From positions 620,001 to 684,000 of the forward strand of contig NZ_JAAIXY010000001.1 in the NCBI RefSeq assembly GCF_010894455.1: a stretch of 64,000 bases of DNA, in the 5' to 3' direction. A program made the position numbers and the translations under genes. Origin of the DNA: Myxococcus eversor. GTDB taxonomy: Bacteria; Myxococcota; Myxococcia; Myxococcales; Myxococcaceae. A model generated the notes under the pieces. The model was not told the origin of the DNA and searched no databases. It worked only from the letters and a program-made list of their open reading frames with translations. Positions within the stretch are counted from its first letter, which is position 1. Each line of letters opens with the position of its first letter. Below, piece after piece: positions 1 to 64,000 of this stretch.

Positions 1-301
1 GGTAGTGGCTCTGCACCCCGCGACTGCTGAACAGCACCTGCGCGCCGATGCCATGCGCGTAGGGCGTCTTCCCGGGGCCATACAGGTAGATGCCGCCCAC
101 GGCGCCGTAGCTGATGCCGCTGTCCGAGCTGAACGTCATCATCGGCAGCGCGATGATGTCCGCGCCCGAGTCCGTCTTCGCGGGCGGCAATCCCGGCGCC
201 GGCCGAGACGGTGTCTGCACCGGGGCGGCGGCGAGGGTTGCGAGCAGGACGGCGGAGATCAGCATGGGGACCGTGGTGACGCCTCTCTGAGTCGGTTCCA
301 T
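1..301 (-). CDS. Outer-membrane barrel protein, N-terminal part (cut by window edge)
   Basis: An open frame starts with ATG at 299-301 and runs off the left edge without a stop, so only about 100 N-terminal residues are seen. Residues 13-30 form a signal peptide (hydrophobic, ending Ala-Ala-Ala-Pro). A short Pro-rich linker follows, and then a stretch containing ALPMMTFSSDSGISYGAVGG and GIYLYGPGK. This resembles the first strands of a BamA/TamA (surface antigen, D15) type barrel, where a periplasmic entry segment leads to alternating Gly/aromatic strands. The likely location is the outer membrane. The family call is inference from pattern only, and the C-terminal barrel lies outside the window. 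The gene is divergent from the phosphatase-fold gene at 418. Confidence 0.6.
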   Translation of the reverse strand, partial: MEPTQRGVTTVPMLISAVLLATLAAAPVQTPSRPAPGLPPAKTDSGADIIALPMMTFSSDSGISYGAVGGIYLYGPGKTPYAHGIGAQVLFSSRGVQSHY

Positions 302-417
302 CCCGACTGAAGGACGGCGCTACCTGCCCGCCTGCTTTCCAGGAGAGCTGCCTTCGGCTGAAGGCGGCCGTCCCCCCAAGTGCTCATTTTGCCTGCCGGG
401 GGAGGGGAGGCGTCAAC

Positions 418-2001
418 GTGAGTGGTGTCATTACCCCAGCTTCATGGATGTGGGCCCACGGGCTTGCGCGTCGCATTCGCGCGAAAGTTCCGCCGGCAGC
501 GGCGCACCGACGTCGGAACCTCCTGATTGTCCACTTAGACGGAGTACCAAAGGCCCTTCTGGATGAGGCGATTGTCGCCGGGAAGATGCCGTTCTTCTCA
601 CGACTCATCCGCTCGGGTTCGTTTCATTTGGATGACGCCTTCTGGGGCGCGCCCACTTCCACGCCCTACTTCCAGGCGGGCCTGCTGTACGGCATGCGCG
701 AATCGAACCTGCCTGCCTACTCCTGGTACGACCGGGAGCTGGGCCGCGAGGTGAAGATGAGCGTGCCCTCGGACGCACTGCTCGTCGATCAACGGCTGCG
801 AGGCGCGGGGCGCGACAGCCTGCTGGACGGCGGTGGCCACGGGTACTTCTCGCTGTTTCGAGCGGGCGCGGACAACGCGTGGAGTATGAGCACGCTGGGC
901 AGCTTCAAGCTGATGTCGCGCTCGTTCTCCTACGAGATGATGGGACTGGCCGCGGGCCGCACGCGGGGCACCTGGGACTTCCTTCGCTCGTTCGGAATGG
1001 ACACCTGGCACTCAGCGCGCGAGGTGGCCCACTGGGGCCATTCACTCCACGACTGGCGCCACGAGCAGTCCTTCCTGCTCAGCCGCGTGTTCCTCCAGCG
1101 CCTGGGCTGGAGCTTCGCGCACACCAAGGCGCTGGTGGACATGGTGCGCGGCGTTCCCGCCATCTACCTCGTCTACGGCAACTACGATGAGGTGGCCCAT
1201 CGTCGCGGGCCGCGCTCGGAGCTGGCGCTGACGGAGCTGCACCGCGTGGACACGTACCTCGCGGAGCTCTATGCGATGTCGCGCTCGGTGGAGCGGCCAT
1301 ACGACGTCGTCATCCTCTCGGACCACGGCCATGTGGACAGCCTTCCGCTGGAGCAGCGTCAGGGGGGGCGTCTGGAGTCCATGCTCTTGCAGGGTGCGCG
1401 TGTCCCGCTGTCCGACGACGTGGCGCGTGGCCTGTGCGAGGGACGTCCGCTCCCGGAGGTGGACACCGTGGCGCGCGAGCCGTTCAAGCCCGTCATCATC
1501 GAGTGCGGCAACTTCGCCCATGTCTATCTCTCCGGCGCGCGCGAGCCGCTGGAGGCGCGCACGGTGCTGGCGCGTCACCCGGAAGTCCTGGCGCGCGCCA
1601 CGCGGAGCGCGGACATCGGCATCGTCGCGATGCGCCGGGGAAACTCCGCGGTGGCCGTGGTGCGCGGGGGTGTGTACGGCCCGGAGGACATCGAGCGAGC
1701 GCCCCTGGCTCCCGAGTACAGCCGCCGCGCGGTGGCGGACTTCCTCAAGGGCCTGCCGGCGATGAAGACCGCGGGAGACCTGGTCCTCTTCGGTGAGGCG
1801 GTGAAACGAGGTGGCACGGTGGGCTTCGCCTGGGAGTTCGGCTCGCACGGCGGACTGACGCGCACGGAGGCCAACAGCCTGGTGTGCTGGCCCGCCGACG
1901 CGCCCGTGGACCTGTCCGGACTGGGCCACTGCGCGGACCTTCACGAACTGCTCGCGGAGGCCTATCTGGAGCCCGCACTCAAACTGCGGTGGGTCCAGTG
2001 A
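418..2001 (+). CDS. Alkaline-phosphatase-superfamily hydrolase
   Basis: The 527-residue protein has the metal-site layout of the alkaline phosphatase / type I phosphodiesterase fold: Asp41 in IVHLDGVPKALL, a Thr nucleophile candidate near residue 80-82 in GAPTSTPYFQ, a central YDEVAHRRG segment, DHGH at residues 302-305, and His477 in GSHGG. It therefore probably hydrolyses a phosphate or phosphodiester bond using two metal ions; the substrate cannot be read from sequence. No clear signal peptide is seen. The start is GTG, chosen because GGAGGGGAGG lies 7 nt upstream. The stop overlaps the GTG of the next gene (GTGA), so the two are co-translated. The partner is a lysylphosphatidylglycerol-synthase-like membrane protein, which hints at a membrane lipid or polymer head-group role (inference). 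Confidence 0.72.
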   Translation: MSGVITPASWMWAHGLARRIRAKVPPAAAHRRRNLLIVHLDGVPKALLDEAIVAGKMPFFSRLIRSGSFHLDDAFWGAPTSTPYFQAGLLYGMRESNLPAYSWYDRELGREVKMSVPSDALLVDQRLRGAGRDSLLDGGGHGYFSLFRAGADNAWSMSTLGSFKLMSRSFSYEMMGLAAGRTRGTWDFLRSFGMDTWHSAREVAHWGHSLHDWRHEQSFLLSRVFLQRLGWSFAHTKALVDMVRGVPAIYLVYGNYDEVAHRRGPRSELALTELHRVDTYLAELYAMSRSVERPYDVVILSDHGHVDSLPLEQRQGGRLESMLLQGARVPLSDDVARGLCEGRPLPEVDTVAREPFKPVIIECGNFAHVYLSGAREPLEARTVLARHPEVLARATRSADIGIVAMRRGNSAVAVVRGGVYGPEDIERAPLAPEYSRRAVADFLKGLPAMKTAGDLVLFGEAVKRGGTVGFAWEFGSHGGLTRTEANSLVCWPADAPVDLSGLGHCADLHELLAEAYLEPALKLRWVQ

Positions 2002-3113
2002 CGCCCGAGCCACCTCGCATCAGGGGCTCGTGGCCCCGACCTTCGGCGCGCGGCGTGAGCCTGCCCAAGGTGCTGCTCGCCGTGGTGGGGCTGGCGCTGT
2101 CCGTCGTCCTGCTCTCCACGGCCTTCTTCCGGTGGAACCTTCAAGGCACGGGGCCGCTGCTCGTGCCGCGCTTCCCGCTGGGGGACTTCCTGAGGGATTT
2201 GCCCGGCCACCTCGTGTGGCTGCTGCCCTTCGTGCTGCTCCAGGGCTCCATCATCCCGCTGCGCGCGGTGCAGTGGCAGAGCACGCTGCGCAAGCGCGTG
2301 CCCTTTCGCGAGCGCTACCACCTGGTCGCCATCGGCGCCTTCGTCCACAACGCGCTGCCGGGGAAGCTGGGCGACATCCTCCGCTCGTTCCTCCTGTCGC
2401 GCACCGAGCGCATCCCCTTCCTGCGCTGCCTGGGCACCGTCGGCGTCTGCAAGCTGATGGAGTTCGCCGCGCTGATGTTGCTGGTGACGCTCTCCCTGCT
2501 GGGGCCCTTCGGTGCCACGCTCTCCCGCTTCCAGGGGCAGCTCAAGGTGGCGGTGTCCCTGTGCGTGGGGCTCGTCGCCCTCGTCGTGCTGCTGGCCCAC
2601 TGGTCCGCGCCGCTGGCGAACTGGCTGCACCGCCGGCACCGCTTCCCGCGCCTGGAGGGTTTCCTCCACCACGTCAGCGACGGGCTGGGCTCCGCGCGCT
2701 CCTTCCGGGGCATGGGCAAGGTGCTCTTCTTCTCGGTGGGCCCGGTGATGGCGTCCGCGCTGGCCTACGGACTGGCGCTGCACGGCATCGGAGTCGAAGG
2801 GGGGCTCTTCGCGGGCGCCGTGGTGCTGGGGGCCATCTCCCTGGGACAGGCGCTCCCGGGTGTCCCGGCCGGCATGGGCATCTACTACTTCGTCACCAGC
2901 TGGGCGGCCCGCAGCCTGGGAGCCAGCGCCGAGGATGCGGCGGCCTTCGCCACGCTCACCCACCTGGGGACGGTGCTGAGTCAGGCGGGAGTGGGGGCCA
3001 TCTCCGTCTACGTCCGGAAGATTCGAATCCGCGACTTGCGCAAGGGCGGCAGTCTGGCGCGCGAGGCCGCGAGCCACGTGGCCCACGAGTCCGTGGAGCC
3101 GGCGCCACCATGA
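1998..3113 (+). CDS. Flippase-like integral membrane protein (LPG synthase TM / UPF0104 family)
   Basis: This 371-residue protein has about eight hydrophobic segments, beginning with KVLLAVVGLALSVVLLSTAF. The diagnostic loop QWQSTLRKRVPFRERY is followed by GAFVHNALPGKLGDILRS, typical of the lysylphosphatidylglycerol synthase transmembrane domain / AglD-like family (known for lipid flipping or polymer export). There is no cytosolic aminoacyl-transferase domain, so it is not a full MprF. The start is taken as GTG at 1998, which overlaps the upstream stop by 4 nt; the longer open frame upstream lies inside the phosphatase gene. It probably acts with that neighbour in the inner membrane on a lipid-linked substrate; the substrate is unknown. 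Confidence 0.75.
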   Translation: MTPEPPRIRGSWPRPSARGVSLPKVLLAVVGLALSVVLLSTAFFRWNLQGTGPLLVPRFPLGDFLRDLPGHLVWLLPFVLLQGSIIPLRAVQWQSTLRKRVPFRERYHLVAIGAFVHNALPGKLGDILRSFLLSRTERIPFLRCLGTVGVCKLMEFAALMLLVTLSLLGPFGATLSRFQGQLKVAVSLCVGLVALVVLLAHWSAPLANWLHRRHRFPRLEGFLHHVSDGLGSARSFRGMGKVLFFSVGPVMASALAYGLALHGIGVEGGLFAGAVVLGAISLGQALPGVPAGMGIYYFVTSWAARSLGASAEDAAAFATLTHLGTVLSQAGVGAISVYVRKIRIRDLRKGGSLAREAASHVAHESVEPAPP

Positions 3114-3153
3114 GGACGTGAGAGTGGGGACAATCGCAGCCCTGAAAAGCGAA

Positions 3154-3184
3154 AAGGGGCCCTGGTTTGAAACCAGGACCCCTT
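3154..3184. terminator. Hairpin terminator between flippase gene and tRNA-Leu
   Basis: GGGGCCCTGGTTT at 3156-3168 pairs with AAACCAGGACCCC at 3170-3182 (one mismatch), extended by AA/TT pairs at the base. On the minus strand the hairpin is followed by CTTTTCGCTTTTC, so it can end the tRNA-Leu transcript. It can also stop read-through from the plus-strand genes. Confidence 0.65.
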
Positions 3185-3194
3185 CTCAACTTTG

Positions 3195-3278
3195 TGCCCA
3201 GGAGAGGACTCGAACCTCCATGCCCTTGCAGGCGCTAGACCCTGAATCTAGTGTGTCTACCAATTCCACCACCTGGGC
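3195..3278 (-). tRNA. tRNA-Leu (anticodon CAG)
   Basis: The minus strand folds as a class II tRNA of 84 nt. The acceptor stem is GCCCAGG/CCTGGGC with discriminator A. The anticodon stem CTAGA/TCTAG closes a loop TTCAGGG with anticodon CAG. A variable arm GCGCCTGCAAGGGCAT and a T arm with GGTTCGAGTCC follow. The 3' CCA is not encoded (CAAAG follows the discriminator). It reads CUG, the dominant Leu codon in this GC-rich DNA. It has its own promoter upstream and a hairpin terminator downstream. Confidence 0.95.
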
Positions 3279-3317
3279 AGGTGGTTCTTCGTCGCGGCGT
3301 TGCTGCGATGGGGCGGA

Positions 3318-3346
3318 CATATAGAAGTCCTGCCCCGCGCCGTCAA
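3318..3346 (-). promoter_or_regulatory. Sigma-70 promoter of tRNA-Leu
   Basis: On the minus strand, TTGACG (3346-3341) and TATATG (3323-3318) are separated by 17 nt. The -10 box ends 39 nt before the tRNA 5' end. The position and near-consensus boxes fit a strong housekeeping promoter. Confidence 0.7.
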
Positions 3347-3362
3347 GAACTACGTAACAACC

Positions 3363-3740
3363 TCACTTCTTCAGCGGCCATTTCCCCTCGGACTCCAGGG
3401 CGCGGCGGATGACGGGGTTCTCGTCCATGAACGCGGTGAGGGACTCCTCGGTGATCTCCACCGTGACGTCCTCCTGGCTGACCTCCGTCTGGCAGCTCAA
3501 CCGCGAGTACGGACGCACGTCGAACCCCATGTCCAGGCGGTCCGCCTCCGCGTCCGTTTGCTCGCTCAGCGAGTCGAGCCCCTTGCGCACCCAGATGTGA
3601 CAGGTGGAGCAGCCGCAGACACCGCCACAGCTATGGCCCACCTGGGCACCGCTCTGCTCGGCCGCGTCCAGGAGGATGGTCCCCGGGGGCACGTCCACGC
3701 TGACCTCGGCCAGGGGGCTCTTGAAAGTCACCTTGGGCAC
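3363..3740 (-). CDS. fdx: ISC-type [2Fe-2S] ferredoxin
   Basis: This 125-residue adrenodoxin-class ferredoxin carries the cluster ligands in HSCGGVCGCSTCH, with a distal Cys in RLSCQTE. Family members donate electrons for Fe-S assembly on the IscU scaffold. It starts with GTG, 1 nt after the hscA stop, and is the last gene of the isc operon. The C-terminal tail (ITEESLTAFMDENPVI onward) is a little longer than in E. coli Fdx (about 111 residues). Confidence 0.9.
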   Translation of the reverse strand: MPKVTFKSPLAEVSVDVPPGTILLDAAEQSGAQVGHSCGGVCGCSTCHIWVRKGLDSLSEQTDAEADRLDMGFDVRPYSRLSCQTEVSQEDVTVEITEESLTAFMDENPVIRRALESEGKWPLKK

Positions 3741-3741
3741 G

Positions 3742-5582
<1,841 letters not shown>

Positions 5583-5586
<4 letters not shown>

Positions 5587-6140
5587 GACAGACTTTCCTC
5601 CTCGAACGCGTCCACCTGCTCGAGGAAGCGCGTGAAGTAGCGCACCCGCCCCAGCGCGTGCGATGCCTTTCTCACCTGGGCCGGCGCTTCCTCCGCTGGC
5701 CCCCCACCTTCCAGCGCCCTCAGGACACCGGCCGCCTCGTCGAGCGCCGCCTTGCGCCTTCCCTGCACCTGGCCGCCCATGGCCTGCACGCGGGCGAGGT
5801 CCTTCTTCTCCATGGCCCCGTCGAGCGCCTCGCGCAGCTCCATGACCTCCTCGAGGAACTCCAGGGGCATGTCCTTCTGCGCGCCCGCGTCCTCGCGGTC
5901 CAGGTCCACCCCGTGCAACTTCAGGAGGTAGAAGGCGCGGCGCACCGGGTCCTTCAGCGTCTTGAAGGCCTCGTTGAGGGCCGTCGTCGCCTCCAGGGCC
6001 TTGAGGCGCTCGCGCGCATCGGCCTGGGCCACGCGGTCTGGATGGAGCTGGAGCGAAAGCTCGCGGTACTGCTTCTCCAGCGCGGGCACGTCCACGTCAT
6101 AGGCGCGCGGCAGCCCGAAGACGTCGAAGTGGGTCCTCAC
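5583..6140 (-). CDS. hscB: Fe-S assembly J-protein co-chaperone HscB
   Basis: The protein has an N-terminal J domain ([15 protein letters not shown], then LHPDRVA with the HPD motif) and a C-terminal three-helix bundle with [16 protein letters not shown], the IscU-binding part of HscB. I chose GTG at 6138-6140 (185 residues) because GGAG lies 8 nt upstream and the family N-terminus begins just there; a TTG at 6173 would add 11 residues (APHPHGAHR type) with no good ribosome site. It stimulates HscA ATPase and delivers IscU. It is separated from iscA by a hairpin cluster. Confidence 0.88.
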
Positions 6141-6179
6141 TCGGTGTGCTCCATGGGGGTGTGGGGCGGACAAACGAAA

Positions 6180-6250
6180 GGGGCCCGGCGGCTGGCCGGA
6201 CCCCGCGTGACGGTGTCCCTTCCAGAAGGGAAGGGACGGGGACTGTCCCC
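6180..6250. repeat. Three consecutive small hairpins between iscA and hscB
   Basis: Three inverted repeats lie in 71 nt. Stem 6180-6189 pairs with 6195-6204 (GGGGCCCGGC type, one mismatch). Stem TCCCTTCC 6216-6223 pairs with 6229-6236, perfect, with a 5-nt loop. GGGG 6238-6241 pairs with CCCC 6247-6250. No T tract follows on either strand. They may stabilise or process the isc mRNA between the scaffold genes and the chaperone genes, or act as a partial terminator; this is inference. Confidence 0.5.
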
Positions 6251-6252
6251 AC

Positions 6253-6654
6253 TCAGACGGAGAAGCTCTCTCCGCAGCCGCAAGCGGCCTTGATGTTGGG
6301 GTTGTTCAGCTTGAAGCCGGAGGCCATGAGCGTCTGCTCGAACACCAGCTCCGTGCCGATGAGGTACAGGTAGCTCTTCGGATCCACGAAGACGCGCACG
6401 CCGTCCCGCTCGAAAATCTTGTCGCGCTCGCGGGACTTCTCGGACCACTCCATGGAGTACTGGAGGCCCGAGCACCCGCCACCCTTCACGGCCAGCCGCA
6501 GGCCGGCGTCGGGCGTCTGGCGCTGCTCCAGCAGCTCCTTCAACCGAGCCACCGCGCTGTCCGCCACGACGATGCCCTTGGGGGCGGCCTTGGCCACGGG
6601 CGCGGGGCCAGGCACCGGGCTCTGCGTCATCTGCTGGGTTGCCTGGTCGCTCAT
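6253..6654 (-). CDS. iscA: A-type Fe-S carrier (IscA/ErpA family)
   Basis: This is a 133-residue protein. After a 25-residue Pro/Ala-rich N-terminal extension comes the HesB/IscA fold with the three conserved cysteines: KGGGCSGLQY and, at the C-terminus, ACGCGESFSV. A-type carriers accept clusters from IscU and pass them to target enzymes. The ATG at 6654 is preceded by GGAGG 8 nt away, which excludes the much longer open frame. It lies between iscU and hscB. Whether it is functionally IscA or ErpA cannot be told; the operon position favours IscA. Confidence 0.88.
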   Translation of the reverse strand: MSDQATQQMTQSPVPGPAPVAKAAPKGIVVADSAVARLKELLEQRQTPDAGLRLAVKGGGCSGLQYSMEWSEKSRERDKIFERDGVRVFVDPKSYLYLIGTELVFEQTLMASGFKLNNPNIKAACGCGESFSV

Positions 6655-6698
6655 GGTTTCGCCTCCTGGAGTCGTGAAGTTCGCCGCACCTACAGCCC

Positions 6699-7100
6699 TT
6701 AGGATGCCTGGGCCTTGCGAGCGGCGCGCTTCTTCTTGAAGTCCTCGATGGCCGCCTTGATGGCGTCCTCGGCGAGGACCGAGCAGTGGATCTTCACCGG
6801 CGGCAGCGACAGCTCCCGGGCCACGTCCTTGTTGGAGATGGTCATCGCCTGGTCCACCGTCTTGCCCTTCACCCACTCGGTGACGAGCGATGAGGAGGCG
6901 ATGGCCGACCCGCAACCGAACGTCTTGAAGCGCGCGTCCTCGATGAGCCCATCGTCGGAAATCTTGAGCTGAAGGCGCATCACGTCGCCGCACGCGGGAG
7001 CCCCCACGAGGCCCGTGCCCACGTTCGGGTCTTCCTTGTCCATCGTCCCGACGTTGCGGGGGTTCTCGTAGTGGTCGATGACCTTGTCGCTGTAAGCCAT
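6699..7100 (-). CDS. iscU: Fe-S cluster scaffold IscU
   Basis: This 133-residue scaffold protein has all three cluster cysteines: GAPACGDVMRL, FGCGSAIASSS and KIHCSVLAEDAI. The HscA recognition motif LPPVK (SLPPVKIHCS) is intact. It assembles [2Fe-2S] and [4Fe-4S] clusters with sulfur from IscS. The C-terminus carries a Lys/Arg-rich tail. It lies immediately downstream of iscS in the operon. Confidence 0.95.
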   Translation of the reverse strand: MAYSDKVIDHYENPRNVGTMDKEDPNVGTGLVGAPACGDVMRLQLKISDDGLIEDARFKTFGCGSAIASSSLVTEWVKGKTVDQAMTISNKDVARELSLPPVKIHCSVLAEDAIKAAIEDFKKKRAARKAQAS

Positions 7101-7198
7101 GCCAACTCCTTCAACGGATGCTTCTCACCAAAGGTTCCGGGGAGCAATGCCCACCGGTCGAGGGGCCATGCGCCCCGCTGATTGCCTGGAAAGACGCG

Positions 7199-8563
7199 CT
7201 AATGCGCCGTCCACTCGATGCTCTTGAGGTCGATGCCTTCCTTGGCCATCTCGTACAGGGGGCTCATGTCGCGCAGCTTGCGGACCTTGTCCACGACCAG
7301 GTTGACGACGAAGTCGACCTCCTCTTCGGTGGTGAAGCGGCCCAGGCCGAAGCGGATGGAGCTGTGGGCCAGCTCCTCGTCCACGCCCAGCGCGCGCAGC
7401 ACGTAGGACGGCTCCAGCGAGGCGGACGTGCACGCGGAGCCTGACGACACCGCGACGTCCTTGATGCCCATCATCAGGGACTCGCCCTCCGCGTGGGCGA
7501 AGGAGATGTTGAGGTTGCCCGGCAGCCGGTGCTCCAGCGAGCCGTTGAGCACCGTCATGTCCAGCGCGTCGGTGAGCCCCTTCCGGAGCTTCTCGCGCAG
7601 GCGGAGGATGCGGGCGGCTTCGTCGGCCAGCTCCTCGCGGGCCAGCTGCGCCGCGTGGCCGAAGCCGACGATGGCCGCGACGTTGAGCGTGCCGGAGCGC
7701 ATGCCGCGCTCATGGCCGCCACCGTCGATGAGGGGGGCGATGCGCACGCGCGGCTTGCGGCGCACGTACAGCGCGCCGATGCCCTTGGGGCCGTACATCT
7801 TGTGCGAGGTGATGGACGCGAGGTCGACCTTCATCGCCTCCACGTCGAAGGGCACCTTGCCAATGCCCTGCACCGCGTCGCAGTGGAAGAGGACGCCCTT
7901 CTTGCGGCACAGCGCCCCAATCTCCGCGATGGGCTGCACCACGCCAATCTCGTTGTTGGCGAACATGATGGAGACGAGCACCGTCTTCGGCGTCATCGCC
8001 TCCTCGAGCTTCTCCAGGTTCACCCGGCCGTCCTGCTCCACGTCCAGATACGTCACGCGCGCGCCGCCAGTGGGCATCTCCGCCCACTTCTTGTACGTCG
8101 CGTCGTTCTCCACATCATGCTTCGCGGCCAGCTCCGCCACTTCCTCGGGCGACACGTCGCGCTCGGCCAGCTGTCCCAGGCGCAGGAGCTTCAGCTCGTC
8201 CAGGCGCTCCTGGCGCACGCGCTCCAGGCGCTTGCAGGTGTCCAGGATGGCCTTGTGCTCGGTCTTCAGGGTGATGATGTGGTCACCCTTCGACTTGTAG
8301 TACTCGACGACGCCTTTGATGGCGAGGTTGTCGGACTCGGTGGCGCCGGAGGTGAAGACAATCTCCTGGTCTGTCGCGCCGATGAGCTCGGCCACCTGCT
8401 GGCGGGCCTTCTTCACCGCGGCTTCGGCCTTCCAGCCGAACACGTGGTTGCGGCTGGACGCGTTGCCGAAGTCCTCGCGCAGATACGGGAGCATCACTTC
8501 CAGCACACGCGGGTCCAGCGGCGTGGTGGCGTGGTTGTCCATGTAGATCGGCAGCTTCAGCAT
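7199..8563 (-). CDS. iscS: Cysteine desulfurase IscS with a ~50-residue insertion
   Basis: The 454-residue PLP enzyme converts cysteine to alanine and delivers persulfide to IscU. IscS hallmarks are [13 protein letters not shown], the PLP lysine in SHKMYGPKG, the mobile Cys loop [16 protein letters not shown], and the C-terminal SIEWTAH used to bind IscU. E. coli IscS has 404 residues; the extra length here is a Glu/Leu/Lys-rich insert at about residues 116-166, between RLER and ARVTYL. The start at ATG 8563 is set by the family N-terminus ([10 protein letters not shown]) and GGAAG just upstream. It is the first gene of isc, with no iscR in front. Confidence 0.93.
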
Positions 8564-8664
8564 CGCTTCCCACACCTTCCTGAAGGGGCTTACTGCTGCC
8601 CCCGCACCCCGGCGCCACCCAGGGGGCGCGCTGCGGCGGGCATACACCGTCACACATGAATGTG

Positions 8665-8677
8665 GACCGGACTGGTC
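8665..8677. promoter_or_regulatory. Inverted repeat over the iscS transcription start (candidate operator)
   Basis: GACCGGACTGGTC is an imperfect palindrome (GACC...GGTC arms, 10 of 13 positions symmetric). It lies directly downstream of the iscS -10 box and covers the expected transcription start. Since iscR is missing from the operon, this is the best visible site for iron or Fe-S control. The binding protein is unknown. Confidence 0.45.
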
Positions 8678-8678
8678 A

Positions 8679-8706
8679 ATTATAAAATCGGGTGCCCTCG
8701 GGTCAA
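8679..8706 (-). promoter_or_regulatory. Sigma-70 promoter of the isc operon
   Basis: On the minus strand TTGACC (8706-8701) and a perfect TATAAT (8684-8679) are 16 nt apart, in an AT-rich island inside GC-rich DNA. The predicted leader to the iscS ATG is about 110 nt. The rest of the 8564-8933 intergenic DNA shows nothing else clear; no promoter for the SPFH gene at 8934 was recognised. Confidence 0.75.
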
Positions 8707-8933
8707 GCGAACATAAGGCGGACGAGAGACCTGCCGGGACTGGCCGAGTGGAGGGGATGTCGGCGGTGGAACGGCTGGGCCAGGGTGGATCACTCCCCGG
8801 TGGGCCATCCTGGAGCGGAGTGCCCCGAAATGGCGCGGCACCCGGGCTACTATCGCCTGTAAGCGTCTGAATTCCCGTGGGGTCCGCGCTGGCTGGGGGG
8901 CTGCAACCTGGGTGGGTCCATCAGGAGGCAGGC

Positions 8934-10775
8934 ATGAGCGCGAACGCGAAGCAGACGGCCCGGTCGAGGGAGCAGCAGGTGGAGTCCACGGAGCCCGGCC
9001 GGACGCAACTGGTCCGGGTGGAGGGTGGCTCTGGCGGGGGGATGGAGCGCAACCGCTACTCGGACGGCTGGCGCGCGGGGAAGCCGGCGGAGGATCCGGA
9101 GAAGATGAAGCGCTGGGGCCTCATCACCGCGCGGCCCAGCGAGTTCCTCGTCCACATGCGCCGGGGCCGCGTACGCGATGTCAGCGGTCAGGGCGCCAGC
9201 TGCTTCAAGTGGCCCGGAGACTCGGTGGCGATTGTGCCCACCAGCATCCAACGGCTCCAGTTCACCGCGGACCAGGTGACGAGCGAGAAGGTGGGCGTGC
9301 AGGTGACGGGCCTCGCGGTGTACCGCATCGCGGATCCGCTGGTGGCCTTCCGCATGCTCAACTTCTCCTTCCCGGAGCGGGCGCAGGAGAAGCTGGCGGA
9401 GCTCTTGCGGGAGATGTTCGTGGGCGCGGCGCGGCGCCTCGTCGCCAACCTCTCCGTGGAGGAGTGCCTGTCGCGGCGCAAGGAGGGCATCGCCACGGAG
9501 CTGATGCGTGAAATCGCGCCGGTGCTCTCGGGGAAGGGGCGCCTGGAAGACTCGGTGGACGCGGGCTGGGGCGTGCTGCTGGACACGATTGAAATCCAGG
9601 ACGTGCGCGTCCTGTCGTCCACCGTCTTCGAGAACATGCAGGCGCGCTTCCGCCGCGAGCAGGAGCGGCAGGCGCGCGAGGCGGAGCTGGCCAAGGAGCG
9701 CTTCGTCCACCGCGAGGAGACCGAGGCCGAGCGACAGCTGAACCTCCAGCGCCTGGAGGCCGAAGACGAGGTCCGCCAGCGCAAGCAGACCGCGGACGAG
9801 CAATCCCAGTTGGAGACGCTGGCCGTGGCCGCGCGCGTGGCCGAGGCGAAGCTGGCCCAGGAGCGCACGCTGAAGCAGGAGCAGGTCACGGTGGAGCGCG
9901 AGGTGGCGCTCACCAAGCTGGCCGCCGAGCAGGAGGTCCGTCAGAAGAAGCAGGTCTCCGACGAGCAGGCCAAGCTGGAGACGCTCAACGCCGAGGCGCG
10001 GCTGTCGGAGGCGAAGATTGTCTCCGAGCGCGCGCTGGCGACGAGCCGCGCGCAGGTGGACATGGAGAAGCTGGCGCGCGAGCAGGAAATCGAGGTGACG
10101 CGCGCGCGCATCGCCCTGGAGAAGCTCAAGCAAGAGCAGGACGCGGACGTGGGCCGCGCGAAGCTGGAGCTGGAGAAGCAGAAGCTGGCGCAGGAGGCCG
10201 AGGCCGCGCAGGCGAAATTCGAACTGGTGCGCCTGCAGCGCGAGCAGGAGGCGGAGCACGCCCGGGCGCAGATGGAGCTGGAGCGCCTTCGCCGTGAGGA
10301 GGACCAGGCGACGGCCCGCGCTCAGATGGAGCTGGAGCGTCTGCGCCGCGAGCAGGAGCAGACAGCGGCGCGTCACGAGGGCCAGCTGGCCGAGCAGATT
10401 CAAGAAGTGGAGAAGCTCAAGGCCCAGCTCCAGGTGGTGCAGTCCCGGCGCTCCATCGCCGAGGCGGAGGTGTCCATCGCGGAGTTGGAGGTGCGCCGGG
10501 AGAACGCGCGGCAGGAGCTGGAGCTGGCTCGGGCCCGCGCGATGCGCGACATCGAGAACACCATCAGTCCGGAGGTCATCCAGATGACGCTCGCGCAGCA
10601 GTTGCCTCAGGTGGCGGCGGCCTTCCAGCAGAAGATGGGTGAAGTCCACGTCACGGCGGTGGATGGAGCAAATCCCTTTGGTTACATCGCCGCGGCGGTG
10701 GAGGGGGTCATGGGGCTGGCGCGCTCCGCGGGCTTGAAGGTGCCTGTCTCCTCGCTTACCCCCACGGCGCAGTAG
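8934..10775 (+). CDS. SPFH/band-7 domain protein with long coiled coil (flotillin-like)
   Basis: The 613-residue protein has an N-terminal band-7/SPFH-like region (about residues 50-230, including FLVHMRRGRVRDVSGQGA and LLDTIEIQDVRVLSS). A very long charged coiled coil of about 340 residues follows, made of repeated REQE/KLAQE/MELERLRREQE heptads, and then a short C-terminal hydrophobic tail. There is no N-terminal membrane anchor. Such proteins form oligomeric scaffolds at membranes; the partners are unknown. ATG 8934 is preceded by AGGAGG at the right distance, so the upstream extension is excluded. A hairpin follows the gene. Confidence 0.8.
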   Translation: MSANAKQTARSREQQVESTEPGRTQLVRVEGGSGGGMERNRYSDGWRAGKPAEDPEKMKRWGLITARPSEFLVHMRRGRVRDVSGQGASCFKWPGDSVAIVPTSIQRLQFTADQVTSEKVGVQVTGLAVYRIADPLVAFRMLNFSFPERAQEKLAELLREMFVGAARRLVANLSVEECLSRRKEGIATELMREIAPVLSGKGRLEDSVDAGWGVLLDTIEIQDVRVLSSTVFENMQARFRREQERQAREAELAKERFVHREETEAERQLNLQRLEAEDEVRQRKQTADEQSQLETLAVAARVAEAKLAQERTLKQEQVTVEREVALTKLAAEQEVRQKKQVSDEQAKLETLNAEARLSEAKIVSERALATSRAQVDMEKLAREQEIEVTRARIALEKLKQEQDADVGRAKLELEKQKLAQEAEAAQAKFELVRLQREQEAEHARAQMELERLRREEDQATARAQMELERLRREQEQTAARHEGQLAEQIQEVEKLKAQLQVVQSRRSIAEAEVSIAELEVRRENARQELELARARAMRDIENTISPEVIQMTLAQQLPQVAAAFQQKMGEVHVTAVDGANPFGYIAAAVEGVMGLARSAGLKVPVSSLTPTAQ

Positions 10776-10785
10776 CCCGCTGACC

Positions 10786-10812
10786 GGGGCCTGCGTATAC
10801 AAGGCAGGCCCC
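10786..10812 (+). terminator. Hairpin after SPFH gene
   Basis: GGGGCCTGC (10786-10794) and GCAGGCCCC (10804-10812) form a perfect 9-bp stem with a 9-nt loop, followed by TTTGGGG. It probably terminates or attenuates the SPFH transcript before the dsbD-like gene. Confidence 0.55.
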
Positions 10813-10838
10813 TTTGGGGAAGACGGAGTGAAGCGCGC

Positions 10839-12281
10839 ATGAATGCCAAGAAGCTGGGATTGATGGCCTTGCTGGCCGGCGTGGCGGTGGCCGTGGTGCC
10901 CTGGCTGTTGCCCACCGGGCCCAGCACGGAGCTCGACGCGGCGCGTTTCCTCGAATCGGGCAACCTCTTCGTGGGCGCGGCCGTCGTCTTCGGCGGCGGC
11001 TTGCTCACCGCGCTGACGCCCTGCGTCTACCCGCTCATCCCGATTACGGTGTCCGTCTTCGGGGCCCGCAAGGCGGAGAGCCGGGGCAAGGCGCTCCTGC
11101 TCACCACGTCCTACATCGTCGGCATGGGGGTGGTGTTCAGCGCGCTGGGCATCCTCGCGGCGAAGACGGGGCAGGCCTTCGGCTCGATGTTGGGGCACCC
11201 GGCGGTGGTGACGGGGCTGGCGGTGTTCCTGTTGCTGCTCGCCTCGTCCATGTTCGGCGCCTTCGAGCTGGCGCTGCCGTCGAGCCTCCAGACGCGGCTG
11301 AACTCCGTGGGTGGCGCGGGTGTGGCGGGCGCGTTCCTGATGGGCAGCGTGTCCGGGTTCCTCGCGGCGCCGTGCACGGGGCCGGTGCTGACGGGCCTGT
11401 TGGCCTTCGTGGCGAAGACGGCGAACACGACGCTGGGCGCCTCGCTGCTGTTCATCTACGCGCTGGGCATCGGCGTTCCGTTCTTCATCCTCGGCGTGTC
11501 CACGGTGCGCCTGCCCAAGAGCGGCGTGTGGATGGAGTGGGTGAAGAGCGTGCTGGGCATCGTCCTCGTCGCGCTGGCCTTCAGCTACCTGAAGGACGCG
11601 TCTCCGTGGGCGCGCGGTGTGGTGAAGCTGCTGGGCGCGGAGCTGGGCCGGGTGCCGGGCGCGGTGGTGGCCTCGGTGCTGGCGGTGGTGGGCGTGCTGG
11701 TGGGCGCGGTGCACCGCTCCTTCAAGGAGGGCGCGCGGGAGTTCTCGTTCAAGGCGTTCGGCGTGGCGCTGGTGGTGGTGGCGCTGGTGATTCGCGGTGG
11801 CGCGCTGGACGCGGGCCCGGTGGGCGAGCTGTGGGTGCGCCTGGGCGTGGCCGAGCCGCCGCGCGCGCCGTCGTGGCAGTGGCACCACGTGATGCCCGCC
11901 AAGCAGGCGACATTCTCCGCGGATGCGTTCGAGAAGGTGCTGGCCCAGGCGAAGACGGAAGGGCGCCCGGTGCTCATCGACTTCTTCGCGGACTGGTGCG
12001 CGGCCTGCAAGGAACTGGACCGCGAGACGTATCCGGCGCCCGAGGTCATCTCGCAGTCGTCGGAAGGGCAGTTCCTCAACATCAAGATTGACGCGACGAA
12101 CAGCGAAGACGCGCTCGACGCGCTGATGGAGCGCTTCGGTGTCGAGGGCCTGCCGACGGTGGCCTTCGTGGCGCCGGACGGCAAGGTGCTCACGCGCCCG
12201 CGCATCACCGGCTTCCTGGAGCCCACGCCGTTCGCCGCGGAGATGCGCAAGGCGCGCTGCACCGACGGCGCGTCCTGCTGA
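10839..12281 (+). CDS. Cytochrome-c-biogenesis/DsbD-like thiol:disulfide reductase, short form
   Basis: The 480-residue protein begins with a membrane anchor (residues 8-25). It then has the DsbD/CcdA transmembrane core of about eight segments carrying the redox cysteines C62 (LTPCVYPLIP) and C179 (AAPCTGPVL), and a C-terminal periplasmic thioredoxin domain with the active site WCAAC (C387, C390). It moves electrons from cytoplasmic thioredoxin across the inner membrane to periplasmic thiol proteins. The N-terminal immunoglobulin-like domain of E. coli DsbD (565 residues) is absent. The next gene is convergent, 7 nt away. Annotators may call it DsbD or a CcdA-thioredoxin fusion. Confidence 0.85.
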   Translation: MNAKKLGLMALLAGVAVAVVPWLLPTGPSTELDAARFLESGNLFVGAAVVFGGGLLTALTPCVYPLIPITVSVFGARKAESRGKALLLTTSYIVGMGVVFSALGILAAKTGQAFGSMLGHPAVVTGLAVFLLLLASSMFGAFELALPSSLQTRLNSVGGAGVAGAFLMGSVSGFLAAPCTGPVLTGLLAFVAKTANTTLGASLLFIYALGIGVPFFILGVSTVRLPKSGVWMEWVKSVLGIVLVALAFSYLKDASPWARGVVKLLGAELGRVPGAVVASVLAVVGVLVGAVHRSFKEGAREFSFKAFGVALVVVALVIRGGALDAGPVGELWVRLGVAEPPRAPSWQWHHVMPAKQATFSADAFEKVLAQAKTEGRPVLIDFFADWCAACKELDRETYPAPEVISQSSEGQFLNIKIDATNSEDALDALMERFGVEGLPTVAFVAPDGKVLTRPRITGFLEPTPFAAEMRKARCTDGASC

Positions 12282-12288
12282 GCGGCGT

Positions 12289-12906
12289 TCAGTCCCCGTC
12301 GTCCTCGTCGCACAATGGGCCTGGCCCTCGCCCCCTGCTCGCGAGCACGCGGTCGATCATCAGCTCATGCAGCGCGTAGAGAGGCCTCGCCACGTCCTCG
12401 CCTTCCAGGTGCGCGAACGCGCCGGCGATGGCCTCCAGCGTGGACATTCCATCCGGATGCGGGGGCCTGCGCAGCCTGCGTGAGTCCGGGGGCGGCGGTG
12501 CCAGCATCAGGCTCGGCAGCCGGCGCAGCGCGGGCACCCGCTGCACCATGCGCTTCGCCTGACCCCAGCTCCCGTCCAGGACGATGAGTCGCTTCGGGAG
12601 CGCGGCATCTGGCGCGGGCGCCTGCTGCGTCGTGGGGAACAAGAGCCAGGTGGCGCCGTCGTCCTCGAGCGTCGACACATCGAAGCGCTCGGCCGGCGAG
12701 CCATACGAGACGATGCGACACCGAGGCATCGCGAGCGCGGCCATGCGCGCCGTGTTCGTCGACTTCAGCGTCTCCTTGTGGTGACGGATGATGAGCAGCT
12801 CGGTGCGCGTGGAGACGACGGGCAGTTCGGCGCACAGGCACAACAGGGTGGGCAGAAAACAGCGCGGACAGCGACCCGCGAGGTCCTCCGGAGTTCGAGA
12901 CCTCAT
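12289..12906 (-). CDS. DTW-domain protein, likely tRNA-uridine aminocarboxypropyltransferase
   Basis: The 205-residue protein has an N-terminal zinc-ribbon-like CPRCFLPTLLCLC, a nucleotide-binding core LLIIRHHKETLKSTNTAR, and the family signature here as VLDGSWGQAKRM (Asp-x-x-Trp). DTW-domain enzymes (TapT/YfiP) install acp3U on tRNA using SAM. An acidic tail (CDEDDGD) is unusual. Its ATG overlaps the stop of the upstream gene (ATGA), so it is the second gene of a two-gene unit. Confidence 0.75.
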   Translation of the reverse strand: MRSRTPEDLAGRCPRCFLPTLLCLCAELPVVSTRTELLIIRHHKETLKSTNTARMAALAMPRCRIVSYGSPAERFDVSTLEDDGATWLLFPTTQQAPAPDAALPKRLIVLDGSWGQAKRMVQRVPALRRLPSLMLAPPPPDSRRLRRPPHPDGMSTLEAIAGAFAHLEGEDVARPLYALHELMIDRVLASRGRGPGPLCDEDDGD

Positions 12907-13457
12907 TTCCCCTGACGGTATCGCTCCATCAGCACGCGCGCCTCACGAAGCTTCTCCTCGACGTAGCGGTCGTCCGCGTCAGGCTCGTAGTCCGCGTCCG
13001 GCACGTCAAGCTGGAAGATGGCCGACAGGAGGATGGGCGCCACCTCCAACCACTCGGCCGTGCGGTTGAGCGCCGCCTGTCGTCGGCCCGCGAAGGTCTC
13101 CGGCCCGTCCTCCGGCCCACAGCGGCAGATGCGCGCCGAGTCACCCGACACGTCCACGTAGAGGCCCAGCACCTCCGCGTCGACCTCGGCCGCGAGCGCG
13201 CACGTCGCCTCGCTCACGTACGCGGCCATGGCCTGGGCCGCGGAGCGCTCGGTGAGGGAGCGCACCAGATACACCTGCCAACCCGCTTCGGTGAGCGCGC
13301 CCGACTCCTGGATGGGCGTCAGCTCCGCGGGGGGCGCCTGGATGCGTGACAGCAATCGCCGCACGGGTGCCTCCAGCCGCTCCAGTCGCGCGTTGGACGC
13401 GGGACAGAAGAAGAGGACGCGATACTCACGGCTGTCTGCTGCGGTTTCCATGGGCAT
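12903..13457 (-). CDS. Conserved hypothetical protein, operonic with DTW gene
   Basis: The protein is 184 residues from ATG 13457 (METAAD at 13451 is the alternative; neither has a strong ribosome site). It has no signal peptide or membrane span. The first half has an alternating hydrophobic pattern (YRVLFFCPASNARLERL, WQVYLVRSLTERS), the second half LGLYVDVSGDSARICRCG and a charged helical C-terminus. I do not recognise the family. The ATGA overlap with the tRNA-modification gene suggests linked expression. Confidence 0.65.
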   Translation of the reverse strand: MPMETAADSREYRVLFFCPASNARLERLEAPVRRLLSRIQAPPAELTPIQESGALTEAGWQVYLVRSLTERSAAQAMAAYVSEATCALAAEVDAEVLGLYVDVSGDSARICRCGPEDGPETFAGRRQAALNRTAEWLEVAPILLSAIFQLDVPDADYEPDADDRYVEEKLREARVLMERYRQGK

Positions 13458-13556
13458 ACGGCGTCGCCAAGGCGCTGCACTGCAAGCAAGAGCTTCGTTG
13501 ACCCAAGAGGACCAAAGGATTCCCCGACCTTGCAAGTGGGGAGTTCAGTGGAGGGT

Positions 13557-14426
13557 TCATGGCGTGGCGGACGGGAGGGACACGACGGCCACGGCCGCCC
13601 TCCGCTCGGAGGCGACCCAGACCCCCGCCGCCAACACCAGCAGTCCGCCCGCCACCCCTACAGGGGTGAGAGCTTCCGCGAAGACGGCCCATCCCACCAG
13701 GGAGGCCGTGAGAGGCTCCAGGTACGTCAGGGCCCCCGCCGCCGCCGTGGGCACATGTCGCAGCCCGGTATTGAAGAGGAAGGTCCCCATCAGTCCGCAC
13801 ACCGCGCCACCGGCGAGCACCTGGAGCGTGGCCCCATCCATCGCCGAGGGCAAGGCGTCCCTCCCGGCGATGAGCAACAGCACCCCCACGGACACCGGCG
13901 CATGGAGCGACGCGACCGCCAGGGGAGAATATGCCCGTGTCGCCGCTTTCGTCCCCAGGACGATGGCCGCGTAGAACAGGGCGCTTCCCGCGCCCAGCGC
14001 CGCCGTCATCCCCACGCCACCCGTCCCATCCGGCCGGCCGATGAGCAGCACCAGCCCCAGCAGCGTCACCGGCGCGGCGACCAGGGCCCGGACGGACCTC
14101 CGCTCGCCCAGCACCCAGGGGGCCACGAGCGCCAGGAGCAGGGGCGCCAGGTAGTGCGTGAGCACCGCCACCGAGACGGGTCCGCGCTTCATGGCGGCGA
14201 AGAAGAGGCTGATGTTGGCCGCGTCCGCCAGGCCCACGACGAGCAGGGCCCCCGTCGCGCGCCTGTCACGCCAGGGAGCGCCGCGCAGGAGGAAGGGCAC
14301 GGGCAGCGACATGGCGATGAGGGCCAGGAGCGCGTTCTGGGCCCAGGACAGGCCCGCGGGCCGGAGGAAGAGGGACCAACACCCCCAGAGGGTGGCCCCG
14401 GCCGCGACCATGGCGAAGTGCCGCAC
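13557..14426 (-). CDS. EamA/DMT-superfamily transporter
   Basis: The 289-residue protein has ten predicted membrane helices in two EamA repeats. The second repeat begins near MTAALGAGSALFYAAIVLG, and the typical motif ALTYLEPLTASLVGWAVFAEAL is in helices 8-9. DMT carriers export amino acids, nucleosides or other metabolites; the substrate is not predictable. The start is GTG 14426 with CAGGAG 9 nt upstream; ATG at codon 6 is possible. It is divergent from the histidine kinase gene. Confidence 0.82.
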   Translation of the reverse strand: MRHFAMVAAGATLWGCWSLFLRPAGLSWAQNALLALIAMSLPVPFLLRGAPWRDRRATGALLVVGLADAANISLFFAAMKRGPVSVAVLTHYLAPLLLALVAPWVLGERRSVRALVAAPVTLLGLVLLIGRPDGTGGVGMTAALGAGSALFYAAIVLGTKAATRAYSPLAVASLHAPVSVGVLLLIAGRDALPSAMDGATLQVLAGGAVCGLMGTFLFNTGLRHVPTAAAGALTYLEPLTASLVGWAVFAEALTPVGVAGGLLVLAAGVWVASERRAAVAVVSLPSATP

Positions 14427-14508
14427 TGCTCATGACTCCTGGTGACGCCGAATCGCCCGGAGGCGCCGACGGGGCGCGCAGCCTAGGAACATCTGCCACA
14501 CTCCGTCC

Positions 14509-16116
14509 ATGGGGCCCCTGTTCGCCTACAGCCTCGTGCCCGTCCTCTCGGTGTCGCTCCTCTTGTGTTTCACCGCCGCCTTTCGCGGCCGGGACGCACG
14601 GGGGCTGACGCTGTACTGCCTGGCCACCGCCGTCTGGAGCGGCTCGCTGCTCTTGATATGCGTGCCCCGGTACGCGTGGCTGGGAGAGCGCTTCGCCGCC
14701 AGCGGGGCCTTCACCGCCGCCGCGTACCTCCATGTCGCGTACGACGTCACCCGGCAGCGCTCCTACCGACAGGTGGCGCTGGCCTACGCCGTGGCGGTGG
14801 TCGTCACCGGAGTGGGCGCGCTCTTCCCGGATGCGCTGTACGGACCGCTGGCGATGAAGCGAGGACCGCTGTTCTGGCCCGTCATCGCGCTGTCGGTCTC
14901 CGCGGCGTTGGTGCCGCTGCTGCACCTGGCCCGCTCCTATCCTCACGAGACGCCGGAGCGCCGGCCGCTGTTGCGCAGCCTGGGCATCGTCGGCGCGCTG
15001 GCGTACTCAGGCGGTCTGGGCACGGCGCTGCTGCTGTCGGGGGGCTACGCGCTGCCCTTCGGGATGTACGGCGTGCTGGCCTCGCTGCTGGTGCTGGTGC
15101 ACGTCGTCAACTCCCACCAGCCTCCAGGGGAGCGGCGGCTGCTGGAGCGCAGCCTCGTGTACTCGGCGATGGCGGCGGTGTTGTCGGCGGGCTTCCTCTT
15201 CGGGGTGCTGACGCTGATGGCGGGCAGCGGGCAGCCCTTCCTGCTCGAGTACCGGGTGGGCGCCTTCTTCCTGCTGGCGCTGGCGGCGCTCGCCTTCGAG
15301 CCCCTGCGTCAGGGCCTTCAGGAGTGGCTGGGCCGTCGACTGCTCAAGGGCCGCGCCACCGGCACCGAGCTGGTGGCGGCGCTGGCCGAGCAGGAGGCCC
15401 GCGCGGACCAGGCGGCGCGATTGGCGGAGCTGGGGCAGTTCACCTCCGCGGTGGCCCACGAGGTGCGAAACCCGCTGGGCGTGCTCGCCGCGCACCTGAA
15501 GCTCCTGGAACGCCAGGGCGTGGACGCGGACGCCGTCGCCGCCATGCGCGAGCAGATATCCCGCGCCGGGCACTTCGTGGACGAGCTGCTGCGCTACGGC
15601 CGGCCCCGACCGCTGGAGCTGCGCCGCGTGGACATGCTGGCCACCGTGGCGCTGGCGTACTCCACCGCGCGACAGGGATTGGGTGCGCTGGCGCCGGATG
15701 TCTCATTCGAACTTCCAGACGGCGAGCCTTTCGAGCTGGAGGCGGACCAGTCCCAGCTCTCGCAAGTGTTTGTCATTGTCCTGGAGAATGCCTTGCTCGC
15801 GCTGCGCGACACGCCCGCTCCTGCCTTGCGTGTGCGCTGTGAGCGCGTCGATGCGAGTCTCCAAATCTTCGTGGAGGACAACGGCCCCGGCATCCCCCCG
15901 GAGCTGCTCCCCCGGCTGTTCCAACCCTTCGTCACGGGGCGGCGTCGCGAGGGACCCCGGCCAGGAACAGGTCTGGGATTGGCGATTGCCCGGGGAATCC
16001 TGGAACGTCACGGAGCTTCGGTGCGGGCCAGCCGCTCCGAGTCCCTGGGGGGCGCGAGCTTCGTGTTGACGCTTCCACAATCGCAGCCTGTACCCCTATC
16101 CGCCGCCGCCTCCTGA
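14509..16116 (+). CDS. Membrane sensor histidine kinase
   Basis: The 535-residue protein has an N-terminal sensor region of about seven hydrophobic helices (residues 1-270, no large periplasmic domain). Next comes a HisKA domain with phospho-acceptor His317 in SAVAHEVRNPLGVL, and an ATPase domain with N box VIVLENALLALRD, G1 box EDNGPGIPPE and G2 box GTGLGLAIARG. It autophosphorylates in response to a membrane signal and passes phosphate to a response regulator, but none is adjacent, so it is an orphan. The palindrome ACTGTC-N8-GACAGT follows the stop. Confidence 0.88.
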   Translation: MGPLFAYSLVPVLSVSLLLCFTAAFRGRDARGLTLYCLATAVWSGSLLLICVPRYAWLGERFAASGAFTAAAYLHVAYDVTRQRSYRQVALAYAVAVVVTGVGALFPDALYGPLAMKRGPLFWPVIALSVSAALVPLLHLARSYPHETPERRPLLRSLGIVGALAYSGGLGTALLLSGGYALPFGMYGVLASLLVLVHVVNSHQPPGERRLLERSLVYSAMAAVLSAGFLFGVLTLMAGSGQPFLLEYRVGAFFLLALAALAFEPLRQGLQEWLGRRLLKGRATGTELVAALAEQEARADQAARLAELGQFTSAVAHEVRNPLGVLAAHLKLLERQGVDADAVAAMREQISRAGHFVDELLRYGRPRPLELRRVDMLATVALAYSTARQGLGALAPDVSFELPDGEPFELEADQSQLSQVFVIVLENALLALRDTPAPALRVRCERVDASLQIFVEDNGPGIPPELLPRLFQPFVTGRRREGPRPGTGLGLAIARGILERHGASVRASRSESLGGASFVLTLPQSQPVPLSAAAS

Positions 16117-16122
16117 AGTCAT

Positions 16123-16142
16123 ACTGTCGATATGTAGACAGT
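16123..16142. repeat. Inverted repeat ACTGTC-N8-GACAGT
   Basis: Perfect 6-bp arms (16123-16128, 16137-16142) flank 8 nt, just after the kinase stop and 60 nt before the ECF promoter. It may be a weak terminator for the kinase or a binding site acting on the ECF module. There is no T tract, which favours an operator (inference). Confidence 0.4.
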
Positions 16143-16202
16143 TTGCCTCCTGGGTTTGCGGATGTCGCGGGAGTGCCGTGGCTGTGAGGAAAAGAGGTTG
16201 TC

Positions 16203-16229
16203 GGCAACAAAGCAGACCTGCCGCGTTCT
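16203..16229 (+). promoter_or_regulatory. ECF-type promoter of module 1 (sigma/CHAT operon)
   Basis: GGCAAC (16203-16208) and CGTTCT (16224-16229) are 15 nt apart and 24 nt before the sigma-factor ATG. The same two boxes with the same spacing recur at 19875-19901 before the small gene of this module. This looks like an autoregulated extracytoplasmic-function promoter with an AAC-like -35 and CGT-like -10. Confidence 0.65.
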
Positions 16230-16253
16230 CTGGTGAATGGGAAGGAGGCGGCC

Positions 16254-16841
16254 ATGAGGGCAAGGCCAGGATTGAGGGTGGTGGAGCCTCCGTCTGGGGC
16301 GCCGGGGACGGATTTCGAGGTCTTCGCTCGCCAGTTCCAACCCGTATTGTTTGCCATTCTCAGGAAGTACTGTGTGGGTATCGAGCACGAGGTCGAGGAC
16401 CTGGTGCACGATGTGTTGTTGCGAGCGCTGCTCCAGTGGGAGCACCTCCGGCATTGGGAGTCATACAAGCAGCGCTTCTGGTTGGGGCGGGTCGCCGAGA
16501 ACTGCTTCCTGGACCGGTGCCGTCGCCGCAAGAGCGAGGCGGACCGGCTGCGCAACCTGCTCGAGCTGCATGAAGAGGCCGAGGACTTCGACGAAGCCGC
16601 GCAGGACGAGTTGTGGTGTCACGTCGGTGAAGACGACGTGAAGCGGGCGCTGACCTTTCTCAGCCCCAGACTCCGTTTGACCTTCGAGCTGTACCTCCAA
16701 GGGATGTCCTATGCACGCATCGCTCGTGAGACTGGCGTATCGCCGGGGACGGTGGGCGCGCGCCTGCATCACGCCCGGTTGGAGCTACGAGAGCTGCTGC
16801 GCGAGACGGCCGAGCGTCGACGCCGGGAGCGGCGGCGATGA
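16254..16841 (+). CDS. ECF RNA polymerase sigma factor, module 1
   Basis: The 195-residue ECF sigma factor has a sigma-2 region (FEVFARQFQPVLFAILRKY, then HEVEDLVHDVLLRAL and the -10 recognition stretch), an acidic linker (EEAEDFDEAAQDE), and a sigma-4 region with ALTFLSPRLRLTFELYLQG and the helix-turn-helix YARIARETGVSPGTVGARLH. I start it at ATG 16254, 5 nt after AAGGAGG; a GTG at 16233 would place the start inside the expected promoter. It overlaps the anti-sigma/CHAT gene by ATGA. It is a paralogue of the sigma factor at 20402. Confidence 0.9.
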   Translation: MRARPGLRVVEPPSGAPGTDFEVFARQFQPVLFAILRKYCVGIEHEVEDLVHDVLLRALLQWEHLRHWESYKQRFWLGRVAENCFLDRCRRRKSEADRLRNLLELHEEAEDFDEAAQDELWCHVGEDDVKRALTFLSPRLRLTFELYLQGMSYARIARETGVSPGTVGARLHHARLELRELLRETAERRRRERRR

Positions 16842-19828
16842 GCGCCGACTGCAAGGACCTGCCTCGCTTTCTCGACGGACAGCTGAGCGCGGAGGCGCAG
16901 TGCGGGTTCCGTCAGCACCTGGGCGGGTGTGAGCGCTGCGAGGCGCGCTTCCGCGAGACGCTGCAACTGGAGCTGCTGGCGCACCGGGCGCTGCCCTCGC
17001 TCGCGCCGCCCATGGCACCGCCGTCCGCGTCCAGGGAGCGCAAGCGCTGGTGGCCCCGGCGGGGGCAGGTCGGCTCCGGGTTCAGGGTGCTCGTCGCCTG
17101 TTTCGCGATGTTGTTGATATCTCCCAGCGCCAGCCACTGGAACGGTGACGACCTGGCCTGGCTGGTGAAGGACGGCCCGCGCACGCTGGAGGCGCGGGTG
17201 ACGTATCGCGCCGTGGATGCGCGTCATCAGCCCTATGTCCCGGACCGGGGTGGAGGCTGGGAGCGCCCCGCCGTCCCGTCGCTGCCGCTCCATGAGCTGT
17301 CTCGAATGGAGGCGCGGGGAGACCTGCATGGCATCGCCACGGCGTACCTGCTTCATGGCGCGCCCCGTCAGGCGCTGGCCTTCCTGAAGCGCCTGCCTCC
17401 CTCGGTGGACAGGGACTGTGACCTGGCGCTCCTGTCGCTGGAGCAGGCTCGGCAGGATGGGCCACTCGACACCCGGCATGCGCACCTGGAAGAGGCGCTG
17501 GAGCTGCTGTCGGAGGTGTTGCGCGTCGCGCCACGACATCCCCAGGCCCTATGGAACCGGGCGCTGACGCTGGCGGAGCTCGGGCTGACGCTCCAGGCGG
17601 CGGACTCGTTCGGTGAGGTCGCGAAGCTGGGAGAGCCGGGGTGGAGCGAGGAGGCCGCGGACCGGGAGCGCGCCCTGCGCGAGTCCACGCTCTCCCGCGG
17701 GCGGGCCTGGAAGGACGCCTTCGCGGCGACGCGGGACTTGCTCACGGATGCGTCAGCACCGCTGCCCGTGGCGGCGGTGAGGGACCATCCGGGCATCCTC
17801 CGGCTCGCCTTCTACGACGCGGTGCGCGCGGCGCCTCGGCGACAGGACGTGCTGCGGTTGCTCCCGCTGGCCCGGGCACTGGACGAGCGCTACGGGGGGA
17901 GCGTCCTCCAGACGTGGCTGGCTCGCGTGGCGGAGCGGGACTTCACGCGAAGGGGCTCCTTCGCGCGGAGGTATGCGCAGCTCGTGCTGGGGACGCTGTC
18001 GCCCTCGGGCGAGGTGATGGAGGAGCTGCGCCGCTCGGGGGAGGATGACCTCTACCTGGGCGCGCTCGTGCTCGCGGGCTTCGCGCGACAGCCGGTGGAT
18101 TCAGCGGCGCTGGTGCGATTGGCGCGGGCCTCCGAGGACCCGTGGATGCGGGTACTCGGAGAGCTGGAGCTGGCGCGCGCGGACCAACGGGAGGGCCGCT
18201 GGTGGAACGCCGAGCAACGACTGGTGGAGGCGTTGGACTCATGCCAGAAGCAGGGCCTGGTGTATCGCTGCCTGGGACTGGAGCAGGCGCTCACGGACCT
18301 GTACCTGGAGCTGCACCGACCCGCGGAGGCCTTCCAACACGCATGGAATGGCTGGAGCCGCGCGCAGGAGGCCCGCGAGTGGCGCTACGAGCAGGTGTTC
18401 CTCCAGGAACTGGCGGATGTGGCGCGCTACCAGCACTCCTTCACCAGTGCCCGGGCCTATCTCGAGGAGTCGCTGGTCCGCATGCCGGAGGACTGCGCGC
18501 AGCGCACGCATGTGCACAGCAACGTGGCCTTGCTGGAGTGGCAGCGGTTCCGCCCGGAGGCGGCGCGCGAGTCACTGGAGCGGGCGCTGGAGTGTGAGCG
18601 CCCCCTGGGGATGACGGGCGCGCGGGTGTTGTCGGAGCTGGCCCGCTTCCAGCCCCGGCCGCATGACGGACATTGGTTGCGCCGCGCCCTGGCGGACCTG
18701 CGACAGTCGGATGTCTCCCCGGGCCGCGAGGCGCTGCTGCTCGTCTTCGAGGGCCAGTTCGCGTTGGAGCAGTCGCGTGACACGGGGCAGGCGCTGCTCT
18801 GGCGAGGCGTGTCGATGGCGGAGCACCTGCCGGACAGCGTCGATGCGCGCAAGGCCCTGGCCTTCGGCTACTCCGCTCTGCTGTCCGAGGCGGGGCGTGC
18901 CGGGGCATGGAACGAGGCCCTGTCGTTGATGGCGCGCGAGCTGCGCGTCGAGCCCGTTCCCACGAGCTGTCTCCTGGCGGTGTCGCTCCAGCACGAGCGC
19001 ACCCTGGTGCTCGCGCGTGGACCCGATGGCGAGCTGAAGGGGGCGTATTCCACGGGTCGACGGGAGCCGCTGCGCGACGTTGCCTCGGGGCTGGTGCCCC
19101 AAGAACTCTTGAAGGAGTTGACGGGCTGCGAGCACGTGGATGTGTTGACCCGTCCGCCCGTGCACGGGCTCACCGGGTTGCTGCCGGACACGCTGGCGTG
19201 GAGCTATCGCGTGGGACGCGGTGGGCGCCCCACGCCAGTTCAGGATGGGGGCTCCAGGCATCTGGTCGTCACGGAAGTCGCGAGCCCGCCCGCGTTGAGA
19301 TTGCCGAAGCTGGGGGCACTGACCGCGCCGCGCGTACCGGACCCGTGGCGCGTGGAGCTCCGGGGTGGGGAGGCCACGCTGTCGCGCGTATCGCGAGAGA
19401 TGGCGGACGCGTCCGAGATTGAACTCCACACCCATGGGCTGTTCAGCGCCTCCATGTCGGATGCCTCGATGGTGGTGCTCGCGCCGGATGCGGATGGTGA
19501 CTACGCGCTGACCGCCGACATGGTCCGTCAGACGCGCTTGAAGCATGCGCCGCTGGTGCTGCTGGCCACGTGTGGCGCGGCGAGGACGGCGCCATTTCCG
19601 CACGAGTCCTACAGCCTGCCCGTGGCCTTCATCTCCGCGGGCGCGAGCGCGGTGCTGGCCGCCTCCGTGGAGATTCCCGACTCGGCGGGGGCCTTCTTCG
19701 AGAAGGTGCGTGAGCGCATCCGCGCGGGCACGCGCCCGTCCGTGGCGCTGAGGGATGCGCGCGCTCTCTGGCTGCGCGAGCACCCCGATGACGCACGGTG
19801 GCTGTCCCACGTCCTCCTCTTCGAGTGA
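16838..19828 (+). CDS. Anti-sigma zinc domain - TM - helical repeat - CHAT peptidase fusion, module 1
   Basis: The protein has 996 residues. Residues 1-40 are a zinc anti-sigma (zf-HC2/ZAS) domain with Cys5, His27, Cys31 and Cys34 (QHLGGCERC). A basic stretch (RERKRWWPRR) precedes one membrane helix at about 81-97. About 650 residues of TPR-like helices follow (for example QALWNRALTLAELGLTLQAA). The C-terminus is a CHAT caspase-like domain with the dyad His866 (HTHG) and Cys912 (LLATCGAAR). The likely role is to hold the upstream ECF factor at the membrane and release it on a signal handled by the TPR/CHAT part. By the positive-inside rule, TPR-CHAT would face the periplasm. The start (ATG 16838) overlaps the sigma stop. 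The fusion of anti-sigma and protease in one chain is notable. Confidence 0.88.
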   Translation: MSADCKDLPRFLDGQLSAEAQCGFRQHLGGCERCEARFRETLQLELLAHRALPSLAPPMAPPSASRERKRWWPRRGQVGSGFRVLVACFAMLLISPSASHWNGDDLAWLVKDGPRTLEARVTYRAVDARHQPYVPDRGGGWERPAVPSLPLHELSRMEARGDLHGIATAYLLHGAPRQALAFLKRLPPSVDRDCDLALLSLEQARQDGPLDTRHAHLEEALELLSEVLRVAPRHPQALWNRALTLAELGLTLQAADSFGEVAKLGEPGWSEEAADRERALRESTLSRGRAWKDAFAATRDLLTDASAPLPVAAVRDHPGILRLAFYDAVRAAPRRQDVLRLLPLARALDERYGGSVLQTWLARVAERDFTRRGSFARRYAQLVLGTLSPSGEVMEELRRSGEDDLYLGALVLAGFARQPVDSAALVRLARASEDPWMRVLGELELARADQREGRWWNAEQRLVEALDSCQKQGLVYRCLGLEQALTDLYLELHRPAEAFQHAWNGWSRAQEAREWRYEQVFLQELADVARYQHSFTSARAYLEESLVRMPEDCAQRTHVHSNVALLEWQRFRPEAARESLERALECERPLGMTGARVLSELARFQPRPHDGHWLRRALADLRQSDVSPGREALLLVFEGQFALEQSRDTGQALLWRGVSMAEHLPDSVDARKALAFGYSALLSEAGRAGAWNEALSLMARELRVEPVPTSCLLAVSLQHERTLVLARGPDGELKGAYSTGRREPLRDVASGLVPQELLKELTGCEHVDVLTRPPVHGLTGLLPDTLAWSYRVGRGGRPTPVQDGGSRHLVVTEVASPPALRLPKLGALTAPRVPDPWRVELRGGEATLSRVSREMADASEIELHTHGLFSASMSDASMVVLAPDADGDYALTADMVRQTRLKHAPLVLLATCGAARTAPFPHESYSLPVAFISAGASAVLAASVEIPDSAGAFFEKVRERIRAGTRPSVALRDARALWLREHPDDARWLSHVLLFE

Positions 19829-19874
19829 GCGCCTGTCCAGGCGCGCCTCGAGGGTTGTGACGTTGGAGGTTTCC

Positions 19875-19901
19875 GGCAACAAGCAGGACGTCGTGCGTTC
19901 T
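19875..19901 (+). promoter_or_regulatory. Second copy of module 1 ECF promoter, before small gene
   Basis: GGCAAC (19875-19880) and CGTTCT (19896-19901) are separated by 15 nt, identical in boxes and spacing to 16203-16229, and flanked by related bases (GGTT upstream, AACAA after the -35). It lies 71 nt before the ATG of the small Pro-rich gene, so that gene is probably under the same sigma factor. Confidence 0.65.
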
Positions 19902-19971
19902 ATGGCTTGAGGGCCGCCGGTGCCCCGCATCCTGCGGGAGTGAGGACGGTGGCCCCCAGGAGCCGTGCGAC

Positions 19972-20163
19972 ATGACGAGCTGCATGAGCGAAGCGAAGCC
20001 GGCGGAGGAGACCCCTGCCCTGCAAGGGCCCGCGGTGAGCGGGGCGGTTCCGAAGAAGGCGCCCGTGGTGGAATCCGACGCGCCGGCAGACGCCGCCGTC
20101 CCCCCGCCGGAGTCGGCGCGTCCGGATGTGAGAGACCCTCCGCCCACCGGTCCCCCGGGCTGA
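19972..20163 (+). CDS. Small proline-rich protein, module 1
   Basis: The 63-residue protein starts with ATG 19972, with CAGGAG 9 nt upstream (Met5 is an alternative start). It contains 15 prolines, many Ala/Glu/Asp, no hydrophobic segment and no signal peptide, and ends RDPPPTGPPG. It looks disordered. Support for a real gene comes from its ribosome site and an upstream copy of the module's ECF promoter. It also has a counterpart of matching size, composition and promoter distance in module 2. The function is unknown; it may be a regulator or a target of the CHAT protease, though that domain is predicted to lie on the other side of the membrane. Confidence 0.6.
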   Translation: MTSCMSEAKPAEETPALQGPAVSGAVPKKAPVVESDAPADAAVPPPESARPDVRDPPPTGPPG

Positions 20164-20306
20164 GCGAGTCACTCGCGACAGCGCGAGGTCCTGGCCGACG
20201 CTCCGTCCGTGGGACCTCCAGCCGGGTGTTGGAAGCGGCGGACGTGGCGTCCTCCAGGTGGCGGGTCGACTCCATCCTGGGGGCTGCAACGGTGTCGGGG
20301 AGGCGG

Positions 20307-20336
20307 CGGAAACCGGCGTGGTTGCGTCGGTTTCCG
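20307..20336. repeat. Inverted repeat CGGAAACCG-N12-CGGTTTCCG
   Basis: A perfect 9-bp inverted repeat (20307-20315 and 20328-20336) lies just upstream of the module 2 ECF promoter. GGTTTCCGG also occurs at 19868-19876, overlapping the module 1 element, so the sequence may be a shared regulatory site. Alternatively it is a terminator stem for the small gene (no T tract). Confidence 0.4.
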
Positions 20337-20346
20337 GACGGCGACC

Positions 20347-20371
20347 CAAGGATTCCGGGTGGCTGCGTTTC
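20347..20371 (+). promoter_or_regulatory. ECF-type promoter of module 2 (sigma/CHAT operon)
   Basis: CAAGGATTCCG (20347-20357), 5 nt, CTGCGTT (20363-20369). All 18 fixed bases and the spacing recur at 24015-24037 before the small gene of module 2. The -10-like GCGTT is shared with module 1, while the upstream box differs, as expected for a different ECF specificity. It lies about 30 nt before the sigma ATG. Confidence 0.65.
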
Positions 20372-20401
20372 GAGTGGGCGTGGAAGGAGGGCGAGGGGTC
20401 G

Positions 20402-20998
20402 ATGAGGGACCATCGCAATGCCTCGGTGAAGCGATTCACCGTGGCCTACAGTGCCGCCGTGGCACACGAAGGCTTTGAAGAGTTCGCTCAGCGCGTCAGG
20501 CCCATGCTCGTGGCATTGGCGAGGCGTCTGTGCGGCCAGGGTGGTATCGACCCGGAAGACCTGGCGCAGGAAGCGCTTGTCCGGGCGCTCGTCCACCATG
20601 CCACCTTGTCCGCGCAGCCAGAGCCCGTGTACCGGGCGTGGTTGTGCCGGGCGCTCACCAATCACTTCCTGGACCAGTGCCGCAAGCGCAGGACGGAGCT
20701 GCTGGAGCAGGAGCGCCGGGACATCCGGCTCGTGCGCGAGGACGTGGAGTCTCCCGACGCCAGGACGGGAGAGATGTGGGAGCGCATCACCGACGCGGAC
20801 CTGGTCCAGGCCATCTCCCGGCTGCCCAATCCGCGCGTGCGTGAGGCGTTCGAGCTGCACGCCACGGGATTGCGCTACCGGGCCATCGCCCAGCGCATGG
20901 GGGTTCCCGAGGGCACCGTGGGGAGCTGGCTGTTCCAGGCGCGCAAGGAGCTGCGCGAGCTGCTGATGCCGCTGACGGACGGCGGAGGGCTGGTATGA
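20402..20998 (+). CDS. ECF RNA polymerase sigma factor, module 2
   Basis: The 198-residue ECF factor has sigma-2 with FEEFAQRVRPMLVALARRL and DPEDLAQEALVRALVHH, a polar linker, and sigma-4 with ISRLPNPRVREAFELHATG and the helix-turn-helix YRAIAQRMGVPEGTVGSWLF. The start at ATG 20402 (MRDHRN) has GAGGGG upstream and lies after the promoter element; the longer frame from 20258 would run through it. The stop overlaps the next ATG (ATGA). It is similar in plan to the factor at 16254, and the two probably arose by module duplication. Confidence 0.88.
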   Translation: MRDHRNASVKRFTVAYSAAVAHEGFEEFAQRVRPMLVALARRLCGQGGIDPEDLAQEALVRALVHHATLSAQPEPVYRAWLCRALTNHFLDQCRKRRTELLEQERRDIRLVREDVESPDARTGEMWERITDADLVQAISRLPNPRVREAFELHATGLRYRAIAQRMGVPEGTVGSWLFQARKELRELLMPLTDGGGLV

Positions 20999-23997
20999 GC
21001 CCTCCGTGTCATCGGTTGTATCTGTTCCTGGATGGCGAGTTGCCCCCGGTCGACGAGGAGAACTTCCGCCACCACCTGGCCCGCTGCGCGATGTGCGCTT
21101 CCGGGTTGCATGAGGCGATGCAGTTGGAGCTGCTCGGCTTCCAGGCGCTCCATCCGGAGGGGGATCCTCTCGAAGATGAGGTGGAGGAGGAGGCGCCGCG
21201 CCATGAGTCGCCTCCGTCGTGGCCCGCGCCGCCCTGGCCGAAGCCCGTGTGGCACCAGCGGCTGCGCGCGGTGTTGCCGGCGGGCTGGTGGGCCGCGGGC
21301 GCGGTGGCGCTGGCGGCGGGGCTCCTGGTGCTGGTGCTGGCCGTGCCGCGCGCCCGGGACACGCCGCCAGAGGTGTGGACCGCGCATCCGGCGCAGCGCG
21401 CGCTGGAGGCCCGGGTCGCCTATGCGCGGGCGGACGGGTATCGGCACTACGTACCGATGCGCGCCGGGCCCGAGACTCCCGTGGTGACGACGCCCCTGCC
21501 GCTGCGCGAGCTGGCGGAGCTGGAGGACCGGGGAGATTTGCACGGCATCGCCGCCGCGTACCTGGTGCGACGGGACGTGCGGCAGGCGGCGGACTTCCTG
21601 CGGAGGACTCCCGCCTCACTGGACCGTGACAGCGACCTGGCGGTCATCGCGCTGGAGCAGGGCCGCCGCGAGGACGCGCTGGAGTTGTTGGAGGCCGTGC
21701 TGCGCAAGTCGCCGGACCATCCGCAGGCGCTGTGGAACCGGGCGCTGGTGCTGCGGGAGATGGGGCTGACGCTCCAGGCGGCGGAGGCCTTCGACGTGGT
21801 GGCGAAGCAGGGCGAGGCCGGGTGGAGCGAGGAGGCCCGGGTGCGCTCCCAGGCGCTGCGCAGCGAGACGCTCCTTCGCTCGCGGGACTTCCACGACGCG
21901 CGGGCGGCGGCGCAGAACCTGGCCACGCTGGAGGGCGCGCGGCTTCCCTTGGACGAGGCCCGCCGCTTCCCGGGCGTGGTGCGGCTGGCCTTCTATGACG
22001 CCCTGAGGGCCGCGCCCACGCGGGATGCGGCGCTGCGACTGCTGCCGCTCGCGGCGGTGCTGGACGAGGTGCAGGGCGGCGCCACGCTGCGAGACACCGT
22101 GCACGCCGTCGCGCGCGCGGACTTCCAGCGACGCGGTCCGCTGGCGCGCGAGTACGTGCGGCTCTTGCGCGGCGAGCACCCCACGCCAGAGGTCTATCTG
22201 GAGACGCTGCGGCGCTCCGGCGAGGAGGACCTGTACCTGGGCGCGCTCGTGTCGCGTGACGCCGTGGCGAGCCACGTGGATGACTTCGTGCGCATCGCCC
22301 GGGCGGGAGGAGACCCCTGGTTGGTGTTGCTGGCCGAGCGCGAGCTGTCCGTGCGCGAGGAGCGCGAGGGGCAGTGGTGGAAGGCGGAGCAGCGGCTGCG
22401 CGCGGCGCTGGCGTCGTGTTCGGGGCGGGGGCTGGCCTATCGGTGCGCCACGCTGCGACGACGGCTGGCGGACCTCTTCGTGCGCCTGCACCGTCCGGCC
22501 GACGCGCTGGAGGAGGCCCGTGAAGGCTGGCGCCTGACGCGAGAGCTGGGCGAGTGGAACCTGGAGCAGCAGTTCCTCCAGGAGATGGCGCAGATCGCCC
22601 GCTATCGCCACAGCACGGCGAGCGCGAGGGCCTTCCTGCGCGAGTCGCTGTCCCGCATTCCCGATGACTGCGAGCAGCGCACGTACGCGCACCGCAACCT
22701 CGCCACGGTGGCCTGGTCCGACTTCCGTCCGGTCGAGGCCCGCGAGGAACTGGAGCAGGCCACCCGCTGCGGACGGCCCCTGGGCATGTCGGGCGCGTGG
22801 GTGCTCTCGTATCTGGCCCGCCACGGCGCGGAGGTCCGCGACGAGGATCTGCTGCGGCGCACGCTCGACGAGCTGCGGCGCGGCTCGCGCACGGCGGGAG
22901 AGCTGGCGATGCTGACCTTCCTGGAAGGGCAGTTCATGCTGGAGCGCGAGCGCGCGTCGGGCCGGGAGCTGCTTCATGGCGCCATCGACGCGGCGGAGTC
23001 GCTCCCTCGGGACGTGGACGCTCGCAAGGCGCGAGGCTTCGCGTACGGCGTGCTGGTGAGCGACGCGGGCCGCTCGGGTGTCCAGGAGCAGGTGCTGGAG
23101 CTGATGGGACAGGCGCTGCGCGTGCCCGCTCCGGAGCGCTGTGTGCTGGCGGTGTCCGTGGACCACGAGCGCACGGTGGTGACAGTGCGCGACGCGGAAG
23201 GGGCGCTGGCGGGGGTCTATGACGACAAGCGCTCCACGCCCCTGCATGGGACGGCGGAGGGCCTGGTTCCGCCGCGCCTGGTGGCGGCGCTCCGGGGCTG
23301 TGAGCACGTGGACGTGCTGGCCCTGCCGCCCGTGCATGGCCTGCCCGGATTGCTCCCCGCGGACCTGGCGTGGAGCTATCGCGTGGGCCGGAGTGGGCCC
23401 ACTCCCGAGGCGCACGGCCCTGTTGGGCACCACCTGGTCGTCACGGGGGTAGAGGCGCCGCAGGCGCTCGGGCTGGAGAAGCTCTCTCCCCTGGAAGGCC
23501 CCCGCGTGCCGGACCCGCTGCGCGTGGAGCTGCGCGGCGCGGGAGCCACCCCGTCGCGCGTGCTGCGGGAGATGGCCCACGCGCGCGAGATTGAAATCCA
23601 CACGCACGGCCTCTTCAGCCCGGAGCTGTCAGACGCCTCGTTGCTGGTGCTCGCTCCGGAAGAGGACGGGCGGTACGCACTCGCGGCGGCCCAGGTGCGG
23701 GAGCAGCCGCTGCTTGGCGCGCCCCTCGTCCTGCTCGCGGCGTGTGGGGCCGCTCGCGCCGCGCCGTTCCTGCATGAGCCCGTGAGCCTTCCGGTGGCTT
23801 TCATCGAGGCGGGGGCACGCACGGTGCTCGCTTCCACCGGTGACATCCCCGACACCGCGGGGCGCTTCTTCGAGTCCGTGCGCGAGCGCATCCGCGCGGG
23901 GGCCCCGGCCTCCCGGGCTCTGCGTGATGAGCGCCTGGCGTGGCTTGCCCGCGAGCCGGCCGCGACGTGGCCCGCCCAGGTCCTCCTGTTCGAGTGA
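20995..23997 (+). CDS. Anti-sigma zinc domain - TM - helical repeat - CHAT peptidase fusion, module 2
   Basis: The 1000-residue paralogue of 16838-19828 has the same domain order. Its zinc anti-sigma domain has Cys5, His27, Cys31 and Cys34 (HHLARCAMC) at identical positions to module 1. An acidic linker is followed by a membrane helix at about 98-117, then TPR-like repeats (QALWNRALVLREMGLTLQAA), then a CHAT domain with His871 (HTHG) and Cys917 (LLAACGAAR). Long blocks match module 1, for example RGDLHGIAAAYL and VHGLPGLLPADLAWSYRVG. The extracytoplasmic part is expected to sense or process a partner and control the upstream sigma factor. The catalytic pair is intact, so active proteolysis is plausible but unproven. 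Confidence 0.88.
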   Translation: MSPPCHRLYLFLDGELPPVDEENFRHHLARCAMCASGLHEAMQLELLGFQALHPEGDPLEDEVEEEAPRHESPPSWPAPPWPKPVWHQRLRAVLPAGWWAAGAVALAAGLLVLVLAVPRARDTPPEVWTAHPAQRALEARVAYARADGYRHYVPMRAGPETPVVTTPLPLRELAELEDRGDLHGIAAAYLVRRDVRQAADFLRRTPASLDRDSDLAVIALEQGRREDALELLEAVLRKSPDHPQALWNRALVLREMGLTLQAAEAFDVVAKQGEAGWSEEARVRSQALRSETLLRSRDFHDARAAAQNLATLEGARLPLDEARRFPGVVRLAFYDALRAAPTRDAALRLLPLAAVLDEVQGGATLRDTVHAVARADFQRRGPLAREYVRLLRGEHPTPEVYLETLRRSGEEDLYLGALVSRDAVASHVDDFVRIARAGGDPWLVLLAERELSVREEREGQWWKAEQRLRAALASCSGRGLAYRCATLRRRLADLFVRLHRPADALEEAREGWRLTRELGEWNLEQQFLQEMAQIARYRHSTASARAFLRESLSRIPDDCEQRTYAHRNLATVAWSDFRPVEAREELEQATRCGRPLGMSGAWVLSYLARHGAEVRDEDLLRRTLDELRRGSRTAGELAMLTFLEGQFMLERERASGRELLHGAIDAAESLPRDVDARKARGFAYGVLVSDAGRSGVQEQVLELMGQALRVPAPERCVLAVSVDHERTVVTVRDAEGALAGVYDDKRSTPLHGTAEGLVPPRLVAALRGCEHVDVLALPPVHGLPGLLPADLAWSYRVGRSGPTPEAHGPVGHHLVVTGVEAPQALGLEKLSPLEGPRVPDPLRVELRGAGATPSRVLREMAHAREIEIHTHGLFSPELSDASLLVLAPEEDGRYALAAAQVREQPLLGAPLVLLAACGAARAAPFLHEPVSLPVAFIEAGARTVLASTGDIPDTAGRFFESVRERIRAGAPASRALRDERLAWLAREPAATWPAQVLLFE

Positions 23998-24014
23998 CGT
24001 GGCGCAAGCGCCTT

Positions 24015-24039
24015 CAAGGATTCCGACCCCCTGCGTTCT
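24015..24039 (+). promoter_or_regulatory. Second copy of module 2 ECF promoter, before small gene
   Basis: CAAGGATTCCG (24015-24025), 5 nt, CTGCGTT (24031-24037), then CT. Every fixed base matches 20347-20369. It is 70 nt from the end of the -10 box to the ATG of the small gene, almost the same as the 71 nt in module 1. Confidence 0.65.
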
Positions 24040-24108
24040 GAAGGTGACGCTTGCGTCCACGCGACGGCGCGTCGTGCCTTGAAACGTCGAACAGGGGGGG
24101 ATTCACAC

Positions 24109-24294
24109 ATGAGGAACTCAAGCTCGGGGAAGCCCGGTACGGACATCATCGCCCAGGAGATTCCGGACCCACCGCCGGAGCGGGACAGGGGCCTGCGCGC
24201 CCCTGGGGAGGAAGCCACGCCCGTCTTCTCGGCGAAGCTCTCCATCCCCCCGCCTCCTCCGGCGGAGTCGTCAACCGTGAGCGACGAGCGCTGA
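24109..24294 (+). CDS. Small proline-rich protein, module 2
   Basis: The 61-residue protein starts with ATG 24109, 8 nt after a G-rich ribosome site. It has 12 prolines (EIPDPPPERD, LSIPPPPPAES), an acidic and Ser-rich tail, and no membrane or signal segment. It shares size, composition and a DPPP motif with the small protein at 19972, and sits at the same place relative to its own ECF promoter. A strong terminator follows at 24351. The function is unknown; it is probably co-regulated with, and may act in, the sigma/CHAT circuit. Confidence 0.6.
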   Translation: MRNSSSGKPGTDIIAQEIPDPPPERDRGLRAPGEEATPVFSAKLSIPPPPPAESSTVSDER

Positions 24295-24350
24295 AACAAG
24301 TAACAGCCGTTTCATGGCTCTCCCGAATTACGAGAGAGTTGCATGTTTTT

Positions 24351-24387
24351 CGGGGCGTTTCCGGGAGGAGGCGCCCTGAATTTTTTT
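24351..24387 (+). terminator. Rho-independent terminator closing module 2
   Basis: CGGGGCG (24351-24357) pairs with CGCCCTG (24372-24378, one G-T pair), followed by AATTTTTTT (seven T at 24381-24387). It is the clearest intrinsic terminator in the window and marks the end of the two-module block. Confidence 0.75.
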
Positions 24388-25018
24388 GAACAAGGAGGCT
24401 CAAGGAAAAAGGCTCGAAACGTATTTCAGAAGGAAGAGGGCGGCGACGGGGGAGTACGGCTGCTTCGACTGCATCGCGACAGGGGGGAGTGATGTTCCGG
24501 AGTGACGCGCGGGGCCATGGGGACTCCCATGGGATGTGGGCACCGGAGGATGGGCGTGGTTCGGGCGGGGGCGCCTGGGGGGCGCTGGTGGAGGGGGGCG
24601 AGCGGGAGTCGGGTGGGGGGAGTCGGGTGGGGGGGGCTTTCTTCGGGGGGGATGAGCAGGACCAGGAGGGGCCGCGGACCGAGCTCCTCCTGGCTGACGA
24701 CCTGGATTTTCAGATCGCCAGTTATTGAGATTCACGGCGCGAGGGTTTGGGGAAACGCATCACGCTGGCGGCTGACGTCGGGGGACGGCAGCAACCTCAT
24801 CGGATGGCGTCGTAGTGGTGGGGGAGACGACGCGCGGGACTTGACGGTCGCGGGGGGGCGTCATCCGAGAGGGCCAGGTGCGGCGGACGAGGGGGCAGGT
24901 GGCAGGACGCGCCCCAGGTCCTCCGCCTCCGGAGTCTCCAAGGGCTCCGGGGGTGGGGGACTTCGGCGAAGGGCATGCCGGCGCTAGGGTGGGGCTCCAA
25001 CTCGACTCGGAGTCCTTC
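24388..25018. other. Gene-poor, G-run-rich stretch with one doubtful small ORF
   Basis: There is about 630 nt without a convincing gene. The start is AT-richer (to about 24450); the middle (24560-24650) is full of GGGG runs. A possible ORF at 24492-24728 (78 residues, ATG preceded by AGGGGGGAG) encodes a Gly-rich protein ending TELLLADDLDFQIASY, but the Gly content simply mirrors the G runs. No homology is recognised. The last 60 nt precede the peptidase gene. Confidence 0.4.
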
Positions 25019-26356
25019 ATGACCCTGCTGAAGTGGGCGGCCTTGCCGCTCTTGTTCTTGTCCGCTTGTACTGGCGCCCGGAGCGCGGAGCGGAACGACG
25101 AAACGTCCAAGCTGTTGCCCATGTCCCAGCAGATTGCGCTGCGAGAGGACTGGCTGGACAAGCGCCACGGCCTGCTGCTGGAGATGATGCGCAGGCACGG
25201 CGTGGGCATGTGGATCATCGTCAACGAGGAGTTCCACGATGATCCGCTGACGCAGTTCGTGGCGCCACCGCGTCCGTACGCGGGCAACCGGGACATCTTC
25301 GTCTTCGTGGACGCGGGAGCAGAGGGCCTGAAGCGCGTGGCGCTGACGGGCTACGCGGAGGAGTCCATCCTCCGGTTCTTCGAGGTGCCCGAGGAGGGCC
25401 AGTCCCCCGCTGAGGCCCTGAAGTCGCTGGACGCGCGCCACCAACCCAAGGCGATTGCGCTGGGCATTGGCGGCAAGCGGGGCGTGACACGCAGCCTGAC
25501 GAAAGACAGCCATGCCTTCCTGGTGGACGCGTTCGGCGCGGAGGCGGAGGCGCGCTTCGTGAGCGCGGCGCCGCTCATCGAGGAGTACCTGGACACGCGG
25601 CTGCCCGAGGAGTGGGAGCCCTACCGGGGGCTGGTGGAATTGACGGACGCGGTGGTGAAGCAGGCCTTCTCCTCGAAGGTCATCGTGCCGGGGAAGACGA
25701 CGGTGGGGGACGTGCGCCGCTGGCTCTACGACAGGCTGGGCGCGCTGGGCGTCGGCACGTGGTTCCAGCCGGACATGCGGGTGCAGCGCAAGGGAGGTGT
25801 CCCCGCGAAGTCCCGAGGCTTCCTCGCCGTGGCGAAGGAGGACCTGGTCATCGAACGCGGCGACCTCATCCACGTGGACTTCGGCATCAGCTACCTGGGA
25901 CTGCACACCGACTGGCAGAAGATGGCCTATGTGCTGCGCGACGGTGAGAAGGACGCGCCCGAGGGACTGAAGAAGGCGCTGGCGAACACGAACGCGCTCC
26001 AGGATGTGCTGATGTTGAAGACCTCCCGACCGGGCCGCTCGTCCGCGGATGTGTATGACGAGACGATGGCGGAGATGAAGGAGCGGGGCATCGAGGCGCA
26101 GGTGTACAGCCATCCCCTCGGGAACCAGGGCCACGCGCTGGGAGCCTCCATCGACTTCCGCTCGTCGACGCGCAAGGACTCACCGAAGGCGCTACGAGAA
26201 GGCTCATACATCGCCATCGAACTGAACACGTCCACGCCGGTGCCGGAGTGGGATGGGCAGAAGGTGGCGGTGATGGAGGAGGACCCGGCCTACCTCACGC
26301 AGGAGGGCTGGAAGTTCTTCGTGCCGCGCCAGGAAGCCTTCTACCTCATCAAGTAG
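25019..26356 (+). CDS. M24-family metallopeptidase lipoprotein (Xaa-Pro aminopeptidase-like)
   Basis: The 445-residue protein begins with a lipoprotein signal (lipobox LSAC, Cys17). It has an N-terminal creatinase-like domain (about 50-200) and a C-terminal pita-bread fold with metal ligands in HVDFG, HTDWQKMAY, SHPLGNQGHALG, IELNTSTPV and VMEEDPAYL. It should cleave Xaa-Pro or a related bond in the cell envelope using two metals. ATG 25019 has GGAG 6 nt upstream; the longer frame lacks a ribosome site and would bury the signal peptide. It is convergent with the next gene. The second ligand set (His-Pro-Leu-Gly) is typical of M24 aminopeptidases. Confidence 0.82.
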   Translation: MTLLKWAALPLLFLSACTGARSAERNDETSKLLPMSQQIALREDWLDKRHGLLLEMMRRHGVGMWIIVNEEFHDDPLTQFVAPPRPYAGNRDIFVFVDAGAEGLKRVALTGYAEESILRFFEVPEEGQSPAEALKSLDARHQPKAIALGIGGKRGVTRSLTKDSHAFLVDAFGAEAEARFVSAAPLIEEYLDTRLPEEWEPYRGLVELTDAVVKQAFSSKVIVPGKTTVGDVRRWLYDRLGALGVGTWFQPDMRVQRKGGVPAKSRGFLAVAKEDLVIERGDLIHVDFGISYLGLHTDWQKMAYVLRDGEKDAPEGLKKALANTNALQDVLMLKTSRPGRSSADVYDETMAEMKERGIEAQVYSHPLGNQGHALGASIDFRSSTRKDSPKALREGSYIAIELNTSTPVPEWDGQKVAVMEEDPAYLTQEGWKFFVPRQEAFYLIK

Positions 26357-26364
26357 CGGAGCCT

Positions 26365-27267
26365 TCAGAACGCCACGCCCAGCCCCAGACCCAGTGCCCA
26401 CATGCGTGAGGTGCTGGGTGTGGGGCCCGACTCGGGAGCGCTCAGGTCGATGCGCACGCCCGCCCGGGCGAACGCGGGCCCGAGCCGCACACGGACGAAA
26501 GGCTCCAGGGAGAGCTGGGAGTCCTCTCCGTCCCACGTCGCCTCGGTGAGGTGGGGCGAGACGACCTGGGCGCGCACGCCGGGCTCGAGTATGCCGAGCC
26601 CGAGCGAGGCCTCCGCGCTGGCCTGTGCGACGAAGTGGGTATCGCGCGCGGAGCGGGACACGGGCATGAGCATGCCGAGCGCCACGTCCGCGCGGAGCTG
26701 GAAGCCGGGCAGGTCCACACCCACCGCCATGGGCAGGACGATGGACGTCGTATCGAGCGCCCACAGCCACGGGTCCGCGAGCCCACGCACGGCGGAGGCG
26801 GTGGCGTAGTTGACGCCCTCCGACTCAGCCGTCCGGGCGCCGACGACGCCAGCGTCCTCATGGCGGGCCAGCGGCAGGGCGACTCCCGCGCCGATGCGGA
26901 CGAACAGGCTGTCGTCCGCGAAGGTGCGGACATGGTGCAGGCCCACGAGCAGGTTGGACGAGCCCAGGTGGCTCGTGGACCCTTCCACTCCGCCATCGGG
27001 TTTCAGCGCGGTGTAGGGCAGTCCCCAGTCGAGTCGGAGCTGGCCATGCTCGGAGACGCGCAAGCCGGCGGCGATGGTGGGCGAGACGTGCCGGGTGGAG
27101 ACTTGCCGCGGTCGGGGCGCCGAGGAGAACGTGACGGACGTGGCGAGGAAGTTGTCGGGCTCGCGCACCTGCGCCCCGGCGCGCATCCCGCTCAGGAGCA
27201 GGGCGGTGGCGATGAGCCACGCGGCGCTCCTGCATCGAGGCACGAGGGGGCGGTGAGGCGTAGGCAT
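26365..27267 (-). CDS. Secreted/outer-membrane beta-rich protein, unknown
   Basis: The 300-residue protein has an N-terminal signal (WLIATALLLSGMRAGAQ), then repeated amphipathic strands (LRLDWGLPYTAL, LVGLHHVRTFADDSLFVRIG, LRADVALGMLMPVS) ending ALGLGLGVAF with a terminal Phe, as in outer-membrane barrels. It resembles transporter/MetA-pathway phenol-degradation-like barrels only in pattern. No specific family is recognised. It is monocistronic and convergent with the M24 peptidase gene. Confidence 0.6.
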   Translation of the reverse strand: MPTPHRPLVPRCRSAAWLIATALLLSGMRAGAQVREPDNFLATSVTFSSAPRPRQVSTRHVSPTIAAGLRVSEHGQLRLDWGLPYTALKPDGGVEGSTSHLGSSNLLVGLHHVRTFADDSLFVRIGAGVALPLARHEDAGVVGARTAESEGVNYATASAVRGLADPWLWALDTTSIVLPMAVGVDLPGFQLRADVALGMLMPVSRSARDTHFVAQASAEASLGLGILEPGVRAQVVSPHLTEATWDGEDSQLSLEPFVRVRLGPAFARAGVRIDLSAPESGPTPSTSRMWALGLGLGVAF

Positions 27268-27394
27268 GGCGATGGTCCCGTCGAAGGCCCGTCCGGCTCA
27301 CGGCCCCCCCTTCTTCGTGGAACACCGATGAAGACGCCGAGCGTCACCACCCTTGAGGCGTGGACGTGCTTTTTCCGCGCCGCCCTCGGGTTCG

Positions 27395-29041
27395 TCAGTC
27401 AGGGCTCACCGTCCCGCTGACATCCGCCCAGGTGAGGCCGAAGCGCGCGAGGTACTTCTTGAGGCGGTCCGCATCATTGACGCTCGCCTTCCTCGCGCGG
27501 GACTGGGAGAACAGCACGCGTCCGGCTTCGGACAGGGAGCGCACGCCCTGGCAGACGCCCAGCACGTCCGCGAGCTGCACGCGGTCGAACCGGTCCAGCT
27601 CATGGGCCAACGTCTCTCCCAGCACCTCGGCGACGCGGTCTCCAGCCCCCACGGATTGCAACGGCCCGGGGCGCGAGCCGCCCGTGCGCCACTGCGCGCG
27701 CAGCCGCTCCAGTTCCTCGTCCACCACGTCGCGGGTGATGCGGCCTCCGGGCGCGAGCGTGGCCATGCGCAGCACCGCGGCGTTGAGGTCCCGGAAGTTG
27801 CCCGACCAGCGCGCATCGGGCGAGGTGGCGAAGCGCAGGAATCGCTCCTGGGCCTCCTTGTTGAAAGTGATGCGCGCGCCCATCGCCTCCGAGGCCTTGT
27901 CCAACTCGTAGAGGAGATTGGGCGGGATGTCCTCCGGCCGCTCCCTCAGGGCGGGCAGTCGGAAGGTCCACAGGTTGATGCGCGCGAGCAAATCCTCCCG
28001 GAAGCGCCCCTGCTCGACGTCCACCAGCAGGTCCCGGTTGGTGCCGGCGATGAGCTGGAAGTCGCTCTCGACTTCCCGGTCCGAGCCGACAGGCAGGAAG
28101 CGCTTGTCCTCCAGCGCCCGTAGCAGCATGGCCTGCTCGTCCGCGCCCAGCTCCCCAATCTCATCCAGGAACAGCACGCCGCCGTGGGCCTGTCTCAGCA
28201 GTCCCGGCCGGTCCTGGAGCGCTCCGGTGAACGAGCCCTTCACGTGGCCGAACAGCGCGGACATGGCGCCGTCGCCGCGCAGCGTGGCGCAGTTGAGGTC
28301 CACGAACGGTCCGCTGACGGTGCCTCGCGACTTCTTCAACGTGTAGATGCGCCGGGCGAGCTGCGACTTGCCCGCGCCGGTGGGGCCAGTGATGAGCAGC
28401 GGCGCGCGCGATTGGGTGGCCACCTGCTCGATTCGCTCGATGATGCGGTTGAAGGCGGCGTTGCGCGTGTCGATGCCGGCCTTGAGGAAGGACAGGCCCT
28501 CGCGCTGCTCCTGTTGGAAGCGCGTGGCCAGCGTGTCGTAGCGCGACAGGTCCAGGTCGATGAGCGTGTGGGTCCCCGCGCCGGTGCCCGTCTTGTCCCG
28601 GCCCGCGGGGGAGAGCTGCACCAGCCGGCCTGGGATGAGCCGGCTCTCCACCAGCAGGAACATGCAGATCTGCGCGATGTGCGTGCCCGTGGTGATGTGG
28701 ACGAGATAGTCCTCCTCCTCCGGGTTGAAGGGATACGCGCGCACGTAGTCGAGCAGCGCGCCGTACGTCTCCTCCAAATCCCACGGGTTTCGGATGTCCA
28801 GTGGCGTGGCGCGCACGGACGTCTCCGGAGACACCTGCCGGATGTCTCCCACCAGCGTGGACGCGAGCCCCGCCGCGTTCGATGGGTGCAGCAGCTCCAG
28901 CCGGTGAACCACGAGGTCATCCTGCTGGCACAGCGCCACCGTGGGCCGCCACTTGCTCCACCGCCCGGGGCCCTGCCCCGTGTCCAGCGTCGTCCCGAGC
29001 ATCCCGAGGACGACCGTCTGCTTCGCTCGCGTCTTCGCCAT
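27395..29041 (-). CDS. rtcR: Sigma-54-dependent regulator of RNA repair, RtcR
   Basis: The 548-residue enhancer-binding protein has an N-terminal RtcR/CARF-type sensor domain (VVLGMLGTTLDTG, HITTGTHIAQICMFLL). Next is an AAA+ domain with Walker A GPTGAGKSQLA, the sigma-54 contact loop in the form GSFTGA, and Walker B GGVLFLDEIGEL. The C-terminal DNA-binding region contains LGVCQGVRSLSEAGR. RtcR activates rtcBA at a sigma-54 promoter when its sensor binds a nucleic-acid-derived ligand (known from E. coli). It is divergent from rtcB with the matching promoter between them. E. coli RtcR has 532 residues. Confidence 0.92.
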   Translation of the reverse strand: MAKTRAKQTVVLGMLGTTLDTGQGPGRWSKWRPTVALCQQDDLVVHRLELLHPSNAAGLASTLVGDIRQVSPETSVRATPLDIRNPWDLEETYGALLDYVRAYPFNPEEEDYLVHITTGTHIAQICMFLLVESRLIPGRLVQLSPAGRDKTGTGAGTHTLIDLDLSRYDTLATRFQQEQREGLSFLKAGIDTRNAAFNRIIERIEQVATQSRAPLLITGPTGAGKSQLARRIYTLKKSRGTVSGPFVDLNCATLRGDGAMSALFGHVKGSFTGALQDRPGLLRQAHGGVLFLDEIGELGADEQAMLLRALEDKRFLPVGSDREVESDFQLIAGTNRDLLVDVEQGRFREDLLARINLWTFRLPALRERPEDIPPNLLYELDKASEAMGARITFNKEAQERFLRFATSPDARWSGNFRDLNAAVLRMATLAPGGRITRDVVDEELERLRAQWRTGGSRPGPLQSVGAGDRVAEVLGETLAHELDRFDRVQLADVLGVCQGVRSLSEAGRVLFSQSRARKASVNDADRLKKYLARFGLTWADVSGTVSPD

Positions 29042-29055
29042 TTGAATAGGACTTT

Positions 29056-29110
29056 ATCCCAGGAGATAGGGATGGCGAGCCATGTCCAGGGGCTTCCCTC
29101 GGAGCGAGGG
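29056..29110. promoter_or_regulatory. Inverted repeats upstream of rtcB promoter (candidate RtcR sites)
   Basis: Three short perfect inverted repeats precede the -24 box: ATCCC-N8-GGGAT (29056-29073), ATGGC-GA-GCCAT (29072-29083) and CCCTC-N5-GAGGG (29096-29110). Enhancer-binding proteins bind such elements upstream of sigma-54 promoters. Which one is the RtcR site cannot be decided. Confidence 0.4.
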
Positions 29111-29127
29111 TTGGCACGCCGGCTGCT
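29111..29127 (+). promoter_or_regulatory. Sigma-54 promoter of rtcB-rtcA
   Basis: TTGGCACGCCGGCTGCT contains the -24 GG (29113-29114) and -12 GC (29125-29126) exactly 10 nt apart, with TGGCACG matching consensus in full. It lies about 60 nt before the rtcB ATG and is divergent from rtcR, as expected for the Rtc system. Confidence 0.8.
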
Positions 29128-29185
29128 CTACGTCCCTCCGTGCCCGGGAAACAGAGCCCGGGCGAACGACCGAAAGGTGAAGGCC

Positions 29186-30421
29186 ATGGAGCGCAACAAG
29201 GTGAGCTACGAGGTGCTGTCGGACGAGGCGGGTCGCCCCATCAAGTCGTGGACGTTGGGTGTGCCGTTCGAGGACGAGGCCAAGAAGCAGCTCCGGAACC
29301 TGCGCGGCCTGCCCTTCATCCACAAGTGGGTCGCGGTGATGCCGGACGTGCACCGCGGTTACGGTGCGACGGTGGGTAGCGTCGTCCCGACGGTGGGCGC
29401 GGTGGTGCCGGCGGCGGTGGGTGTGGATATCGGCTGCGGGATGATCGCCGTGCGCACGACGCTGCGCGCGGACCAGCTCCCGGACTCGCTGCGTGGGGTG
29501 CGCTCGGCCATCGAGCGGGCGGTGCCGCATGGCCGCTCGGACAACGGGGGCCGCAATGACGTCGGCGCGTGGCGCGTGGCTCCGGCCTCGCATCAGCAGG
29601 TGTGGTCGCGGTTGATGGAGGGGTATGACCGCATCGTCGCCAAGCACCCTCGCATCGGCCGTGGGCCGGAGCTGGCGCACCTGGGTACGCTCGGGACGGG
29701 TAACCACTTCATCGAGCTGTGCCTGGACGAGTCGGATGGCGTGTGGCTGATGTTGCACTCCGGTTCGCGTGGCGTGGGTAACCGTATCGGCAGCTACTTC
29801 ATCGAGCTGGCGAAGGAGGACATGCGCCAGTGGCATATCAACCTCCCCGACGCGGACCTGGCGTACCTGCCGGAAGGGACGGAGCACTTCGATGACTATG
29901 TCTTCGCGGTGAGCTGGGCGCAGGACTTCGCGGCGATGAACCGCGAGCTGATGCTGCGAGGCGCGGTGGATGCGTTGCAGTTGAGTGGTGAGCTGCCTCC
30001 GTTCTCGTTGTCTGAGTCGGCGGTGAACTGCCACCACAACTACGTGTCGCGTGAGCATCACTTCGGGAAGAACTGCTTCGTGACGCGCAAGGGCGCGGTG
30101 CGGGCGCGCGAGGGTGACCTCGGCATCATCCCCGGCAGCATGGGGGCGCGTTCGTACATCGTCCGAGGGAAGGGAAACGCGGACAGCTTCCATTCCTGCA
30201 GCCACGGCGCGGGCCGGGTGATGTCGCGTGAGGCGGCGAAGAAGCGCTTCACGTTGGAAGACCACGCGAAGGCGACCGAGGGCGTGGAGTGCCGCAAGGA
30301 CGTGGACGTGATTGACGAGACGCCGGCGGCGTACAAGCCCATCGACGCGGTGATGGCGGCGCAGTCGGACCTGGTCGAAGTGGTCCACACGTTGAAGCAG
30401 GTCGTCTGTGTGAAGGGGTAG
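29186..30421 (+). CDS. rtcB: RNA ligase RtcB
   Basis: The 411-residue RtcB seals 2',3'-cyclic phosphate or 3'-phosphate to 5'-OH RNA ends with GTP and Mn2+. Visible sites are VMPDVHRGYGATVG, the metal Cys in GVDIGCGMIAV, NCHHNYVSREHHFGK, and the guanylylated His340 in SCSHGAGRVMSR. Length matches E. coli RtcB (408). The start is ATG 29186 after GGTGAAGG; the very long frame upstream is antisense to rtcR. It is driven by the sigma-54 promoter and followed by rtcA. Confidence 0.95.
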   Translation: MERNKVSYEVLSDEAGRPIKSWTLGVPFEDEAKKQLRNLRGLPFIHKWVAVMPDVHRGYGATVGSVVPTVGAVVPAAVGVDIGCGMIAVRTTLRADQLPDSLRGVRSAIERAVPHGRSDNGGRNDVGAWRVAPASHQQVWSRLMEGYDRIVAKHPRIGRGPELAHLGTLGTGNHFIELCLDESDGVWLMLHSGSRGVGNRIGSYFIELAKEDMRQWHINLPDADLAYLPEGTEHFDDYVFAVSWAQDFAAMNRELMLRGAVDALQLSGELPPFSLSESAVNCHHNYVSREHHFGKNCFVTRKGAVRAREGDLGIIPGSMGARSYIVRGKGNADSFHSCSHGAGRVMSREAAKKRFTLEDHAKATEGVECRKDVDVIDETPAAYKPIDAVMAAQSDLVEVVHTLKQVVCVKG

Positions 30422-30480
30422 CCGAAGGACAACGACAACCCCCAACACGCGAGGTGGCCATGCCGGGATGACGACACCGA

Positions 30481-30535
30481 GGCGCCCGTTCCCCCCAAGA
30501 GGCCGAAAGGCCGCCAGAGTGGGGGAGCGGGCGCC
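30481..30535 (+). ncRNA. Intercistronic structured element between rtcB and rtcA
   Basis: A 15-bp stem (GGCGCCCGTTCCCCC 30481-30495 with GGGGGAGCGGGCGCC 30521-30535, one G-T pair) encloses a short inner hairpin GGCC-GAAA-GGCC (30501-30512) with a GNRA tetraloop. Only ATTTTG follows, so it is a poor intrinsic terminator. It may be an mRNA-stabilising or attenuating hairpin. An independent small RNA is also possible, since rtcBA loci in other bacteria can carry Y-like RNAs. That link is speculative. Confidence 0.45.
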
Positions 30536-30605
30536 GCTATTTTGGGAAGGGTGTCAGAATGCCGGCGCGGGGCCGTGAGGCGTGGGAAAAGCAGGAGAGA
30601 CACAC

Positions 30606-31622
30606 ATGCTGCGCATCGATGGTTCCAGGGGAGAGGGCGGCGGCCAGGTGCTGCGCACGTCGCTGGCGTTGTCGCTGGTGACGGGGACGCCTTTCACGAT
30701 GACGAACATCCGCGCGGGCCGCGCGAAGCCGGGCCTGTTGCGACAGCACCTGACGGGCGTGAAGGCCGCCGAGGCGGTGGGCGCGGCGGAAGTCTCGGGC
30801 GCGGAGTTGGGCTCGAAGGAGCTGACGTTCCGTCCTCGTGCGCTGACCGCGGGCAACTATCACTTCGCGGTGGGCACGGCCGGCAGCGCGACGCTGGTGT
30901 TGCAGACGGTGCTTCCCGCGCTGCTGGCCGCGAAGGAGCCTTCTACGCTGATGTTGGAGGGTGGGACGCACAACCCGGCGGCGCCGCCGTTCGACTTCCT
31001 CACCCGCGCGTATCTGCCGATTCTGCGCAAGCTGGGCCCGGACGTCGCGGCGACGCTGGAGCGTCCTGGCTTCTTCCCCGCGGGTGGCGGGAAGTTCCGC
31101 GTGGACGTGCGGCCGGGGTCGATGAAGCCCTTCTCGTTGCTGGAGCGCGGGCGGGTGCTGCGCCGCGACGTGAAGGCGGTGGTGGCGATGATTCCCTTCG
31201 ACGTGGCGAAGCGGGAGATGGAGACGGCGGGCGCGCTGCTCAAGTGGCGCCCGGACGAGCTGCGGGTGGAGGAGCTAAAGCGCACCACGGGCCCGGGCAA
31301 CGTGCTGGTGGCAGAGGTGGAGAGCGAGCACGTCACCGAGGTCTTCACGGGCTTCGGAGAGCGAGGCAAGCGCGCCGAAGTCGTCGCGGAGGAGGTGGCC
31401 AGCGAGGTGAAGCGCTACCTGGACGCGGAAGTACCGGTGGGCGAGCACCTGTGCGACCAGCTGCTCCTGCTATTCGCGCTGGCGCGAGGCGGAGAGTTCC
31501 GCACGCTACCGCTGGATGGGCATTCGGTGACGCAGCTGGAGACGATGGCGCACTTCCTCGATGTGAAGGTGGACGTGCGCGAGGTGTCTCGCGAGGTGCG
31601 CGAGGTGGTGGTGCGCGGCTGA
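30606..31622 (+). CDS. rtcA: RNA 3'-terminal phosphate cyclase RtcA
   Basis: The 338-residue cyclase converts RNA 3'-phosphate to 2',3'-cyclic phosphate using ATP. Family markers are the N-terminal DGSRGEGGGQVLRTSLALS, GGTHNPAAPPFDFL, RPGFFPAGGGK, and the AMP-accepting His in VGEHLCDQLLLLF. ATG 30606 (MLRIDGS) has GGAGAG upstream; the longer frame adds 8 residues without family match. It follows rtcB after a hairpin-containing 184-nt spacer and probably shares its transcript. Confidence 0.94.
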   Translation: MLRIDGSRGEGGGQVLRTSLALSLVTGTPFTMTNIRAGRAKPGLLRQHLTGVKAAEAVGAAEVSGAELGSKELTFRPRALTAGNYHFAVGTAGSATLVLQTVLPALLAAKEPSTLMLEGGTHNPAAPPFDFLTRAYLPILRKLGPDVAATLERPGFFPAGGGKFRVDVRPGSMKPFSLLERGRVLRRDVKAVVAMIPFDVAKREMETAGALLKWRPDELRVEELKRTTGPGNVLVAEVESEHVTEVFTGFGERGKRAEVVAEEVASEVKRYLDAEVPVGEHLCDQLLLLFALARGGEFRTLPLDGHSVTQLETMAHFLDVKVDVREVSREVREVVVRG

Positions 31623-31652
31623 AGACGTCACTGTCCGGGGAACAAGGACTGG

Positions 31653-32351
31653 ATGGCGCGCGGAGGTCCCCTCGATGTCGGGGGCCATGTGGAAGACGGA
31701 CAGACGCTCGCGGTCCACTTCATGCTCTGGGGCTCGCTGTCGCTGCGGCCCGTGGGCAGTGAGCGTCCAGCCGAGAGTCTGGTGGTCCTGAAGCTCGACG
31801 CGGATGAGGAACTCTGGCTCACGGACACCCTGGGTTACGCGCGCATGGCGGTGGCCCGTACCACCGAGCTGAGCACGCGACTGAAGCTGGAGGAGCTGGG
31901 TCCGGAGGTACTCGATGCGGACTTCACCGTGGACCACCTGGCGGGTCGACTGTCGCGCCGCAGGAGTCCACTCAAGACAGTGCTGCTCAACCAGCGTGTC
32001 ATCGCCGGGCTGGGGAATCGGGACGCGGATGAGAGTCTGTGGAAGGCGGGGTTGGACCCCCGTCGCCTGGCGACGTCGCTCACGCGAGAAGAGCTGACGC
32101 GGCTGCATCGAGCGATGCGCGAGGTGCTCGAAGAGGGCCTGTCGCTGCGAGGCACCCAGCGGGACTTGTTCGGGGTGAAGGGACAGGCGAGGCACCGGCG
32201 CAATGTCTTCGAGCGCACCGGCGCGCCGTGTCCGAGCTGCGCCACGCCCATCCGCCACGAGCGTGTCGGAGGTCGCAACACGCACTGGTGCGCCCGGTGC
32301 CAACCCGAGTCGGGGACGCCCTCCGGACCGACACAGCGGCTGTTGTTGTAA
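31653..32351 (+). pseudogene. Fpg/Nei-family DNA glycosylase lacking its N-terminal catalytic part
   Basis: The 232-residue product matches Fpg/MutM from the middle of the N-terminal sandwich onward: LAVHFMLWGSLSL, the helix-two-turn-helix region VIAGLGNRDADESLWKAGLDP (GNIYADE altered to GNRDADE), and a C-terminal zinc finger CPSCATPIRHE...HWCARCQ. The first ~65 residues are missing, including the catalytic Pro1-Glu2 and the conserved Lys. Only 30 nt separate it from the intact rtcA, so no upstream exon-like piece exists in any frame. It is either a decayed gene or a DNA-binding remnant without glycosylase activity. The frame is open, so expression is possible. Confidence 0.65.
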
Positions 32352-32452
32352 GCCCCCGACAGGAGGAGGCCATTGCCTCTTCTTGTCCCTCGCAGCAGGA
32401 CGAACGTGCCTCCCCGCTGCGCTCCCTCCCGCTCCGCTGTTATGAAGCGGGT

Positions 32453-32695
32453 GTGTCCGACGTCACCGAGTCCACACCGTCGCCGCTCGACTCCGCGCTG
32501 GCCCGCGCCAGTGAGGAGCTGGGCCTGCCCAGTTACTACCAGTCCTGTGTGCGCCCGCTGCTGCGCAACCCCGAGGGCCGCTGGCCCCGGTGCTGTGGCG
32601 GTGGCTGCGAGCCGTGCGCCCAGACGCTCATCCAGGTGGCCATGCGTACCCTGGAGATTCTGGGTACGCCGCGCCAGGCCCCCCTGCCGGATTGA
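32453..32695 (+). CDS. Small Cys-rich protein upstream of response regulator
   Basis: The 80-residue protein starts with GTG 32453. The N-terminal half is acidic and Ser/Thr-rich (SDVTESTPSPLDSALA). The second half has five cysteines, including PRCCGGGCEPCAQ, a possible metal site. No clear ribosome site is seen, which lowers confidence. It ends 9 nt before the regulator gene at 32705, so they are likely co-transcribed. The Cys cluster resembles small oxidoreductase-like domain proteins; the function is unknown. Confidence 0.55.
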   Translation: MSDVTESTPSPLDSALARASEELGLPSYYQSCVRPLLRNPEGRWPRCCGGGCEPCAQTLIQVAMRTLEILGTPRQAPLPD

Positions 32696-32704
32696 GTCCA
32701 CTCC

Positions 32705-34078
32705 ATGGCGCACGCCCATCCACTGCTGCTCGTCGACGACGACTCCGCCTTCCGCAAGGTCTACGGAGGCCTGCTGCGCGACGCGGGCTATGAGGTGGTG
32801 GAGGCGGGAGACCGTCCCTCCGCTCGCGCCGCCTTCGACGCGCGCCCCTTTCCCCTCGTCCTGCTGGACTTGATGTTGCCTCCGGATGGCAGCGTCTCCG
32901 CGGGCCTCGCGGGACTGGCCGCGCTGCTCGACGCCCGGCCCGGCACCAAGGTCATCGTCGTCTCCGGGGTGGGTGACACGCGGCACTCGCTGGAGGCGAT
33001 TCGCCTCGGCGCCTACGACTTCCTCACCAAGCCCGTGGACCCGGACGTGTTGCTCGTCGTGGTGCAGCGCGCGCTGGCCCGGGTGGCGCTGGAGCGCCAG
33101 GTGGAGGCGCTGCGCACGTCCCTGGAGCGGGCCGCGGGAGATGCGGCCATGGTGGGGCAGAGCGCTCCATTCCTCGCCGCCCTGTCGCTGGCCGAGCGCG
33201 TGGCCGCCAGTGATTTGCCCGTGCTCATCACGGGGGAGAACGGCACCGGCAAGGAGCTGCTCGCGCGCCTGGTACACCAGAAGAGCCGGCGCCACGCGGG
33301 CCCCTTCATCCCCGTCAACTGCGGCGCGCTTCCGGAGACGCTGCTGGAGAGCGCGCTCTTTGGCCACGTGAAGGGCAGCTTCACCGGCGCGACGAGAGAC
33401 CACCGGGGCCTCTTCGCGGAAGCGGACGGCGGCACCCTGTTCCTCGACGAACTGGGCGACATGACGCCGTCGCTCCAGGTCAAGGTGCTGCGCGCGCTGG
33501 AGACGGGCGACATCCTGCCGGTGGGTGCGGACCTGCCCGTGCACGTGGACATCCGCCTCATCTCCGCGACGCACCAGGACCTGGGACGCATGCTCCAGGA
33601 TGGCACCTTCCGCGAGGACCTCTACTGGCGCGTGAAGGGCGTGGAGCTTCGGCTGCCGCCCCTGCGTGAGCGCGCCTCCGACCTGCCGCTCCTGGCCAAG
33701 CACTTCCTCAACCAGTGCGCGCACCTGTGCCCGGATGGCCGCGCGAGATTGCTGTCGGATGCGGCGGCCGAGTCGCTCGCGTCACACGGCTGGCCGGGCA
33801 ACCTGCGTGAGCTGCGTCACGAGATGCAGCGCGCCACCGTGCTGGCCGGAGAGCGCCGCGAGCTCCAGCCCGAGGACCTGTCCTTCACCGGCAGCGAGCG
33901 ACCTCGCGCGAGCGCCCCGGGCGCCACCACGCTGGCCGCCAAAGTGGAGGCGCTGGAGCGTCGCGAAATCGAAGACGCGCTGAAGCGCTTCGGTGGCAAC
34001 CGCACGCACTCGGCGGAGGCCCTGGGATTGTCTCGCCAGGGACTGCTCAAGAAGCTGGAGCGCTTCGGCCTGACGTGA
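32705..34078 (+). CDS. NtrC-family sigma-54 response regulator
   Basis: The 457-residue protein has a receiver domain (1-120; phospho-Asp in LLDLMLPPDG, switch Lys in FLTKPVDPD). It has an AAA+ domain with Walker A GENGTGKELLA, GSFTGA loop (second residue Ser instead of Ala) and Walker B GGTLFLDELGD, and a C-terminal Fis-type helix-turn-helix (FGGNRTHSAEALGLSRQGLL). When phosphorylated it should activate sigma-54 promoters. No cognate kinase is adjacent. It converges on the next gene with 1 nt between stops. Confidence 0.92.
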   Translation: MAHAHPLLLVDDDSAFRKVYGGLLRDAGYEVVEAGDRPSARAAFDARPFPLVLLDLMLPPDGSVSAGLAGLAALLDARPGTKVIVVSGVGDTRHSLEAIRLGAYDFLTKPVDPDVLLVVVQRALARVALERQVEALRTSLERAAGDAAMVGQSAPFLAALSLAERVAASDLPVLITGENGTGKELLARLVHQKSRRHAGPFIPVNCGALPETLLESALFGHVKGSFTGATRDHRGLFAEADGGTLFLDELGDMTPSLQVKVLRALETGDILPVGADLPVHVDIRLISATHQDLGRMLQDGTFREDLYWRVKGVELRLPPLRERASDLPLLAKHFLNQCAHLCPDGRARLLSDAAAESLASHGWPGNLRELRHEMQRATVLAGERRELQPEDLSFTGSERPRASAPGATTLAAKVEALERREIEDALKRFGGNRTHSAEALGLSRQGLLKKLERFGLT

Positions 34079-34079
34079 G

Positions 34080-34787
34080 TCAGAAGAGGCGCGCGCCCAG
34101 GCCCGCCTTCAGCGCCCAGCCCAGCCGCGTGTCGGTGAGGCCCGCGCGCTCCCGGAACGTGTCCGTGCCGAGCTGTCCCGCCAGCAGCACCGACACGTTG
34201 CTGCCCAGGTACACCTCGACGCCGCCACCGCCGAGCGCCTGGAAGCGCCGCTGCTCCCCCTTCGAGATGCCGATGTCCAAGGGCAGGTCCACCAGCCCCA
34301 GCACCGTCACCGTGTCGGCCACCTTCCAGCCCGCCACCAGTCCCGGGGACAGTCGCAGCAGCACGCCCGAGGCGTTCTGGTCGTCCATGTACGTGGCGCC
34401 GGTGTTGAACACCACGCCCACCCCCAGCGTCGGCGCCAGCGACACCGAGCCGCGCTCCAGCACCTTCAGTCGCCCCACCAGCTCCAACGCCGCGGAGAGC
34501 TGGAACCAGTTGAGCCGCGCGCGCGCCTCCAACTCGACGCTGGAGATGCCCTGCCGGAAGCCCACGCCGATCTCCGGCGCGCCCGCGTAGCCGTACAGCG
34601 ACGTCGTCCCGGCCGGCAGCGTCACCGGCGCAATCACCGCCCCGTGCGGATTCTCCTCGGACGCGGCGGACAGCTGCTCGACGCGGCCCTCCGCCCCGGG
34701 TTGCCCGGCCGTCGCCTCCTGGGCGGCGGAGGCGGAGGCCAGCGACATCGCGGACAACAGGAGCCAGGAGGAGACTGAGCGCGTCAT
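34080..34787 (-). CDS. Predicted outer-membrane beta-barrel protein, unknown
   Basis: The 235-residue protein starts with ATG 34787 (a GTG at 34796 adds three residues). The signal peptide (SWLLLSAMSLASASAAQ) is followed by a low-complexity Glu/Gly stretch. About eight amphipathic strands follow (SVELEARARLNWFQL, VLLRLSPGLVAGWKV, LGWALKAGLGARLF) ending in Phe, the outer-membrane barrel signature. The family is not recognised. Confidence 0.62.
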   Translation of the reverse strand: MTRSVSSWLLLSAMSLASASAAQEATAGQPGAEGRVEQLSAASEENPHGAVIAPVTLPAGTTSLYGYAGAPEIGVGFRQGISSVELEARARLNWFQLSAALELVGRLKVLERGSVSLAPTLGVGVVFNTGATYMDDQNASGVLLRLSPGLVAGWKVADTVTVLGLVDLPLDIGISKGEQRRFQALGGGGVEVYLGSNVSVLLAGQLGTDTFRERAGLTDTRLGWALKAGLGARLF

Positions 34788-34892
34788 GCGGCGCACCCTA
34801 CCGCGACCTGTTTGTTACCGAAACTCAACGATTCCGAGGACTTGTGTCCAGGTTGCCAATCTATCAGGCTTCGCTGGAATAATTCGGTATCC

Positions 34893-36005
34893 ATGCCTGC
34901 CGCGCTTACACAGCTCCCCGAGCGCAATGCGTCGACAGCCCCGGTGGTGCCGGAGGTGGGGGCGCGTCGTCGCGGAGGCCGGAGCCGGGCGCGGGTGCTG
35001 CTGGTGGACTCGGACGCGGTCGCGCAGGCCGCGCTGGCGGCGGCGCTGGTGGAGGCGGGCTTCGAGGCGCTGATGGTGGGTGGGGCGCAGGCCGCGCTGG
35101 AGGCGCTGGCTTCGGAGGGGCCGCTGCCCAGGCTGGTCATCGCGGAGGTGGAGCTGCCGGACGGAGATGGCTTCGGCCTGTGCGGACAGATTCGCGCGGA
35201 CGCGCGCACCGCGCACCTGCCGGTGTTGTTGTTGTCGCGGCACGAGGAGGACTTCCACCGTGACCTGGCCGGTGGCGTGGGCGCGGATGACTACCTGACG
35301 CGTCCGGTGGACGTGGAAGACGTGGTGTCGCTCGCGCGGCTCAAGTCGGGGCACGCGACGGGCTCGGCGACCTTCGAGTCGCACACCGCGAGGGTGCCGC
35401 TTCCCCGGATGACGCGGGCGCTGCTGTCGGGCGTGCGCTCCGGGCGGCTCGTCCTGGCGGAGGGGGAGGGCTGGTTCTCCTTCCGTCATGGCCTCGTCGT
35501 CGACGCGATGTTTCATGGCGAGCGCGGCAGCCTCGCGTTCCGCCGGATGCTGGGCTTCGCCAGCGGCGCATACGCGGTGGCGTTGGGGCCGGAGCTGCAC
35601 AAGGGCTCGTTCTCCATGGACCGGGCCCACCTGTGCGAGACGGTGCTGCCGGCGCTGGAGCGCTTCGATGCGCTGAGGGCGCGCGGCCTGCCGCTGGCCT
35701 CGCGGCTCACGGTGGACTTCGCGCGGCTGTCGGAGGAGCTGCCCGCGCTGCCCGAGGACGTGGGCGAAGTGGTGCGCCTGTTCGATGGACGACGCACGGT
35801 GCGCGCGGTGCTGCTGGAGTGCCGCTACCCGGAGGCGGTGGCGTACGAAGCGTCCACGCGCCTGTTCGCGCTGGGCGTGCTGGTGCCCGCGTGTTTCATC
35901 GAGGAACGGGAGCGGGCACGCGGTGGGGCTGGAGTGCTCGGGTTCTTCGAGCCCACGCCCTGCGTCGAGCCCCCTCCGGTGGCGCCGCGAGAGGAGCCGG
36001 ACTGA
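34893..36005 (+). CDS. Receiver domain + DUF4388-like protein
   Basis: The protein has 370 residues from ATG 34893. A Ser/Pro N-terminus leads to a receiver-like domain (RARVLLVDSDAVAQAALAAA, ELPDGDGFGL, YLTRPVDVEDV; the acceptor position in IAEVELPDGD is Glu, so phosphorylation is doubtful). The C-terminal half contains a DUF4388-type region (RSGRLVLAEGEGWFSFRHG, VDAMFHGERGSLAFRRML). Such proteins are frequent in myxobacteria and are linked to signalling and motility; the specific role is unknown. The true start is uncertain because no good ribosome site is visible. Confidence 0.72.
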   Translation: MPAALTQLPERNASTAPVVPEVGARRRGGRSRARVLLVDSDAVAQAALAAALVEAGFEALMVGGAQAALEALASEGPLPRLVIAEVELPDGDGFGLCGQIRADARTAHLPVLLLSRHEEDFHRDLAGGVGADDYLTRPVDVEDVVSLARLKSGHATGSATFESHTARVPLPRMTRALLSGVRSGRLVLAEGEGWFSFRHGLVVDAMFHGERGSLAFRRMLGFASGAYAVALGPELHKGSFSMDRAHLCETVLPALERFDALRARGLPLASRLTVDFARLSEELPALPEDVGEVVRLFDGRRTVRAVLLECRYPEAVAYEASTRLFALGVLVPACFIEERERARGGAGVLGFFEPTPCVEPPPVAPREEPD

Positions 36006-36061
36006 AGGTTTGACTCCGCGCCCCGGGCTGGGAGACAAGGCCGCCCAGAGGCGACACCTTC

Positions 36062-36811
36062 ATGTCCGGTCACAATCGGTGGTCGAAGATCAAGCGCCAG
36101 AAGGCCGCGATGGGCGCGACCAAGGGCAAGCTCTACTCGAAGGTCGTGAAGGAGATCACCGTCTCCGCGCGACTGGGAGGCGGAGACCCCGCTGGCAATC
36201 CGCGTCTGCGTGTGGCGCTGGGCCTGGCCCGTGAAGCCAACATCCCCAAGGACACCGTCGAGCGTGCCATCAAGAAGGGCACCGGCGAGCTGGAAGGGGA
36301 GCGCTACGAAGAGGTGATGTACGAGGGCTACGGCCCCGGCGGCGTGGCCGTCCTCGTCGAGTGCGTCACCGACAACCGCAACCGCACCTCGGCCGACGTG
36401 CGCTCGACGTTCGGCCACCACGGCGGCAACCTGGGCGCCGAGGGCGCGGTGGCCTGGATGTTCCAGAAGAAGGGAATCGTCACCGTCAAGCCCGGCCCCG
36501 AGGAGGACGCGGTGCTGGAGAAGGCGCTGGAGGCGGGCGCGGAGGACGTCGTGCCCCAGGGCTCGGACGGCTTCGAGGTGCGCACCGCGCCGGCGGACCT
36601 GCACACGGTGGCCACGGGCCTGGAGTCCGGAGGCCTGCCGCTGGGCGAGCAGAAGTGGGCGTACCTGCCGCAGAATACCGTCCAGCTCGACGGTGATAAT
36701 GCGAAGAAGATGCTCAAGCTGTTGGACGCGCTCGAGGACAATGACGACGTGCAGAACGTGCACGCGAACTTCGAGATAGACGAGTCGCTGATGGAGTCCC
36801 TGTCGCAATAG
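36062..36811 (+). CDS. yebC: YebC/PmpR-family protein (translation factor/regulator)
   Basis: The 249-residue protein opens with the family signature MSGHNRWSKIKRQKAAMG and contains NIPKDTVERAIKKGTGE, YEGYGPGGVAVLVECVTDN and a C-terminal KWAYLPQNTVQLD. YebC proteins have been described as transcription regulators and, more recently, as aids to translation of proline stretches. The yebC-ruvC-ruvA order seen here is common in bacteria and suggests one operon. Confidence 0.93.
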   Translation: MSGHNRWSKIKRQKAAMGATKGKLYSKVVKEITVSARLGGGDPAGNPRLRVALGLAREANIPKDTVERAIKKGTGELEGERYEEVMYEGYGPGGVAVLVECVTDNRNRTSADVRSTFGHHGGNLGAEGAVAWMFQKKGIVTVKPGPEEDAVLEKALEAGAEDVVPQGSDGFEVRTAPADLHTVATGLESGGLPLGEQKWAYLPQNTVQLDGDNAKKMLKLLDALEDNDDVQNVHANFEIDESLMESLSQ

Positions 36812-36834
36812 CGGTCGGTGGAACGGAGTGAACG

Positions 36835-37410
36835 GTGCGCGTTCTCGGAGTGGACCCTGGCAGCCGCTTCATGGGCTACGGGGTGGTGGAAGAGAAGCGA
36901 GGCCGACTGGTGCATGTGGGCCACGGCGTCATCAAGGTGGATGAAAAGGCGCCGCTGGCCTTCCGCCTGAAGGAGCTGCATGCCGCGCTGAGCGCGCAGC
37001 TCGCGCTCTTCCGTCCGGAGGCGGTGGCGGTGGAGGGTCTGTTCACGTTCCGCAATGCCCGGAGCGCGCTGGTGCTGGGACATGCGCGCGGCGTGGCGCT
37101 GCTGGCGGCGGCCCAGGTGTCGCTGCCCGTCTTCGAGTACGCGCCCGCGAAGGTGAAGAAGTCGGTGGGCGCCGGTGGCGCGGACGGCAAGGACGCGGTG
37201 GCTCGGATGGTGCGGACGTTCCTCAAGCTGGAGGCCGTGGACCTGGGGCGCGCGGACGCGAGCGATGCCCTGGCCGTGGCGCTGTGTCACCTCAACCATG
37301 GTCGCGCCGCCGTCCCCTCGGCGAGCACGGCTGGCAAGAAGCGCAAGGGCGCCGCGGCGCTGCTCGCGGACAGACTGGCGCCGTCCTACCGGCGCCCGGA
37401 GGCGGGATGA
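36835..37410 (+). CDS. ruvC: Holliday junction resolvase RuvC
   Basis: The 191-residue endonuclease starts with GTG 36835. The four acidic catalytic positions fit the family: Asp in GVDPGSRFMGYGVV, Glu in AVAVEGLFTF, and the C-terminal Asp pair in GRADASDALAVALCH. It cleaves four-way junctions as a dimer with RuvAB. A basic C-terminal tail (GKKRKGAAALL) extends beyond the E. coli protein (173 residues). The stop overlaps the ruvA start (ATGA). Confidence 0.93.
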   Translation: MRVLGVDPGSRFMGYGVVEEKRGRLVHVGHGVIKVDEKAPLAFRLKELHAALSAQLALFRPEAVAVEGLFTFRNARSALVLGHARGVALLAAAQVSLPVFEYAPAKVKKSVGAGGADGKDAVARMVRTFLKLEAVDLGRADASDALAVALCHLNHGRAAVPSASTAGKKRKGAAALLADRLAPSYRRPEAG

Positions 37411-38021
37411 TCGCTCGGCTGCGAGGCGTGGTGCTGGAGAAGGATGCCGAGAGCGCCGTCATCGACGTGCAGGGCGTGGGCTACCTGGTGAACTTCTCCA
37501 CGCTGGCCCTGGGGAAGCTTCCTCCAGAGGGCCAGGCGGTGGACGTGCGCGTGCGCACCGTGGTGCGCGAGGACGCCTTCGACCTGTTCGGCTTCCTGAC
37601 CCGGGCCGAGGAAGAGGTCTTCCTTCTGCTCAACGGTGTCTCCCGCGTGGGCCCCCGCATGGCGATGGGCGTGCTGTCGGGCATGGAGGTGCCGGAGCTG
37701 GTGGCGGCCCTGTCGCGCGGTGAGGTGGCGCGCCTGGCCAAGATTCACGGCGTGGGGAAGAAGACCGCCGAGCGGCTGGTGCTGGAGCTCAAGGACAAGA
37801 TGAAGAACGTCCACCTGGAGGCGGTCTCCCGGGGGACGACGGCCCCGGTGGCCCAGTCGGAGGGGGCGCAATCCGACCTTGTCTCCGCCCTGCTCAACCT
37901 TGGCTACAAGCCCCCGCAGGCGGAGAAGGCCGCGGAGCTGGCCATCACCAGGCTCGGCGCCGACGCATCCTTCCAGACGCTCTTCCGCGAGGCCCTCAAG
38001 TCCCTCCGGGCAGGTGCCTGA
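37407..38021 (+). CDS. ruvA: Holliday junction helicase subunit RuvA
   Basis: The 204-residue protein has an OB domain (MIARLRGVVLEKDAESAVI, DLFGFLTRAEEEVF), helix-hairpin-helix motifs (LLNGVSRVGPRMAMGVLSG, IHGVGKKTAERLVLEL) and the C-terminal RuvB-contact domain (DLVSALLNLGYKPPQAEKA). It holds the junction for RuvB-driven branch migration. ATG 37407 overlaps ruvC. The partner ruvB is 3.2 kb downstream, past two unrelated genes. Confidence 0.95.
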   Translation: MIARLRGVVLEKDAESAVIDVQGVGYLVNFSTLALGKLPPEGQAVDVRVRTVVREDAFDLFGFLTRAEEEVFLLLNGVSRVGPRMAMGVLSGMEVPELVAALSRGEVARLAKIHGVGKKTAERLVLELKDKMKNVHLEAVSRGTTAPVAQSEGAQSDLVSALLNLGYKPPQAEKAAELAITRLGADASFQTLFREALKSLRAGA

Positions 38022-38298
38022 AGAGTTCTGGACCTTTAGCGACGCGGTTGTGACCGGGTGGCCAATTCGGGACCTCCCGGACCAGCCCGCACAAGCTTCT
38101 TTCCTCTAAGAAACCGAAACGGTCCGGGGTCCGACGAGCCCTCTGTCGGCCTGGCGGCAAGGGTCGGCGTGCGTCGCAGGATGGCGGACAGCCTGGGCCC
38201 CTCACTTCCCACCATGGGTAGCCAGTTCCGCCAGCAGTGACACTTTCCAGCTACAGCGGTGGAGGCGGGAGCCCCACCCAGGACAAGGAGTTGCTCAC

Positions 38299-39789
38299 AT
38301 GAAGGCATGGCGTGGCGTCCCGGTGCTCGTGTCCGTTCTCGTGGGAAGTCTCATCGGGGTGGGGTGTGGCCCGGCCGCTGAAGTGAGGGGTGGCGAGGCC
38401 ATCGCGTCGGTCCGGTCCTCGGTGGATGCGGCGACGGGAGAGACCGACGAGGAGAAGGCGCGCCGAGCCTGCGGACCGGAGCAGGTGCCGGGCTCCAAGC
38501 CGGAGTGGCTGTCGAGGGGCGCGGGGCGCCTGTTCTTCAGTGCGGAGGCGGAGGGCCTGGGGCGCGAGCTGTGGAGCAGCAAGGGCCGCGCGGGTTGCGC
38601 GAGCGTGGTGAAGGACCTTCGTCCGGGCGGAATGGGCTCGGTGCCGCGCTTCCTGACGCCGCTCGCGTCGTGGGTGCTCTTCGTCGCGGATGATGGCGAG
38701 CACGGGCCCGAGCTGTGGCGCACGGATGGAACGGATACGGGCACGGTGATGGTGAAGGACGTGCTGCCCGGCGAGCGCGGCTCGGCGCCCGGGGCACTCA
38801 CCCGCGTGGGCGACTGGGTCTACTTCACGGCGACGGACTTCGCGCACGGCCAGGAGCTGTGGCGCACGGATGGCACGGAGGCGGGTACGCGGCTGGTGCG
38901 CGAGTTCGCGCCGGGGCCGGGCTCGCTGCTTCTGACATCGCTGACGGCGTGGGGGGACCAGCTCGCGCTGGTGACGTACTCGTCCGAGGCGGCGGTGCTG
39001 TGGTCGGTGGACTCCAAGGGCCAGGCGCGCATTCTCCACGAGTCTGCGGTGGGAGTGTTGTCCTCGCTGACGGCGTCGGGCCGTCGCCTGTTCTTCCTGC
39101 GGGACGTGGGCACGGACACCGCGGAGCTGTGGGTGGCGTCGGAGCGTCAGGGCTCCGCGACGCGGGTGCGGGACTTCTCCGGCGAGTTCCCCTCGTCGTT
39201 CACGGCGATGAATGGCCAGGTGTTCTTCATGGCGGGCGCGGACGGCGTCTTCGGAGAGCAGGGCGACACGCGCCATGGTGGAGAGCTGTGGCGCAGCGAC
39301 GGCACGGCGGCGGGCACGCGCGTGGTGCGCGACATCTGGCCGGGGCCCAAGGGCTCGCTGCCGTCGAACCTGGTGGCGATGGACGGCGTGCTCTACTTCG
39401 CGGCCGAGGACGGTTGGCGCGGGCGCGAACTGTGGCGCAGCGACGGCACGCTCCTGGGGACGTGGATGGTCTGGGACCTCCAGTGGGGCGAGCAGGGCAG
39501 CGAGCCGGAGAGTCTGGTCGCGGAGGACGGCTCCCTGTTCTTCTCCGCGAAGACCGTCCTCCACGGCCGCGAGGCGTGGATGAGCGACGGGTGGTTGTGG
39601 AACACGCGCCGGCTGACGGATATCGCCCCGGGGGCGTCGTCGTCGGACCCGTACTCGTTCGTGCGCCTGGGCTCGGAGCTCTTCTTCCTCGCCGGCGAGA
39701 CGCTGACGGACGAGGCGCTGTGGGTGGCGCCCCTGCGTCTCTTCGGGCAGTGCCTCGGCGGGGCTGCTTCGGACGGGCGGGGCTGCTGA
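38299..39789 (+). CDS. ELWxxDGT-repeat lipoprotein (beta-propeller-like)
   Basis: The 496-residue protein has a lipoprotein signal (LIGVGC, Cys23). After a short linker it carries about seven repeats of 45-60 residues with the core ELWRTDGT/AGTRLV (for example GPELWRTDGTDTGTVMVKD, GQELWRTDGTEAGTRLV, GELWRSDGTAAGTRVV). Two repeats are degenerate (AVLWSVDSKGQ, REAWMSDG). Such repeats are known from myxobacterial and planctomycete surface proteins and probably fold as a propeller. The function is unknown. Together with the convergent MBL gene it separates ruvA from ruvB. Confidence 0.8.
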   Translation: MKAWRGVPVLVSVLVGSLIGVGCGPAAEVRGGEAIASVRSSVDAATGETDEEKARRACGPEQVPGSKPEWLSRGAGRLFFSAEAEGLGRELWSSKGRAGCASVVKDLRPGGMGSVPRFLTPLASWVLFVADDGEHGPELWRTDGTDTGTVMVKDVLPGERGSAPGALTRVGDWVYFTATDFAHGQELWRTDGTEAGTRLVREFAPGPGSLLLTSLTAWGDQLALVTYSSEAAVLWSVDSKGQARILHESAVGVLSSLTASGRRLFFLRDVGTDTAELWVASERQGSATRVRDFSGEFPSSFTAMNGQVFFMAGADGVFGEQGDTRHGGELWRSDGTAAGTRVVRDIWPGPKGSLPSNLVAMDGVLYFAAEDGWRGRELWRSDGTLLGTWMVWDLQWGEQGSEPESLVAEDGSLFFSAKTVLHGREAWMSDGWLWNTRRLTDIAPGASSSDPYSFVRLGSELFFLAGETLTDEALWVAPLRLFGQCLGGAASDGRGC

Positions 39790-39791
39790 GC

Positions 39792-40871
39792 TCAGGCCGC
39801 GCGTCGGCTCGCGGGCGTGGGCCGCACGTCGCCGAAGTTGGGCGCGGGCAGGACGATGGTGGGCGACAGGCCCGGCGAGAGCAGGTGTGACGTCAGCAGC
39901 GAGGAGGGGTGGAAGTTGATGAACGCCCCCTCCACCGCGGAGTGCCCCGCGAAGAGCTTCTCCACCACCATGGACGAGTACTGCGAAAGCGAGTCCTCGC
40001 GCGTGTTGCCGTTGAGCACCACCTCCCAGGCCATGTGCTCGGCGAAGCGGCGCACCCCGGGGATGGCGGACAACAGCGGCGTGTAGCTCTCCGTGGCCAC
40101 GCCATTCTCGCTGACGACGAACACCTCGCGCGACGTCGCCACCGCCAGCGACATGTTGCCGCGCGTGTGTCCCGGCGTGCTGAGGAAGGCCGCGCCCACG
40201 CCCAGCCAGGTGTCCCCGTCGAGCAGCACCACGCGCTCGGCCGGCACCTCGGTGCCTCCGGGGACGAACCACACCGTCTGCATGGGGTGCAGCTCCTTCA
40301 CCATCTCCCACTCCGCGCGCTGCACCAGCAGCTTCGCGCGGGGGAAGTACGCGGAGATGCCTTCACCGCCCAGCCACCCGCGCAGGTCCTGGATGTGGAG
40401 GTGGTCGAAGGCCAGGTAGTCCACGTCCGCGGGCGTCAGCCCCAGCGAGGCCAGGTGGCTCTGCACCGTGCCGTGCTTCGTCGACATGACCTTGTCGGAG
40501 ACGAAGCCGCCGTAGCGCTCGCGCAGCGCGTGGTAGAATGGCGCGGCCACGCCTCGCTCGTAGTCGGACGGATTGAAGAGCAGCGTGCGCCGCTCGCCCC
40601 GGGCGTCGACGAACTGCACCACCTGCATGCGGTTGGTCATCATCACGTATGGCGCCGGTGACAGCGCCGCCCCGCTGAAGGCGAACAGCGAGGGGTATGG
40701 AAACGTGACGAGCTCGCACGTGGCCACGGCCGCCACGGGGCCCTCCTGGACGAAGCGCTCTCGAGCCTCGAGCGTCGCGCGGCGCAGCTTCTGGAGACGC
40801 GGGCCCGGCAGGGGCTCGGCGTGGGCCTCGGCGAGGAAGGGCAGGGGGCGGAACGCGGGGCTCTGGCTCAT
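39792..40871 (-). CDS. MBL-fold metallo-hydrolase
   Basis: The protein has 359 residues from ATG 40871. Metal-binding elements of the metallo-beta-lactamase fold are DHLHIQDLRG (His-x-His-x-Asp) and STPGHTRGN; a third His candidate is in AFINFHPSS. The N-terminal ~110 residues (PYPSLFAFSGAALSPAPYV) are family-specific and there is no signal peptide. It is a hydrolase of unknown substrate. Its stop is 2 nt from the convergent lipoprotein stop. Confidence 0.78.
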   Translation of the reverse strand: MSQSPAFRPLPFLAEAHAEPLPGPRLQKLRRATLEARERFVQEGPVAAVATCELVTFPYPSLFAFSGAALSPAPYVMMTNRMQVVQFVDARGERRTLLFNPSDYERGVAAPFYHALRERYGGFVSDKVMSTKHGTVQSHLASLGLTPADVDYLAFDHLHIQDLRGWLGGEGISAYFPRAKLLVQRAEWEMVKELHPMQTVWFVPGGTEVPAERVVLLDGDTWLGVGAAFLSTPGHTRGNMSLAVATSREVFVVSENGVATESYTPLLSAIPGVRRFAEHMAWEVVLNGNTREDSLSQYSSMVVEKLFAGHSAVEGAFINFHPSSLLTSHLLSPGLSPTIVLPAPNFGDVRPTPASRRAA

Positions 40872-41212
40872 GGTTTCACCGTGACAGCAAGAGGTCGAAG
40901 ACCGGCGCGACGAACGGGACTCGGGGGGGCCATGTTCTCCGGGCCGGCCACGCGGAAGCCAGGCAACGACCGCGTGTTTCACCCGAGCGTCCGCCAGTCC
41001 ACACGCTCCCCCAGTCTCCGTGCGCACCCCTCCTCACCGGCGGCGAAGCCGCTCGCACATGGGGGCGGCGCAGGTCGCCTGCTGGCTCATGGATGACTCG
41101 GGGCGTGGCGTGCAAACCCATCATGACCGTGAGAGCTCCCTGGCCTGCCGGGCCCCCGGGTCCAGCGCCCGAGGATGTGGGCGACACGCGCGGCCTTCCT
41201 GTATAGGGTCCC
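40872..41212. other. Intergenic region between divergent MBL gene and ruvB
   Basis: These 341 nt contain promoters for two divergent genes, but I see no near-consensus boxes, no strong hairpin and no credible ORF. The ruvB promoter is presumably in the last 100 nt. Confidence 0.4.
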
Positions 41213-42244
41213 ATGGTCATGGCGAGGAAGTCCGACACTCTCTCCGAAGAGGTCCTCCCGGAGGACGTCCGGCTCGAGGCCTCCCTGCGTCCACGCTCGT
41301 TCCACGAGTACGTGGGACAGGGGCTCGTCGTCGAGAAGCTCAAGGTGTACGTGCAGGCGGCGCGCAGCCGGGGCGAGGCCCTGGACCACTGTCTGTTCTC
41401 CGGGCCCCCGGGCCTGGGCAAGACATCGCTGGCGCACATCATCGCCAACGAACTGGGCGTGGGCATCCACGTGACGAGCGGCCCCGCGCTGGAGCGCAAG
41501 GGCGACCTGGCGGGCCTGCTCACCAACCTGGACGCGCGCGACGTCCTCTTCATCGACGAAATCCACCGGCTCAACGCGGCCGTGGAGGAGTACCTCTACC
41601 CGGCGATGGAGGACTTCCGGCTGGACATCACCATCGACACGGGGCCGGCCGCCCGGGCGATGAAGATTGATTTGCCGCCCTTCACGCTCATCGGCGCGAC
41701 GACGCGCACGGGCCTGCTCACCTCGCCCCTGCGCGACAGGTTCCAGATTCAGGAGCGGCTGGAGTACTACGACGCGAAGGACCTGGAGCTCATCATCCAC
41801 CGCTCCGCGCGCATCCTCGGCATCCCCCTGGAGAAGGGGGCCGCCCACGAGGTGGCCACCCGCTCGCGCGGCACGCCCCGCATCGTCAACCGACTCCTGC
41901 GCCGGCTTCGCGACTTCGCGGAGGTCGAAGGCAACGGCACCATCACGTTGGACCTGGCCAAGAAGTCCCTGGACCGGCTGGGGGTGGACGCCAGCGGCCT
42001 GGACTCCATGGACCGTAAAATCCTGCTCACCATCCTGGACAAGTTCGGGGGCGGCCCGGTGGGTGTGGAGACCATCGCCGCCAGCGTGGGCGAACAACGC
42101 GATACCATCGAGGACGTGTACGAGCCCTTCCTGATGCAGGAAGGCTTCCTGCAGCGCACGCCCCGGGGCCGGATGGCCACGCACCGCACCTACCAGTATT
42201 TCAAGAAGCCGCTACCGCCCACGCCCCAGGGCAGTCTCTTCTGA
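41213..42244 (+). CDS. ruvB: Holliday junction branch-migration motor RuvB
   Basis: The 343-residue AAA+ ATPase has Walker [16 protein letters not shown], Walker [11 protein letters not shown], sensor [16 protein letters not shown] and the C-terminal winged helix DEFGGGPVG-type segment ([15 protein letters not shown], then [16 protein letters not shown]). It forms hexamers that pump DNA through RuvA. The start is ATG 41213 (ATG 41219 equally possible). It is separate from ruvC-ruvA here, so it needs its own promoter. Confidence 0.95.
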
Positions 42245-42256
42245 AACCCGCGAGCC

Positions 42257-43753
42257 ATGAGCCAGGCCACCACTCCCGCGTCTCCCGCTTCCGGACTCAC
42301 CACCCTCCGCGTCGCGCGTGACTTCTACGCGGACCTGATGCGGGCCTCCCAGACGTCGCGCGCGGGCTTCCTCGCCGAGCGCGAGCGCTGGCTGCGCAAC
42401 GTCCCCGTGGACGGCCGCGAGGAGCTGCTCTTCGAGTTCGAGATGCTCCTGCGCGCGGTGGAGCGCTACCTCAACCTCACCACCGTGGTGGACGCCAAGG
42501 ACCGGCCGCTCGTCACCCGCGACTTCCACGAGGAGCTGGTGGACGTGCGCGACGCCATGGACCGCGCCATCCGTGTCGCACGTCACCTCCAGGACCCGGA
42601 CAGCGACCAGAAGATGGTCTTCCGCAAGTACGTGGAGACCCAGCTCGCGGATGACCGGGTGCGTCGCGCACTCATCGAGGAAGAGCTGGACCAGGAGACG
42701 CCGCCGGAGAGCCTCTTCGTGCTGCGCGAGGACCTGGACGCGCTGCGCAACCTCCTGGACCACCTGCTCCAACTGCCCACCGCGCGCCTCAACCTCTTCC
42801 AGGACCTGGGCAAGCTGGCCCTGAAGGAAATCGTCCTCAACCGCTACTTCCGGCCCTTCCGGCCGCTGGAGTTCCGCGTCGAGTACGACCGGCTGCGCTC
42901 GGTGCGCCTCCTGGATTTGCTGGCACAGCTCCCAGAGGAGCAGCGCGCGGGCTTCACCACCGCGTTCCTGGGCCTGTTCCGCCTGCTGCACTACCTGACG
43001 TACGTGGACGCGGAGGGGACGCCACCGGTGCCCCGGAGGGTGCGGGTGGTGCTCGCCCTGGTCCGCAGCGAGACGCATGCCTTGGCCACCTGGCTCCACG
43101 CGGAGCTGTCGCCCAAGGCGGGCTCCAAGGTGCTCCAGGCCGCGGCCCTGCGCACCGCGCGTGATCTGGCCAAGGAGTCGGAGCGCATCGGCCGCGAGGT
43201 GCTGGCCCACGTGGACAAGGAGCCGGACGCGCCCGCTCGCGCCGCCGCCGCCTTCACGTCGCTCCTGCGCACCCAGGTCGTCGCGCTGGTGGAGGCGCTG
43301 GCGCCGAACGGCGGCCTGTCCGAGGGCGTCTTCGACGCGCTGGTGAGCCCCCAGGACGCCGCGCTGCGGCTGCGCAAGGACCTGTGGGTGTACGCCCAGT
43401 TGTGCCGCGCCGCCGAGAGCCACCTGCGCGCCGACGACGTCCCCTCCGCCGAGCGGGCCCTGGACGTGCTCAAGAGCTTCCTCGCGTACTTCCACGACGG
43501 CGGCTACCAGCTCCTGCGCTACGCGGACTACGACGCCTTCGACCGCTTCACCGCGCTCCTGGTGGAGCTGCCCTGGCCGCCGGAGGGCCCGGGCATCCGC
43601 ACGCGGCTCGCCGAGGACCTGCGCCGCTTCAGCCAGACGCTCGAGTCCACCTTCCACTCCGTCAGCCGCCGCACCCTCCTCCAGGGCAGGGGGTTCGACC
43701 GCCAGGAAGCCGAGGCCCTCCGCGACCGCTTTGTCGCGCTCCCTTCGCGCTGA
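42257..43753 (+). CDS. Large helical protein of unknown function, follows ruvB
   Basis: The 498-residue protein is soluble and almost entirely helical: long Leu/Arg/Glu-rich stretches (LLFEFEMLLRAVERYLNL, FQDLGKLALKEIVLNRYF, RRFSQTLESTFHSVSRR) without signal or membrane segments or recognisable catalytic motifs. It starts 12 nt after ruvB and is therefore probably co-transcribed. I do not recognise the family; it may be lineage-specific. No functional claim beyond the linkage is justified. Confidence 0.78.
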   Translation: MSQATTPASPASGLTTLRVARDFYADLMRASQTSRAGFLAERERWLRNVPVDGREELLFEFEMLLRAVERYLNLTTVVDAKDRPLVTRDFHEELVDVRDAMDRAIRVARHLQDPDSDQKMVFRKYVETQLADDRVRRALIEEELDQETPPESLFVLREDLDALRNLLDHLLQLPTARLNLFQDLGKLALKEIVLNRYFRPFRPLEFRVEYDRLRSVRLLDLLAQLPEEQRAGFTTAFLGLFRLLHYLTYVDAEGTPPVPRRVRVVLALVRSETHALATWLHAELSPKAGSKVLQAAALRTARDLAKESERIGREVLAHVDKEPDAPARAAAAFTSLLRTQVVALVEALAPNGGLSEGVFDALVSPQDAALRLRKDLWVYAQLCRAAESHLRADDVPSAERALDVLKSFLAYFHDGGYQLLRYADYDAFDRFTALLVELPWPPEGPGIRTRLAEDLRRFSQTLESTFHSVSRRTLLQGRGFDRQEAEALRDRFVALPSR

Positions 43754-44116
43754 CGCTCCCAGCGGGGACTTTTTCGACCCACGCCCACGCGCCCCGTATG
43801 ACGCAACCCCCCACGGGGTGTGCTCGTACGGGGCGTGTTTGCTTCCAGCCAGTTCCTTGCGCTATGGACGCCCCCGTGTTGCATGGAAGACACGCTTCAT
43901 CGCGAAGCGCGTCATTGGGGCAGGGCGGCGGGTGAGGCGGTGAAGAATTCCCGGACACCAATGTCACGGTTCCGGGTGAATTCACCAACCCTCGGACGGG
44001 GGGAGGGTGGCTGGCCACGATGGGCACCCACCGCGATGTCAGAAAAATGCCAGCCGTTCCAAGGGGTTCGCGGCATCCAAGCCCCCCACCACGGAAGGCA
44101 GGCTGTCACACTGTCG

Positions 44117-44132
44117 TGGCATGCCATTTGCT
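44117..44132 (+). promoter_or_regulatory. Sigma-54-like promoter upstream of lpxC
   Basis: TGGCATGCCATTTGCT has GG (44118-44119) and GC (44130-44131) 10 nt apart and good -24 (TGGCA) and -12 (TTGCT) cores. It lies 105 nt before the lpxC ATG. It could arise by chance; no enhancer-binding regulator is adjacent. Confidence 0.4.
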
Positions 44133-44176
44133 GAATCTGCGCGTCGCGTCAGACCACTGTTGAACGATTCCGGCGC

Positions 44177-44190
44177 CATCTGGCCAGATG
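44177..44190. promoter_or_regulatory. Perfect palindrome CATCTGGCCAGATG in lpxC leader
   Basis: The 14-bp perfect palindrome lies 47 nt before the lpxC start and 45 nt after the sigma-54-like element. It is a candidate operator or mRNA hairpin; its binder is unknown. Confidence 0.4.
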
Positions 44191-44237
44191 ACCGTTCGGA
44201 AGTCCCGCAGCACGAGCAGCCACGAGGCGACACCGAC

Positions 44238-45182
44238 ATGCCCCCGTCTTCCTACAACCAGCGCACCCTCTCGAAGACCGCCAGCCTCCAGGGCATCGGG
44301 CTCCACTCGGGCGCGAAGGTGACGCTCACGCTGCGTCCGGCGCCCGCGGGGCACGGCATCGTCTTCGTGCGCACGGACCTGCCTCGGCCGGTGAGCATCC
44401 CCGCGCTGGCGGAGTACGTGGTGGACACGGCGCTGGCGACGACGCTGGGCCGCGACGGCGTGAAGGTGGCGACGGTGGAGCACTTCATGTCCGCCATGGC
44501 GGGCCTGGGCATCGACAACGCCCGGGTGGAGCTGGACGGCCCCGAAGTCCCCATCATGGATGGCAGCGCCGCCCCGTTCGCGGCCCTCATCCAGGACGCG
44601 GGCATCCGGGAGCTGGACGCGCCCAAGGAGCTGCTCGTCATCCGCAAGCCCGTGTCGGTGGTGGATGGCGACAAGCAGGCCTCGCTCACCCCGTCGCGCC
44701 ACTTCCGCATCAGCTGCACCATCGACTTCGAACACCCGGTCATCCAGGGTCAGGCGTTTGATTTGGATTTCAGCGACCGGGACTTCTCCCGGGAGATTTC
44801 CCGCGCGCGCACGTTTGGCTTCCTGCGCGACGTGGAGAAGCTGAAGAAGCTGGGCCTGGCGCGCGGCGGCTCGCTGGACAACGCCATCGTCGTGGACGAG
44901 GTCTCCATCCTGAATCCGGAGGGGCTGCGCTTCACCGACGAGTTCGTGCGTCACAAGATTCTCGACGCCATCGGTGACGTGTCTCTGTTCGGCCGCCCCG
45001 TGATTGGCCACCTCACGGCCTACAAGACGGGCCACGCGCTCAATCACAAGCTGGTTCGCAAGGTCCTTTCGGACCCGAGCTGCTATGAGATTGTCCCCGC
45101 GCGTCGCCGCGACGTGGAGGGCCTGGAGCTGGGTCTGCCGGGGTTGGCTGGCGCGCTGGAGCTGGAGCCGCTCGTCGCCTGA
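44238..45182 (+). CDS. lpxC: UDP-3-O-acyl-GlcNAc deacetylase LpxC
   Basis: The 314-residue zinc enzyme carries out the committed step of lipid A synthesis. Zinc ligands are His82 (TVEHFMSAMAGLG) plus His239 and Asp243 (VRHKILDAIGD); the catalytic HALNHKLV His follows. The N-terminal QRTLSKTASLQGIGLHSG is typical. ATG 44238 is chosen at the family N-terminus, with GAGG upstream. It is monocistronic or followed by the DsbA-like lipoprotein gene 54 nt downstream. Confidence 0.95.
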   Translation: MPPSSYNQRTLSKTASLQGIGLHSGAKVTLTLRPAPAGHGIVFVRTDLPRPVSIPALAEYVVDTALATTLGRDGVKVATVEHFMSAMAGLGIDNARVELDGPEVPIMDGSAAPFAALIQDAGIRELDAPKELLVIRKPVSVVDGDKQASLTPSRHFRISCTIDFEHPVIQGQAFDLDFSDRDFSREISRARTFGFLRDVEKLKKLGLARGGSLDNAIVVDEVSILNPEGLRFTDEFVRHKILDAIGDVSLFGRPVIGHLTAYKTGHALNHKLVRKVLSDPSCYEIVPARRRDVEGLELGLPGLAGALELEPLVA

Positions 45183-45236
45183 GTTGGTTTGGCATTTCCT
45201 TGCAGGTCGGGGCTGGCTCGACTAAGTCGCGGGCTC

Positions 45237-46328
45237 ATGCCCATGCGTCCAACCACCGTCATCCTCGCCGCGCTGCTGGCGGCTTCGTTCACCGCCGGTT
45301 GCAACAAGGAGAAGGCGCCGGTCACCGCGCAGGCTCCCGCAACCCAGGCCGCCGCTGGTGAGCCCACCCCGGACACCGTGGTCGCCACCTTCGGGGACGG
45401 CCAGAAGATCACCTACAAGGAACTCAACGACCGCGTTCAGGAGCCCCTGGCCAATCTGGAGAAGCAGCAGTTCCAGATTCGCAAGCGCGGCCTCGAGGGC
45501 ATGGTGACGGAGAAGCTGGTCGACGCCGAGGCCAAGAAGCGCGGCATCACCCAGGACGCGTTCCTCAAGGCGGAGATCGACGACAAGGTTCCCGCGCCCA
45601 CCGAGGAGAAGATCAAGGAAGTCTACGACGGCGCCGCGGGCCAACTGCCCCCGGGCTCGACGTTCGAGCAGATGAAGCCGCAGATCCTCGAGTTCCTCAC
45701 GCAGCAGCCCAAGCAGGAGCGCGCGCAGGCCCTCTTCGCGGAGCTGCGCAAGAACGCCAACGTCACGATTACGCTGCCGGAGCCGCCGCGTCCGCCCGCC
45801 GAGCGCAAGACGGTCTCCGCCGTCGGCCCGTCGAAGGGCCCGGACAACGCGCCCATCACCATCGTCGAGTTCAGCGACTTCCAGTGCCCGTTCTGCAGCC
45901 GCGCCATCGGCGCCGTGGACCAGGTGATGAAGGACTACGACGGCAAGGTGAAGCTGGTGTTCCGCCAGTTCCCCCTGGACTTCCACAAGGAGGCGCAGAA
46001 GGCCGCCGAGGCGTCGCTGTGCGCCAATGACCAGGGCAAGTTCTGGGAGATGCACGACAAGCTGTTCGCCAGCCAGTCCGCGCTGCAGGTGGAGAACCTC
46101 AAGAAGTACGCGGGCGAGCTGAAGCTGGACCAGGCCAAGTTCGACAAGTGCCTGGACTCCGGTGAGAAGGCCGCCACCGTGAAGAGCGACATGGCGGACG
46201 CGCAGAAGGTCGGCGTCAGCGGCACGCCGGCGTTCTTCATCAACGGCATCATGCTGTCGGGCGCGCAGCCCGTCGAAGAGTTCAAGAGCATCATCGACGC
46301 CGAGCTGAAGCCGACGGCGCAGAAGTAA
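45237..46328 (+). CDS. DsbA-like thioredoxin-fold lipoprotein with SurA-like N-terminal part
   Basis: The 363-residue protein has a lipoprotein signal (FTAGC, Cys22). The next ~160 residues resemble the helical N-terminal domain of SurA/PpiC chaperones (ITYKELNDRVQEPLANLEKQ). The C-terminal half is a DsbA/DSBA-like thioredoxin domain with CPFC in FSDFQCPFCSRA and the cis-Pro loop VSGTPAFFING. It probably acts as an oxidase or isomerase on envelope proteins, tethered to the membrane. ATG 45243 is an alternative start. Confidence 0.85.
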   Translation: MPMRPTTVILAALLAASFTAGCNKEKAPVTAQAPATQAAAGEPTPDTVVATFGDGQKITYKELNDRVQEPLANLEKQQFQIRKRGLEGMVTEKLVDAEAKKRGITQDAFLKAEIDDKVPAPTEEKIKEVYDGAAGQLPPGSTFEQMKPQILEFLTQQPKQERAQALFAELRKNANVTITLPEPPRPPAERKTVSAVGPSKGPDNAPITIVEFSDFQCPFCSRAIGAVDQVMKDYDGKVKLVFRQFPLDFHKEAQKAAEASLCANDQGKFWEMHDKLFASQSALQVENLKKYAGELKLDQAKFDKCLDSGEKAATVKSDMADAQKVGVSGTPAFFINGIMLSGAQPVEEFKSIIDAELKPTAQK

Positions 46329-46353
46329 TCACGCGGTTCGGAGGGCACGGGCG

Positions 46354-47589
46354 GTGGCCCAGAAACCCAAGGCCACGCCCCGTGTCGGTGGCGAGGCGAC
46401 TTCACTGGAGTTGGAGAAGTCGCTCGCCGCTGGCCTGTCCTCCTCCCGTCCCCTCTCGGCCTGGTTCCACGGGCCGGAGGGGATGGTGCTCCTCCATGAG
46501 CCCACGGGCTTCGCCGGCTTCCTGGCCGGCACGCTCGGGACGCTCTCTGTCGAGGAAGTGTTTGCCCACGTCCTGACGGGCATTCGCAGCGGGTTGCTCG
46601 CCGTGCAGCACGGCGCCGTCCGCCGCACGGTGTCCTTCCGGGATGGGCAGGTGGTCTTCGCCACGTCCACGGAGCGCTGGGAGCGCCTGGGCGCGGTGCT
46701 GGTGCGGCTGGGGCTGGTGACGCAGGCGCAGCTCACGCAGGCGCTGTCGCGCGTGATGCCATCGCGGCGCATCGGCCAGGTGCTCACCTCCGAGGGCCTG
46801 GTGTCCGAGGCCCACCTCTACAGCGCCATGACGTACGTGGTGCGGGAGGTGGTGCTGAGCCTCTTCGAGCTGACGGAGGGCAGCTTCCTCTTCATCGAGG
46901 GCCCCGCGCCCATGGCGGACGTGGTGAAGCTGCCGGAGCGCACGCGGGATTTGGTGCTCACCGGAATCAAACGCTCGGAGGAGCTGTCGCGATGGCGGCG
47001 GCGCTATCCGGAGGACATGCGCGCGGAAGCGGGGCCGAAGGGGCCTCGTCCGGGCGAGGAGCGCTTCTTCCAGAAGCTGGGCGCGGGCACCACGCTGCGC
47101 GACCTCCGCACGGTGCGCGAGAGCGGCCACCACGCGTTCTTCACGTGGCTGGAGGAGTGCGTGCAGGCAGGCCACCTGACGGTGCGTTCCGCCACGCCTC
47201 CCGTGCCGCCCGTGCCCGCGGTGGAGGGCATGGCCTGGGAGCTCTTGTCCGCGGAGGAGCGCTACAACCTGCTGTTGTCCCTCATCCACCGCGCGCTGCG
47301 CGACGCGGGCAAGGACGTGGACCTGCTGCGGGGCTTCTTGGTTTCACCGCCCTCGGGGCTCGAGGACGCGTATGCGGGAGTGGTGCTGAGCGCGGAGGGG
47401 CGGGTGGACGTGGCGCGGCTGCGAGCGAACCTGTCCAGTGGGGGCGAGGCGGTGTCGCGCGCGCTGACGCTGGAGGCGCTGGACGCCATCGTCTCGTACG
47501 CGCTGTTCTCCGCGCGCAACGTGCTGCCTCCCGACGTGGCCGAGCGCTTGTCCAACACCTACCGCACCCTCCAGGGAGGGCTGGCCTAG
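46354..47589 (+). CDS. DUF4388-domain protein
   Basis: The 411-residue protein has a GTG start. An N-terminal DUF4388-like region (GTLGTLSVEEVFAHVLTG, SGLLAVQHGAVRRTVSFRDG, RLGAVLVRLGLVTQAQL) leads to a helical stretch and a charged C-terminal domain (AEERYNLLLSLIHRALRDA). No signal peptide. DUF4388 proteins are abundant in myxobacteria and associate with response-regulator and Ras-like polarity pathways; the specific role here is unknown. It follows the DsbA-like gene by 25 nt, suggesting co-transcription. Confidence 0.72.
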   Translation: MAQKPKATPRVGGEATSLELEKSLAAGLSSSRPLSAWFHGPEGMVLLHEPTGFAGFLAGTLGTLSVEEVFAHVLTGIRSGLLAVQHGAVRRTVSFRDGQVVFATSTERWERLGAVLVRLGLVTQAQLTQALSRVMPSRRIGQVLTSEGLVSEAHLYSAMTYVVREVVLSLFELTEGSFLFIEGPAPMADVVKLPERTRDLVLTGIKRSEELSRWRRRYPEDMRAEAGPKGPRPGEERFFQKLGAGTTLRDLRTVRESGHHAFFTWLEECVQAGHLTVRSATPPVPPVPAVEGMAWELLSAEERYNLLLSLIHRALRDAGKDVDLLRGFLVSPPSGLEDAYAGVVLSAEGRVDVARLRANLSSGGEAVSRALTLEALDAIVSYALFSARNVLPPDVAERLSNTYRTLQGGLA

Positions 47590-47640
47590 CAGGCGCCACA
47601 TGCCCACGTTCGCGGCCACGGCGTTCGTGGTCGGGGGACG

Positions 47641-48273
47641 ATGGTCATGGGTGTGTTGCGGAAGCTGGCGTGGGGGTTTCTGGTGCTGGGCGCGGTGGGT
47701 TGTAGCAGCTCGCGCCAGGCCGTGAAGGCGGACGCGGCGCAGCCTGGGACGGGTGGCTCGGGGAAGATGGAGGCGCTGACGACCTCCGTGTCCGGGCCGT
47801 ACGTGGACGAGGAGCTGGGGTTCGAAATCATCCGTCCCAGCGACGAATGGCAGTTGGATGTGTCGAACGAGCGCACGCCGGAGGGCCTGGCGATTCCGGT
47901 GGTGCTGCGTCACGCGTCGTCCGGGGCGCAGGTGGTGCTCCAGGTGGCGCCCGCGGTGGCCACGCCCACCCAGTTCGCCGAGCGACTGGCGGAGGGCCTG
48001 CGTCAACAGCCGGGCTTCATCACCACGGACCCGGTGCCGCTGTCGCTGTCGGACACGGCGGTGGGCTTCAGCTTCAAGGTGGGTGACAACGTGCATGGCC
48101 GCGTGGCCGTGCGCGACGGGCAGGAAGGCCGCGTGCTGATGATGCTGGCCACCTGGCCCGCGCAGGCGGTGCCCGGAGACCTCCTCAACGTGGATGCGCT
48201 CATCGAGGGCATCCGCCCGCTGCCGAACCGCAAGCCCCCTCCCAGCAAGGTGCCGCAGGCCGCGGCGCCCTGA
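47641..48273 (+). CDS. Lipoprotein of unknown function
   Basis: The 210-residue protein has a lipoprotein signal (GAVGC, Cys21) followed by Ser/Gly linker. The mature domain has alternating strands (YVDEELGFEIIRPSDEWQLD, IPVVLRHASSGAQVVLQV), resembling PsbP/DUF1795-like folds in its opening motif. The C-terminus is Pro-rich. ATG 47647 is an alternative start. It ends in front of a strong hairpin. Confidence 0.65.
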   Translation: MVMGVLRKLAWGFLVLGAVGCSSSRQAVKADAAQPGTGGSGKMEALTTSVSGPYVDEELGFEIIRPSDEWQLDVSNERTPEGLAIPVVLRHASSGAQVVLQVAPAVATPTQFAERLAEGLRQQPGFITTDPVPLSLSDTAVGFSFKVGDNVHGRVAVRDGQEGRVLMMLATWPAQAVPGDLLNVDALIEGIRPLPNRKPPPSKVPQAAAP

Positions 48274-48306
48274 GTCGGAAGGCTCTCGCTTCACCGTGTC
48301 TGGCGC

Positions 48307-48333
48307 GCGGCCCGTCGTTGAGAGACGGGCCGC
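48307..48333. terminator. Bidirectional terminator hairpin between lipoprotein gene and pepA
   Basis: Perfect 10-bp stem GCGGCCCGTC (48307-48316) / GACGGGCCGC (48324-48333) with a 7-nt loop lies between two convergent genes. No long T tract, so its efficiency is uncertain. Confidence 0.6.
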
Positions 48334-48352
48334 GGAAGGCGGGGCGCGGCTT

Positions 48353-49945
48353 TCAGCTCCGCGCGGACTTCCTGGCGCCACGCGCCGCGCGGGCCGGCTT
48401 CGCGGGGGCCTCGGGAGGCTGCGTGGCCTGCGTCTCGGCGCGCAGCCGCACCCACTCCACCAGGGTGCGGACGCCCACGCCGGTGGCGCCCTTGGCGTTG
48501 TAGCCGCGCTCCTTGGGGCTGTTGGACGGACCGGCGATATCCAGGTGTACCCACGGCGTCTCGCCGACGAACTCCTTGAGGAACAGGGCGGCGTTGATGG
48601 AGCCACCCCAGCGCTCGCCGGAGTTCTTCATGTCGGCGACCTCGGAGCGCAGCGCGTCCTTCTGCAGCTCGCTCACCGGCAGGCGCCACATCTCCTCGCC
48701 CGCGGTGCGCGCGGCCTGGAGGACTTCGTTGACCGTGCCGTCGTTGTCGCCGAAGGCGCCGACGATGTAGTTGCCCAGCGCGACGATGCACGCGCCCGTG
48801 AGCGTCGCCAGGTCGATGACGGCGGACGGCTGGTGCTCGCAGGCCCAGGTGAGGATGTCGCCCAGGACGAGCCGGCCCTCGGCGTCCGTGTTGGTGATCT
48901 CCACCGTCTTGCCCAGCCGCGACGTGAGGATGTCGCCCGGCTTGTACGCATTGCCCGACGGCATGTTCTCGCACGCGCCGATGAAGGCATGCACGGGGAA
49001 GGGCGGCTTGATGGAGGCGATGACCTGCATGGCGCCCAGCACGGCCGCCGAGCCCGCCATGTCCGTCTTCATGTCCACCATGCCCTCGGTGGGCTTGAGC
49101 GACAGGCCTCCGGAGTCGAAGGTGATGGCCTTGCCCACCAGCGCCAGCGGCGGACGCTTCGCGTCCCGCGCGTTCTTCGGCGTGTAGACGATGTGGATGA
49201 GCCGCGGCTCCTCCGTGCTCCCGGCCGTGACGCCCAGGAACATGCCCATCTCCAGCTTTTCAATCTCGCGCTTGCCACCGATGGTGATCTTCAGCCCGTG
49301 CTCGCGCGCGGACTTGCGGGCGGCCTCGGCCAGCACCGTGGGCGTCACCGCGTTGGGCGGCTCGTTCACCAGGTCACGCGCCCAGTTGGAGGCCTCCGCC
49401 ACGCGCTTCGCCAGCGCCAGGGCGTCCTCCACGTCGCGCGACTTCTCGGTGCCCTCGGGCAGCGCGAGAGAGACCTTGATGGGCTTGGGCGTGCCCTTCT
49501 CCTCGCGCGCGGAGGACTTGTACTTGTCGAAGCGGTACGCCCCAAGCTCCAGGCCCTCCACCACCGCGCGCACCGCGTCAGCGGGCGACTGAGTCGTCGG
49601 CAGCGCGACGACGAGCGACGTCACCTTGAGCCGCTGGGCCGTCTTCGCCGCGCGTCCCGATGCCAACCGCAGGACTTCCGGGTGGAAGCGCGCGCGGCTG
49701 CCCAGGCCCAACAGCAGCACGCGGCCCGCCGTCGTGCGGCCAAGGGTGTGCATCACCAGGGACTGGTCGGCCTTCGCCTTGAAGCCCTCCTGGGTGGCGG
49801 CGCCGCGCAGGCGGCCTTCCAACGACTTGTCCGCCGAAGCCAGACTGGCCGGGGCGCCCTCACCCAGCTCGCCCTCGAAGAGCGGGATGACGAGCAGGTC
49901 GCCATTCGCGAGGGTGGCGTCGCCGGAGACGAAGGTGAAATTCAT
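48353..49945 (-). CDS. pepA: Leucyl aminopeptidase (M17)
   Basis: The 530-residue M17 peptidase has catalytic-domain motifs LVGKAITFDSGGLSLKP, MKTDMAGSAAVLGAM, and the signature NTDAEGRLVLGD (metal Asp/Glu and catalytic Arg). The N-terminal macro-like domain spans about 1-170. The C-terminus has an extra ~30-residue Ala/Lys/Arg-rich tail (PAKPARAARGARKSARS) not found in E. coli PepA (503). It removes N-terminal residues from peptides in the cytoplasm. The start at ATG 49945 has GGAG 11 nt upstream. Confidence 0.92.
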   Translation of the reverse strand: MNFTFVSGDATLANGDLLVIPLFEGELGEGAPASLASADKSLEGRLRGAATQEGFKAKADQSLVMHTLGRTTAGRVLLLGLGSRARFHPEVLRLASGRAAKTAQRLKVTSLVVALPTTQSPADAVRAVVEGLELGAYRFDKYKSSAREEKGTPKPIKVSLALPEGTEKSRDVEDALALAKRVAEASNWARDLVNEPPNAVTPTVLAEAARKSAREHGLKITIGGKREIEKLEMGMFLGVTAGSTEEPRLIHIVYTPKNARDAKRPPLALVGKAITFDSGGLSLKPTEGMVDMKTDMAGSAAVLGAMQVIASIKPPFPVHAFIGACENMPSGNAYKPGDILTSRLGKTVEITNTDAEGRLVLGDILTWACEHQPSAVIDLATLTGACIVALGNYIVGAFGDNDGTVNEVLQAARTAGEEMWRLPVSELQKDALRSEVADMKNSGERWGGSINAALFLKEFVGETPWVHLDIAGPSNSPKERGYNAKGATGVGVRTLVEWVRLRAETQATQPPEAPAKPARAARGARKSARS

Positions 49946-50079
49946 GGGCCGATGAGCTCCTGAACGGGAGTGGGGATGCAGGGGAGGGCGCGGACTGTAA
50001 CGCCCACCTTGTTGCACGCAAAGCGCTGGATATCATTCGAGCGTTGCATTGCAGCAGGGGCCTGGGTAGCAGTCAGGCA

Positions 50080-50973
50080 ATGCCCACCTTGCTGATGCAT
50101 CTGACCGCCATCGAACGGTTGGCCGCCAACCCCGGAGAGCTGCCGGCGGAATGGGTGCGCGCGCTCTCCGAGGACCTGCCCTATGCGCGCTTCGGCGTGG
50201 CGCTGCCGGACCTGCCGCTGTGCGAGGGCGTCCGAGGGGGCCTCGCCGCGTTCCTGCCCGAGCGGGAGCTTCCCCTGTTCTCGCGGCTGTATCACGAGCG
50301 CGCGCCGGTGGGCTTCGGGCTGAAGATGGCGGAGCTGGTGGCCACCGGCGCGCTGGTGGGCACCGAGCCGGGACTGGCCCTGCTGGCCGGCTATTTCACT
50401 CACCTGTGCCTGGACCGGCGGCTGCATCCGGTGGTGGACGACCTGGTGGTGCGCCACCGCCGTCGTGGCGAGCGGGCCCTGGCGGCTCACCGCGACATCG
50501 AATGGGCCCAGACGCTCTTCTACCTGCGCGAACTGCACGGCGTGGAGCTCCTGGGCACGCCCCGGCTGCGCGAGAAGTGTCAGGTGGTGAAGAGTCCCGG
50601 CTTCCCCTGGCGCGGCATCGGTCGGGGCATCTACGAGCTGGTGCGGCTGTCGTCCCAGGAACGCGTGGGGCAGGCGCCGACCAAGGCGGAGGTGGATGGC
50701 TGGGTGCGCGGCCTCTACGTCTCCGGCCTCTTCCTCTCCAGCCCCATGGGCCGCACGCGCGCGCTGCCCGCCTTCGCGCATCTGTCCTTCCAGGAGCTGT
50801 ATCGCAACGACACGTTCGACTTCGCGCAGGAGGTAGAAGGTGCGCTGGAGTCGGCACGTGGAGTCCTTCGGAGGTTGCACGGCTACATGGCGAGGGGCAC
50901 CTTCACACCTCGTACGCGCGCCCGCTTCCTGGAGGCGTTTCCCGAGGGAAACCTGGGCGTACGTGCCGCATAG
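50080..50973 (+). CDS. Zinc-dependent phospholipase C-like protein
   Basis: The 297-residue protein starts with ATG 50080. It begins PTLLMHLTAIERLA, with His in the position of the first zinc ligand, then has GYFTHLCLDRRLHPVVDDL and EWAQTLFYLREL, the His/Asp pattern of the zinc-dependent phospholipase C / S1-P1 nuclease-like helical fold. There is no signal peptide, so it may act in the cytoplasm. Substrate not known; the call rests on motif pattern. Confidence 0.62.
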   Translation: MPTLLMHLTAIERLAANPGELPAEWVRALSEDLPYARFGVALPDLPLCEGVRGGLAAFLPERELPLFSRLYHERAPVGFGLKMAELVATGALVGTEPGLALLAGYFTHLCLDRRLHPVVDDLVVRHRRRGERALAAHRDIEWAQTLFYLRELHGVELLGTPRLREKCQVVKSPGFPWRGIGRGIYELVRLSSQERVGQAPTKAEVDGWVRGLYVSGLFLSSPMGRTRALPAFAHLSFQELYRNDTFDFAQEVEGALESARGVLRRLHGYMARGTFTPRTRARFLEAFPEGNLGVRAA

Positions 50974-51097
50974 CGCGCCGCGCATCGCCCCCGGGTGCAG
51001 GGTCGTTTCGCATGCAGAGCAACCGTCCTGGCGAGCTTGTTCCCTACCAGGGAATGGCTCTGGGCGCGGCGTTGGCACGCTCCTATCCTCGTGACGA

Positions 51098-51880
51098 ATG
51101 ACGGTTCTTCTCCTCATGGTGGTGGGCGGGCTCGCGGGGGCACTGGGCGCGATGCTGGGCATCGGAGGTGGCATCGTGCTGGTGCCCGCGCTGGTGCTCG
51201 GCTTCGGGCTGCCGCTCGAGGAGGCGGTGCCGGCCAGCTTGATGTGCGTGGTCGCCAACTCGTGTGCCGCCGCGGCCGGGTATGTGGACAACCACTTGAG
51301 TGACATCCGACTGGGGTTGACGCTGGAACTGGCCACGGTGCTCGGCGCCATCGCGGGTGGACTGGTCGCGGCGCTCATCGCCCCGGCGATGGTGGCGGTG
51401 GTGTTCGGCCTGTTCACCCTCTACGTCGCGCTGCAGATGATCCTCCTGCGCTCACCTCGCGGGGAGCCGGCCACGCTGGACGACTACCAGCCGACGAACT
51501 ACCCGCTGGGCATCTCCGGCTCGTTCGTGGCGGGCGGGCTCTCCGCGCTCCTGGGTGTGGGCGGCGGGCCGCTGAAGGTGCCGCTGATGAGCTACGGCAT
51601 GCGGGTGCCGTTCAAGGTGGCCAGCGCCACCAGCAACCTGATGATTGGCGTGACGGGCGCGGCGAGCGTGGCCGCCTACGCGCTGCGCGGACACCTGAAG
51701 CTGGCCCTGGTGTCTCCGCTGGTGGTGGGCGTGCTGGCCGGCGCGTATGTGGGCAGCCGGCTGATGCCGAAGGTGCCCACGGCGGTGCTCAAGAAGCTCT
51801 TCGCACTGGTGCTGCTGTCGGTGGCGGGGCAGATGTTGTGGAAGGGAGGGGCGGGACTGTGGCCGAGCGTGTGGGAGTGA
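51098..51880 (+). CDS. TSUP (TauE/SafE) family anion exporter
   Basis: The 260-residue protein has eight membrane segments in two repeats, each opening with the family Gly motif (MLGIGGGIVLVPALVL; LLGVGGGPLKVPLM). TSUP proteins move sulfite, sulfoacetate or related organosulfur anions. It is translationally overlapped by a DUF1634 membrane protein, a common pairing for this subgroup. Confidence 0.86.
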   Translation: MTVLLLMVVGGLAGALGAMLGIGGGIVLVPALVLGFGLPLEEAVPASLMCVVANSCAAAAGYVDNHLSDIRLGLTLELATVLGAIAGGLVAALIAPAMVAVVFGLFTLYVALQMILLRSPRGEPATLDDYQPTNYPLGISGSFVAGGLSALLGVGGGPLKVPLMSYGMRVPFKVASATSNLMIGVTGAASVAAYALRGHLKLALVSPLVVGVLAGAYVGSRLMPKVPTAVLKKLFALVLLSVAGQMLWKGGAGLWPSVWE

Positions 51881-52368
51881 GTGAAGGCGACCCGGACGGT
51901 GCTGAACCGCCGCGGGTCTCCGCGGCGATGTCGATGTCGGACCCGGCGGTGATGGGGCAGAACGCGATGGTGGCGACCCCGGCGCAAGCCGAGGCGCCGG
52001 AGCTGGACGCGGAGCCCATCACCGAGGGGCTCGCCGAGGCACCGTCCCAGCGCGTCACGCGCGTCCGGGACAGGACGCTCGCGGGAGACCGGTGGATTGC
52101 CCGGGTGTTGCGCGTGGGCGCGGTGCTGAGCGGCGGCATGTTCGTGCTGTCGCTGGGCCTGGAGGCGCTGCCAGGCACCGAGGCGACGCACGTGGCCATC
52201 GACCAATTGCGCAAGGCGGCGGCGTCCCTGCTGCTGGTGACGCCGGTGGCGCGGCTGGGCGTGGCGGGCACGCTGCTGGGCCTGCGCGGTGAGTGGCGCT
52301 ACGCCGTCATCGCCGCGGGAGTGCTGGGGCTGTTGGCCCTGGCGGTGGGCGCCGGCATCCAAGCGTGA
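51859..52368 (+). CDS. DUF1634 membrane protein paired with TSUP transporter
   Basis: The protein has 169 residues from GTG 51859 (GGGAGG 8-9 nt upstream), overlapping the transporter by 22 nt. An N-terminal polar stretch of ~80 residues is longer than usual. Three membrane helices follow (VLRVGAVLSGGMFVLSLGL, LLLVTPVARLGVAGTLLGL, YAVIAAGVLGLLALAVG) as in DUF1634. It probably assists the transporter; the mechanism is unknown. Confidence 0.75.
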   Translation: MAERVGVSEGDPDGAEPPRVSAAMSMSDPAVMGQNAMVATPAQAEAPELDAEPITEGLAEAPSQRVTRVRDRTLAGDRWIARVLRVGAVLSGGMFVLSLGLEALPGTEATHVAIDQLRKAAASLLLVTPVARLGVAGTLLGLRGEWRYAVIAAGVLGLLALAVGAGIQA

Positions 52369-52402
52369 TGCGGCGCCCGGAGCAGGGCGGTGGGTGGGCG
52401 CC

Positions 52403-53281
52403 TCAGGCGCCGCGCGCGGCGAAGTGGGCGAGGATGTTGCGCACCTTGGCGACCTCGTCCGCGCGGTTCTGCTCCTCGTAGAGCGGAATCACCGCCTCCA
52501 GGTGGCTGCGCGCCGCCGGGAGGTCCTGTGAGTAGTAGCAGGACAGGCCCAAATCCCACCGGGCGCGGGCCTCGTACACGTGGTCGTGCAGCTCCTGGTA
52601 CAGCTCCACCGCGCGCAGGAGGTGGGTGCGCGCGCCCTCGTGGTTGCCCAGGAGTCCCTCGGACTCACCCAGGAGCAGGTGGCCCAGCGCGAGCGCCTCC
52701 GCGTCGTCTCCCTGCTCCAGCATGGGAATGGCTTCGAGGAAGCGCTTGCGAGCCGGCTCGTACTCGGCCTTCTCCATGCGGATGTCGCCGATGTCGAGCA
52801 GCAGCCGCGCGGTGCGCTCGGTGTTGCGCGTCTGGCGGTAGAGGATGAGGGCCTCCTGGTACTTCTCCTCGGCGGCCTCCGGCTGGCCCAGCGCGCGCAG
52901 GGACTCGCCGATGCAGGCACGGGACAGGGCCTCGCCCTCGCGGTCCTTCGTCTCGTTGAAGAGCTTCGCGGCCTGGGCGATGAGCTCCACCGCGCCTCGG
53001 TGGTCCTCGAAGTTCGCCTTCACCACGCCCAGTCCGAAGCAGGCCTGGGCCTGGCCCGGCTTGTAGCCGGCCTCCTTGAACATCGCGAAGGCCTCCTCGT
53101 AGCACTGGCGGCTGGCGGCATGGTCTTCCAGCATGCCGTGCAGCTCCGCCAGGCTCACCAGCCCCTGGCCCACCTGGGTGGGCGAGCCGGTGATGCGCAG
53201 GGTGGCCAGCTCGTTCTTCTGCTTCTGGAGCGCCTCGAGGAAGTGGGCGCGTTCGGTGTCGTCGGGCGGGTGGGTGCTCAC
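52403..53281 (-). CDS. TPR-repeat protein
   Basis: The 292-residue protein is made of about seven tetratricopeptide repeats (QVGQGLVSLAELHGMLEDHA, AQACFGLGVVKANFEDHRG, ALGHLLLGESEGLLGNHEGA). It is cytoplasmic and has no other domain. The GTG start overlaps the stop of the ScfR-like regulator gene (GTGA), so the two are made together; it may act as its protein partner (inference). Confidence 0.85.
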   Translation of the reverse strand: MSTHPPDDTERAHFLEALQKQKNELATLRITGSPTQVGQGLVSLAELHGMLEDHAASRQCYEEAFAMFKEAGYKPGQAQACFGLGVVKANFEDHRGAVELIAQAAKLFNETKDREGEALSRACIGESLRALGQPEAAEEKYQEALILYRQTRNTERTARLLLDIGDIRMEKAEYEPARKRFLEAIPMLEQGDDAEALALGHLLLGESEGLLGNHEGARTHLLRAVELYQELHDHVYEARARWDLGLSCYYSQDLPAARSHLEAVIPLYEEQNRADEVAKVRNILAHFAARGA

Positions 53282-54918
53282 GCGTCGCCACCCTTGCGGC
53301 GCCGGGCCGCCTTGTCCAACGAATCGTGCTTCTCGCTCCGGTCAGTGCCATTGACGTCCGGGGGAACGGACGCGCCCGCGGGGGGCGGCGGGGCGTGGTG
53401 CCGGTCCTTCTCCTTCTCCACCTTGTCGGCCTGCTCGTAGCCAAGCAGTGGGGAGAAGAAGCAGTCCTTCTTCGTGTACTCGTCGAAGGAGAAGGCGAAG
53501 CGGTAGCTGGCCGCCGCGCGCTGGTTGCAGTCGGTGCGCTCGCAGAAGCGGCAGGAGATGCCGGAGGGGATGGCATCCTTGCGCAAGTCGTTGGTGGGCA
53601 GGCCGTAGGCCAGGTACTTGGCGTTCTCCGCGTGGGTGCCCAGGCCAATGGAGTACGCGGTGCCCTTGACGATGGAGCCCTCGGTGGGCTGGAGCTGCAC
53701 CTTGGCGAAGCAGAAGTACGTCGTGCCGTCCGGCATCATCGAGTACTGCCGGGTGAGCTGCGACGGGTTGAGGAAGGCCAGGTGCACGGCCCACTTGCCG
53801 CAGCTGCCGCCGCCGCTGGCGAAGCGGATGCCGGTGCCGCTGTAGCGCTTGGAGATGTTGCCGGCGATGTCCGAGCGCAGGAAGTGGAAGGGGATGCCCG
53901 GGCGCTTGGGGTCCGACAGGTTGCACAGCCGGTGGGCCACCGTCTCGTAGGTGGAGCCGAAGATGCTCGACAACAGCTCCACGTCGTAGCGCGTGCGCTG
54001 CACTTCCTTGAAGAAGTCCCCGTAAGGCAGCATCAGCGCGCCGGCGAAGTAGTTGGCCAGGTTCACCTTGATGAGCCGCGTCGTCTCCCCGTGCCGGGTG
54101 CGCCCCGCGCCGAGGATGCGCTCCACCAGCTTCTCCTTGTCCAGCATCAACAGGCCGATGGACGCGGCGATCTGGAACTTCAGCGGCTGCTCGGTGAGGT
54201 CCGGGGACAGGGTGAGCGTCTGCTCCTCCGGGTCCAACCGCCGCACCACGGACGAGCCGCTGGGCGAGGCGTCGATGAGCACGCGGTAGCCGAAGCGCTT
54301 CTCCAGCAACTGCATCAGCTGGCCGCTGGTGAGCTGGCGCTCCAGGCTGATGTCCCGCCGCAGCTCCTCGGCCTGTTCTTCAAGCTCCGGGAAGTAGTTG
54401 CGGTGCGTCTCCAGGAAGTCGCTCACCTCGTCGAAGGGTGAGTAGTCGAAGCGCACGCCCGGCACGGTGCCGTTGCCCGCGCTGCCGCCCTGCGTCCGCG
54501 TGCGCTCCTCCACGTTGAGCTGCGCGAGCACGTTCTCCAACTGGGTGCGCGTGTTCTTGTAGAGGTTGAAGAGCGCGGCCACGGTGCCCGCGAGCTTCGG
54601 CTCCGCGGACAGCGACTGGAGCGACTCCGGGTCGATGTCCAGGCTCTTGAGCAGCGGCTCGTCCAGGAGCTTCGCGAGCGCTTCGTCCACGCGCCCCTCG
54701 CCCAGCGTGGACATGAACTGCTCGGGGTCCTGATCGAAATACCGCAGCGCCTTCCAGAGCAGCGGGAAGGGCATCACCCGCTTGCCCTTCTCGATGAGGT
54801 TCAAATACGCGGGGGAGACCCCCAAATCCTTCGCCGCGTCCGCCTGCTTGATATTGCGGGCGAGTCGCAGGCCCCGGAGCTTCAGGCCCACGTTGGCGTT
54901 CAGTGCGTTGTCGTTCAT
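53278..54918 (-). CDS. ScfR/RamB-type XRE regulator with degenerate IrrE-like domain
   Basis: The 546-residue protein has an N-terminal XRE helix-turn-helix (LRLARNIKQADAAKDLGVSPAYLNLIEKGK-type region, about residues 12-60). A central IrrE/ImmA-like region (KVNLANYFAGALMLPYGDF) lacks the HExxH metalloprotease motif. The C-terminal DUF2083-like domain has conserved cysteines (GGGSCGKW, CRFCERTDC). This is the short-chain fatty acyl regulator family (ScfR, RamB), which controls propionate, acetate or glyoxylate genes using acyl-CoA. The C-terminal tail is Pro/Lys-rich. ATG 54918 is supported by the HTH position. A palindromic TTTGCAA site lies upstream. Confidence 0.83.
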   Translation of the reverse strand: MNDNALNANVGLKLRGLRLARNIKQADAAKDLGVSPAYLNLIEKGKRVMPFPLLWKALRYFDQDPEQFMSTLGEGRVDEALAKLLDEPLLKSLDIDPESLQSLSAEPKLAGTVAALFNLYKNTRTQLENVLAQLNVEERTRTQGGSAGNGTVPGVRFDYSPFDEVSDFLETHRNYFPELEEQAEELRRDISLERQLTSGQLMQLLEKRFGYRVLIDASPSGSSVVRRLDPEEQTLTLSPDLTEQPLKFQIAASIGLLMLDKEKLVERILGAGRTRHGETTRLIKVNLANYFAGALMLPYGDFFKEVQRTRYDVELLSSIFGSTYETVAHRLCNLSDPKRPGIPFHFLRSDIAGNISKRYSGTGIRFASGGGSCGKWAVHLAFLNPSQLTRQYSMMPDGTTYFCFAKVQLQPTEGSIVKGTAYSIGLGTHAENAKYLAYGLPTNDLRKDAIPSGISCRFCERTDCNQRAAASYRFAFSFDEYTKKDCFFSPLLGYEQADKVEKEKDRHHAPPPPAGASVPPDVNGTDRSEKHDSLDKAARRRKGGDA

Positions 54919-54981
54919 GGCGGAGTCGGGTCCCGTCGGAGTGCGCGTGGCCTCTCGCGCCCTCGCCCCTCTGAACCACTC

Positions 54982-55005
54982 TGCAAATCGATTTACCGAT
55001 TTGCA
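54982..55005. promoter_or_regulatory. Palindromic operator candidate TGCAAATCG-N6-CGATTTGCA
   Basis: Perfect 9-bp arms (54982-54990, 54997-55005) lie 64 nt upstream of the ScfR ATG. The arms contain TTTGCA, close to the TTTGCAA-type sites reported for RamB/ScfR regulators. Autoregulation by this protein is likely. Confidence 0.6.
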
Positions 55006-55166
55006 ATCAACGTTTTTCTTGAGGCCGCTCCCTGTGTGGCGGGCGACGGAACGGTCGTCGTCCACATGGCGATTGGCCCCTGAGTATGCGCAACCACATG
55101 TAATCGCTGCGCTTTATCCGCGCGCGGATGTGCGTTTCAGGCGGAGTTCGACGCACGTTGTCAAAA

Positions 55167-55228
55167 GTTTACCGCCGCAGCGCGCCAAGCCGGTTTTGCG
55201 TATTGGTAAACCAGGATTCACGGTTTAC
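55167..55228. repeat. Three GTTTACC-type motifs
   Basis: GTTTACC at 55167-55173, GGTAAAC (inverted) at 55205-55211, and GGTTTAC at 55222-55228. The last two form the inverted repeat GTAAACC-N9-GGTTTAC (55206-55228), directly after the fabF stop. They may be further operator sites or a weak fabF terminator. Confidence 0.4.
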
Positions 55229-55251
55229 AGAGCCGTTTCCGAGCTTGGGGC

Positions 55252-56496
<1,245 letters not shown>

Positions 56497-56638
56497 CCGC
56501 CGCTCCCTTGGATGACACGCCAGGAAGACGAACGGCCCGGCCGCTCGTGCGCCTTCCTTTTCGTGGCGTGCGCTGCATGGCCCTTTGTATTATGACCATC
56601 ATCCCATCTGGCAACTTTGATTGTCGGTGATGTGGAAT

Positions 56639-56668
56639 ATCCGGAATCCGGATGATGGTGTCCATCAT
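56639..56668. promoter_or_regulatory. Palindromes between fabF and thioesterase-tetR (candidate TetR operator)
   Basis: ATCCGGA-A-TCCGGAT (56639-56653, perfect 7-bp arms) overlaps by two bases ATGATGG-TGT-CCATCAT (56652-56668, perfect 7-bp arms). They sit in the divergent region 25-54 nt before the thioesterase ATG. A TetR-family repressor encoded by the second plus-strand gene is the obvious candidate binder. Confidence 0.6.
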
Positions 56669-56692
56669 TCCATGAGGAAGGAGAAGGGGCCC

Positions 56693-57217
56693 ATGAGCGA
56701 CGGGACGGCCGGGACGCGCACGAGGACGGTGACGTGGGGAGACTTTCGCGAGGGCGTGGCGGCGGCGAAGTCGCTGTCGGGGTTGGAGTACCTGCGCGCC
56801 ATCGTCCGGGGTGAGGTGCCCGGGGCACCCATCGCGGCGCTGATGGGCTTCGCTCCGGTGGAGGTGTCGGAGGGGCGCGCGGTGTTCGTGGTGGAGCCGG
56901 CGGAGTACCACTACAACCCGATTGGCACGGTGCACGGGGGCCTGGCGGCCACGCTGCTGGACTCGGCGCTCGGGTGCGCGGTGCACAGCACGCTGCCGGT
57001 GGGCGCGGGCTACACCACGCTGGAGCTGCACGTGAACATGGTGCGCGCCATCTCCCAGGACACCGGGAAGCTGACGTGTACGGGAGAAGTCATCCACGTG
57101 GGAGGCCGCGTGGCGACGGCGCAGGCGCGGCTGACGGACGCGGACGGCAAGCTGTACGCGCACGGCACCACCACGTGCATGGTGTTCCGGCCCCCGGGCC
57201 CGGGCGGCCGGGAGTAG
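56693..57217 (+). CDS. PaaI-type hotdog-fold thioesterase
   Basis: The protein has 174 residues from ATG 56693 (AAGGAG upstream). The hotdog signature HGGLAATLLDSALGCA follows the typical HYNPIGTV lead-in; GYTTLELHVNMVRAI and YAHGTTTCMVF complete the fold. It hydrolyses acyl-CoA thioesters of unknown chain. It forms an operon with the TetR gene 11 nt downstream and is divergent from the ketoacyl synthase. Confidence 0.85.
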   Translation: MSDGTAGTRTRTVTWGDFREGVAAAKSLSGLEYLRAIVRGEVPGAPIAALMGFAPVEVSEGRAVFVVEPAEYHYNPIGTVHGGLAATLLDSALGCAVHSTLPVGAGYTTLELHVNMVRAISQDTGKLTCTGEVIHVGGRVATAQARLTDADGKLYAHGTTTCMVFRPPGPGGRE

Positions 57218-57228
57218 AGGGCGCGACG

Positions 57229-57828
57229 ATGCGCTACGCACCCGAGCACAAACAGGCCACCCGCGAGCGAATCCTCTCGGCGGCGCAGACGCTCTTCCGG
57301 AAGGAGGGCTTCGCGGGCGCGAGCGTGGAGCGCGTCATGAAAGCCGCGGGGCTGACGGTGGGCGGCTTCTACGCCCACTTCGCCTCGAAAGAGACTTTGC
57401 TCGCGGAGTCCGTGCGCGCGTTCTTCCAGCAGCAGCAGGTGCGCTGGTTCGGAGGACTGGAGGAGCTGCGCGGCGCGGACTTCCTGGACCCTTTCGTGCG
57501 GCGCTACCTCAACCACCACATCCGCGACAACATGGAGACGGGCTGCGTCATGCCGTCGGTGTTGTCGGACCTGACGCGCGGGACGCCCGAGGCCCGCGAG
57601 GCACTCGCGCAGGGACTGGAGACCTTGGCGGACGAGCTGCGGGCTCATGTCCCGGGTGAAGGGGGCGTCACCGGACGACAGCGGGCGCTGGCCACGGTGG
57701 CGCTGCTCTTCGGCGCGATGACGCTCGCGCGGGCGACGAAGCACCTTCCGCTCTCGGACGAAATCCTGGAAGCGGCGCGCGCGTTCCTGCTCGCGGGCGG
57801 CGCGCCGCCTCCGAAAAAGCGACACTGA
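57229..57828 (+). CDS. TetR-family repressor
   Basis: The 199-residue protein has an N-terminal TetR helix-turn-helix (RERILSAAQTLFRKEGFAGA, LTVGGFYAHFASKETLL) and a C-terminal TetR_C domain of the AcrR/AefR-like group (METGCVMPSVLSDLTRG). It likely binds the palindrome at 56639 and controls the thioesterase and the ketoacyl synthase in response to an acyl ligand (inference). ATG 57229 follows the thioesterase stop. Confidence 0.87.
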   Translation: MRYAPEHKQATRERILSAAQTLFRKEGFAGASVERVMKAAGLTVGGFYAHFASKETLLAESVRAFFQQQQVRWFGGLEELRGADFLDPFVRRYLNHHIRDNMETGCVMPSVLSDLTRGTPEAREALAQGLETLADELRAHVPGEGGVTGRQRALATVALLFGAMTLARATKHLPLSDEILEAARAFLLAGGAPPPKKRH

Positions 57829-57905
57829 GGGGACAGGGAGGCCCGAGCGTGGTGCTCGCCTCTCCGACACCTCGCCTCCGGGCCGGGATGTCGTTGGAGG
57901 TGGTG

Positions 57906-59330
57906 ATGTCCTTCGCGCGCGGCCGTTGGGTGCTGGGGGTGCTCGTCCTCCTGGGGCTGTCCTGTCTGGGCGTGCCGAGGGCGCGCGCCGCGAAGGACCC
58001 GGCGGCGCTGCGCTACAACATCACCTACGTGCGCGAGCCCACGCATGCGCTCGACGTGGAGGTGGTGCTGGTGCGGGGCACTCCGCGCGCGTTCCGCTTC
58101 ACGCAGCCGGGTGGGGTGCACGCCGTGAGCGCGTTTCGCGAGGACGGCGAGCGGCTCGAATTGCGCGTGAGCGATGAGGGCCTGGTCCTGCTCCCCACGG
58201 ACATCCGCTTCCTGCGCTACCGCTATGACCTGGATGCGCGCCACGGCTCGCGCGGCGCGAACCTGTTCGCGGGTGGAGGCGAAGGCGACGCACGGAACGT
58301 CGCGGGCCGCGTGTACCTCATCCGCCCCAATCAGGCGCCGCCCGACCTGCGCGTGGAGCTGGTCGTCGAGGGCACGGACGCGCTGCTGCCCTGGCAGCCG
58401 GATGACACCGGCCTGTATCGGCTCCGCGCAGAGGACCTGGTGGACTCGGGCTTCCATGGCTTCGGCGGGCGCCGCTGTCAGGTGGTGTTGCCGGACGCGG
58501 TGCTGGACGTGGCGGTGCTCGGCCACTTCACCTCGGTCGATGACACCCAGGTCTGTGGCTGGTTGAAGCAGGCGGCGGATGAGGTGCGCACCGTGCGCCG
58601 CGCGTTTCCGTATCCGCGCGCCACGGTGCGCGTCATCCCCGTGCCCGGACACGAGGGCCCGAGCCTCTTCGGCATGGTGCTCTGGAGCTCCCCGCCGAGC
58701 ATCTCCGTGCTCGTGGGACAGGAGGCGAGCGCGGACTCCTTCGCGCGCGACTGGGTGGTGTTGCACGAGCTGCTCCACCTGACGCATCCGGCGTTCCTGC
58801 CGCGCGTGCCGTGGTTGTCGGAGGGGTTGGCCACCTACTTCACGGAGCTGGCCCGCGCGCGCTCGGGGAGGCAGAGCGCCGAGCGCGCCTGGGAGGAGCT
58901 GGTGGATGGCTTCGCGCGCGGACGCCGCGCGGCGGGAGCCCGCACGATGGAAGAGGTCATCACCGACGGAGACTTCGCGCTCGGGACGTATTGGACGGGC
59001 GCGCTCTTCGCGTTGCATCTCGATGTGGAAATCCGCCGTGTCACTGGAAACCAGCGACAACTGGAGGACGTGTTGGAGTTGCTCGCGGAGCGCGGGAGCA
59101 CCTCCACGTTCGGTGCATTCGGCGTGGCGGTGGATGCCGTCGCGGGGCGGCCGCTGTTCGATGGCTTGCTCGCGCGACACCTCCGGCGCCCGGCTTTTGT
59201 GGAGCAGGAAGGTCTGCTAGAAGCGCTGGGTGTGTCGGCGGGAGCGGAGGGCATCGAGCTGATACCGGCCCGGAACAGCTCATTGCGCGAGGCGATGGAG
59301 GTCGGGCGTACCCGCGAGGCCTCGCGATGA
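57906..59330 (+). CDS. Secreted gluzincin-like metallopeptidase (M61/M1-like)
   Basis: The protein has 474 residues from ATG 57906, chosen for GGAGG 5 nt upstream; the longer frame would bury the signal peptide. Signal peptide (VLGVLVLLGLSCLGVPRARA), an N-terminal beta domain, then the zinc site HELLHLTH with the downstream Glu in WLSEGLATYF, the gluzincin pattern also seen in M61 glycyl aminopeptidases. The C-terminal helical part follows. A protease of the envelope or medium; substrate unknown. Confidence 0.78.
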   Translation: MSFARGRWVLGVLVLLGLSCLGVPRARAAKDPAALRYNITYVREPTHALDVEVVLVRGTPRAFRFTQPGGVHAVSAFREDGERLELRVSDEGLVLLPTDIRFLRYRYDLDARHGSRGANLFAGGGEGDARNVAGRVYLIRPNQAPPDLRVELVVEGTDALLPWQPDDTGLYRLRAEDLVDSGFHGFGGRRCQVVLPDAVLDVAVLGHFTSVDDTQVCGWLKQAADEVRTVRRAFPYPRATVRVIPVPGHEGPSLFGMVLWSSPPSISVLVGQEASADSFARDWVVLHELLHLTHPAFLPRVPWLSEGLATYFTELARARSGRQSAERAWEELVDGFARGRRAAGARTMEEVITDGDFALGTYWTGALFALHLDVEIRRVTGNQRQLEDVLELLAERGSTSTFGAFGVAVDAVAGRPLFDGLLARHLRRPAFVEQEGLLEALGVSAGAEGIELIPARNSSLREAMEVGRTREASR

Positions 59331-59420
59331 GTGACGAGGCGGAAGGGCGTAACCGGCGGGCGGGCAATTGCGTATCGGATGCATCCGCAAGCCACCCGAC
59401 ATCCGTAAATGAGGTCCGCC

Positions 59421-60044
59421 ATGTCCAGAACCCTGTTGGCGCTCGTCGTGCTCCTGGGAGTGCCCGCGTTCGCGGCCGAGCCCGCCGCCGCTTCCCAGGT
59501 CTACATCTTCAATGACCCGAACCAGCGGGACACGGTCGCCTTCATGCTGGACGCTCCGCTCGAGGTCATCAACGGCCTGTCCAACGAGGTGAAGGGGCGG
59601 GTGGAGCTCAAGGGCGGCATGGTGAGTGGCCGCTTCCACGTGCCCGTGAAGTCCCTCAAGACGGGCAACGAGACGCGCGACGGGCATCTCCAGAATGATC
59701 GCTGGCTGGACGCGGCGAAGTCGCCCGATATCGTCTTCGAGTTCGCAAACCTGGCGGTGCCCGCGCCCCTGGAGCCGGGCAAGCCCGTGAAGCTCAAGGG
59801 CAAGGGCCGCTTCACCCTGCGCGGTGTCACGCGCGAGGAGGTGGTGGAGGTGACGGCGACGGCCCTCAAGGAGTCGGCCGAGACGAAGCACCGCGCGCCA
59901 GGTGACCTGCTGCGCGTGCGCGCGAAGTTCCAGCTTCCGCTCGAGGCTTATGGCATCCAGCGGACGGAAGCGCTGGTGCTCAAGGTGGGGGAGACCGCGG
60001 AGGTCTCCGTCGACGCCTGGGGCTCCACGCAGTTCAAACCGTAG
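59421..60044 (+). CDS. YceI-family periplasmic lipid-binding protein
   Basis: The protein has 207 residues from ATG 59421 (GAGG 6 nt upstream; ATG 59409 possible). A signal peptide (LLALVVLLGVPAFA) is followed by the YceI lipocalin-like barrel (GHLQNDRWLDAAKSPDIVFE, GRFTLRGVTREEVVEV, VRAKFQLPLEAYGI). YceI proteins bind isoprenoids or other lipids in the periplasm. It lies directly upstream of the MNIO peptide cluster and may be co-transcribed; a functional link is not established. Confidence 0.85.
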   Translation: MSRTLLALVVLLGVPAFAAEPAAASQVYIFNDPNQRDTVAFMLDAPLEVINGLSNEVKGRVELKGGMVSGRFHVPVKSLKTGNETRDGHLQNDRWLDAAKSPDIVFEFANLAVPAPLEPGKPVKLKGKGRFTLRGVTREEVVEVTATALKESAETKHRAPGDLLRVRAKFQLPLEAYGIQRTEALVLKVGETAEVSVDAWGSTQFKP

Positions 60045-60080
60045 TTCCCCCTCAACGCAGTACCGAAAGGAAGCAACACC

Positions 60081-60350
60081 ATGAACGCGAAGGCTCTTGC
60101 GGCGATTGTCGGCACCCTGTCCCTGGCCTCCCTCGCCACCGGCTGTGCGTCCACCAAGTCGGCGGAGGCCACGCCGGCCGCCGCGGAGAAGGGCGCCGAG
60201 GGCTCCTGTGGCGCCGCGAAGACGGACGGCAAGGGCGCCGAGGCCGGCTGCGGCGCGCAGAAGCAGGAAGGCGCCCCCGCGGCGACTCCGGAGAAGGGCG
60301 CCGAGCACGGCTGCGGCGCTGGCGGCTGCAACGGCCAGAAGAAGGAGTAG
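60081..60350 (+). CDS. MNIO-modified Cys-repeat peptide precursor (RiPP), with lipobox
   Basis: The 89-residue protein has a signal sequence ending LASLATGC, so Cys22 may be lipidated. The mature part is Lys/Glu/Ala/Gly-rich and contains three KGAExxCGA repeats (37-45, 51-59, 72-80) with Cys43, Cys57 and Cys78, plus a final Cys83. This matches precursors modified by DUF692 oxidases (HvfA/BufA type, EGxCG motifs), whose cysteines are converted to heterocycles or related groups that bind copper. The DUF692 and DUF2063 genes follow. The apparent lipobox is unusual for such precursors. Confidence 0.78.
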   Translation: MNAKALAAIVGTLSLASLATGCASTKSAEATPAAAEKGAEGSCGAAKTDGKGAEAGCGAQKQEGAPAATPEKGAEHGCGAGGCNGQKKE

Positions 60351-60465
60351 TCCGCGGCGCACCGGGGGCGGGTGAAGGCACCGGCCCCCTCGCGCCGACC
60401 TCCGGGCGGTGGGAAGAGCACCTCCCGCCGCCCGGTTCATTTGTCTCTCGGGGAGGTGGCTGACC

Positions 60466-61317
60466 GTGGTGGCGACGACGTACGCGCGAAGACACGGCCT
60501 TTCGCCCCTGGGCGTGGGCATCGGGCTGCGCCGGAGCTTCTACGAGGAGCTGCCCCGCACCCAGCGGACGCTCGACTGGGTGGAGATCATCCCGGAGAAC
60601 TTCCTCTCGCTCGGAGGCCGTTCCCAGCGCGCGCTGGACGCGTGTGCCGAGCGCTGGCCGGTGTTGCCTCACGGAGTGGGGCTGGATATCGGCGGGCCGG
60701 ACGCGCTGGACGAGGACTACGTCACGGGGCTCGCGGCGCTCGTGAAGCGCGTGGACGCGCCGTTCTTCTCGGACCACCTGTGCTACTCGCGGCTGGGCGG
60801 CGTGTACCTGCATGACCTGCTGCCGCTGCCCTTCACCGAGGCCGTCGTCGAACACGTGGTGCCTCGCGTGCGCGAAGTCGTGGCGCGCGTGGGCCGGCCG
60901 TTCCTGCTGGAGAACCCGAGCTACTACGCGAACATGCCCGGCGGCACGCTGTCGGAGGCGGACTTCCTGCGGCACGTGGTGGAGGAGGCCGACTGCGGGC
61001 TGCTGCTGGACGTGAACAACGTCTACGTCAACGCGCGCAACCATGGCTATGACGCCCGCTCCTTCGTGGATGCGCTGCCGCTGGAGCGCGTGGTTCAGAT
61101 CCACCTCGCGGGGCACACCACCTATCCGGACGTCATCATCGACACGCACGGCGACCGCGTCTGCGACGACGTGTGGTCGCTGTACCGCTACGTGCTTGCG
61201 CGCACCGGGCCGGTGTCGACGCTCATCGAGTGGGACCAGGACATCCCGTCGATGGCGGCGGTGCTCGACGAGGCGGACCTGGCGCGCGCGGCGCTGCGAG
61301 AAGGGGCGGGGCGATGA
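60466..61317 (+). CDS. DUF692 multinuclear non-heme iron oxidase (MNIO)
   Basis: The protein has 283 residues from GTG 60466 (GGAGG 9 nt upstream; the frame extends further but lacks a ribosome site). The TIM-barrel metal-site residues of the family are visible in PFFSDHLCYS, FLLENPSYY, LLLDVNNVYVNARNHG, VQIHLAGH, DTHGDRV and LIEWDQDIPS. MNIO enzymes use two or three iron ions to oxidise Cys in a RiPP precursor. It works with the DUF2063 partner encoded next (ATGA overlap) on the peptide encoded just upstream. Confidence 0.9.
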   Translation: MVATTYARRHGLSPLGVGIGLRRSFYEELPRTQRTLDWVEIIPENFLSLGGRSQRALDACAERWPVLPHGVGLDIGGPDALDEDYVTGLAALVKRVDAPFFSDHLCYSRLGGVYLHDLLPLPFTEAVVEHVVPRVREVVARVGRPFLLENPSYYANMPGGTLSEADFLRHVVEEADCGLLLDVNNVYVNARNHGYDARSFVDALPLERVVQIHLAGHTTYPDVIIDTHGDRVCDDVWSLYRYVLARTGPVSTLIEWDQDIPSMAAVLDEADLARAALREGAGR

Positions 61318-62045
61318 AGCCTTCGCTGAAACACTTCTTCGACAGCATGGGGAGCTACCTGGCGCGGCCGGGCGGCGAGTCGTTGGAGCGGCTCTACACC
61401 GCGCATCCGGAGTGGCGCGCGCCCTCTTCGCGCGTGTCCATCTACGGCGACTTCGTGCGAGGCCATGTCCGCACCGCGCTGGAGAAGCTCTTCCCGTTGC
61501 TGCGAGGCGCGGTGGGCGCGGAGGCGTGGCTTGCGCTGGTGGAGGACTTCACGCTGACGCGGCCCGCGCGGCACCATGAGGTGAACCGCGTGGGCGAGGG
61601 CTTCCCGGCCTTCGTCGCGGACGCGGTGTCGTCGCGAGGGCTTCCTCCGTACGCGCCCGCGCTGGCGCGCTTCGAGTGGTCCGATTTCGCGGTGTTCGTC
61701 TCCCAAGCGGAGGCGCCCGCGCCGGTGGAGCGCCTGACGCCGAATCCCACGTTGGTGGTGCTGGAGCAGCCGTTCCGAATCTGCGCCTGGGTGCGCGCTC
61801 GGGGCCAGGGCGCGGCGCGGGGGCCCGAAGCAGGAGACGAGCTGGCGCTGCTCTGGCGTCATCCGGAGCGCCTGGTGACGTACTACCAGGAGGCCACGCC
61901 GGCCGCGCTGCTGGTGCTGAAGATGGCGGTGGAGGGACTGTCCGCGTCGGACGTGGCGACGGCCACGGGAATGCCCGAGGCCGACATCCTGGAGTCCGTG
62001 GCGCGATTGTCTCGCGAGGGCCTGGTGCTGGCGCCCCTCGCGTGA
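61314..62045 (+). CDS. DUF2063 partner protein (HvfC/BufC-like) of the MNIO
   Basis: The protein has 243 residues from ATG 61314, overlapping the oxidase stop. The N-terminal DUF2063 helical domain contains SRVSIYGDFVRGHVRTALEKLFP and EDFTLTRPARHHEVNRVGEGF; the C-terminal part is a helical wHTH-like domain (SASDVATATGMPEADILESV). It is thought to recruit the precursor to the oxidase. No DoxX or further transport gene follows, so the cluster seems to be precursor-oxidase-partner only. Confidence 0.88.
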   Translation: MKPSLKHFFDSMGSYLARPGGESLERLYTAHPEWRAPSSRVSIYGDFVRGHVRTALEKLFPLLRGAVGAEAWLALVEDFTLTRPARHHEVNRVGEGFPAFVADAVSSRGLPPYAPALARFEWSDFAVFVSQAEAPAPVERLTPNPTLVVLEQPFRICAWVRARGQGAARGPEAGDELALLWRHPERLVTYYQEATPAALLVLKMAVEGLSASDVATATGMPEADILESVARLSREGLVLAPLA

Positions 62046-62069
62046 TTCGGACGAAGGGCTCCCGACGCC

Positions 62070-63167
62070 TCAGTGGCGCAGTGAGCACACCTGGCCGACG
62101 GCGGAGTCCTCGCAGCGCGACGTGCCCGGGCACTCCACGTCCTGGGTGCAGGACACCGTGCACTGTTTCTCCAGGCACACCCCATCCGGCAGGCCGAGCT
62201 TCTGGCAGCGCGTGTCGTCCGCGCACTCAGCGCCGAGCTGGAGCAGGGCGCGGCAGCCCTCGAAGCGCGCCGGGTCCGGGAGGCAGCTTCCCTGCTGGCA
62301 GGTGAAGCCCGCCTCGCACCGGTTCGCCACGCGGTCTTCCTCGTTGATGGACTCGCTGCACTGCTTCACGCAGGTGGCCCCGCCCTCGGCGAGGAGCTGG
62401 CACGCGGCGCCCTCCGCGCAGCCCCCGTTGACATCACACGCGCCGCAGCGCGGGCCCACCGCTCCGCAGCGGAAGCCCTTGCAGATCATCCCCGCGCCGC
62501 ACTGCGCGTCCAGCAGGCACTCGACGCAGCTGCCGCCCGGGTTGCACACCAGTCCGTCCGCGCAGCCCGTCAGGCCGCAGCGGTTGACGAGCTCCGCGTT
62601 GGGCTCCAACTCGACGCGCAGCTCCTTCTTCTCGCCCGAGCCCACGCACGCCTCGGCCTGGACGCTGGGAAAGCCCACGCCGGCGATGCTCAGCCCGTAG
62701 CACCCATCCGGCAGGGGCCCCACGCGCAGCCGCCCCGCGCCATCCAGGACGAGCCGCTCGAAGGGCGTGTCCAGCACGGACACCTCCACGCCGGCCACCC
62801 GCTCGCCATGCGAGGCCTTCACCCGCATCTCGAAGAAGCCCGCGTCCCGGGGCGCCACGCGCGAAAGCTTCACCGACTGGCCGCCCGACACCTTCACGGA
62901 CACCCGCGTCGCCTTCTCCGCCGTGGCGACCACGAACAGCTCCGCGGGCCCCGTGGGCACGCCCTCCAGCTTGAACCGGCCCTCCGCGTCCACCGAGGAG
63001 CGCACGTCATGCGCCCCCACCAGGGACACCAGCGCCACCGCCGGGTCGAACTCCGTGAGCTGCCCTTCGATGGTCCCCACTCGCAGCGGCGCGTTCTCCA
63101 GATTGCCGCACGCCACCGCTCCCAGCAGCAGGACGACTCCCAACGCGATGTGTTGTCTCGAACCCAT
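62070..63167 (-). CDS. Cys-rich lipoprotein with carboxypeptidase-regulatory-like domain
   Basis: The 365-residue protein has a lipoprotein signal (GAVAC, Cys20). An N-terminal Ig/carboxypeptidase-regulatory-like part (about 25-175, GRFKLEGVPTGPAELFVVA) is followed by a disulfide-rich half with more than 20 cysteines in short spacings (VNRCGLTGCADGLVCN, CVECLLDAQCGAG, CEAGFTCQQGSC), the Dickkopf/EGF-like repeats frequent in myxobacterial surface lipoproteins. Its start overlaps the stop of the next minus-strand gene (TGATG). Function unknown. Confidence 0.75.
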   Translation of the reverse strand: MGSRQHIALGVVLLLGAVACGNLENAPLRVGTIEGQLTEFDPAVALVSLVGAHDVRSSVDAEGRFKLEGVPTGPAELFVVATAEKATRVSVKVSGGQSVKLSRVAPRDAGFFEMRVKASHGERVAGVEVSVLDTPFERLVLDGAGRLRVGPLPDGCYGLSIAGVGFPSVQAEACVGSGEKKELRVELEPNAELVNRCGLTGCADGLVCNPGGSCVECLLDAQCGAGMICKGFRCGAVGPRCGACDVNGGCAEGAACQLLAEGGATCVKQCSESINEEDRVANRCEAGFTCQQGSCLPDPARFEGCRALLQLGAECADDTRCQKLGLPDGVCLEKQCTVSCTQDVECPGTSRCEDSAVGQVCSLRH

Positions 63168-64000
63168 CAGAATCGATACCCCACACCGGCCCAGCCGCCG
63201 GTGAATCCCACGGCCTGTCCCTCTCCATCCACCACCACGTACGTCAGCATGAGCTGCGCCTGGGTCATCAATTCCAGACGTTCACCCACTCGCAGCACCA
63301 TTCCTCCCACCACGCCAGGGCTGACGGTGAAGAAGCTCTGCCCGCTGGCCAGGGTGTCCACCTCGAAGGACCGTCCCAGGTACAGGGCGGCCACACGAGG
63401 ACCGGCGAACAGTGTCAATCGTTCCCACCGCCACAGGTAAGGCAGGGCCATGCCCGCCGAAAACGTGGTGTAGCGGAAAGGGATTTCGTCGTCGGGTTGG
63501 AGCTGGAGCGCGCGCCGTCCCGTGCTGAAGCTCACGTCGAACAAGAGCCCGAAGTCGGGCAGCGGCCGGTCCTCCAGCCGCAGCGACACGGCGACCTCCG
63601 GCGCCAGCGGCAACAGCTCCTTGCGGCTGCGCTCATCGGCGAAGGTGAACATGCCCCCGAGCAGCGACAGCGAGCGCCGGGGGAAGGCCTCCGACAGGAG
63701 CTGCTCCAGCGGCAGCCGCTCTCCGGCGCTGACCTCCACGTCGCGTCGCAGCAGCACCGCGTCGCCCTTGGTCAGCTCCACCGTGCGCTTGCCGGGCGTC
63801 ACCGCCGCGCCTCCTGGCAGCTCCGTGCGCGCCTCCCCGTCCACCTTCAGCGTGAAGCCGTCCAGCCGGGGGTTGTAGGAGAACAGCTCCGGCCGGCCCG
63901 TCCGGGCGATGTTGCCCGACAGCACCACCGGGTCGGCGCCCACTTCGAGAATCTCCGCCGACGGGCGCTGGCGGCCCTCGGTGAAGGCGAAGGTGCGCCT
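63167..64000 (-). CDS. Protein with C-terminal outer-membrane-like domain (5' end outside window)
   Basis: The frame is open to the right edge (RRTFAFTEG at the border), so the N-terminus is missing; the visible 277 residues are C-terminal. It contains a PEGA-like segment (FTLKVDGEARTELPGGAAV) and then amphipathic strands (VAVSLRLEDRPLPDFGLLFD, MALPYLWRWERLTLFAG, GFTGGWAGVGYRF) ending in Phe, as in outer-membrane barrels. It is translationally coupled to the Cys-rich lipoprotein gene downstream. Together they may form a surface complex (inference). Confidence 0.62.
   Translation of the reverse strand, partial: RRTFAFTEGRQRPSAEILEVGADPVVLSGNIARTGRPELFSYNPRLDGFTLKVDGEARTELPGGAAVTPGKRTVELTKGDAVLLRRDVEVSAGERLPLEQLLSEAFPRRSLSLLGGMFTFADERSRKELLPLAPEVAVSLRLEDRPLPDFGLLFDVSFSTGRRALQLQPDDEIPFRYTTFSAGMALPYLWRWERLTLFAGPRVAALYLGRSFEVDTLASGQSFFTVSPGVVGGMVLRVGERLELMTQAQLMLTYVVVDGEGQAVGFTGGWAGVGYRF

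Follow-up and report, generated by a model that had tools for sequence, protein, structure and literature searches.

Two tandem modules in the window (the whole stretch of 64,000 nucleotides of Myxococcus eversor DNA analysed here) each consist of an ECF sigma factor gene and a fusion gene coding for about 1000 residues. The two fusion proteins are paralogues of DdvA and have an architecture that has already been described. We put the probability at about four in five that these are autoregulated ECF sigma/transmembrane anti-sigma modules of the DdvS/DdvA kind, in which the TPR-CHAT regions would serve as periplasmic sensors. The first-pass annotation had held that no described pathway displays this architecture; the structure search led instead to DdvA of Myxococcus xanthus, which pairs with the ECF factor DdvS, and the solved cryo-EM structures 8ROT and 8RW5 rule that claim out. 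A literature search for CHAT together with anti-sigma factors recovered only the Craspase paper and missed those on DdvA, so that claims of absence drawn from it are weak.

The genes for ECF sigma factors 1 (16254..16841, +; 195 aa) and 2 (20402..20998, +; 198 aa) both match Pfam Sigma70_r2 and Sigma70_r4_2 above the cut-offs, and each overlaps, by ATGA, the gene of a DdvA-type anti-sigma protein: protein 1 (16838..19828, +; 996 aa), which combines a zinc domain, a membrane helix, TPRs and a CHAT domain, and protein 2 (20995..23997, +; 1000 aa). The sequence GGAAGGAGG precedes the ATG of ECF sigma factor 1. Coordinates, frames and sigma domains agree with the two modules of the original reading, as does the zinc motif HxxxCxxC, which is formed by His27, Cys31 and Cys34 in both proteins and is seen in 37/37 full-length relatives. 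At the level of Pfam, protein 2 passes the zf-HC2 cut-off (30.1 bits versus 22.2), with protein 1 slightly below it (21.5). Protein 2 also exceeds the cut-off for CHAT (PF12770; 53.4 bits versus 24), covering only the C-terminal part of the profile (125-268 of 289). For protein 1, Pfam gives no CHAT hit up to E = 0.1, so its CHAT assignment rests on alignment to the neighboring protein 2 (55% identity), through which the domain becomes visible. The intact His/Cys pair proposed earlier likewise holds: His866 (19433..19435, +) and Cys912 (19571..19573, +) of protein 1, placed by alignment, and His871 (23605..23607, +) and Cys917 (23743..23745, +) of protein 2 occupy columns that are invariant in 61/61 aligned relatives.

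The relationship to DdvA emerges from both structure and sequence. An AlphaFold model of protein 2, built with 48 family sequences (pLDDT 87.6, pTM 0.82), has DdvA (8ROT) as its best structural match: Foldseek places 8rw5 and 8rot_A at the top (E = 6e-48 and 5e-47), and VIA, with the model range 119-1000, aligns 868 residues with DdvA at Z 46.1, rmsd 3.6 and 37% identity, the runner-up being Csx29 with Z about 21. In phmmer, protein 2 matches full DdvA at 1.1e-130 and, at 2.6e-6, the zinc domain of DdvA that was solved on its own (8rlz). The ddvA gene itself was located in another genome of the genus, immediately 3' of an ECF gene, its product agreeing with DdvA at 100% of 299 residues; because the same genome also has a separate relative 64% identical to protein 2, the latter is not ddvA itself. 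A 2024 structure paper reportedly describes DdvA as a dimer whose TPR-CHAT lies in the periplasm and whose active site is incomplete. Control of a CBASS-CRISPR island, a DdvS trait, was sought among seven window proteins with PADLOC, where only the RtcR (CARF-AAA-HTH) protein matched well; such control is a regulon trait of ddvA and not of the protein family. That RtcR regulator (27395-29041) has strong PADLOC and Pfam matches. Elsewhere in the window, an ORF at 30582-31622 resembles, as judged by eye, RNA 3'-phosphate cyclase, and a small Cys-rich ORF with two more ORFs behind it (60081-62045) looks, again by eye, like a bufferin-type peptide operon.

A survey of 21 genomes, the own genome and 20 relatives, detected family matches in 13/13 genomes of the genus, with 5 to 10 in each (pieces and split parts counted), and in 0/8 genomes from other families of the order. 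A scan of named-species genomes, which misses some relatives because it was seeded on two TPR peptides, yielded at least 74 loci from 80 of 88 confirmed stretches, nearly all in Myxococcota and one filed as Comamonas. The matches listed take three forms: 37 are full fusions, 42 lack the zinc domain (10 of these start within 10 nt of a contig edge and are possibly cut), and 25 are short zinc-domain proteins; the alignment of 61 relatives omits 18 of the 42, the 10 edge cases among them. The neighborhood search suggested by the first-pass annotation, for zinc anti-sigma, TPR and CHAT domains in one chain beside ECF genes in other genomes, bore out its reading, as an ECF gene lies directly upstream of all 37 listed fusions. 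The overlap is 4 nt in 32, 8 nt in four and 1 nt in one, counts that depend on our picking start codons by nearness to the sigma end. Retention of both the ECF gene and the zinc motif in 37/37 full-length zinc-domain relatives shows that this architecture was not read into the sequence by chance.

The membrane helix is predicted at residues 99-117 of protein 2 (21289..21345, +; helix at 100-115 in the AlphaFold model) and, from hydropathy and flanking charge, at residues 78-96 of protein 1 (17069..17125, +). The single helix originally proposed for each protein stands out in protein 2, with a hydropathy of 2.46; in protein 1 hydropathy taken by itself leaves it marginal, at 1.77 against 1.74 for another stretch. 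Each of the 37 fused relatives has an N-terminal hydrophobic stretch whose N side carries the greater positive charge; among relatives without the zinc domain, 21/24 have the stretch and only 13/24 the positive-inside charge. Apart from Cys5, Cys31, Cys34 and Cys917, every cysteine of protein 2 belongs to one of the pairs 475/484, 716/769 and 559/592. The first two pairs are invariant in 61/61 aligned relatives, and Cys559 and Cys592 are found in 46 and 57 of them, respectively, a pattern that would suit an oxidising compartment. Charge and conserved cysteine pairs together lend strong but indirect support to a predicted periplasmic location of the TPR-CHAT part of both proteins.

This topology bears on what the CHAT domain might do. 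The invariance of His871 and Cys917 extends down to relatives of 36% identity, His869 is present in 60/61, and the His and Cys motifs also occur in the 18 relatives lacking the zinc domain that were omitted from the alignment. Such constraint fits a working protease and may equally reflect a binding site. If CHAT cuts, any target must be periplasmic, namely its own stalk or a partner; cleavage of either the own chain or a periplasmic partner is possible judging from the residues retained.

A candidate partner is offered by a third gene that accompanies many of the modules. In 44/79 CHAT loci a same-strand called gene of <300 aa lies within 260 nt, leaving 35/79 without one, although among these 35 module 1 of locus L019 and module 2 of locus L017 do carry the small gene. 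With few exceptions, the third genes code for lipoprotein-like proteins or proline-rich peptides of 53-86 aa. PPP is present in 36/44 third genes versus 28/203 other genes of 50-260 aa (Fisher 2.6e-18, the counts being dependent since the genes are orthologues), and in only 2/7 of the lipA cluster of third genes. When 1130 ORFs were searched with a core profile of the lipB/lipC lipoproteins (10 rows), every gene recovered at E<0.1 lay immediately 3' of a CHAT gene: L067 and the lipB/lipC relatives came first, followed by L070 (2.7e-7), the gene after ddvA (3.4e-4) and L095 (0.012). The match to L094, at 0.58, is not significant, and profile search did not join the lipA lipoproteins to the third-gene family. 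The AlphaFold model of the lipoprotein family has pLDDT 61 and gave no Foldseek match at E up to 0.001. The size of one small third-gene cluster is not trustworthy, because proline-rich sequence was compared with low-complexity filtering off.

In the window, the third-gene position is taken by two small proline-rich genes, which have only the proline motif in common with the lipB/lipC family. Small gene 1 (19972..20163, +; 63 aa) ends in RDPPPTGPPG and is found in relatives; small gene 2 (24109..24294, +; 61 aa, EIPDPPPERDRG) is found in five relatives. Both look coding by Ka/Ks, which is 0.32-0.45 for the first in six valid pairs (all pairs with L018 and L021 left out) and 0.26-0.78 for the second in 14 computable of 15 pairs. 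No signal peptide is seen in the products of these genes or in that of the gene after ddvA, so that a periplasmic role of the window third gene is a guess. Behind module 2, a further ORF of 78 aa (24492-24728), ending in DDLDFQIASY and without a Pfam match, is kept in L019, L021, L026 and L029, with mixed evidence of coding (Ka/Ks 0.31-1.08 over 10 pairs). In the region 3' of ddvA (L097:9441-12354), a member of the third-gene family (110 aa) is accompanied by a C25-type peptidase (Peptidase_C25, 24.5 bits versus 23; motifs SLSHG and ACFGA) and a CBASS cyclase.

Parts that are fused in the window are split elsewhere. At 18/18 split loci, a CHAT gene without the zinc domain ends 1995-2078 nt upstream of a short zinc-domain gene that overlaps a sigma gene, on the same strand; one of these loci lies at a contig edge, with the CHAT gene present by its 3' end only. 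An opposite-strand gene of 335-390 aa sits between the CHAT and sigma genes in all 18, and the sole such gene tested (L031:8749-9759) is Cupin_8/JmjC-like (Cupin_8, 153.5 bits). One split locus (L074), filed as Comamonas sp. KCTC 72670, nests among Myxococcaceae and is mislabelled, contaminated or transferred. That parts joined in one chain at other loci occur here as linked neighbors suggests that zinc domain and TPR-CHAT work together, although linkage by itself is no proof. A copy in the own genome with an inner TGA (C40) was considered as a broken gene or pseudogene and rejected owing to the recurrence of the short form: a short zinc-domain-TPR protein (275-290 or 465-477 aa) at 18 split loci therefore represents a stable form. 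On the tree of the family, the fused form needs three changes and the split form one.

The strongest rival to a DdvA-like sensor is a proteolytic switch, in which an active periplasmic CHAT, on receiving a signal, would cut its own flexible stalk or the third-gene product and so start regulated proteolysis that frees the sigma factor. The invariant His and Cys, with their motifs in the unaligned relatives, speak for it, as do a fold whose nearest neighbors after DdvA are the active clan CD proteases Csx29, separase and gingipain, the third gene beside many modules, and the 18 loci at which TPR-CHAT is a separate protein beside a shortened zinc-domain protein. Yet DdvA has the same His and Cys, while its active site is reportedly incomplete in the 2024 structure; moreover, the partial Pfam CHAT match, the lack of a known cleavage site or substrate, and the lack of a visible signal peptide in the third-gene products, at ddvA as well as in the window, all weigh against it, and we regard such a switch as unlikely. 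Slightly more doubtful is its elaboration into a periplasmic caspase-type signalling system. There, an active CHAT would cut or bind a dedicated third-gene product, either a lipoprotein or a proline-rich peptide with a D-P-P-P-x-G-like motif, and this event would act through the membrane to switch an ECF sigma factor. Fused and split forms would both have evolved, with the split protease acting in trans on the shortened zinc-domain anti-sigma protein.

The two modules might instead be degenerate paralogues, redundant copies without a functioning sensor retained through recent duplication. The multiple matches in each of the 13 congeneric genomes and the failure of protein 1 to reach the Pfam cut-offs for zf-HC2 and CHAT would be in keeping with this. 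However, both frames are open with all key residues retained, and on the tree the window proteins belong to separate clades, whose members are again found in tandem in Myxococcus and Pyxidicoccus; decay of this kind is thus very improbable. In that tree DdvA forms a long row filling 35% of the columns, and its place is unsure. Least probable of all is direct cutting of the zinc domain or the sigma factor by CHAT, which draws on their union in one chain and on type III-E CRISPR, where the protein cleaved by a TPR-CHAT protease is linked to an ECF factor, but which founders on the helix that separates the zinc domain from TPR-CHAT in 37/37 fused relatives and on a cysteine pattern suited to an oxidising compartment: CHAT and sigma would lie on opposite sides of the membrane, so a periplasmic TPR-CHAT would not directly cut its cytoplasmic partners, and the type III-E analogy of the first-pass annotation, which overlooked this topology and which involves a cytoplasmic protease and a cytoplasmic regulator, is not directly transferable.

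Returning to the DdvS/DdvA-like reading, promoter-like boxes suggest how the modules may be controlled. Box P1, CGGCAACAA-N12-GCGTTCT (16202..16229, +), lies before the gene of sigma factor 1, and box P2 (19874..19901, +) before small gene 1 and module 2; both are candidate promoters identified by pattern match, conserved in two close relatives and weaker in three. The pattern CGGCAACA-N10-16-GCGTTCT, drawn from P1 and P2 themselves, has two exact matches in the window, where none is expected, and the same two in the 11.4-Mb genome, against none in the reversed control. With two mismatches allowed, four further genome sites appear versus one in the control, and the pattern was built on its own two matches, so that no wider regulon is shown. 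A possible, weak -10 element, CGTTCT (24034..24039, +), precedes small gene 2, with GCGTTCT or CGTTNT conserved in relatives; CGTTCT occurs three times on the + strand of 16001-24500 versus about two by chance, all three upstream of genes of the module set. That the two operons are preceded by near-identical boxes suggests that the modules may regulate themselves and each other. Autoregulation is further suggested by the precedent of the ddvS promoter, which requires DdvS, with loss of DdvA leaving DdvS active (PMC4374960).

Taken together, we infer sigma binding, a periplasmic location of both proteins, a signal, autoregulation and cross-talk within the following scheme. Each anti-sigma protein would use its N-terminal zinc domain to keep the sigma factor bound on the inner side of the membrane, and its large TPR-CHAT part would act as a sensor in the periplasm. 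A periplasmic signal would act on TPR-CHAT, possibly with the third-gene product involved, and the ensuing change would travel via the single helix of a probable dimer to free the sigma factor, which could then drive transcription of its operon and of the small gene next to it. Beyond the known DdvA system, the family context, that is, the split forms and the third gene, is most useful. The signal inactivating DdvA was given as unknown in 2015 (PMC4374960), and the 5-10 matches per Myxococcus genome, the natural splits and a third gene that recurs at ddvA offer candidates for its path; the DdvA design itself is not limited to one CBASS-CRISPR island.

Among known systems, DdvS/DdvA of M. xanthus (PDB 8ROT, 8RW5, 8RLZ) is the closest: as in the window, an ECF gene overlaps a gene coding for zinc domain, single helix (predicted in the window proteins), TPR and CHAT, the fold is common over 868 residues at 37% identity, and the CHAT His and Cys are present. 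The window differs in having two modules in tandem, in the CHAT motif HTHG where DdvA has ATHG, with the first His replaced by Ala, and in a third cysteine pair, DdvA having only the first two in the phmmer alignment. Its small proline-rich genes occupy the position that at ddvA belongs to the 110-aa gene, with the C25-like peptidase and the CBASS cyclase beyond it. Csx29, the TPR-CHAT protein of Craspase in type III-E CRISPR, shares the TPR-CHAT fold (Z from 17.8 to 20.7 for its top-scoring entries) at about 11-12% identity, whereas the window proteins have no CRISPR effector chain, carry the zinc domain in the chain and are predicted to be periplasmic. The gene calls of the window include no evident gRAMP/Cas7-11 gene, which type III-E Craspase has beside TPR-CHAT. 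Separase and gingipain R, clan CD peptidases, share the C-terminal caspase-type fold (Z about 16-17) at 10-15% identity, and both are without an anti-sigma domain. Finally, for the ECF54 group, PMC8999054 predicts proteolytic control without an anti-sigma factor and describes CHAT genes nearby; an ECF factor near CHAT is common to both cases, the difference being that in the window CHAT shares its chain with a zinc anti-sigma domain.
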